Virus record (IMG/VR): IMGVR_UViG_3300045993_000044
Coordinates: 1 to 31,955 of that record
Length of the DNA stretch: 31,955 nucleotides
Origin: a virus
Strand: one strand, 5' to 3'
Part shown: positions 1-31,955 of the stretch, in pieces
Position numbering within the stretch: position 1 is the first letter of the stretch
Layout: each line of letters starts with the position of its first letter
Position numbers and translations under genes: made by a program
The notes under the pieces: generated by a model
Told to the model about the DNA's origin: nothing
The model's database searches: none
Seen by the model: the letters and a program-made list of their open reading frames with translations, nothing else

Positions 1-3000
1 CGCCCAAAGTCTTCGGCAACATCCACACCGAACTGGCTCACACCCAGTAGCCCAGCCCGTTGAACCCCGTACCCTACGTAGTCTGATACGCCCCAGCCCT
101 TCTTCCACTCAGGTGTATCTCCACCCCCCTGCAGCATGCCCTTGGCGGTATCCACAGCGATCATAGTGGGTACGTAGCTGGCGAGTGCCATCGCAGGGGT
201 GTAGTTGCCGTTTCTAAGCTCATGCATCACTCGGCCGAGAATGACCTTGTGGAATGTGAACACGAACTGTTTGAGGTGAGCTATCAGCGCCCAGTGTGGA
301 TCATTCATCCAGATCGGTTTGTCTGTCGCATCAGGACGGAGTACCGCCCCATCTACCCACTGGTTGATGGCAGCATGAACCCGTGTCACTTGCTCACTGG
401 TCAGTCCGTCTGCCTCAGTCAGCGCAATCTTGTCACCTACCATCTGGATGTCGCCTTTGCGTAGCCCTAGTTCGCGCATCCAGCGTTTACTGTGTGTGGA
501 GCTACCTAACCCATCCAGACCTCCTGCGTGACGCCCTATGAACCGTACAGCGGCCTCTACAGCCCCTACTCTGAAGTTGCGGTTCAGTCCCTCCACGAGG
601 TTGTACTTGAAGAACGCGTTGTTGATCTTCTGTGCTGCACCACTCACCATGCCTTGGGAGTACACATCCCCCATCACGTGGCTCATCATGGCTGTGTCCA
701 CAGCGCCGACCAGCTCTGCCCACTTCGTGCCCTGGTCGTGGGCCTCACCACCGTCTTTACTGAATGTCTGGGTTATGCCCTTCATACCGCGCTTGAAGGC
801 TCCCCAAGCATCGTTGACCGTGCCGCCGCGCACGATGATGCCCAGAGGGTCAACCACCATGCTGAAAGCCGCCAGCGGCAGCAGGCGTACATTCTGGTAG
901 ACCATCATGTTGCCCACCAGCCGCCGCGCCGTCGGGTCCATGGTGTCGCCCAGTGTGCCGTCTACGCCCTTCATGTATTCCTCGGCAAGCGCCAGGTGCT
1001 CAGTGGTAGCCCCTTGCGAACGCGCCTCGTCCAGGATGCGCTCCAGCTTACCCTTACCCAGCCGCTGTGCCCACTCAGCTTTACGCGCAGCCTGCCCGAT
1101 GTAGCTGCTCATCGTGGCGTGGAAGTTCTTGGTCACGAACTGTGCAGCATCAGCCGGGGTGATGAATGACAGCAGCCGCTCTTTAGTGTGCTGCATGCCG
1201 GGCTGGGTTACTTCCCGCAGGTCAGCGCCAATGCCCAGCTCAGATCCTTCATGGCTCAGCAGCCTGCTGATCAGCTTATCAGCTGTGCCCTTCATCTCGC
1301 CCCTACGGACGTAGGGCTCGAGCATGTTGCGGAAAGCCTGCTGGTTCTTGCTGATGTAGTGGGTATCCCATACACGCGGAAAGTAGTCTGGTCCGAGGTC
1401 GCCAAGGTTCACGCCGGACGACTTCATGTACTTGTGGATACCACGCAGAAACTCTTTGACTTCTTTAGCTGCTATTCGGGCTTCGGGCGAGGCTGCTGGC
1501 TTATCCGCCTGCAGCGCCTCCATCATGTCTCGAGTCTGCTCCTCGCTCAGCCCACCAACAATCTCCCCGAGTTGGGTACGCAGTTTGGTCGCCTCGATCC
1601 GCGCTGCTGGCACAAACCCCTGATCGCCACCTTCTTCGGTTGAATCGCGCTTGAGGATATCAGCCAGGTCTTTAAGCGCGGGGATACCAGTGTTCCTTAG
1701 TCGATCACCACCAGCGCCCACCATAGCGTCAGCCAGCCTGCCCAGAGGCTCTGTGACGCTCCTGGCCGCCTCCAGAACCTGGCTGCGGTGTGTCTCCATC
1801 AACGCGTGACGCACGGCGCTGGGACTGCCCATGTCACGGGCATACTGCCCTTCGTGGAAGTACCCCATGATGTGATGGGCACGCTCGTCGTTCGTCCATG
1901 TGCCCATGACCTTACGGATGAACGCCTTGATCTTCTCAAACACAGTCTTGGCGCTGATACTCACTTTGAACCCCTTGGGGTCAGCTGCCCACATCTGGTA
2001 CATGTAGGCCGCACGTTCCTCTGGGTCCTTGAGCTGCTTGAGCACCTCAGGCTGGTTCTTGAAGCGCTCGTGCAGCTGCTTGATCACGTGCTCGCTCGAT
2101 GCCGCCTTCTCCAGCACCTTGGTCACATCATGCGCACCAGCATCACGGAGCTGCGCGAAGAACGCGTGCAGGCTCTCGTGGTAAGCTGTGGACATAGGGT
2201 CCAGCGCGTGGATACTCAGCCGGATGAAGTCGCCAGTTTTCGCACGGTCGAATTGCCCAGCGTGGGTGAACGTAGCCCACGCCAGCTTGACGGACTTGGC
2301 CAGGACTTTCTCAATGTGGTCCCGGATGTCCTGGCTGGTGTAGTTCTTGGAGTTGTCGCGGTTCGGGTCGGTGGACTCGGCGCTGAACATACCGCTGCCT
2401 GTCTTGCTTTTGTTCGCGCCAGTGATGCGCTCCCAGTTGACTGGGATTTCATCTTTACCCATCACGTGCTTTGAGTAGGCCAGCGCAGTGGCCAAGAAAC
2501 GCGCCACCTGCCGGTCTGATGTTCCGTCGATACGGGTCAGCTGTTCGCCTGCATTGGTCGTGCCGTTGGCGTCGCGCAGCACACCCATGGAGTCAGCGAG
2601 CTTGCCGCCGGGGTAGTCTCGTCTCGGGCCGAACGTGTCGAACGTACCAGTGCCCTTGTGGTACATCCCATGCTGCACCGAGAAGTATTGCAGCGCGTTT
2701 GCTTTCTTGTCGCCAGCGGCTTGCTTCAGGGCAACTTTGAGCCTGGGGATGAGCTGGTCTGGGATGATGCAGGTATGGGCGTAATCACCATCATCATAGA
2801 AGAAGTAGGTGACGTCCTTCCCGAAAGCGCCAAACGAATCCGCTCCGATTTTGCCAGCAGCGACGCCTTTTTGTCCAACATTAGCGAACTCGACTCTTCG
2901 ATCATCCGCAAGTCGTGTGATAAGTCTGGCTCGTCCATCGGTGGCTCCGTCCTCAGTTTGGGTTGATTCTAGGCTGTACTTTGTCTCACCAGACTTCTCG

Positions 3001-6000
3001 GATGCCCCCTTCGCGGGGGCTTGAGCTTTTGGGCTCTTGGTGCCCTCCACCCAGATGCTCTTCCCGTCCTTCTTCGTCCAGTGACCCTCGTCAGGCTTGG
3101 TCTCCGCCTCAACTTCAGGCTGGATGCCATTTGTGGCGGTACCGGTCTTGTCGAACTTGATGGGGTTCTCAGCGGGCTTACTACCCTTCACGCTGCTGAT
3201 CGGTCCCGGTGCTTTCGCTCCGGGGGCCACAACCACGTCCTGGTACTTTCGCGCCAGCTCGTTGATGGTGGGAGCAGCCTCACTCAGAGTCATGGAGTCC
3301 TGAACCCCTGCACCAGAACCGAACTTACCCGCGTCGATGTAATCCTCCAGCCCCTCGATTTCGTCTTTGAGGATGCGGGCGAATTCACTGTTCTTCGATC
3401 CAAGTTCATCGTACAGGTTCTCCCTGCGCGTCAGCTCCTTGACCGCCTGATTCGAGGACATCTTGGCCATGTTGTCATTCAACGTGTTATTGGCGGTGTA
3501 CCGGTCATCGTAGTTCACCTCGCCACCCTTGCGGTTTATCAGAGGGTCCGGTGCCAGCATGCGCAGTTTGTCCTGATCAGCCTTACTCATTGACGCCGCT
3601 ACCGATACCAGCTTCTTGGCACGGGCTACGAGCTTCTGCGCGACGACTCCCGGTGTCTTGGCCCACTCGGCGGCGATCGTACCAGCCAGAGTGTTTAACC
3701 CGCCGACACCCTTGCTGTTACCAGCCCAGTGTGCGGACCCGTCCATGTTAGATCGGTGGATGAGGTCGTCGGCTTTCATACCGCTGAAAGTGGCCTCATT
3801 GATGTTGCCCGACTTGTCAGCATCTTTGCGTGCGCCCATCTCGGAGCTGAAGCTGTTGTTATCGGTGTAGGTAGCTCCCTGCGCCGTATCTTTCTTCGTG
3901 CGCGGAGCTGTGGTGTCCGCAGGAAGGCGGCTGGCCTCCTGCGTATCGCGCCCACCTGCGAGTTCACTGCTCAGCACTTTGTCGTGGGTACGGATCAGGT
4001 CAATGTACTCCATCAGACGTTCGGGTACTTTGGACTCATCGCCGTCGGCTGCCTCGCGCTCTTTGACAAACGCCCGGACCAGACCATTGTGGGCTTTGTT
4101 GACGTCGATCTTCCGGACCTTAGCGAACTCAGCCCTGATCTCTTCCTGCCTACGGGCGTTCTTGTCACGCTTGACATCCTCATCTGTACGGACATCGAGC
4201 TTACGGGCTTCACCCCATGTGACCGGCTTGCCGTTGACATAACCGATGACAGCTGCATCGTTAACAACAATCGGGTGCTCCTTGCTGCCGTACTTCTCGG
4301 TCAGCAGCGCAATGCCTTGGGCAAACCCGTCAGCCATCCGCTGGCGAACTGTTGTGCTGCCTCCACGATCGATGCGCTGCTGCGATTTACCGCGCATGAC
4401 GTCCATGACCTTTGTGGCGTCGAGGATGTGCTCCGGCACAGTCTCGCCCTTGGCATTCTTCTTGGCACCCACCTCTATCCGGCTCACACTCTTTGAGTAG
4501 CGCTTGGTATCGAGCTTCATGCTGGCCAGGTCGTCGTCATTAAACTCATTGGGGTTATCGCGCTTCTCGACCACGATGTGCCCAAACTCAGAGCCCTCGG
4601 CTTTCTCGAACCGGATGTCGTAGCCGTTGTCCTCATGTGACTTGACTACGCGCCCTTCGTCGTCCTTGGTGCTGTGGCGGTCTTTAAGCGCCTGCAGGTA
4701 CTTCTCGGTGTACTGGCTGTCCTTGTGCATCATCGCGCCGTTGATGACGTTGCGCTGGTGGCCGCTGACATTAGGTTTGCTCAACCCGTAGCGGGTAATG
4801 TCCTGCTCGGTTTTGTCCAGCCGGTTGCCGTTCTCGTCGAACCCACCGTCGGCTGACTGGATCTCTGCGCCGTTCTCGTCGGTGAGCACCTCGTCAGAGA
4901 ACTCAGCACCGCCGCTGCGGTCCATGTTCGGCTCACCATACTGTTTGGCAGCCTCTTCAACGCGCTTACTGACAGCAGCTGCGTTCGGCCCGAAGTGGTC
5001 CTCCAGCACACCGGCCAGAGATTCGTTGATAGCCTGTGCTTCCGCTGGAGTCGACTTAGCGGTCAACTCGCCTCTGGCGTGTTTCACCAAGGTGTCCGCC
5101 AGCTTGGGCAGGTCGATCGATAGATTCGAGCGCAGCGCATCCTCAGTCATTGACTCACGTAGGAAGCCATGCAGGTCGCCACGGAGTTTGCTCGCCCGGT
5201 TCAGGTCGTTGATGCTCTGGAATATCTGGTCTGTTTTCTTTGGGTCGAGGTTGGCACCGGCCAGAACACGTGTGATGGTGTTGATCATGTGCGGGGCATC
5301 TTTGCCGAACACGTCGATCATCTTGTTGGAGATGCGCTCGCTGAGCTTGCCCTTGGCCGCCTGCTCTGCCACGACACGCAGGGCATCAGCCATGGCGTTG
5401 ATAGAGTCGTTGTTGCCGAACAGGTCCGGGCGCTTTTTGGCGATCCCGGACTCCTGAATTGCCTGTGCCACCGCTGTGTTCGCTCCGGAGTAGTCCTCCG
5501 AGAGCTTAGGATCGGGGCGGGGGCCATTTAACGACTCCACATACGCCTGCCGGGCTTCATCCTTGCTTACCCCGTGCTTGGCCATAAAAGCGTCTATAAA
5601 GGCTTTCCGGTCCTTGATAGTAGCCTTGGGGGCTTCAGTCGCTGCAGGGGCTTCTGAGGGCGTTTTAGGGGCACTGGCGTACCCTAGCTGGACCAGCTCA
5701 GGAGTGGGTTCGTCCACTACCCTGCTTTCTACATCACCCCGTTTTGTGCGCTCGTGCTCAGATTTGACCGCGTCGACGAACTCATTTACCTTCGCTACGC
5801 CCGTCTTGCCCAGGTCCCACGCCTGCTTCAGCCCCGCCATGGCCATCTGCCCGGCACGATCCTTGATGTTCCCGGCAGCAGTCATGATCTCCGCCCGCTT
5901 ATCGGCGTCCAGCCCCCTGTCGGCCAGCATCTCGTCGGCCCACTTTGTGGCCGCTTTGACGTGCTCGTTGTCCGAGAGTTCGGTCAGCCTGCGCTTGGCC

Positions 6001-7049
6001 TCGTCTGTGGTGGCTCGCGCCCACTCAGCAGGATCGACACCCAGCTCTTCACCGCGCAGCACCTTACCAACAGTGTCATCAACCTTCTCCCGCCCTCTCT
6101 GAACCAGATCAGAGACTTCGTCCCACGCTGACTTAACCTTCTTACCGTGGGTAGACTCAGCCGCCGCATCAAGTTTCTCGGACGTAGCGCTCTTCGCAGC
6201 CGCCAGCTTATCGCTAATAGATGTTCGAGCTGCGTCGAATTTCTCACGCGCTGCTGGCGCGACATTGTGGATGAGGTCGCCCGCCACCCCAATGTGACCC
6301 ATAGCACCACCGCCGATCGCACCACCGATGGCATTCTCCTTGACCGACTCCCAGTCAATGGGCGCGTTTGGATTAGCTCCCGTCTGCTTGATGACGTCAC
6401 CGCCGCCTTCGGCCCCTGCTTCCAGTGCCGCATCCCCTAACACGTTGCGCCCGTAGATACCTCTGAGCGACTGCTTTGCCGCCCCCGCAGTACCACGGGT
6501 CAGCTGCTTACCAACCATCCCCGGCACGATGCCCTGGAATGCCGCAGAGCCAACACCACCTGCCACGGCACCGAGCGCACGGTCACCAAGTGACTGCTGC
6601 ATAGCCTCCGGGCTGGCTTGTTGTTTCTGAATCGTGTCCCCGATCTCGAACGGTGCTGTGGCCGCACCGGCAGCGAGCATGGCTGGGATTGCCCCGCTGC
6701 CAGTCATTGCCCCGGCACCCATAGCTGCCAGAGAGACTGGAGCCGACCCACCGACGACACCTGCGCCGTAGCGCAGCAGGTTGCCGACACCGTTTACTTG
6801 GTCCCATGAGCTGATTTGAGGGGCAGCAGTCGCCGCCTCTTGGCGCAGGGCCTGTGACCGGGCGTAGCTGGCCTTGGCGAAGTCATCAGCGCCCACCAGT
6901 TCACCGGCCATACCAGCAACTGAGTGGAGCTGGGACTGAGCGCCAGAGAGGCCGGAGTCCCATCCACGGCGCAACGAGGTGCCTATGGTGTCGTCCTGGA
7001 CCTGTGTCCCTGGGGTTTTGGCGTCCAGGATGTCAGAGAAGAGACTCAT
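1..7049 (-). CDS. Giant internal virion/ejection (polyvalent-type) protein, C-terminus outside window
   Basis: The frame is open from the ATG at 7049 to the window edge with no stop, giving at least 2,349 codons. A Shine-Dalgarno AAGG (TAAGGTTACACC-ATG) fixes the start, just after the stop of the preceding gene. The first 250 residues carry several Gly/Ala-rich hydrophobic stretches (about residues 88-140 and 155-185), as in podovirus ejection proteins that contact membranes. Long charged helical regions follow. At residues 1624-1628 there is HESLH, an HExxH zinc-metallopeptidase signature, followed by an E-E-R-A-A-Y segment near residue 1677 that could supply the third ligand. Known context: phages of the Bcep22 and N4 types package proteins of 3,000-4,600 residues and inject them with DNA, and polyvalent proteins often carry metallopeptidase domains. 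Inference: this protein is in the virion and enters the cell. I see no vRNA polymerase or lysozyme motif in the visible part, but the C-terminus is missing. Confidence 0.85.
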   Translation of the reverse strand, partial: MSLFSDILDAKTPGTQVQDDTIGTSLRRGWDSGLSGAQSQLHSVAGMAGELVGADDFAKASYARSQALRQEAATAAPQISSWDQVNGVGNLLRYGAGVVGGSAPVSLAAMGAGAMTGSGAIPAMLAAGAATAPFEIGDTIQKQQASPEAMQQSLGDRALGAVAGGVGSAAFQGIVPGMVGKQLTRGTAGAAKQSLRGIYGRNVLGDAALEAGAEGGGDVIKQTGANPNAPIDWESVKENAIGGAIGGGAMGHIGVAGDLIHNVAPAAREKFDAARTSISDKLAAAKSATSEKLDAAAESTHGKKVKSAWDEVSDLVQRGREKVDDTVGKVLRGEELGVDPAEWARATTDEAKRRLTELSDNEHVKAATKWADEMLADRGLDADKRAEIMTAAGNIKDRAGQMAMAGLKQAWDLGKTGVAKVNEFVDAVKSEHERTKRGDVESRVVDEPTPELVQLGYASAPKTPSEAPAATEAPKATIKDRKAFIDAFMAKHGVSKDEARQAYVESLNGPRPDPKLSEDYSGANTAVAQAIQESGIAKKRPDLFGNNDSINAMADALRVVAEQAAKGKLSERISNKMIDVFGKDAPHMINTITRVLAGANLDPKKTDQIFQSINDLNRASKLRGDLHGFLRESMTEDALRSNLSIDLPKLADTLVKHARGELTAKSTPAEAQAINESLAGVLEDHFGPNAAAVSKRVEEAAKQYGEPNMDRSGGAEFSDEVLTDENGAEIQSADGGFDENGNRLDKTEQDITRYGLSKPNVSGHQRNVINGAMMHKDSQYTEKYLQALKDRHSTKDDEGRVVKSHEDNGYDIRFEKAEGSEFGHIVVEKRDNPNEFNDDDLASMKLDTKRYSKSVSRIEVGAKKNAKGETVPEHILDATKVMDVMRGKSQQRIDRGGSTTVRQRMADGFAQGIALLTEKYGSKEHPIVVNDAAVIGYVNGKPVTWGEARKLDVRTDEDVKRDKNARRQEEIRAEFAKVRKIDVNKAHNGLVRAFVKEREAADGDESKVPERLMEYIDLIRTHDKVLSSELAGGRDTQEASRLPADTTAPRTKKDTAQGATYTDNNSFSSEMGARKDADKSGNINEATFSGMKADDLIHRSNMDGSAHWAGNSKGVGGLNTLAGTIAAEWAKTPGVVAQKLVARAKKLVSVAASMSKADQDKLRMLAPDPLINRKGGEVNYDDRYTANNTLNDNMAKMSSNQAVKELTRRENLYDELGSKNSEFARILKDEIEGLEDYIDAGKFGSGAGVQDSMTLSEAAPTINELARKYQDVVVAPGAKAPGPISSVKGSKPAENPIKFDKTGTATNGIQPEVEAETKPDEGHWTKKDGKSIWVEGTKSPKAQAPAKGASEKSGETKYSLESTQTEDGATDGRARLITRLADDRRVEFANVGQKGVAAGKIGADSFGAFGKDVTYFFYDDGDYAHTCIIPDQLIPRLKVALKQAAGDKKANALQYFSVQHGMYHKGTGTFDTFGPRRDYPGGKLADSMGVLRDANGTTNAGEQLTRIDGTSDRQVARFLATALAYSKHVMGKDEIPVNWERITGANKSKTGSGMFSAESTDPNRDNSKNYTSQDIRDHIEKVLAKSVKLAWATFTHAGQFDRAKTGDFIRLSIHALDPMSTAYHESLHAFFAQLRDAGAHDVTKVLEKAASSEHVIKQLHERFKNQPEVLKQLKDPEERAAYMYQMWAADPKGFKVSISAKTVFEKIKAFIRKVMGTWTNDERAHHIMGYFHEGQYARDMGSPSAVRHALMETHRSQVLEAARSVTEPLGRLADAMVGAGGDRLRNTGIPALKDLADILKRDSTEEGGDQGFVPAARIEATKLRTQLGEIVGGLSEEQTRDMMEALQADKPAASPEARIAAKEVKEFLRGIHKYMKSSGVNLGDLGPDYFPRVWDTHYISKNQQAFRNMLEPYVRRGEMKGTADKLISRLLSHEGSELGIGADLREVTQPGMQHTKERLLSFITPADAAQFVTKNFHATMSSYIGQAARKAEWAQRLGKGKLERILDEARSQGATTEHLALAEEYMKGVDGTLGDTMDPTARRLVGNMMVYQNVRLLPLAAFSMVVDPLGIIVRGGTVNDAWGAFKRGMKGITQTFSKDGGEAHDQGTKWAELVGAVDTAMMSHVMGDVYSQGMVSGAAQKINNAFFKYNLVEGLNRNFRVGAVEAAVRFIGRHAGGLDGLGSSTHSKRWMRELGLRKGDIQMVGDKIALTEADGLTSEQVTRVHAAINQWVDGAVLRPDATDKPIWMNDPHWALIAHLKQFVFTFHKVILGRVMHELRNGNYTPAMALASYVPTMIAVDTAKGMLQGGGDTPEWKKGWGVSDYVGYGVQRAGLLGVSQFGVDVAEDFG

Positions 7050-7058
7050 GGTGTAACC

Positions 7059-9407
7059 TTATCTTAGGGAGTTATTCGGGGCGCTGAAGTTTGGAAAGAC
7101 GTGGCTGGCGTTCGGCCCATACTGAAGGTTCACATTCGGGATAGACCCGACAGGAAGCCCAGTATTCGGGTCGACAAACTCCATGCGCTGCTGGATCAGA
7201 TTACCCTGCTGAGGCCGCATATTGGCATCAGAGTAAGTGCGTAGGTCGTTGGTCGGACCGCCACTCCCAGCCAGTGGGTTCATGCCGTAGGAATCGCGGT
7301 GCAGCTCCATGCGCTGGAAGTGCTTGGTCATGTTGGCCCGGTCACGCTCATCGAGAGCGGCCTTACCGTGGGTCATTAGTTTCTTACCGTAGGCGACTTC
7401 TTTCGGGTTACTGGAGCCCAGCAGCTGCTTGGCCATGGCACCGACGGTTGCGTCCGTGGCCTGGGTGTAAGCAGCTATGCGCTTGGCGTCTGGCACCATC
7501 TTGCCGTTGCCGTCATCGGCCTGGAATATCGTAGCCGCGTGGTCGCTCCACGCTTTGTCGTGGCTCAGCCGCTGTTCTGATGCTTTGTCGTCGCGCCCTG
7601 CTGAGAACTCACGGTCTTTGTTAGCCTGTTCTCTGAGCATGTTGTTCAGGTTGAACCGGTTCGTCATCTTGTGGCCCATCAACGATGTCTCGTTCGTCGA
7701 CTGGGTATTCGCCCGGCTGGTAGCGTTGGACTCGGCATTCGCCTGCAGCTGTGCCTGTGCTGCGATGTCTGCGCTGCGTAGTGCTGTTGCCATCTTAATG
7801 GGCATGTTGGCGTACTTGTCCTCACCACCACCTCGAAGGTCCTCGAAGTATTTGTACTGACGGTCGATCATGGCAGTATGGCGTGCAGCGTTGTCCAGCT
7901 GTTCCTGCTTCCACTCTGCTGCCTCTGCTGCACGCTGAGCCTTACCCTCAGGGGTAGACACATGAGTCCACGCCTGGCCGTCAAACAGGCGCTGTGTACC
8001 GTCGGGCATCAGCTTACCGAATGCATCTGTGTTTGACGTGTCACCAGCCTTCGGCAGGTTCTTGGCGTTGAGGTCCGGATTCTCGGCTGCAAACTTGGCG
8101 AGCATGGCGTTGTTGTCAGCATCGAAGTTCTGTGTGTCGCGTAGCTGAGGCTTGGGTGCACCGGCGTTTACTCCGGGGGTCAATGGGACCTTGTCCAACT
8201 GGCGCAGAGCCGTGTCATCTACACCCCAGTCCCGACCGAGAGCGCCACCTACCTTACGCACGCCTGAGTTGATGGTACGTCCGATAGAGTTCTTGGTGTC
8301 GTCACTGAGCATCGGGTTGACAACGTGTTTACCGACTGCGTGCCCAGCTCCGTATGCTGCACCGAGCCAACCGGCAGGTGTGGTAGATGCGCTAAGTGCA
8401 GAGGCGGCAGTCAGCGCCCCATTGTCAATGGCACCCGCTGTGTTCCCTGCCTCGATGTCATTCATGGTGTTGTGGGCGTTATACCCCGCAGCCAGAGCTG
8501 ACACTCCTCGATTGGCCTGCTCAACCATCGGGGAACGCAAGAACTCACCGGCACGTTGGCCGAGGTAACGGTAGGGATCACGGACTCCAGGGTTCGTGGG
8601 TAGTTGTGCAGGCGCTCCATTGGCGACAGCTGGTACTTGATATGTTGGGAGTTTGTTATTCCCTGACACATCGCCGACGATTACACCGTCTACGGCTTGT
8701 AGTCTATTTCCGCCGAGCGCCTTGGCGTCAGCCTGCTCGGGAGTCATACCCTTGTCTGCCAGCACCTCTTCGCGCAGTCCGCGAAGCTGGCCTCTTAACG
8801 CGGGTTCTGCAGCGAGCATGTCGTTGCTCACCACAAACTCACCCGGCTCGTACTTGGCAGGGATCTTGTCCCCAGTGCCAGTGCCAGGCACATCCCCACC
8901 CATGCCGGTGCGCAGGGTGCCGCCATGTTTGAACCCGTACTTCTTAGCGTTCGTCTCGGCACTTACGCCCTGGATATTCGCAGCTATGTTGTTGACTGTC
9001 GTTGGTGCAGCAGGCTGCACGACTGGGGCCGGAGCATCATGACGCAGCATCGCGTCTTTCGTGTTGTCTGCCCGGTACTGGGCGATGGCCTTGTCCTTCT
9101 CGCTTGGCGCAGTCATCTCGTTGTACTTGTTGACCATCCCTTTGATGCTCCACGGGGAGACGCCGTCGGCGGCATGAATCTCCCCGCCGTCGCGCAGCTG
9201 GGGCATAGCCATAGGCTGGAACGATCCGAGCATAGAACCAGGATCAACGTGACCGGCCCCCATGAGCTGATCCCCTGGTTTCAGGGCGGACGTTTCGGGT
9301 GCGACCCCATCGACCGCACGAAGCACACCGTTGCGCTTGGCGAAGCGATTCATAAGCTCCATGCCGTTAGCGGCACGCAGAGATTTGGCTTGGGGTTTGC
9401 AGCTCAT
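7059..9407 (-). CDS. Internal virion protein with GEFVV motif
   Basis: A 782-residue protein, start ATG preceded by AGGAACAGACC. Residues 171-194 read GDVPGTGTGDKIPAKYEPGE then FVVS, matching a motif (GTGtsDsIPAmLspGEFVv) common in large phage virion proteins and tape measures. A repeated AVDG/AADG motif occurs at about residues 31-34, 79-82 and 238-241. Residues about 323-359 are rich in Ala, Gly and Ser and mildly hydrophobic, a possible membrane-active segment. The C-terminal half is polar and helical with many Asn, Gln and Ala, ending in a Pro/Asn-rich tail. It lies directly upstream of the giant protein gene (stop and next SD nearly overlap), so the two are probably made together and both packed inside the capsid or tail. 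Its exact role is unknown; an ejection protein is the best inference. Confidence 0.8.
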   Translation of the reverse strand: MSCKPQAKSLRAANGMELMNRFAKRNGVLRAVDGVAPETSALKPGDQLMGAGHVDPGSMLGSFQPMAMPQLRDGGEIHAADGVSPWSIKGMVNKYNEMTAPSEKDKAIAQYRADNTKDAMLRHDAPAPVVQPAAPTTVNNIAANIQGVSAETNAKKYGFKHGGTLRTGMGGDVPGTGTGDKIPAKYEPGEFVVSNDMLAAEPALRGQLRGLREEVLADKGMTPEQADAKALGGNRLQAVDGVIVGDVSGNNKLPTYQVPAVANGAPAQLPTNPGVRDPYRYLGQRAGEFLRSPMVEQANRGVSALAAGYNAHNTMNDIEAGNTAGAIDNGALTAASALSASTTPAGWLGAAYGAGHAVGKHVVNPMLSDDTKNSIGRTINSGVRKVGGALGRDWGVDDTALRQLDKVPLTPGVNAGAPKPQLRDTQNFDADNNAMLAKFAAENPDLNAKNLPKAGDTSNTDAFGKLMPDGTQRLFDGQAWTHVSTPEGKAQRAAEAAEWKQEQLDNAARHTAMIDRQYKYFEDLRGGGEDKYANMPIKMATALRSADIAAQAQLQANAESNATSRANTQSTNETSLMGHKMTNRFNLNNMLREQANKDREFSAGRDDKASEQRLSHDKAWSDHAATIFQADDGNGKMVPDAKRIAAYTQATDATVGAMAKQLLGSSNPKEVAYGKKLMTHGKAALDERDRANMTKHFQRMELHRDSYGMNPLAGSGGPTNDLRTYSDANMRPQQGNLIQQRMEFVDPNTGLPVGSIPNVNLQYGPNASHVFPNFSAPNNSLR

Positions 9408-9420
9408 GGTCTGTTCCTAT

Positions 9421-9432
9421 TCTAAATTAGAT
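9421..9432 (-). promoter_or_regulatory. ATCTAAnTTAGA border motif, copy before the 782-residue virion protein gene
   Basis: On the minus strand this 35-base gap reads ATCTAATTTAGAATAGGAAC, placing the motif just ahead of the Shine-Dalgarno AGGAA. Nearly the same string (ATCTAAGTTAGAATAG) precedes the gene at 17065, and a palindromic version lies ahead of the capsid gene. It could be a promoter element, an RNA-processing site or a regulator site. TAGAAT resembles a -10 hexamer, but I see no matching -35. Confidence 0.4.
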
Positions 9433-9442
9433 TATCGACGAT

Positions 9443-11353
9443 TTAGCCCATCGTGGCGGACTCAACCGCCAGAGCATTCATCCCGGCCATAGCCGAGCCC
9501 GCGAGGTTGGCGTGTACAGTAGCGTTGGCCTGGTGCAGCGTGGCCAGGAGCGTCAGGTAACGGGTCTTGGCCTCGGTGTCTGCCACCATGCCCTGCAGGA
9601 ACAGCTTGGCGTTCTCGACACCAATCTGGCTGGTAGCCTTGTAGTACTCGACGCCCACCTGAGCGTTGGCCACAGCCGCTTGTGACTCGGCCTGAAACGC
9701 TATAACCTGCTGGCGCTGGTTTTCGAGCTTGGTGCGTGCCACCTCACCGCGTGCTGACACGACCGTCTTGTAGGCGTCGACGTTGGCCACGAACTGCTTG
9801 GCACGGGCGTCGTTCGTGATGGCTGCAGCCTGAACCGTAGCGGTCTTGGCTTCGATCTGAGTTTTGTAACCCGTCATCTGTGAGGCGTAGGCTTGGGCCT
9901 GCGCACCGTAGGCCCGTACCTTAGATTCTTGTGCGCCGACCTGAGCAACGTAGCCCTGCCATTCAGCGTTCTTGGCACTGACCTGCGCACCGTAGGCTTG
10001 CACCTGAGCCTGGAACACGTCGATCTTGAGCTTCTCGAACGATGCCTTGCTGACGGTAGCCTCGACCTGAGAGCGGTACATGTTGGACAAAGCTGTCAGC
10101 ACGTCGACCCTCGCCTTGTAGACCTGAACACGAGTCATGTCGACCTGAGCCATCGCCTGCATGGCCTGAATCTCAGCCTTGTAGACCTCCACTGCTGTGA
10201 GCGAAGCCTGCAGCAGCGTCTGGTACACCTGTGCGTCGGTCTTGTAGCCGTCGAGCTTGGCCGTGTAGACCCTCACTGCAGCGTTGTAAGTCTCGACCAT
10301 CGCGTTGACCACGGCCTTGGCGTACTCCATCGCCTGTCCGTTGATGGACACAATGTTCTGCATGTAAGCCATCGCCGCGTTGATGGCTGCTGTGCGCAGG
10401 TGTGTGCTGGTAGTCACCGCGAACTGCAGATTCTTCTGCTCCATCTCAGCCTGCATGACGACGATCTCACGCGCTGCAGCCGAGTTGTTGTCCGAGCCAG
10501 CTTGGCGTGCCTGCTGAGTAGCTGAGAGCAGAGCGCCACCGGGCATGGTGAAGCCGCGTGCAGCGGCGTCTGCCAGGCTCTGGTCACGCACACGTCGGGC
10601 CTCAGCATCGTTCTTGCTGCGGGCGCGGGTATAGATAGCGTCCTCGACAGCAGCGTTGAGCCCGGTGCCACCAGCGAGGTACTTGGTGAGTTGGGTCTCG
10701 ATGGCGGCAAGCTGGGCTTGGTACTGGGGGTTGATCTTCAGCAGCTCAGCGTCGACGTAGCTGTTGGCTACGGCCATGAACTCGGGGGCCGCTGCATGGT
10801 ACGAGCTGCGCATCACGTCGGCCAGATCAGTGGTCATGTCGGCTGGGGCGTCGGGCTTGGTACCGTCGAACGGAGCGAGGTCTACGACGGGTTTGTCAGG
10901 AGCCGTATAGTCACCAAACAGCGTTGGCTCGGGTTCAGGCTTGATGATCTCGGGTGCGTCGGGCCAGTGCAGGCCATCGAGCGCAAGCGGGGTGAGCTTC
11001 TCTTGGAACTGGGCCAGATCGGAGGGCTTGTTGATGGCGTCCAGTGTCGGGACGGAGCCTGAAAATGTAGGGATGACTCCAACCTCAGCAGAAGGAATGT
11101 CCTGAAAGACAAGAAGCCCTGTGGGCTCAGTAGGCAGGTCGAGCGCGACGTCAGCCAGCACGGGTATCTTCAGTACCGTAGTTTTTTCAGGCTGGTCTGG
11201 CAGGTTGGCGTATGAATAACCAATGCTCGGGCTCCGCGCCCACTCGACCGCACCGATGGCGTCGGTCATGGCCGTCTCGGCGGCTGTCACCATCTCAGTG
11301 GCATACGCCTTGGCGTTGGCGATGAGTACGCTTGCTTGTGTTGTGGTAGCCAT
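9443..11353 (-). CDS. Long coiled-coil virion protein with heptad tyrosine lattice
   Basis: A 636-residue protein; its ATG overlaps the upstream stop (TAATG), so translation is coupled. Residues about 50-175 are Pro-rich and probably extended. Residues about 190-600 are almost entirely helical, rich in Ala, Gln, Val and Lys. Between residues 356 and 496 every tyrosine (356, 363, 370, 377, 391, 412, 426, 454, 468, 482, 489, 496), plus Phe447, falls on one seven-residue register, with Val/Ile/Leu three residues before or four after. This is a regular coiled coil with aromatic residues in a core position. It lies between a fibre-like gene and the internal virion protein genes. Possible roles are a tail or needle rod, a tape-measure-like rod or an internal core protein. 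I recognise no enzymatic domain. Confidence 0.8.
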   Translation of the reverse strand: MATTTQASVLIANAKAYATEMVTAAETAMTDAIGAVEWARSPSIGYSYANLPDQPEKTTVLKIPVLADVALDLPTEPTGLLVFQDIPSAEVGVIPTFSGSVPTLDAINKPSDLAQFQEKLTPLALDGLHWPDAPEIIKPEPEPTLFGDYTAPDKPVVDLAPFDGTKPDAPADMTTDLADVMRSSYHAAAPEFMAVANSYVDAELLKINPQYQAQLAAIETQLTKYLAGGTGLNAAVEDAIYTRARSKNDAEARRVRDQSLADAAARGFTMPGGALLSATQQARQAGSDNNSAAAREIVVMQAEMEQKNLQFAVTTSTHLRTAAINAAMAYMQNIVSINGQAMEYAKAVVNAMVETYNAAVRVYTAKLDGYKTDAQVYQTLLQASLTAVEVYKAEIQAMQAMAQVDMTRVQVYKARVDVLTALSNMYRSQVEATVSKASFEKLKIDVFQAQVQAYGAQVSAKNAEWQGYVAQVGAQESKVRAYGAQAQAYASQMTGYKTQIEAKTATVQAAAITNDARAKQFVANVDAYKTVVSARGEVARTKLENQRQQVIAFQAESQAAVANAQVGVEYYKATSQIGVENAKLFLQGMVADTEAKTRYLTLLATLHQANATVHANLAGSAMAGMNALAVESATMG

Positions 11354-12930
11354 TAGATTCTCCGAGAAAGTTTATTAACGTCAAGCTCTAAGGTGTCGAG
11401 CTGCATCGTGTCTGAGCCCGAAGCACCGAGTGCGTAGTACCGTTCTTTGAGCCCCTTGCCGAACACCTGCCTGTGGTTCTGTGCCAGCTGGTCGCGTGGC
11501 GTGCTGAAGTTGTAGGTGGTAGGCGTCTGCTCGCCAGCTATTAGGGACACCGTGCTGGCCGGGCCGAACCTGCCACTGAAGAGTGCAGCGCTGATGGTCT
11601 TCTTGTGTGTGTCGCCGAAGTCGGTCATGGCGGTCTGCACCGCCCAAGGTATCGCCGTGCCTGCGTCAGTCGTGCCTTCGAGCAGGTAGAGCCCGGTGCT
11701 GTTGGCACCGTAGTAGCTGTTCTTGTAGCGCACGACGTGTGTGAACGGGAAGTTCGTGTAGTGCGTCATCTCGTCGACCGGAGTGGTGTTGTCACCCGGC
11801 TGCTGCGTGTGCTTGAGGTTGACCGCGTAGGCTTCGTACGTCGCTGTGACGACCGCAGTACCGATGGCTGTGAGGTTCAGTGCTGGCAGCGAGACGGCAG
11901 CGCCATTTCCGCCACTGTGCATGCCCAGAGCGGGCAGAACGATGTTGGCGTAGCCGTGGTTCTGAGCGGTGGCAACTGCAGTGGCGTGGAACAACGGAAG
12001 GGTGATCTGTGCTCCTCCGATGCCGCCTGTAGTGCCCGTGGCCTGAAGTGTCAGCTTGCCCAGCGTTACGCTGCACAGTGCACCAGTGTAGGCTGACGAA
12101 CTGAATGCTGGCAGTCTAAGGTCGAGGCTCGCCATGGCCGACACCTTCACCGACGCATCTGTGGTGATGGCCGGTAGGGTGATGTCTGAAGTTGCCAGGC
12201 TGGTAACTGTCCCAGAGAGAACTGACGTGAAGGCAGGGAGAGTCAGGTCTGAGTTACCGCCAGCGGTTGCTGATGCAGCCAGGCTCGGTAACATGAAGTC
12301 GAGGGCTCGCTCGCCGGAGCTGTTGTGGCCGGTGGCGGTGGAGGTGAGAGCCGGGATAGTTATTGCTGAGGTGTAGCCGCTTAACCCAGAAACAGCTAGT
12401 TGTGATAGGCTCAGTAATGATGACGCTCCAGAGTTGCTAACTGAAGATATGCTGGGTATGGTTATCCCGGCTGATCCAGTGATAATTATTGGGGCGTCGA
12501 AAGTGTACGTCCCTATCACTTGAGGTAACTCTGTTGTTGTCAACAGGGCTTCCCACGTTGTATTGTTATCAGAGAACTCGATTCGACCTGTTTTTAGGAA
12601 TCCCGTTGTAGCCCAGTTCGGCGTTCCACGAGTCAGGTTGATGGCCACTTGAGCGATTTCTTTTTCATTGCCTGAACCAAAGTCCCACGCTATTACCTTT
12701 CCAGCGGCAGTACCAGATGGCGCTGCTGCCGTTGTCGTGTCTTCGTCAAAAGCGTTAGAAGCGATCCCGTTTGCGTCATAGGGAGCAGATGAACTTGCCG
12801 TGCCGAATCCGGTCTTTGACTCGTTGGCCCCGCCGATAGTGCTACGCAGCTCAATTCCGCCAACTACAGTAAACGACGCATGGCCCCAATTTGTCAGGAT
12901 GTATAAGCGCCAGTAACGATGTGCTGCCAT
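11353..12930 (-). CDS. Virion adhesin-like protein: discoidin-like domain plus LPxL repeats
   Basis: A 525-residue protein preceded by a good Shine-Dalgarno (AAAGGATAGCT-ATG) that overlaps the previous stop. Residues 5-130 (RYWRLYI, ELRST, AFDED, AWDFGSG, RIEFSDNNTTWEAL) have the pattern of an F5/8 type C (discoidin/galactose-binding) beta-sandwich, common in phage tail proteins that bind sugars. Residues 155-360 hold about nine clear and two degenerate repeats of some 20 residues with the core (I/L/V)-x-(L/I)-P-x-(L/I/F), for example ITIPAL, LTLPAF, ITLPAI, IVLPAL and VSLPAL. The last 150 residues look like a conserved phage structural C-terminus (YTNFPFTHVVRYKNSYY, then a Lys/Arg-rich end). 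The DNA of the first third is more AT-rich than the rest, suggesting domain exchange. Inference: a tail or adhesin component; its binding target is unknown. Confidence 0.75.
   Translation of the reverse strand: MAAHRYWRLYILTNWGHASFTVVGGIELRSTIGGANESKTGFGTASSSAPYDANGIASNAFDEDTTTAAAPSGTAAGKVIAWDFGSGNEKEIAQVAINLTRGTPNWATTGFLKTGRIEFSDNNTTWEALLTTTELPQVIGTYTFDAPIIITGSAGITIPSISSVSNSGASSLLSLSQLAVSGLSGYTSAITIPALTSTATGHNSSGERALDFMLPSLAASATAGGNSDLTLPAFTSVLSGTVTSLATSDITLPAITTDASVKVSAMASLDLRLPAFSSSAYTGALCSVTLGKLTLQATGTTGGIGGAQITLPLFHATAVATAQNHGYANIVLPALGMHSGGNGAAVSLPALNLTAIGTAVVTATYEAYAVNLKHTQQPGDNTTPVDEMTHYTNFPFTHVVRYKNSYYGANSTGLYLLEGTTDAGTAIPWAVQTAMTDFGDTHKKTISAALFSGRFGPASTVSLIAGEQTPTTYNFSTPRDQLAQNHRQVFGKGLKERYYALGASGSDTMQLDTLELDVNKLSRRI
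11851..12468 (-). repeat. Degenerate about 20-residue LPxL protein repeats
   Basis: These are coding repeats within residues 155-360 of the 525-residue protein. Prolines of the (I/L)-x-(L/I)-P core are at residues 159, 193, 215, 232, 253, 274, 312, 333 and 349, with two degenerate units in the wider gaps (near 175 and 291). The repeats have diverged at DNA level, so this is an old protein repeat rather than a recent tandem array. Confidence 0.7.
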
Positions 12931-12939
12931 AGCTATCCT

Positions 12940-15138
12940 TTATGCCCAGCCGACAAAGCGATACTGGAAGTTTGCTGAAAGGGGTGAGTTTGGGTGTTCG
13001 GACATTGCGTACCTACCACCAGAGCTTGTATATGTGTACATCCCCCTGTCGTAGTATGGGTAGCTATAGTCCACGTCAAACAGCGCGGTATAGCTACCGC
13101 CTTGAACACCGTCCACCCCATTAAGTTCACTGTTGAATACGATTACTTTCGTCTCTAGCCCTGCGGGTGGAGTTGCTGTCATTACTACAGTTTCTCCAAC
13201 TGGAAGGATTCCGAACCATCCGTTGTACCCATCCATCGTGCCTGACCATGGAACGAATGATCCCCCGTCGCCGAAGAACCTTGTGATCCCATATCCTGAT
13301 CTGACTATCGTGCTGAAAACAGTATTAGCCCTTGCAGCCGTTCTTGTGCCAACATAAGCTGCGGCACAGTCACCACCAGGAATAACCAGCACCCACGCCC
13401 TATGCAAAAAACCTGTCCATGTAGCGTCTGTGATTGTCACCAAGCATTTATCAACATTCCCGTAAATCGTAGTTGCGCCGATAACATAGGCATAGCTGTA
13501 TGTCCATCCGGGCGGATCACCAGGTATATATCCCGGTGATCCAACACTTGTCCCATTCTGGATAACGGAGTTATTTTCGGACCCCACGTGCGCTATTTCT
13601 TTCGTCATGTATCTATGACTTCCGTAGGTACTCTCTCCAGTAGTTATCACGCTTCCGACGCTTACGGTCATAAGCGTCCCGCCGTATTTTGTCAGTGAGT
13701 GGTAACTCATCTCCTGCGTCGCCAACGCGTACCCATACTGGTATCTGTTTGGCGAAGACATGCTTAAAGCTGGAGAGTAGAGAATCCCGGAGTCGTCTTG
13801 CTCGTATGTTGGCCATGGCCCAGCATTGATGTCCCGCGACACGACGCACGGCGTCCATACATCCCCAACGTAGTACCCGTAAACAGAGACATCTGAGAAA
13901 TTGAACTCTGGCATGATCTCACCAGAGGATGACAACCCCAGCGTCCATAGTTCAAGAGGAGCGTGGTGTAGCTCGGTTACGGGGGAGAAGATGTTGTAAG
14001 TTCGGGTATCACTATCTGTCCAAGCACCGTGGCTTACTACCTGTGATGAGACAGTACCGCTCGCTACACCAGAATCTTGGTTAATAGTGATGGTAATTAC
14101 AGCATGTATGGTGTATGCAAGCCATTGGTTATCAAGAACGCCGGTTCCGACCTGTCTATGCACAACCACCGAAGCTGTATTTGTTGTCTCGCTCCACTTC
14201 CATCCGTAGGCGATAGGCTGAGCAAGTGGTGCCGAAAACTCACCAATCGCTAAAGGTTTTGTGGTGTCGAAATATCCGTTGGCAAAAATGTAGGACTCTA
14301 GCTTTTTCTTGTTTTCTTCCGTCGTAGATGCACTTTTCTTGATGCTATCGAATGCGCGCGCTGCACCTGACATCTTAAATGGGTAAGCGACGACAGTATA
14401 TAAATCATCAGATGTAAGTGCTGAGATGATGGTAAGCCAATAGCCCCCTAAAGAGTCCACCACGATTCCGCAAGAACTATGCACTCTATAGAACAGAGGG
14501 ACTTTAACTCCGTTGTAGCTGTAGCTCAGGTTCGCAGATAACCCTACAACCTCTAATACCAGACGCTCTTTATCTATTGTCTCTGTCGCCCCATACACCG
14601 CCTGCATGAACCTACGCATCTTTCCTGAATAGACAGATGCCGGGAAAAACCCATAAGCCAGCTTTTTGTTTATGGTACTTTCAGAGTAGGTGTTTGCCAA
14701 TATCAGGTTGGCGGCATCTACCTCATCCTGTGTTTTACCCCCAGTCACATACACCTTCGGGTAGCCTATGGCTTTAGAGTCCATTCCTTCCGAGAGTGTT
14801 GGACGGTTCTTTTGTCGCCCTCTCGGTTCGCATAACCCTAGGTATTTGTCTGTTGTTGGGATGTCCAGGAAGTGCCATTTTTCCGGTTCGAGTCGGTAGG
14901 GGTTAAGGTCGCCGGTACCTATGGGTTCAAGCTGACCAGATTCCATGTACATGGCTTCTCCACCCTCGATCCTGATGTACTCGTTCCCCGGTTCGATGCG
15001 AACCTTGATCGACGCGCCTTCTATCTCATACGACTGATCCGCGTAGGGTAACCCCAGCTTCTTGAGCTTGGTTACGCAGGACTCGGCGAACGGTAACCAC
15101 TTCTCACTACCGTCGCCTTTGATCAGCCGGTGTTTCAC
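12940..15138 (-). CDS. Large AT-rich virion-associated protein of unknown function
   Basis: A 732-residue protein. The likely start is GTG at 15138, two bases after the stop of the upstream gene (TAAGGTGAAACACC). The local Shine-Dalgarno is weak, so translational coupling is probable. The N-terminal 100 residues are charged and mixed (GDGSEKWLPF, EPGNEYIRIEGGEAMYMESGQLEPIG). The rest is rich in Tyr, Ser, Thr and Gly, like beta-rich tail proteins. No known enzymatic motif is visible. Base composition differs from its neighbours: 14281-14340 has 23 G or C of 60, against 39 of 60 at 9541-9600. The gene therefore looks like a recent arrival, probably by exchange of a host-range module. It sits among fibre genes, which makes a receptor-contact or baseplate-associated role plausible but unproven. 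Confidence 0.75.
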   Translation of the reverse strand: MKHRLIKGDGSEKWLPFAESCVTKLKKLGLPYADQSYEIEGASIKVRIEPGNEYIRIEGGEAMYMESGQLEPIGTGDLNPYRLEPEKWHFLDIPTTDKYLGLCEPRGRQKNRPTLSEGMDSKAIGYPKVYVTGGKTQDEVDAANLILANTYSESTINKKLAYGFFPASVYSGKMRRFMQAVYGATETIDKERLVLEVVGLSANLSYSYNGVKVPLFYRVHSSCGIVVDSLGGYWLTIISALTSDDLYTVVAYPFKMSGAARAFDSIKKSASTTEENKKKLESYIFANGYFDTTKPLAIGEFSAPLAQPIAYGWKWSETTNTASVVVHRQVGTGVLDNQWLAYTIHAVITITINQDSGVASGTVSSQVVSHGAWTDSDTRTYNIFSPVTELHHAPLELWTLGLSSSGEIMPEFNFSDVSVYGYYVGDVWTPCVVSRDINAGPWPTYEQDDSGILYSPALSMSSPNRYQYGYALATQEMSYHSLTKYGGTLMTVSVGSVITTGESTYGSHRYMTKEIAHVGSENNSVIQNGTSVGSPGYIPGDPPGWTYSYAYVIGATTIYGNVDKCLVTITDATWTGFLHRAWVLVIPGGDCAAAYVGTRTAARANTVFSTIVRSGYGITRFFGDGGSFVPWSGTMDGYNGWFGILPVGETVVMTATPPAGLETKVIVFNSELNGVDGVQGGSYTALFDVDYSYPYYDRGMYTYTSSGGRYAMSEHPNSPLSANFQYRFVGWA

Positions 15139-15139
15139 C

Positions 15140-15916
15140 TTACGCGCCGGTCAGCGGCATGGAGATCGTCATCGTGTCGATGGTCGTCGGCGCACCGATG
15201 GCGATAGACAGGTTCGACAGGTTCATGTTCGCACCGCTGACAGCGATGTAACCGTCCAGGCGCACCAGAGTCGTGCTCGCCAGATCACTGTCAACAGCGC
15301 TGGCCTTCATGCGGAACCAGCCAGCGTTTCCGACAGCTACGCCGTTGAAGCTCCAGATACCAGACTTGCTCACTGTGCCACCCGAAGGTACACCGAACTG
15401 TATGCCTGCGGTAGCAGCCACGCCCACTGTGACCGTGGATATGGTTGCGCTGCAGGTGGAGGTCATGGTGGTCTGAGTCAACGCGAGCGCCAGGCCGTTG
15501 TGGGCAGCACCTGTGCCGGGAGGGGCAATAACCGTAACGATTGCGCCTGTACCTGGGTAGGTAGCGCGGTAGAGGCCGTTGCGGTTGATGGCATCGCACA
15601 GCGCTTGTGCGGTTGTAGCCACGTCGGTGACAAAGGTCACAGCACCCAGAGGGATGATGTTCATGCTGCCGACGTTCACTGTGTTTATAGAGCCTGCTGC
15701 CCCTATAACAGTGATGATCGCAGAAGCCGAAGTTTCTGCAGCGTAGGTAGCGGAAGCGATAGACACACGCCCGAGCAGAGTGCCCGTAGTTGCGCTGTCT
15801 GCATTCACGGGCTGTGTGCCCGTGTAGATGTCGATGACGCCGCCTGCGAAAGATGCAGCGACGCCTGTCGAGCCAACGATGTTGTTGGCGAGTCCAGTTG
15901 ATAGACGAATGGTCAT
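15140..15916 (-). CDS. Phage tail/adhesin protein of unknown function
   Basis: A 258-residue protein with a clear Shine-Dalgarno (AAGGAACCATC-ATG). The N-terminus has LSTGLANNIVGS, then GGVIDIYTGTQPVNADSA and TGTLLGRV. This opening (residues 4-50) recurs in many phage tail-associated proteins of unknown function. The remainder is Ala/Thr/Val-rich beta sequence, with NAGWFRMKA followed by a LVRLDGYIAVSGA segment near the C-terminus. There is no signal peptide or membrane segment. The gene lies tightly between the propeller-like gene and the AT-rich 732-residue gene. Tail or fibre assembly is the likely context; the precise role is unknown. Confidence 0.75.
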   Translation of the reverse strand: MTIRLSTGLANNIVGSTGVAASFAGGVIDIYTGTQPVNADSATTGTLLGRVSIASATYAAETSASAIITVIGAAGSINTVNVGSMNIIPLGAVTFVTDVATTAQALCDAINRNGLYRATYPGTGAIVTVIAPPGTGAAHNGLALALTQTTMTSTCSATISTVTVGVAATAGIQFGVPSGGTVSKSGIWSFNGVAVGNAGWFRMKASAVDSDLASTTLVRLDGYIAVSGANMNLSNLSIAIGAPTTIDTMTISMPLTGA

Positions 15917-15925
15917 GATGGTTCC

Positions 15926-17065
15926 TTAGTGAGGGTTGAAAGGGCTACCGCCCCGTTGAAGAACGGTCAGGTAGCGCCGCTGCCCACCTGCCCTGACAAG
16001 GCAACCCCCGGCGCGAACACCGGGTGCCACCGAGACTTGTTTCTCAGTGAGATTCGTGAAGGGCAGCGCAGCGCACAAGCCGCGCACTGTCCAGAAAAGT
16101 AAGCGCCCATCGTCGTCCTCATCGCAGTGCTGGCCCGCGACGACTCCATAGTCGGCTACCTGCTCGATCTTGTCGCCGCCGTAAGCGTAGACCCGCTGTT
16201 CGGTGCCGATGACCAGAGCACTCTCGTGCGCAGCCATCATCAGGACGTGGCCGGGAATGATCAGGAAATTGGAGTTCAAATTAAAGAGGTGGAATCCCAT
16301 CGGCTCGGTAAACCACACGACGGTCTGGTCCTCAGAGGCCATGTACTGGGCTGCATAGACGCGGCCCTTCCATGCTGCGATGACATCTGTGCCATTCGGC
16401 AGCGGGTCGAGGAATGCGTTGAGCAGGTCACGCCCTAGGTCGTCGGGTGAGGTGTTGAAGGTGAAGGCTGAGAGCAGGGACTTGCCAGTGAGCTGATACA
16501 CATCAGAGTTCGCTGGGGCAATGTAGACATTCGAGCTAGGCATCAAACCGCTGATCTGCAGCCCTTGGTTGGCAGTCAGATAGATCTCGGCCGGGTCGCT
16601 CGTACCAGTCTCGCGCCCGTCAGCTAGAACATTCGTGCATCGCACTTGGTAGAAGCCTGCAGGCAGGTTGCCACTTACAGCCTCGACCGTTGGAGTTACG
16701 GGCTGAGACCACTTCCAGACCTGAACCTCGTCCCCAGCTGTGATCACGCCGCTGTCGGTGCCGTTGTTGAAGTAGACGTGGTTGTTGATCTCGCACCAGT
16801 AAATAGGCGCGGTCGAAGTTAGAAGATAGATCACGACACCAGCGAAATTGCGGATTTCCCCAGCTACAGAGACGTACATCCGGCTGAAGTCAAAGGTACT
16901 GAAGGCACTGGTATACACCCCGGCTGCCTGGAGCGTGTACCCTTGGCGCTTAGTAATTGCCCCAGTGTTGGTGACGTTTACGTTGTCCGCTTGCACGAGC
17001 CAGCTCATGTCCATCCGCATGGGGTCGGAGACATTATTCAAACCCTTGAATTTCTTGACGTCCAT
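15926..17065 (-). CDS. Virion protein, possible beta-propeller
   Basis: A 379-residue protein beginning MDVKKFKGLNNVSDPMRM, then WLVQADNVNVTNTGAITKR near residues 23-40. That opening is widespread in podovirus and other phage structural proteins found near the connector and fibres. Residues about 120-175 (TPTVEAV, GFYQVRCTNVLADGRETGTS) look like a fibronectin-type beta insert. Residues about 225-330 contain repeated strands (AWKGRVYAAQYMAS, ALVIGTEQRVYAYGG) suggestive of a propeller. The start follows a 125-base leader with a hairpin and an ATCTAA motif; the Shine-Dalgarno is weak (GAATAGACCA). A tail hub or nozzle-type role is plausible by position, but I cannot assign it. Confidence 0.75.
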   Translation of the reverse strand: MDVKKFKGLNNVSDPMRMDMSWLVQADNVNVTNTGAITKRQGYTLQAAGVYTSAFSTFDFSRMYVSVAGEIRNFAGVVIYLLTSTAPIYWCEINNHVYFNNGTDSGVITAGDEVQVWKWSQPVTPTVEAVSGNLPAGFYQVRCTNVLADGRETGTSDPAEIYLTANQGLQISGLMPSSNVYIAPANSDVYQLTGKSLLSAFTFNTSPDDLGRDLLNAFLDPLPNGTDVIAAWKGRVYAAQYMASEDQTVVWFTEPMGFHLFNLNSNFLIIPGHVLMMAAHESALVIGTEQRVYAYGGDKIEQVADYGVVAGQHCDEDDDGRLLFWTVRGLCAALPFTNLTEKQVSVAPGVRAGGCLVRAGGQRRYLTVLQRGGSPFNPH

Positions 17066-17073
17066 TGGTCTAT

Positions 17074-17085
17074 TCTAACTTAGAT
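17074..17085 (-). promoter_or_regulatory. ATCTAAnTTAGA border motif, copy before the propeller-like gene
   Basis: The minus strand reads TATTATCTAAGTTAGAATAGACC ahead of the ATG at 17065. It follows a strong hairpin with a T-rich tail, so the arrangement terminator, then ATCTAAnTTAGAATAG, then gene start is consistent with a new transcription unit. No clear -35 hexamer is visible, so a promoter function is an inference from position and recurrence. Confidence 0.4.
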
Positions 17086-17086
17086 A

Positions 17087-17149
17087 ATAGATATTAAAGC
17101 CAGCGGGTTGGGTACGGGAGCACTTCCCGGCGCAACCTACACCCGCTGG
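17087..17149 (-). terminator. Branched hairpin with T-rich tail after the collagen-like fibre gene
   Basis: CCAGCGGGT (17100-17108) pairs perfectly with ACCCGCTGG (17141-17149). Inside lies a second stem, CGGGA/TCCCG with a five-base loop. An alternative fold on the minus strand is CCAGCG/CGCTGG, GGTTG/CAACC and CGGGA/TCCCG stacked. In the reading direction the stem is followed by CTTTAATATCTATT. This is a plausible intrinsic terminator or attenuator for the fibre operon, although the T-tract is interrupted. Confidence 0.5.
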
Positions 17150-17155
17150 TGGTAT

Positions 17156-17181
17156 CCAAGCATGACCTTGGGGTTGCTTGG
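17156..17181 (-). other. Second stem-loop in the fibre 3' intergenic region
   Basis: CCAAGCA (17156-17162) pairs with TGCTTGG (17175-17181), a seven-base stem with a 12-base loop. It begins ten bases after the fibre stop codon and lies immediately ahead of the larger hairpin. It could protect the 3' end or be part of one structured RNA element. Nothing coding is apparent in this 125-base gap. Confidence 0.4.
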
Positions 17182-17190
17182 TATTTCGTA

Positions 17191-18177
17191 TTAAACCCCC
17201 GTCACCACGTTCGTCCAAGTCGTCGCCCCGTCAGTATTGACGTACATCCGCGTACTTGTGCTGCTACCGTCAGAACGAAGGTAGAGCGACCCTTTGGCTG
17301 CTGACAGAGTTGGTACACCGCTACCAAAGAACACACCGAAGTTTGCCGTGCTTGATACGCATACCCCGGCAGTGTTTGCGCCGCCTGCTGGGATTGCAGT
17401 TCCTGACATTACGGTTGCTTTTGCAGGTATAGCCACCAATCCAGCGGTACTTATCGTCACGGCATTGAGTGCAGGTGTTCCAGTACCAGAATCTTTCGGC
17501 CCGACATCTAGCTTCAGGCCCGTTTCCCCCCAGAGCGTTGGCGTCAGATTGGCCGCTGTGCCGTAGATGGCCGACCGATGTCCAAACGCACCCGCACTAG
17601 TACCCAACCAATCCCCTATCCAATAGACGAGCCCCGCCCCAAGTCCAGTTGAGCTACCGATTCCAACAATGCTGTGAGGCGCATTACCACCGAAACTTAT
17701 GTCCTCCTTGACGGCTAGGAAATTGAACGTAGGTATGAGGGTCCCACTTCCCAGCCATGCGTTCAAAGTTTCCTTCAGATTTCCCCAAGTAAACTTCTTC
17801 AGCGCCCACGACGCAGCGCTGTCAATCAGGCCAAGCTCGTCGGCATCCACTGGCGTGGCCTTCGTCAGTGCAGCGTGAATCGCCAACGTGCCGTCGGCAC
17901 CAGTGTCTCCGGTCACACCTTGAATACCCTGTATGCCTTGTATTCCCTGAATCCCTTGATCTCCAGTCAATCCCGTCGGTCCCGTGTTCCCGGTGACGCC
18001 TTGAATACCCTGCGGTCCATCGGCCCCTGTAGCGCCTTGAATGCCCTGTAGACCTTGAGGCCCGGTCGGTCCTGTTGGCCCAGTAGCCCCCACAGTTCCA
18101 GCGCCCGGTGGTCCCTGCTCGCCGACCTCAACGAGTTCGATAGAGTCGTCAACAACGGTGATGTAGTGGTTGTTCAT
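17191..18177 (-). CDS. Collagen-repeat tail fibre
   Basis: A 328-residue protein. Residues 27-96 are an unbroken Gly-X-Y run (23 triplets) with GPT, GIQ and GVT units, a collagen-like trimeric rod typical of phage fibres. A globular region follows ([17 protein letters not shown], then [14 protein letters not shown]). The C-terminal tip, [20 protein letters not shown], continuing to [13 protein letters not shown], is a common phage fibre end. The ATG overlaps the upstream stop (ATGA), so it is coupled to the 162-residue gene. Predicted role: a trimeric host-recognition or side fibre. Whether it is attached through the 462- or 773-residue proteins cannot be told from sequence alone. Confidence 0.88.
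17890..18099 (-). repeat. Gly-X-Y collagen-like repeat, including four tandem 9-base GIQ units
   Basis: This coding repeat encodes residues 27-96 of the fibre. At 17920-17955 four consecutive 9-base units encode Gly-Ile-Gln with only synonymous differences. Such arrays readily expand or contract, so fibre length may vary between isolates. Confidence 0.85.
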
Positions 18178-18662
18178 ATTGCTGCAAAGATGTCGGCTGC
18201 TGTTGACCGGGATGAAACTGCCTTGTCGAGTCGGGCAAGCTCCACGGCGAGTTCGCTGCGCACTGCTGCTGCAATCTCAGCCGCTGTGGGGCCAGATGCG
18301 CCGCCTGATGTGCTGATGCCCTGCGCTTGCACTGGCACCACACTCTTGACCAGTACCTGATACACACCCAGCGTAGATACCACTGGGTCACCGCCGCCAT
18401 CAACGAACAAGTTGCCGTCGATAACCAATGTCTGATTGGCTTCCATCGGGCGCGCGCGCCAGCCGTTCAACAGGAAGTAGTAAGGTGGAATCGACAAGCC
18501 ACCACCTAAATCGTCGCCCCCTGCAGTGCGGAACGCTGGCAGGTACTTGGCGTTGTCAGAGACAGCCATCCAATCCACCCACGTTGCGTACAGCGCTTTG
18601 GCGGTTACGCTGGTGCTGTCAAGGATGAACCGCCGGTTGGCGGGGTCGATTGTGAGAGCCAT
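18174..18662 (-). CDS. Tail-associated protein ([11 protein letters not shown] family)
   Basis: A 162-residue protein with the segment [20 protein letters not shown], then [17 protein letters not shown], between residues about 60 and 95. This is a conserved core of a small tail protein seen next to fibre genes in phages of Pseudomonas and Burkholderia relatives. Residues about 125-150 form an Ala-rich helix ([23 protein letters not shown]) that may trimerise. The start is six bases after the upstream stop and lacks a strong Shine-Dalgarno, so coupling is likely. The ATGA end overlaps the fibre start. Its function is unknown; it probably belongs to the fibre assembly. Confidence 0.75.
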
Positions 18663-18668
18663 TTCGGT

Positions 18669-20057
18669 TTATGCGTAGACACGATCTTGCTCTGCAACAA
18701 GTGACAAACTGATGCCTTTGGAGCGCGAGAGCGTTCCAGTAGCCATAGCGAATTTGCCTGTACCGGGTTTGATGCCAATCAGCGTCACTGCCTTGTCAGT
18801 GCCTGCTGTTCCACCCGCTGCACTGTTGTCGTAGTCGAAGTCGAATCCGATGGATGCAGCACTGATGGTTCCGGTAATGTCTGCATTGAGTGAGTTCTTG
18901 ACGGTGATTGCGCCAGCTTCACCGTAATCGTTTCCAGCACCAGTTGGGGCTGAGTACATCAGGCGGTAACTCGATCCAGCACCAACCAACACGCTGTTGA
19001 AGTTCATCGTACCGGCTGCGGTGTATGGATTGGTGCGCTTGGTGTTGGAGTCATCGTAGAACTCAACCCGGTTGCTGTCTGTTCCCAGCACATTGTCAAT
19101 GAATACCGACTGGCTTGTCACCAGCGTATCGCCCACAAAGGCCAACAGATCAGACTGAATCTTTCCGGTCTTAACCCCTGCCGTGCCGCCTGTATTGATG
19201 TCGGACGATTGGCGCAGCAGGTACTGTACCTTGGCGTAAATCTGCTCCAATGTGGCGCTGTTTCCGTTGATGATGATCTTGAAGTTGCACGGCACGCTGT
19301 TGATGGTTCTGCTCTGGTTGAGCGTGTAGTACGCCACTGTGATTCCTGAGTACGGAGCACCTGACATCGCAGTGTCACCAGTTGCAGCCACTGTCCCAAG
19401 AAGCGTAGTGATCTTCAAGTCATCTTCGTTGGACACCAAGAAGTTGACCTTGTTCGCGCCCGTGGCACTCGCACCAGTGTCAGCCAAGATGGAGCTTTTG
19501 AACTTCTTGCCGTACTCACGGACATAGGCTTTGGCGTAGGTGCGCTTGTCAAGGTTGCCGTGGGTTGCGTCACCATATACGCGAACACCCACATTGAACT
19601 GGTCCGTAAATGGGAAGTTGATAGGCGCGTCGGTTGCGCCCAAGTGATAGTAGGGCTGGACAGTTGTCGCCGGGGTGATTGAACCCAATCCGATAAACCC
19701 TGCGTACTCTTGCAGCTTGACGCCAGCGCCTGACCATTCTGACCAGCCACCATCGCGCAGCATGTTGCGGGTTGCGTCAGAGTCGGCGTCGCTGAACTTC
19801 CAACCAGAGTACGTCGAGCCGTCTGTGCCGATCATAAATTGTCCAGACAATGCATCAATCGCATAGAAGGGCATCGGACTATCTTGGTACGAAGAGGTTG
19901 CCCAAAGGTCAACAATCTTACTGTACAAGGCTTGCCAAGAAACTCCATCTTTTGGAACTAATGACCCTCCAGCATTTAGAGTTATGACACGACTTGGTTC
20001 GTCTATGGTCAAGTTTGTGCCAACAATAAGAAGGGTTTTGTCTGTAATTTTCGCCAT
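18669..20057 (-). CDS. Tail/fibre module protein of unknown function
   Basis: A 462-residue protein with a good Shine-Dalgarno (GAGGTGTAAATC-ATG). The N-terminus includes the segment IVGTNLTIDEPSRVITLNAG; later come WQALYSKIVDLWATS (residues about 41-55), YAIDALSGQFMIGTDGSTYSG and the Asn- and Gly-rich DGDWSEWSG-like region RDGGWSEWSGAGVKLQEYAG. The composition is globular with mixed alpha and beta elements and no membrane segments. It travels with the 773- and 162-residue genes, and homologous trios are known to me from phage tail regions without assigned biochemical roles. I infer a structural role in the fibre or adhesin complex. Confidence 0.75.
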   Translation of the reverse strand: MAKITDKTLLIVGTNLTIDEPSRVITLNAGGSLVPKDGVSWQALYSKIVDLWATSSYQDSPMPFYAIDALSGQFMIGTDGSTYSGWKFSDADSDATRNMLRDGGWSEWSGAGVKLQEYAGFIGLGSITPATTVQPYYHLGATDAPINFPFTDQFNVGVRVYGDATHGNLDKRTYAKAYVREYGKKFKSSILADTGASATGANKVNFLVSNEDDLKITTLLGTVAATGDTAMSGAPYSGITVAYYTLNQSRTINSVPCNFKIIINGNSATLEQIYAKVQYLLRQSSDINTGGTAGVKTGKIQSDLLAFVGDTLVTSQSVFIDNVLGTDSNRVEFYDDSNTKRTNPYTAAGTMNFNSVLVGAGSSYRLMYSAPTGAGNDYGEAGAITVKNSLNADITGTISAASIGFDFDYDNSAAGGTAGTDKAVTLIGIKPGTGKFAMATGTLSRSKGISLSLVAEQDRVYA

Positions 20058-20117
20058 GATTTACACCTCGTAGTGATTGTGTTTTGAACAGTTGTAGTCG
20101 TAAAGGTTTACGTTTGC

Positions 20118-22439
20118 TCATGGCAGATAATTCCTATCTACCACAAGACTAACTGGAATACTTGCGTCGGTAGACCCAAGCGTTAGATTTCGGATGTACT
20201 GCGGGACATACCCAGCCTTTATGAACCCCACATCCACCGTGGGTGTTCCCGAGTACCCCCATGCGTAGCTGGTGCCTGCGTAGGCGTCCACTTGCAGCAA
20301 GATGGTGCTGGTTCCTGCCGTCAGGATCACGATGTCAGTGCCCGTAGGCAGACCAGTGAATGTCACCGTTGCACCTGATACCACAGTGACCGTAGCGCCC
20401 GCTGTGCGAATGCTTGGGGTAGACCCACCGCCGCTGATGTTGATGGTCATCGAGCCTGTTGCAATGTTGACGTAAATGGCTTCGTTGCCAGTTGATCCGT
20501 CGCTTGCAGCGTAGCCAGTGAACACCAACCCAGCGAGAGCAATGTTTGCTGCCGTGCCGGTGATGGTGATACCGTGGCTGGTGCCAGTGCTCTTGGTAAT
20601 GTTGCAGTTGCTGATCAGCGCGGCGTCGGCTGGGCTTGAGGCTGCAATGGGTGAGTTGCCAAAGTTGCAGTTGGTAACCGTACTACCAGTGGTTGTCACC
20701 GATGCACAGTTGGAGAACGACATGGAGTCGAATGTCAGCACCGGGCGCAGGGTAACGGTAGCCTTCACCAACACCAGACCAGTAAAGTCCCATGTTGCCG
20801 CGCTGGTAGCCGCTGCGTTTATTTCCCAGTAGTACGGAGACTCGGAAGTAATAACCGAGTTGGTGTGCTTGATTACGTCGCCGCTCTTTCCTGCGTAGCT
20901 GATTCCGATGGCGTTGTCCGCGCCGTGGTAGTTTATTTCTCGCAGGGTTTGGTTATATATTCGTGGGAACTGGAGCGCACCCGCGTCGATCTGGAAGTTG
21001 ACCGCATCACCACCACCTATTTGAACAGGAACAAGTGGCATCAAGCCACCAGCACCCTGCTTCTGAATAACCTTGACGCGGCAGAACTTCCCTATCTCAT
21101 ACAGCCCTTGAGAATCGACGGGGTTATTTGGCTCACCCCCTGCGGCAATGATCTTGTTGAAGACGTGGTAGTCGCAGTGGTACTGAATGAGTGCTGCCAA
21201 GTTGCCCCGGTTGAGCACCCACAGCCGATTGATGGAGTTTGCTGTGATGGGAGTGGCACTCTGCCCCGACTGTGTTTGCGTCTGGTTGATCTGCACAGAG
21301 AATGTCGCTCTGCCCTCGGTGTTCACCAAGTTATCCCGCGCCAGCACTTGAAATATGCGGTAGTTCAGCGTAGTCCCAACGGCAACGAACACACCGCCCG
21401 TCTTGATCGACCCGGTTCCCCAGTTGGCTTGCTTCGGAGTGGACTCCATCACGGTTCCAACCAGCCAGCCCGTACTCATATCAATGGCTGTTGTTGGCAT
21501 CTGCACTTCAAAGCCAGTCAAGGCTGCGGCGGAGATAGCCGGGGTGCTGCTGATAGCGTTGGAGTACGGGTTAAGGTGTGAGTCAGCAGCAGCCGCAGCA
21601 GCGTCCCACGTTCCGGTCAGTGTCCCCAAGTGGGTGATGAAGCTAGTAACAGACAATGGTGTGGCTTTGAACGACTCATTGTTTCTGGTCGTGGCAGAAA
21701 CCCACCAGTGTCCATCCATGACCTTGGCACCGATGGTCGATACATCATCAATGTAGGCAGGAATGACGCCGCCAGTCTTGTGCTTGATGCCAACGGTGAA
21801 GCGGTTGGTAACCTCAGTCAAGCTCATGTTCCAGCTTGGTGTGGGGGTAGCCCCTGCTGTGCGCTGCATGTACCATCCTGCCGCTCCTGCGGCCATGACC
21901 TTGGAGCCAGCAGTTACATTGGCCCCGCCGTTGTCGGATGAGTCAATGAAGTGGACTGGACCAGGAGCCGAATGGCATTGGTCTGGTGTGGTGGTGGTAG
22001 CGTCTATCCCAATGTAATAGAGGATCAGCGTGTCTGCCGCTGTTGTTGTGATGCTTGCACTGCTGAACTGGCTTACTGTGGCGTTGTTGACTGCGCTGGG
22101 CGTGCCATCCAGAAACGTGGTCAGGTCCGCGTCTTTAATCAGGAACGCATGTGCGTGGCTGGCATTGGTGATGGAGAGGGTAATGGTGCAAGTCTCCGCT
22201 GCGCTTGCACACTTTTTGTACCACATGCTGCTGTACAGACTGGTGGTTGTTCCTATCGTTGTGCCGATCTGCGTCCACCCTGCCGTGGCACTGTGTGTTA
22301 CTGCGACTTCGGCCTCGTTTGTGATGGCAATGACAAGGTAATCATCGACCGCGTGTTGAGGGAAATCCGTCGCAGCAAAGGCCAGCGTCAATGCCTTGGT
22401 GGCACTGCTCTTGGTGGTGAAGTCTGCAACGTATGCCAT
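20118..22439 (-). CDS. Large beta-rich tail protein with beta-helix-like C-terminal half
   Basis: A 773-residue protein with a strong Shine-Dalgarno (AAGGAG) overlapping the upstream stop. Residues 1-230 form a beta-rich Thr/Ala domain. Residues about 235-480 contain Trp- and Asn-rich motifs (MDGHWWVSATTRNNESF, FNKIIAAGGEPNNP). From about residue 540 the repeating pattern of short strands separated by Asn/Ser turns (SMSFSNCASVTTTGSTVTNC, NCNITKST, IALAGLVFTG) suggests a right-handed parallel beta-helix, as in phage tailspikes. No catalytic acid pair can be assigned by eye. It lies at the head of the fibre set and may be a spike or fibre adaptor. Confidence 0.75.
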   Translation of the reverse strand: MAYVADFTTKSSATKALTLAFAATDFPQHAVDDYLVIAITNEAEVAVTHSATAGWTQIGTTIGTTTSLYSSMWYKKCASAAETCTITLSITNASHAHAFLIKDADLTTFLDGTPSAVNNATVSQFSSASITTTAADTLILYYIGIDATTTTPDQCHSAPGPVHFIDSSDNGGANVTAGSKVMAAGAAGWYMQRTAGATPTPSWNMSLTEVTNRFTVGIKHKTGGVIPAYIDDVSTIGAKVMDGHWWVSATTRNNESFKATPLSVTSFITHLGTLTGTWDAAAAAADSHLNPYSNAISSTPAISAAALTGFEVQMPTTAIDMSTGWLVGTVMESTPKQANWGTGSIKTGGVFVAVGTTLNYRIFQVLARDNLVNTEGRATFSVQINQTQTQSGQSATPITANSINRLWVLNRGNLAALIQYHCDYHVFNKIIAAGGEPNNPVDSQGLYEIGKFCRVKVIQKQGAGGLMPLVPVQIGGGDAVNFQIDAGALQFPRIYNQTLREINYHGADNAIGISYAGKSGDVIKHTNSVITSESPYYWEINAAATSAATWDFTGLVLVKATVTLRPVLTFDSMSFSNCASVTTTGSTVTNCNFGNSPIAASSPADAALISNCNITKSTGTSHGITITGTAANIALAGLVFTGYAASDGSTGNEAIYVNIATGSMTINISGGGSTPSIRTAGATVTVVSGATVTFTGLPTGTDIVILTAGTSTILLQVDAYAGTSYAWGYSGTPTVDVGFIKAGYVPQYIRNLTLGSTDASIPVSLVVDRNYLP

Positions 22440-22454
22440 GTTAGTTGCAACTCC

Positions 22455-22937
22455 TTAATAGGTTTGGTCTGTTACGCCGGTCAGCGCACCGTCCAGGTTG
22501 TACTCAAACGTCCGAGTCTTAGTGAGCACACCAAGCGAGTCGTAGAAGCGGATCTCGTTGACGACCGCTCCGAGCCTCAGAATGGTGCGCGTCTCTGCCA
22601 GTGTCGTCGCAGCCGAGTCACTGTAGAGCCGAACCTCAGTCAGCACGCCGTCGGTGTAGATCAGGCGCTTGGCCGGGTATGACGTGCTTGCTGCGCCTAT
22701 AGGCCCCCGTGGACCTTGCGCGGCTGACTCTATGATCTCGGCAGTGACCCACTGCTCTGTGACGATGCTTGTCTGATCGGTGATGACGACCTGGGTGTCA
22801 GTCAGTGTCTCTGTCAGGACATCAGGACCGGACGTGGTTACCTCGAACACCTCAGTGACTGAGATGCCCTCAATGATCTGCCCACCCGTTGTCTCAATGA
22901 CTTCGGGTACAGCGTCTAGCGTTACAACCAACGTCAT
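22455..22937 (-). CDS. Small fibre-module protein with GPRGPIG segment
   Basis: A 160-residue protein whose ATG overlaps the upstream stop (ATGA) and has AGAGGTGA as Shine-Dalgarno. Residues 1-70 are Val/Thr/Glu-rich beta sequence. A short collagen-like GPRGPIG lies near residue 75. The second half (YTDGVLTEVRLYSD, VVNEIRFYDSLGVLTKTRTF) is an internal repeat of YxDGVLT-type strands. Similar C-terminal repeats occur in phage tail proteins. The role is unknown, but its place directly before the 773-residue protein suggests fibre assembly. Confidence 0.7.
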   Translation of the reverse strand: MTLVVTLDAVPEVIETTGGQIIEGISVTEVFEVTTSGPDVLTETLTDTQVVITDQTSIVTEQWVTAEIIESAAQGPRGPIGAASTSYPAKRLIYTDGVLTEVRLYSDSAATTLAETRTILRLGAVVNEIRFYDSLGVLTKTRTFEYNLDGALTGVTDQTY

Positions 22938-23287
22938 CTTGTCACCTCTGGGCTGACAGCCACAACGCCATACAGCAGGCGACGAACGTCGGTTAGAGAG
23001 AACACGACCTCAAGGTCATAGACACCAGCGGTCCAGGTTATTGCTGCCGTGGCTACCGGGTCGATAAACAGCTCGATAGTGCCAGCAGCTCCACCGAGGA
23101 TGATGCCGCCGTTCTCTGTAGTCAATGTGACAAGGATAGTGGCAGAGGTGATCTCAGAGCGGATCTGCATGCGTGCCGTGCAGCCGGTCAGGTCGACAGG
23201 CACAGCAGGTGTACCGGCCTTCCAAGTCAGAGTTTTACGAAACGTCGCACCCTGCTCGATGGTGAGTTTCAGTTTTGCTGCAGCCAT
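22934..23287 (-). CDS. Ig-like (BppU N-terminal type) phage protein
   Basis: A 117-residue protein with start overlapping the upstream stop (TAATG) and Shine-Dalgarno GGAGG. The motif is KLTIEQGATFRKTLTWK near residues 7-23, then PVDLTGCTARMQIRS (residues 31-45), a late EVVFSL strand and a final GVVAVSPEVTR. This is the typical pattern of a small phage beta-sandwich resembling the N-terminal Ig-like domain of baseplate upper proteins (BppU). In phages it usually sits next to fibre genes. Predicted role: a structural tail or fibre accessory. Confidence 0.75.
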   Translation of the reverse strand: MAAAKLKLTIEQGATFRKTLTWKAGTPAVPVDLTGCTARMQIRSEITSATILVTLTTENGGIILGGAAGTIELFIDPVATAAITWTAGVYDLEVVFSLTDVRRLLYGVVAVSPEVTR

Positions 23288-23928
23288 TAGATGCCTCCAT
23301 AGATCACAGTTCCAACGGGGTGCATTGCACGGCTCATCTCATTCTTCGCCTTGGCGCAATACTCGACGTGTCGCGCCTTGTACTTCTCTGAAGCCTTCGG
23401 GTCGTAGACTTCGGTGTCCTGCACGTCGTAGGCCAGGTGCTTGACCCAGTACAGGAGGTACCGGTGGTGCTGAGGGTTAACCTCGAGGTCATCCCCGGCG
23501 ACCACGTCATTTGGTAGGCGGAAGGTACGTAACGAGACTGTGCTGGCCGTGTTCGGTACAGGCCATGCGCGGTACGTGTAGTCTTCGAGGCCGGAGATCA
23601 GGGCCTTGAGTGGCCCTGCTCCACCGTCGAACTTCATGTTGTTCTCGGTCATCTTCTCGATGGGAACGATCTGGACAGGATTCCCCGAGGTAACGTCGAT
23701 AGCATCCCTAGTCTTCAGGATGCGCGGGTCGATCTTGTACCACTCGGTACCGTCAGCAAGGATACTCAAGGTGAAGCTACGGGCATCAGCGATGCCGTAG
23801 GTATCACGACAGAACTGCTTCTGCGCCTCGTCGATGTAACTGTAGATGAGGTCATCACTCCACAGATACGGCAGCTCGAGGTCAAAGACCTCGGACCTGA
23901 ACAGCGCCAGCAGTTCTGTTGTTGTCAT
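23287..23928 (-). CDS. Head-tail adaptor (DUF6682/gp4-like)
   Basis: A 213-residue protein with Shine-Dalgarno AAGG (AAGGCACCAGC-ATG), overlapping the upstream gene by four bases. The N-terminal helical signature (LFRSEVFD, LPYLWSDDLIYSYIDEAQKQ, FCRDTYGIADAR; residues 9-48) is typical of phage head-to-tail adaptor proteins found a few genes after the capsid gene. P22 gp4-like adaptors share this helical opening. The C-terminal region (LLYWVKHLAYDVQDTEVYDP, KYKARHVEYC) is also typical. Predicted role: it binds the portal ring and connects it to the tail. Position and signature agree; no structure-based confirmation is possible here. Confidence 0.78.
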   Translation of the reverse strand: MTTTELLALFRSEVFDLELPYLWSDDLIYSYIDEAQKQFCRDTYGIADARSFTLSILADGTEWYKIDPRILKTRDAIDVTSGNPVQIVPIEKMTENNMKFDGGAGPLKALISGLEDYTYRAWPVPNTASTVSLRTFRLPNDVVAGDDLEVNPQHHRYLLYWVKHLAYDVQDTEVYDPKASEKYKARHVEYCAKAKNEMSRAMHPVGTVIYGGI

Positions 23929-24299
23929 GCTGGTGCCTTATCGTTCTGATATGACTGCCATGCAACATCACGTTCTTTGCCATCGAGTGACCAGCCTAGC
24001 TCCTTGGAGAGCACGGCGGCATGTGGAGCGCCGGTGCCGGAGAAGTCGTTGCGCTTACCGCGCAGGATGACCTTCTCAAATGCAGCGTAGATAGCCGCTT
24101 GGCGGTCGGTCTGGACTGTCGGCTCCTTGGGGCTGCCGTCGTCTTCAGGCTCTGGGATTTCTTCGGTAGGCAGAACGCCGTGTTTGATGAGCTCTGCGTG
24201 CATCTGGTCAGGGGCGTAGGTCGGTACACCTTTCTTGAAGAAGACCGACCGGCCGGAGAGGGATGCCACAGTGATGTCTCGTTGGGATACGTATTCCAT
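23925..24299 (-). CDS. Small conserved post-capsid protein
   Basis: A 124-residue protein. Residues 5-40 (SQRDITVASLSGRSVFFKKG, then VPTYAPDQMHAELIKHGVLP) form a domain shared with the neighbouring 63-residue protein. Residues 42-60 are acidic and Pro-rich. Residues 66-116 (RQAAIYAAFEKVILRGKRND, FSGTGAPHAAVLSKELGW) look like a small helical domain. Genes of this type recur between the N4-gp56-type capsid gene and the adaptor gene in podovirus-like phages; their role is not known to me. The Shine-Dalgarno is weak. Candidate roles are head completion or capsid accessory. Confidence 0.7.
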   Translation of the reverse strand: MEYVSQRDITVASLSGRSVFFKKGVPTYAPDQMHAELIKHGVLPTEEIPEPEDDGSPKEPTVQTDRQAAIYAAFEKVILRGKRNDFSGTGAPHAAVLSKELGWSLDGKERDVAWQSYQNDKAPA

Positions 24300-24328
24300 G
24301 GTTAGTGCTTAGGTTAGGGTTGAAGGGA

Positions 24329-24520
24329 TTAGGGAGCGGGATCTTCGGCAGGAGCTTCGATGGGAGCCGGTGCATCAGCGGAAGTAATGAACCCGGTTGC
24401 GAGGGCTGCAGCTTGTGCTTGAGGGGAAACGTACGTTGGTTCACCGGCTTTGAACCCGAACGACTGGCCAGCTAATGTGCTCAGGGTGAAAACGTAGACG
24501 GAGATAAACAGGTCAGACAT
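24329..24520 (-). CDS. Small protein related to the N-terminal domain of its neighbour
   Basis: A 63-residue protein with Shine-Dalgarno GGAG (TGGAGTCATC-ATG). Residues 12-33 (TLSTLAGQSFGFKAGEPTYV) align with TVASLSGRSVFFKKGVPTYA of the next gene. The tail is Ala/Pro/Glu-rich, also like the linker of the 124-residue protein. It is therefore probably a duplicated short paralogue without the C-terminal domain. No function is assigned. It follows a hairpin, so it may be expressed at a different level from the gene upstream. Confidence 0.6.
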   Translation of the reverse strand: MSDLFISVYVFTLSTLAGQSFGFKAGEPTYVSPQAQAAALATGFITSADAPAPIEAPAEDPAP

Positions 24521-24542
24521 GATGACTCCAGAAAGTTGAAAC

Positions 24543-24571
24543 TAGGGCGGAACTCTAGGAGCCCCGCCCTA
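24543..24571 (-). terminator. GC-rich hairpin after the decoration-like gene
   Basis: TAGGGCGG (24543-24550) pairs with CCGCCCTA (24564-24571), an eight-base stem with a 13-base loop, in the gap between two genes. The downstream sequence is AGTTTCAACTTTC on the minus strand, with no long T-run. It is better seen as an attenuator or RNA-stability element that reduces read-through from the capsid region than as a clean terminator. Confidence 0.45.
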
Positions 24572-24588
24572 CCACCACACCACCCGAA

Positions 24589-25092
24589 TTAGGTGATTTG
24601 CACTTCAGAAGTGCGGCCGTCAACCGTGTACTGGACGCGGACACGGAACTTGCCTGCCGTAGCATTCGCCACGGTGTAGGCCAACGTCACCATGATGTTC
24701 TGACCGGCGTTGCACAGCATCGGCGCAGTCATAGTCAAGGCAGTGCGAGTTCCTGCGGCGGCCATCACATTGACCGTAGCAGCCAGAGCAGTCATCGAGC
24801 CGGTGATACCGACAGACACCGTTGCTGCAGTCGTCCCGGTGTAAGCCGTATCAACGATGACCTCACCGCCGATGATCACAGCGCCCACGGGCATCGGGAT
24901 CGCAGCAGTCACAAAGCCAATATTTGCAACTGGGCCAGTCAGACCTGTTTCCAGGGGATCAGTCGAAGCTACCAAGGTAGACCCGAAGGTCTTCTTGGAA
25001 CCGTCGACCGCGTCGACCGCCCACTCATTGAACGAGGGAGCGTACTCGGCCATCAAAGGCCATTGCGCAGAGCGCGAAGCAACTTTCTTCAT
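24589..25092 (-). CDS. Putative head decoration / capsid accessory protein
   Basis: A 167-residue protein with a strong Shine-Dalgarno (AAGGAAG) before the ATG. The N-terminus is MKKVASRSAQWPLMAEYAPS, followed by a mostly Ala/Thr/Val beta-rich domain (IPMPVGAVIIGGEVIVDTAY, SVGITGSMTALAATVNVMAA). It lies immediately after the major capsid gene, the usual slot for decoration or cement proteins, and its small beta-sandwich-like composition fits that. I recognise no named family, so the role is inferred from position and composition. Confidence 0.6.
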   Translation of the reverse strand: MKKVASRSAQWPLMAEYAPSFNEWAVDAVDGSKKTFGSTLVASTDPLETGLTGPVANIGFVTAAIPMPVGAVIIGGEVIVDTAYTGTTAATVSVGITGSMTALAATVNVMAAAGTRTALTMTAPMLCNAGQNIMVTLAYTVANATAGKFRVRVQYTVDGRTSEVQIT

Positions 25093-25103
25093 ATTAATCT
25101 TCC

Positions 25104-25116
25104 TTAGATGTTAGAT
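25104..25116 (-). promoter_or_regulatory. Tandem ATCTAA variant before the decoration-like gene
   Basis: The minus strand reads ATCTAACATCTAAGGAAG, two ATCTAA units overlapping the capsid stop and leading into the Shine-Dalgarno. A near-identical string (ATCTAATATCTAAGGA) lies inside the scaffold gene at 29146-29158. It is a direct-repeat variant of the motif seen at 9421, 17074 and 26367; its function is unknown. Confidence 0.3.
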
Positions 25117-26240
25117 TACTGGGCCACGTAGCAGCTGATGACACCGAAGTCTTCAACAGCGTTGCCTTCGTAGATGTTGCCGAACTTGGGCTTCAGGAAG
25201 CCAAGGATCTTGCCGACGGCAATCGCTTGAGAGTTCTTGAAGTCAAAGTCTTCTTCGTTCCACTCAGGAGCCCCGAGATCGGCCATACCCAGAGCTTGTG
25301 CGCCGCAGAACAGCACCTGGCAACCGTCGATCAGACCACCAGCACCGTACTTACCGCTGGACAGACCAGAGGTGTTGGGCACATGACGGAACTCATGCAA
25401 GTAGATGCCGTCGATCTTCACAGAGTCGCCGCTGAACAGCTTGTCATTCACACCAGAGTTCTGGCTGTAACGCAAGTTAGCGTTGTAGTCGACGTCTTGT
25501 TTCAGCTTGGCCATCGCCTGAGGTGTCAGGAATGCGTGGAAGGTCTCTTGACCGCCCTCGCCGCCCACGCCACGGATGTAGCGGTCTTTGGCATAAGCCT
25601 TCAGCTGAACGAACATCTTCCACATCGGGGTGTCAGCAGCGGCCACAGAAGCGCTGGTGTTGTTACCACCGTTGGAGCTGGTGCACAGCTTGCCGTTCGT
25701 ACCATCCCAGCGAGTCATACGACGGGTCGACGGTGCGGCCACATCAGCAGCGAACTCCAGATACTGGAGATCAGAGCCGACGCGAGTAGCGCCGTTGGGC
25801 TTGTACTGGAAGCCGATGCCAGCCAGCGTCTGGAACGCCATCTGGTCAATACGGTCTGCCAGCCAGTAGGCCAACACGTTCTTGGAGTTGTCACGGAAGC
25901 TGACGATCGATTTCTGATCAGCCATACGACCTTCGTGGCGATTGGCATGACGCAGTTGGTCAATGCGAATCACCTGTTCGAAAGTCTGCATGCCTTCTTC
26001 GTTACCCATCAGGGTACGATCTCCAGCGACACCGTCACCTTGCAAATCAGCAAGCAACGTGATCACGGCACGGGCACCTTTTTCGCTGGACTTCAGCGTG
26101 GTGATGTGTTGGATCATGGAGTTCGTATCCGAACCCAGGAACTTGTTGATGAATGATTGGTTACGGGCGTTCTTCCAGAGGTCCATCCCCCAGATAGTCT
26201 TCTGCTCGTTGGTCAAGAGACCAAAATTGGTTAATGCCAT
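25116..26240 (-). CDS. Major capsid protein, N4-gp56 family
   Basis: A 374-residue protein starting MALTNFGLLTNEQKTIWG. An upstream in-frame ATG nine bases earlier would fall directly on the AAAGG Shine-Dalgarno (26250-26254), so the ATG at 26240, with a nine-base spacing, is preferred. Signature parts are NQSFINKFLG (residues 27-36), the segment GDRTLMGNEEGMQTFEQVIR (residues 73-92), and IDQLRHANRHEGRMADQKS following it. Those are hallmarks of the N4-gp56 major capsid family (HK97 fold). Later, EVR-type strands include IYLHEFRHVPNTSG. The gene has its own long leader with a palindrome, consistent with high separate expression. It assembles with the scaffold-like protein and portal to form the head. 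The length is typical for the family. Confidence 0.9.
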   Translation of the reverse strand: MALTNFGLLTNEQKTIWGMDLWKNARNQSFINKFLGSDTNSMIQHITTLKSSEKGARAVITLLADLQGDGVAGDRTLMGNEEGMQTFEQVIRIDQLRHANRHEGRMADQKSIVSFRDNSKNVLAYWLADRIDQMAFQTLAGIGFQYKPNGATRVGSDLQYLEFAADVAAPSTRRMTRWDGTNGKLCTSSNGGNNTSASVAAADTPMWKMFVQLKAYAKDRYIRGVGGEGGQETFHAFLTPQAMAKLKQDVDYNANLRYSQNSGVNDKLFSGDSVKIDGIYLHEFRHVPNTSGLSSGKYGAGGLIDGCQVLFCGAQALGMADLGAPEWNEEDFDFKNSQAIAVGKILGFLKPKFGNIYEGNAVEDFGVISCYVAQ

Positions 26241-26361
26241 GATGGGCATCCTTTCGTTAGTAGACACAAGTCAAATTGCTCTTCCGAGCCCCTTGTCACA
26301 TGTCGTCGTGACCAACGAAGTTGCAGGTGCTTTCGTGACCTAGCTTGAACCGTGGGCAGAT

Positions 26362-26385
26362 TCTACATCTAATTTAGATCGTAGA
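26362..26385 (-). promoter_or_regulatory. Extended palindrome in the capsid-gene leader
   Basis: TCTAC-ATCTAA-T-TTAGAT-C-GTAGA on the plus strand: 11-base arms separated by one base, with a single bulged base. The near-zero loop is better suited to a dimeric DNA-binding protein than to an RNA hairpin. It lies about 120 bases upstream of the capsid start, in a 159-base gap (26241-26399) with no other gene that I can support. The gap also has two GGTCACGA copies (minus strand) and an AT-rich stretch next to the palindrome. It is a candidate operator or phage promoter for capsid expression. Confidence 0.45.
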
Positions 26386-26399
26386 TTGCAAAATTATTT

Positions 26400-26486
26400 T
26401 CAGCGCAGAACGAACAAGTTAAAGAGGATGAACACCACCGCGCAGGAAATTGCTACAAGGCAGATTTTTTCTTCGAGCTCGGTCAT
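26400..26486 (-). CDS. 28-residue single-TM membrane peptide
   Basis: The ATG overlaps the Rz stop (ATGA), with GAGG eight bases upstream. The peptide has an acidic N-terminus (MTELEEK), one hydrophobic helix (residues 8-26, with Cys9 and Cys15) and a final Arg. Its position at the end of the lysis block and its membrane topology suggest a small lysis or regulatory peptide, such as a holin partner or inhibitor. The tight coupling favours a real gene, but its size allows chance. No family is recognised. Confidence 0.5.
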   Translation of the reverse strand: MTELEEKICLVAISCAVVFILFNLFVLR

Positions 26487-26968
26487 TTCAGAGCCTCTAC
26501 TGCTGACTTGTATTGAGTTTGGCATTGGTTGAGAGCAACTCGTAAGAGATCGGCTTCTCCTGCGAGCTTGAGAGCCACTGCAGAGTCCTCTCGGTAAAGC
26601 TGGGAGGGATAACAACCGGCTCCAGCGCTGGTATCGCCGGGCACACCGCTTGCACCAGGACGCGCGGGGCGGTCTGACAGCCCTGCAATAGCAGTAGCGA
26701 GAGAGCGATTAAGACTGGCGATTTGCGCATTGGAGACCTCTCTTTGTTTATCGGATGCATCCTGGAGCGCCTTGGTAGTGCTCAGGGCATCGGCGGTGAT
26801 CTGTGCTGACTGTTGGGTGATTTGCAGGCGCTCGGCATTCCACTTGGCCTGTACGGTAGCAGCACCCCTCTCGTATATCCAGTTGTAGCCATACCAGCCA
26901 GCGCCAGCCAGCACAGCGATGATCGCGATCTCCAGCCAGACTTTTGGATTGATCAGAGCGAGGTTCAT
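26483..26968 (-). CDS. Rz: Inner-membrane spanin subunit (Rz-like)
   Basis: A 161-residue protein from the ATG at 26968, which overlaps the holin-like stop (ATGA). It has one N-terminal membrane helix (residues 10-31, WLEIAIIAVLAGAGWYGYNW), then a long periplasmic coiled coil rich in Gln, Ala and Thr (residues 35-100), as expected for Rz. The Rz1 gene lies wholly within it in another frame. In known systems Rz and Rz1 span the periplasm and fuse inner and outer membranes in the last step of lysis. A longer in-frame upstream extension exists but has no ribosome-binding site and overlaps two real genes, so it was rejected. Confidence 0.88.
   Translation of the reverse strand: MNLALINPKVWLEIAIIAVLAGAGWYGYNWIYERGAATVQAKWNAERLQITQQSAQITADALSTTKALQDASDKQREVSNAQIASLNRSLATAIAGLSDRPARPGASGVPGDTSAGAGCYPSQLYREDSAVALKLAGEADLLRVALNQCQTQYKSAVEALK
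26497..26730 (-). CDS. Rz1: Outer-membrane spanin lipoprotein (Rz1-like), nested in Rz
   Basis: A 77-residue protein starting MRKSPVLIALSLLLLQGC, with Shine-Dalgarno GAGAGG. It has a lipoprotein signal peptide with the lipobox LLQG-C (Cys18), giving a mature protein of about 60 residues that is Pro-rich in its first half (PRVLVQAVCPAIPALEPVVI). The gene is embedded entirely inside Rz in a different frame, the classic arrangement. An in-frame ATG ten codons upstream exists but lacks a ribosome-binding site. The product is predicted to be anchored in the outer membrane and to pair with Rz. Confidence 0.87.
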   Translation of the reverse strand: MRKSPVLIALSLLLLQGCQTAPRVLVQAVCPAIPALEPVVIPPSFTERTLQWLSSSQEKPISYELLSTNAKLNTSQQ

Positions 26969-27159
26969 TTCAGACGATCCCCGTCGTGCTTCTTCTGGAT
27001 CACATCGCCAGCTATGTAAGCCCCGACTGTTGCCCCGATCGCCAGGCCATAGGCCGTGCCAGCCAGATCGAGCTTTCCAAACCATTGCAGGAGACTGGCG
27101 CTTATCAATGCACCCCATGCGATCAGGTATCTGCGACCTCCTATGGTGGCGAAGTTCAT
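26965..27159 (-). CDS. Two-TM holin-like protein
   Basis: A 64-residue protein with two hydrophobic segments: residues 11-27 (YLIAWGALISASLLQWF) and 32-54 (LAGTAYGLAIGATVGAYIAG). The N-terminus is short and positively charged, and the tail is charged (QKKHDGDRLK). Small size, two membrane helices and a place directly before Rz suggest a holin. Overlapping ATGA junctions on both sides show translational coupling. Sequence similarity within holins is low, so the assignment rests on topology and context. It might alternatively be an antiholin. Confidence 0.7.
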   Translation of the reverse strand: MNFATIGGRRYLIAWGALISASLLQWFGKLDLAGTAYGLAIGATVGAYIAGDVIQKKHDGDRLK

Positions 27160-27599
27160 GCTTGCACCAGCGCGTTCTTGACGTCGAGGGTGACTTCCTC
27201 GCCGTCGTCAATGGCCTTGGCGACTGAGGACTTGATAAGCTCCAGCGCAGGGCGCGAGGTGCCCCCAGTGATCGTGCTGCTTCCGACTTGCATCCCAAGA
27301 AGCAAGCAGCCCTCGGTGTCGTCTGAGGAGTTCCCCGCATGAATGCGCACGCCGGTAAAGCCCGGCACGTCGTTGATAGTCAAGGTGTTAGGGCCGAAGT
27401 GCTGAGAATCTTCCAACGTCACCTTGTAGGTGCCAGCGGGTATAGCCGTCGAACCTTTAACTTTCCATTCAGACACATGAACCCCGAACTGCTCACGCAC
27501 CTGATCCTCCAGCGTATGGCAATACTTGACGCCATCGACGTACAGCGTGCCGATGGTCGCGTAGGCGTAGCTCGGGTTGCGCTGGACGGTGATCTTCAT
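27156..27599 (-). CDS. DUF5675 protein, possible peptidoglycan-active enzyme
   Basis: A 147-residue protein. The N-terminal part has GTLYVDGVKYCHTLEDQVRE (residues 17-36), and the core reads IPAGTYKVTLEDSQHFGPN, then GFTGVRIHAGNSSDDTEGCL (residues 80-99). The His87...Gly97-Cys98 arrangement is the hallmark of DUF5675 and recalls the HG...GC catalytic motif of YkuD L,D-transpeptidases. There is no signal peptide. It sits between a membrane protein and the holin-like gene, where an endolysin is expected, and no other endolysin is visible in the window. Family membership is fairly sure; catalysis on cell wall is an inference. Confidence 0.75.
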   Translation of the reverse strand: MKITVQRNPSYAYATIGTLYVDGVKYCHTLEDQVREQFGVHVSEWKVKGSTAIPAGTYKVTLEDSQHFGPNTLTINDVPGFTGVRIHAGNSSDDTEGCLLLGMQVGSSTITGGTSRPALELIKSSVAKAIDDGEEVTLDVKNALVQA

Positions 27600-27862
27600 T
27601 TTTGTCTTTCGATCAGACGATCCAGCTTAGAGTCGATGCGATCAAGACGCGCATTGAGAACCTTGTTGTCAGCATCGTTGTCAACGGCCATTTGGTTATC
27701 ACGCTGGTGCAGGACCAGCGCATCAGCCCTGATCAACTCGATGTCCTTCTTCAAATCGGTGTAGGCCGTCAGTCCCGCAATAGCGATTCCGATTACGCTG
27801 ATGATTACACTGACTGAAATCTCTTTTTTTAAGTGCCAGCCTTCGTTGATTGAGTCAGTCAT
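27596..27862 (-). CDS. Single-TM coiled-coil protein of the lysis block
   Basis: An 88-residue protein with one membrane helix at residues 15-34 (ISVSVIISVIGIAIAGLTAY) and a charged heptad-rich C-terminal half (residues 37-88, ending RLDRIDSKLDRLIERQ). The topology resembles XhlA-type haemolysin-enhancing or holin-accessory proteins. Overlapping ATGA junctions link it to both neighbours. It could be a second holin or an antiholin. No specific family can be assigned. Confidence 0.65.
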   Translation of the reverse strand: MTDSINEGWHLKKEISVSVIISVIGIAIAGLTAYTDLKKDIELIRADALVLHQRDNQMAVDNDADNKVLNARLDRIDSKLDRLIERQK

Positions 27863-28377
27863 TTGGGTACTTTCGGTCGGTTGTTAATAGTGAAGCAAGG
27901 CATTGCCCAAAATTTCCCATTAGGGAATTGATAGACTTTGTAGCCAAGAATTAGTTTGAAATCACCAAGCCTGAAATTGGCTTGCCAGATGCCATCGTGC
28001 TCGTAGAAGCCTTCAATGTTTTCCGGAAGAAAGCCAGTTGTCTCTTTGCCGAAGTACGCCGACATTCCCATCAGGACATTGCGGAAACCGAGCCACTTCC
28101 AAGAACAATAGAAGGCACCGCGCTTGAGATAGGTAGCGTAAACATCGGCTTCGTAAAGACCACCGGGCAGACGTTCATCAGGCGTACTGAACCAACTGAG
28201 CCAGTTAGGGAGATCACCACGAATGACGTAGGGGTTGAGACTGAGTCCATGTTGTACTTCCTTTGTGGGTTCTGTGTCCCACTTTGCAAACAGTAAGGCG
28301 AAGGGGATGACTACCCACGCGCCCAGTGACAGGATCAGGATGATGAAGCCAACGAGGGGTGGATAGAGGTACTTCAT
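27859..28377 (-). CDS. DUF7338-like phage membrane protein
   Basis: A 172-residue protein. Residues 4-31 are strongly hydrophobic (PPLVGFIILILSLGAWVVIP). Then come RGDLPNWLSWFSTPDERLPG (residues 54-73), CSWKWLGFRNVLMGM (residues about 91-105) and LGYKVYQFPNGKFWAMPCFT. This pattern matches a phage family of unknown function (to my knowledge DUF7338), often found near lysis or structural genes. The ATG overlaps the stop of the scaffold-like gene, so the lysis block is coupled to the head genes. Its role is unknown. Confidence 0.65.
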   Translation of the reverse strand: MKYLYPPLVGFIILILSLGAWVVIPFALLFAKWDTEPTKEVQHGLSLNPYVIRGDLPNWLSWFSTPDERLPGGLYEADVYATYLKRGAFYCSWKWLGFRNVLMGMSAYFGKETTGFLPENIEGFYEHDGIWQANFRLGDFKLILGYKVYQFPNGKFWAMPCFTINNRPKVPK

Positions 28378-29339
28378 AGCTCATCGCCGCGTAGTTTTGC
28401 CAGGGCCTCCGCACCGAGGGACGCGAACTCCTTCTGGCTCATGGCAATCACTGCTGCTGCGCTCTTCTCACCTCCACCCAGCTTGTCGCTGTTCAGGCCC
28501 ACGCGCTCAAGGCTCGGAGGAGTCTTGCTGATCGCTTTCGTAGCCTTGTCCACGGCTGCGGTCTTGCGCTCGGCAGCCACATCCTTCTCGGTTACCCTGG
28601 GTGTGCTGCTGGTGGCGATCTCCTGACGGCTGGTGCGGGGCTCGACAATCATCTTGACTGCCTTCTGCAGCGCCATCGTCGGGGTCAGACCCTTCAGCTG
28701 ATACGCTTCTTTCAGGTCGACGACCTCGGCCATGGCTTCTGCATCAAAGTCATCGTGGTCAGGATTCAAGCTCGGAAACGCACTCTCGATGCGCTCCAGT
28801 GAGGTGTTGTACCGGGCACGCTCCGTGGCACGGACTTCTGCGGCATGAATCTTCATGTCGCTCTTCGCCTCTGTCATGTCGCGCTCAGTCTTGCGGATCT
28901 GCTGCATCAGCGTGGCAGCTTTCTCCAGCTCACCGTCGGCCAGGAGGTTCGTGTACTCCTTCTCCATCTTGATGATGTTGTTCTCAGCGGCTGTCAGCTC
29001 AGCGTTCATGTCCGCGATCTGGTTGCCCTGCTGGTACTGAGCCAGCTGGCGTTCGAGCGCAGCACGTGACTCGCGCTCCTTCTCCAGAATTTCTTTATGC
29101 CTGCTCAGCGGGATGCGGGAGTCTTTCTTCTTAGGATCATCGTCCTTAGATATTAGATCAGCCTCCAGCTCTTTGACGGCAGGGTCTGCCTTGATGGCCT
29201 CCTGGTCAGCCAGCTTGCCATCCGGATCATCCGGGTCGATGTCCTTCTCCAGATCTTCTATCATGTCACCGCGATCGACGGGGGTAGAGCCGGACTCGCC
29301 GGGTTCGGGAGCCATCAGACGGTAGGATTTAATTAACAT
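28374..29339 (-). CDS. Capsid scaffold-like protein
   Basis: A 321-residue protein with Shine-Dalgarno GAAAGG nine bases before the ATG. Residues 15-75 are very acidic and charged (DRGDMIEDLEKDIDPDDPDG, DPKKKDSRIPLSRHKEILEK). Residues about 80-185 form a coiled coil (ERESRAALERQLAQYQ, NNIIKMEKEY, IRKTERDMTEAKSDM). The C-terminal portion has a positively charged end (SLGAEALAKLRGDEL). This acid/coil/basic-tail layout and its position between portal and capsid genes match phage scaffolding proteins, which act inside the procapsid and leave during maturation. No protease domain is visible. An ATCTAATATCTAAGGA string lies within the coding sequence. Confidence 0.8.
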   Translation of the reverse strand: MLIKSYRLMAPEPGESGSTPVDRGDMIEDLEKDIDPDDPDGKLADQEAIKADPAVKELEADLISKDDDPKKKDSRIPLSRHKEILEKERESRAALERQLAQYQQGNQIADMNAELTAAENNIIKMEKEYTNLLADGELEKAATLMQQIRKTERDMTEAKSDMKIHAAEVRATERARYNTSLERIESAFPSLNPDHDDFDAEAMAEVVDLKEAYQLKGLTPTMALQKAVKMIVEPRTSRQEIATSSTPRVTEKDVAAERKTAAVDKATKAISKTPPSLERVGLNSDKLGGGEKSAAAVIAMSQKEFASLGAEALAKLRGDEL

Positions 29340-29345
29340 AGTGCT

Positions 29346-29359
29346 TAACCTTTCGAGGT
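29346..29359 (-). repeat. Direct repeat copy A (scaffold leader), vestige of portal 3' end
   Basis: TAACCTTTCGAGGT is identical to 31378-31391. Read on the minus strand it is ACCTCGAAAGGTTA, which in frame spells Thr-Ser-Lys-Gly-stop, the last residues of the portal protein, and it provides the Shine-Dalgarno of the scaffold gene. This 63-base gap holds no other gene. Confidence 0.65.
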
Positions 29360-29402
29360 TGGTTGGTGGGAATATTTCAATCTTTGTGCTTGAGGGGATT
29401 AG

Positions 29403-31373
29403 TTATTCAACGCGGCGGAGCATTACGCCCAGAACGTCACACGTTGCACCGCCATCGCTTGCGCGCCCGATGCGTATGTGGTTTAGCGCCCCCACTTTCT
29501 TTGCCAAGCGGGGGGTAACGTTCGTCACCGATAGCAAATTGATAGTTCCAGACTGAGCCAGCGACCCAGATACAAGGGCAACGTCGCCACTTGTCAATGC
29601 CTCGCCAGAGGCCACTTGAGATGTAGTGATAGACATTGTTGCGCTTGCCGTTCCTGCCGCGCTTTGCGTCCAACACATATCAATCGCAAAGGCACGCCAG
29701 TGATGAGGCACAGCGTAAGTGCATTGAATCTGCTGATTTGTAGCAGTAGCAATGCGCCAAGTCGGAAACCTTGAACCACCGCCTTGAGCCTGAAAAGTTG
29801 CACCGTTGGCGGTAGTAAAAGAAACTGCATCAATAAAAATGCGCTCTGAAACGCCAGTCGTGCGCACCAATCTTATAACGGTCAGCACTGCATTCCATGA
29901 ATCAGTTGGACTCAAGGCTATTGTGTAGCCCCCGTCCGCGTTTTTGCTTAGGGTTGCCGGGTTGCCGCTCGTAAGATTGATTGCCGACTCAAAGATCGCC
30001 CCATCCGAAGGCGCAGTAATTGTCAATGTTCCTGCTGGTGCTTTCAGGACATGGATGTATTCGGTTGTAAGGTCTTTAGATGTGGTCGCTACATATCCCG
30101 GTGTTGCCAAATTGTTTATCGTGGCCGTGTTGACACCTATAAACGATGGACTAGCCACCACATTGGTAAGCGACTCTCTTACCCCGGACAAATAGGCTGC
30201 AATCGCCTGCATTCCAGTCTCTACCCCATCTTCAAAAATTGATCCACTATCTGATCCAGCATACGGACTCGCATTAAGCATGATCCCGCCACCCTGAAAA
30301 TTGGTGGTTGCTATTTGTAACACTACATGACGATAAAAATCAGACGCTGTGTATCTGAATGATGGAGTTCCCCTTGGGATTTTTGCCCACCATTCTCCAG
30401 TGTTTGTAGCAAGAGCAGAAGAACCGTTGTAAGAAGCAACCCAGTCATTTATACCTGCTGGTGCTGGGTTGTATTCCCTGCACCTGTAATCAAAAATGTA
30501 TTGTTGCGGCCCAGTTAATCCCCATGTTTGCGTATCGTCTCCTCTGTTTCCGATAATCACCCGAGCAGGATTACCGGCAAGCATTGAGGTTCGCAGCGCA
30601 TTTGCCTGTGCCACAGTGCTGAAGTATGTAGCAAGTAGCGGATTAACCGCTTGATCCACCCAATACCCTGCAACGTCTGTGCCGTAGCGCAATCCCATTT
30701 CTGTGAAAAGTGCATTTATAAATGTATTCCACTCAGCATAGTTGCTTGCAGAATTCCCCCACCCAGTAGCAGTTTGCTCACCAGCTTGTAAATCAGCACC
30801 GTCAAGCGGATGGATGTACAGAACCAACTTGATTTTGTATGGCTTTAGAGCCGCTATCAAATCGGCAATAACATCTCTAGTAGATGCGTGTCCTGTCATG
30901 TAAGAATTCATCACAGCACTTGGATAAAGAACGTGCATTGCGTAATGAAATGCAGTGAACACCACATATTCAACGCCAAACGAAGCACACGCCGCAGCAT
31001 ATTTGGATGAATCAAATGCCGATGCCGCTTCAGTTACAGATGTTGGAATTGATCCATCTGCATAGCAAGTTTGGGGATGCCCAACGCCACCGAAAGAATA
31101 GTGAGACATTAGTCCATATTTAGCAGATGCGTACCAACTATGAACTGCTGGAGGGGCGCTTGCCAAAAGAGACAATTCTTTCGCTTCTTTGACTGATAGA
31201 TTGGTAATTTCATTCTGTCCAGCCACCAAGCTAATCCCCCCGGTGACAGGATTGACATCCGCCGTTACCAGTCCTACATCTTTGCCGTTGATGTCGATTA
31301 CAGACGTGACCTTACCTGAGTCATTGCGGACTATGCGCAGGTCAGAAAACTCGACAGCTTGTATGGATGACAT
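29403..31373 (-). CDS. GH29 alpha-L-fucosidase-like virion or tailspike protein
   Basis: A 656-residue protein. Residues 1-75 form a small N-terminal domain with DVNPVTGGISLVAGQ, as in phage fibre proteins. Residues 79-405 follow the GH29 (alpha/beta)8 pattern: WYASAKYGLMSHYSF (80-94), FDSSKYAAACASFGVEYVVF then TAFHYAMH (120-147), KPYKIKLVLYIHPLDG (177-192), GYWVDQ with Asp240 where GH29 has its nucleophile, RVIIGNRGDD, then GGGIMLNASPYAGSDSGSIF (361-380). After that come short beta domains and a C-terminal domain ending HIRIGRASDGGATCDVLGV, again tailspike-like. The Shine-Dalgarno is GAAAGG. Predicted action: cleavage of a fucose-like or deoxysugar glycan at the host surface. The acid/base residue cannot be assigned by eye. 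Low GC (22 of 60 at 30301-30360, against 37 of 60 in the portal end) marks it as acquired. Confidence 0.72.
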   Translation of the reverse strand: MSSIQAVEFSDLRIVRNDSGKVTSVIDINGKDVGLVTADVNPVTGGISLVAGQNEITNLSVKEAKELSLLASAPPAVHSWYASAKYGLMSHYSFGGVGHPQTCYADGSIPTSVTEAASAFDSSKYAAACASFGVEYVVFTAFHYAMHVLYPSAVMNSYMTGHASTRDVIADLIAALKPYKIKLVLYIHPLDGADLQAGEQTATGWGNSASNYAEWNTFINALFTEMGLRYGTDVAGYWVDQAVNPLLATYFSTVAQANALRTSMLAGNPARVIIGNRGDDTQTWGLTGPQQYIFDYRCREYNPAPAGINDWVASYNGSSALATNTGEWWAKIPRGTPSFRYTASDFYRHVVLQIATTNFQGGGIMLNASPYAGSDSGSIFEDGVETGMQAIAAYLSGVRESLTNVVASPSFIGVNTATINNLATPGYVATTSKDLTTEYIHVLKAPAGTLTITAPSDGAIFESAINLTSGNPATLSKNADGGYTIALSPTDSWNAVLTVIRLVRTTGVSERIFIDAVSFTTANGATFQAQGGGSRFPTWRIATATNQQIQCTYAVPHHWRAFAIDMCWTQSAAGTASATMSITTSQVASGEALTSGDVALVSGSLAQSGTINLLSVTNVTPRLAKKVGALNHIRIGRASDGGATCDVLGVMLRRVE

Positions 31374-31376
31374 AGA

Positions 31377-31955
31377 CTAACCTTTCGAGGTGGGAAGACG
31401 TGACCGGTTCGCCGTCTGGGACCCGGTCGGTGGTTTGGCAGCCTCTTGTGCTGCCTTCTGTGCCGCCTGGACACGAGCGTCCATGCGTTTCTGGATGGAC
31501 TCCTGCTCCTTGAGCTGGGCTTCCTGCTCCATCTTCTGCTTCTCGAGTACGAGCTTGCGCTCTTCTATCGACATCTTGTGCTGGGCCATCTGCTCGTCCA
31601 TGCCCATCTTGTGCTCGGCTACCTGGCCTTTGACCTGGACCTCAGCCATCTTCGCCTGAGCGCCACCGTCATCCGGCTCGCCCTGTGCGATGACCTGCGT
31701 TTTCGCAGCGGTCTCCTGAGTCTTCGCCTGCTTGAGCTGGGCGTCAGCATGTTTCTGAGCAGCCTCGCCCTCCGCCTTGCTGACCTCAGCTGCCTGTCCG
31801 CGCTGCTGAAGTTCTTTCTGGGCCTGTGCCTCAGGGCTGGTCTGGTCGCCCTGCATCTGCTTGATGATGTCTTTCTTGTTCATCAGGCGGCTGGCGTCGA
31901 TGATGACCGAGTCCGGCAGCTGGATGCCAGCCTCTTTCATGGCCATGATCTGTTC
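31377..31955 (-). CDS. Portal protein, C-terminal part
   Basis: The open frame runs from the window edge (EQIMAMKEAGIQLPDSVIID) for 192 codons to a TAG. The beginning, PDSVIIDASRLMNKKDIIKQ then MQGDQTSPEAQAQKELQQRG, is typical of the C-terminal region of podovirus portal proteins. The rest is a long Gln/Ala/Lys/Glu coiled coil (residues about 50-175 of the visible part) ending in TSKG. A barrel-like helical extension inside the head is known for P22-type portals and would fit. The N-terminal portal domain lies beyond the window, so family assignment rests on this end and on position upstream of scaffold and capsid. Confidence 0.75.
   Translation of the reverse strand, partial: EQIMAMKEAGIQLPDSVIIDASRLMNKKDIIKQMQGDQTSPEAQAQKELQQRGQAAEVSKAEGEAAQKHADAQLKQAKTQETAAKTQVIAQGEPDDGGAQAKMAEVQVKGQVAEHKMGMDEQMAQHKMSIEERKLVLEKQKMEQEAQLKEQESIQKRMDARVQAAQKAAQEAAKPPTGSQTANRSRLPTSKG
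31378..31391 (-). repeat. Direct repeat copy B (portal stop / GH29 leader)
   Basis: TAACCTTTCGAGGT is identical to 29346-29359. Here it encodes the actual C-terminus of the portal (Thr-Ser-Lys-Gly-stop) and the Shine-Dalgarno of the GH29-like gene, whose ATG is six bases beyond the stop-bearing end. Confidence 0.65.

Follow-up and report, generated by a model that had tools for sequence, protein, structure and literature searches.

What is a metallopeptidase-like motif doing in the middle of a giant phage protein, and where, when and on what would it act? The question is raised by a 31,955-base virus record, analysed over its whole length (the window), in which the ORF of P0001 starts with an ATG at position 7049 of the minus strand and runs off the contig at position 3, remaining open at the window edge after 2,349 codons; alignment to complete relatives indicates that roughly 60 C-terminal residues are missing. 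An earlier note, made from the letters of the DNA, had described a protein of at least 2,349 residues with an HESLH motif at residues 1624-1628 and a pair of glutamates at 1677 and 1678, and rechecking of the ORF and of these positions bears the description out. Its label of "membrane-like" for the N-terminal segments is fair as far as composition goes, 25 of the 40 residues from position 93 being Gly, Ala or Ser, but transmembrane segments are not supported, with N-terminal hydropathy maxima of only 1.26-1.33 (19-residue window). Pfam and NCBIfam searches returned no named domain in P0001, and 7.25% of shuffled P0001 sequences contain an HExxH, so that the motif by itself proves little and it is conservation that makes it real. 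The features discussed below are collected in Table 1.

Table 1. Location of P0001, of its predicted modules and site residues, and of the adjacent gene in the window.
Feature	Position in window	Strand	Basis
Giant ejection protein P0001	3..7049	-	ORF, full-length relatives, PHROG 30152
N-terminal Gly/Ala-rich ejection module, residues ~24-263	6261..6980	-	Profile match, hydropathy
Cargo region, residues 264-1353	2991..6260	-	Pairwise blastp; no Pfam/NCBIfam match
Slot module X, residues 1354-1556	2382..2990	-	~46% to L025 only
Predicted zincin core, residues ~1572-1689	1983..2336	-	AlphaFold2, structural matches
HESLH motif, residues 1624-1628	2166..2180	-	HExxH conserved in 45/47 relatives
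E1678, candidate third metal ligand	2016..2018	-	45/47; lost along with HExxH in L097
C-terminal helical ejection core, residues ~1766-2349 (to window edge)	3..1754	-	Profile and structural matches
782-residue protein just upstream of the giant gene	7059..9407	-	blast to relatives' neighbours

The two ends of P0001 point to the type of protein to which it belongs. Profile comparison (hhalign) relates the N-terminal module to the short LUZ24/tf-type proteins at E 1e-11 and the C-terminal core to the same proteins at E 1e-25, and the LUZ24-type relationship is shown at this level. The region that follows the predicted zincin also matches the virion proteins of the Pseudomonas phages KPP25 and phiR18 (Kochitakasuvirus) and, at E 1.5e-143, PHROG 30152, a "virion structural protein", so the previous statement that the flanks of the motif match nothing does not stand for the downstream side. 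The relationship to gp16 is probable: weak profile matches connect the N-terminal module with T7 gp16 328-405 (E 0.01) and the C-terminal core with T7 gp16 559-716 (E 0.0014, probability 17%; reversed control 0.33), the register of the T7 gp16 profile match is nearly that of the phiM1 structural alignment, and the best solved neighbours of the C-terminal model are of the gp16 type (phiM1 Z 8.4, T7 7.5 and 7.3, E1004 6.8), with Z values that fall within the range reachable by chance for helical folds. In BFVD, the same model matches "internal virion protein D", the internal virion proteins of LKA1 and JG068, and several entries whose names refer to large polyvalent protein domains. The best explanation is that P0001 is the ejection protein, of LUZ24/gp16 type, of a podovirus related to KPP25, and its homology to ejection proteins together with its virion-gene context makes it very probable that it is injected into the host; delivery follows from the nature of the protein and is not assumed.

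The 782-residue product of the adjacent gene is kept beside the giant gene in the relatives L002, L006 and L018 (blast), has no Pfam match and, judging from its position, is possibly a second ejection protein. Elsewhere in the window, all on the minus strand, a GH29 alpha-L-fucosidase domain (Pfam E 3.5e-13) marks a 656-residue protein (29403-31373) that is encoded among virion structural genes and is possibly a tail-borne or cargo glycosidase, a collagen-like repeat protein (17191-18177; Pfam E 9.6e-13) is probably a fibre, and the product of 11353-12930 matches F5/8 type C (carbohydrate-binding-like) weakly, narrowly missing the curated cut-off (E 1.1e-5). Among the records of relatives, the 349-kb Vibrio phage V07 (L012, MT135025.1), classified as Schizotequatrovirus, contains a block of podovirus virion and replication genes resembling VPp1 and is likely a chimeric assembly; KPP25 gp03 (L014, 3772-4944), annotated as "photosystem II D1" in KPP25 and phiR18, looks like a misannotated virion protein; and three MAG contigs (L110, L111 and L113) fall in bins of Burkholderiaceae, Janthinobacterium and Burkholderiales, which hints at what hosts the phage group has.

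The HESLH lies in a region that AlphaFold2 predicts, from an alignment of relatives, as a small alpha/beta fold in the order helix, three strands, HExxH helix and a helix carrying E1677/E1678, with pLDDT 83-97 in a second model. In the model, the HExxH occupies a helix and E1678 stands in the next core helix, so the motif is not buried away from a possible ligand. The best structural match, with a Z of 7.7 over 140 residues at 3.6 A, is to the catalytic domain of lethal factor, and lower Z values are reached by IrrE (6.4), CapP (5.3) and ArdC (5.1); Certhrax, PprI, MATCAP, Spartan and selecase are also matched, and nearly all of the top matches are zinc peptidases or zincin-like folds. Foldseek gives a best E of 0.02, which is suggestive only, and a sequence profile run against the PDB finds nothing significant; since Z values below 8 are not decisive alone either, the zincin assignment rests on topology and residues.

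Conservation of those residues was followed in two sets of relatives. The first, drawn from IMG/VR with KPP25 and phiR18, keeps H1624, E1625, H1628, E1677 and E1678 in 22 of 22 members; its search patterns contained parts of the motif, and conservation was therefore retested with a search on the C-terminal domain only. The 27 non-redundant relatives found solely in this way are unbiased for the motif, and 25 of them keep it, with the HExxH 303-373 residues upstream of the C-terminal domain. Altogether, H1624, E1625 and H1628 are present in 45 of 47 non-redundant relatives and E1678 co-occurs with them in 45/47, whereas E1677 is found in 39/47. Of the two glutamates proposed earlier as a possible third ligand, E1678 is therefore taken as the candidate, being constant where E1677 varies. 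That the HESLH would have arisen by chance in a helix outside any metallopeptidase domain, as the 7% of shuffles with an HExxH might suggest, is already contradicted by the 45/47 conservation with a distant co-conserved Glu, by the zincin topology and by the structural matches, and its probability is negligible. The evidence supports a real zincin-type metallopeptidase domain in P0001, with peptidase activity as a prediction, in line with the earlier note's placing of a metallopeptidase within a polyvalent phage protein.

The exceptions are informative as well. L097 keeps the zincin domain, yet the two His have gone together with the catalytic Glu and with E1678, which is what a metal site shared by residues far apart in the chain predicts, in a single case; a second, intact HExxH domain lies further upstream in the same protein, the site-dead copy standing about 300-380 residues before the C-terminal domain. 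All four site residues are absent from the very distant protein L115, and L108 is too distant to judge. The persistence of the domain in L097 after loss of the site would suit a domain without catalysis, either a zincin fold whose metal site is structural or a remnant; the catalytic Glu of the HExxH, which a metal site does not require, is conserved to the same degree as the ligands (45/47), and such a reading is very improbable. In P0001, zinc would be held by H1624, H1628 and E1678, with E1625 as the general base, and the domain would hydrolyse peptide bonds.

Roughly 1,500 residues, made up of cargo and zincin, lie between the two ejection modules, and their arrangement bears on what the zincin might do. 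The cargo region is common in part to L002, L004, L006 and L018 (pairwise blastp). Between it and the zincin lies a slot filled in P0001 by module X, for which, at the sensitivity of the tools, IMG/VR, the phage collection and the GTDB genomes hold no relative beyond L025; its model has a pLDDT below 60 and novelty of the fold is not claimed. L025 is 48% identical to P0001 over the zincin and core, yet has module X, whereas L002, 79% identical to P0001, lacks it. Other relatives carry different modules: an ART-PolyVal domain (E 1e-14) that ends just before the zincin in L086, a cpYpsA/SLOG domain (E 4e-9) plus zincins in L005, LPD23 in L091 and a weak M78-like match in L096, while about ten members have additional HExxH motifs of the kind typical of further zincins. 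In long members whose sequence reaches the N-terminus, the position of the HExxH ranges from 1,196 to 2,280, and the distance from the zincin to the C-terminal domain is nearly fixed. In the sequences compared, modules are swapped beside a constant zincin. The slot is empty and the zincin kept in L002, L018, L022 and L023, and in L030 the cargo and the zincin plus core are separate genes (2-3376 and 7374-10571), set about 4 kb of other genes apart on the contig that also holds L075, with the HESLH kept in the zincin half; this split is seen on one contig, and an error of assembly might in principle account for it.

Some further features of these chains were recorded. One giant family protein, L096, combines within residues 1674-2071 a SLOG/DprA-like match, DUF7831 (E 1e-38) and DUF4326, and L067 has a second zincin-like domain at residues 1298-1392 whose Pfam match to ATLF, the lethal factor domain family, lies below threshold (E 0.005). 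The slot module shared by L004, L006, L027, L081 and L109 is ART-like by eye, but an ART identity was set aside at E 0.29 against the ART-PolyVal of L086. No conserved cleavage site was found. A recurring [YF]S[LMVI] motif at the slot edges, with 9 of its 30 occurrences in the linker that leads into the zincin, was considered as a cleavage site and is a lead only, as its overall frequency lies within the shuffle range (30 against a shuffle mean of 18 and maximum of 34).

How such a chain might work can be outlined by analogy. T7 and phiM1 gp16 enter the host. P0001 may have arisen from a compact gp16/LUZ24-type protein, expanded by the insertion of ~1,500 residues of cargo and zincin between N-module and C-core, and it would be packed in the virion and then threaded, along with the DNA, into the host. 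In T7 gp16, a first membrane region (243-410) is followed by a cytoplasmic part (411-1118) and then by a second membrane region (PMC8954989); the match at 328-405 falls in the first membrane region and that at 559-716 in the cytoplasmic part, and on this topology the cargo and zincin would, by analogy, be displayed in the host cytoplasm, where they may refold. The zincin may then process its own chain, releasing the cargo from the ejectosome anchored in the membrane. This processing after delivery, in which the injected zincin cuts the cargo from the membrane-anchored core, is the most likely job of the domain, given its constant position between cargo and core and the modules swapped just upstream, although its probability falls slightly short of one half. 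The fixed position also fits the proposal of Iyer et al. that zincins process polyvalent chains, either before packaging or after delivery (PMC5512222), while the purified vRNAP of N4, the nearest studied analogue, was without degradation, which speaks against processing (PMC12633501). Freeing slot modules would not be the zincin's only role, since it is kept with an empty slot and in the two-gene L030.

The same members argue for a different use. The active-site residues persist in members with an empty slot and in L030, where the cargo has a gene of its own, and the injected zincin could instead act in trans as infection begins, cleaving one specific regulator or defence protein of the host. 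Repressors are the substrates of IrrE/PprI and CapP, and the structural neighbours of the zincin include these peptidases with regulator substrates and the antirestriction protein ArdC, although structural neighbours are no guide to substrates; other polyvalent modules of the relatives, such as ART-PolyVal, are effector-like. The fixed place at the cargo/core boundary suggests an in-chain role, and the loss of the active site in L097, which has another HExxH domain, suggests that this role is interchangeable; a host-directed effector appears rather unlikely. If true, it would join the small number of virion-delivered proteases whose host target is defined.

The timing of the cut could also differ, with the chain cleaved during head assembly and separate pieces held in the virion. 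Maturation of this kind was inferred by Iyer et al. for DdrB of phage P1, but N4 vRNAP is packaged unprocessed (PMC5512222). The two-gene L030 indicates that cargo and core need not share one chain; however, cargo freed before packaging would need a packaging and ejection signal of its own, and a maturation peptidase seems a distinctly improbable reading. Processing after delivery is retained as the leading one. To our knowledge, direct tests of zincin processing are scarce and the polyvalent class is almost untested. Zincins are the commonest domain of polyvalent proteins, and their chain-processing role was proposed in 2017 (PMC5512222). The family offers material for such tests, with cultured relatives (KPP25, phiR18), defined residues to change (E1625, E1678) and natural variants that include a site-lost member, a two-gene member, and members with and without the passenger module. 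It also suggests an origin for giant ejection proteins, in which cargo would be inserted between the halves of a compact LUZ24/gp16-type protein at a place that is host-cytoplasmic by the T7 topology.

Polyvalent proteins with zincins are already known (PMC5512222), as is the giant injected N4 vRNAP with its HExxH subdomain (PMC12633501). A description of the KPP25-type protein in such terms was not found in the searchable literature, a scope to which the original KPP25 paper does not belong, and the main text of Iyer et al. does not mention the P0001 family by name (PMC5512222). Among known systems, the closest is the KPP25/phiR18 virion protein, which is homologous over residues 1572-2343 (35% identity, E 8e-131), keeps the HExxH and an EER motif and is encoded among virion structural genes; its cargo is unrelated to, or unalignable with, that of P0001, and its records read "virion structural protein" only, with no peptidase annotated. 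The short LUZ24/tf-type proteins, exemplified by gp51 of Pseudomonas phage tf (about 1,020 residues), have the N-terminal Gly/Ala module and C-core of P0001 and, unlike it, lack both cargo and HExxH. With gp16 of T7 and phiM1, a common C-terminal fold is probable and sequence homology is marginal; P0001 is twice as long, with zincin and cargo inserted, and no transglycosylase was found in it. N4 gp50 (Schitoviridae) is a giant injected chain that resembles P0001 in its layout, with a membrane-like N-terminus, a central cargo enzyme, an HExxH subdomain (HELVH at 2228) and a large helical C-terminus (PMC12633501). Homology between the two is not supported, neither the zincin nor the C-terminus (C1/C2 in N4) having profile similarity (profile-profile probability 0.3%), and Pfam detects no RNA polymerase domain in P0001, which is laid out like the N4 vRNAP and is not a shown member of its group. 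The likeness of the zincin to solved peptidases is one of fold only; to the catalytic domain of anthrax lethal factor it amounts to about 11% identity and implies no common function or target. Iyer et al. linked the N4 domain to lethal factor too (PMC5512222). Like the polyvalent proteins of Iyer et al. 2017, the P0001 family joins unrelated domains and a zincin in one phage late-gene chain: at least two unrelated domains occur together in relatives (ART-PolyVal with a zincin, SLOG with zincins), and in P0001 itself the nameable parts are the zincin and the ejection modules.
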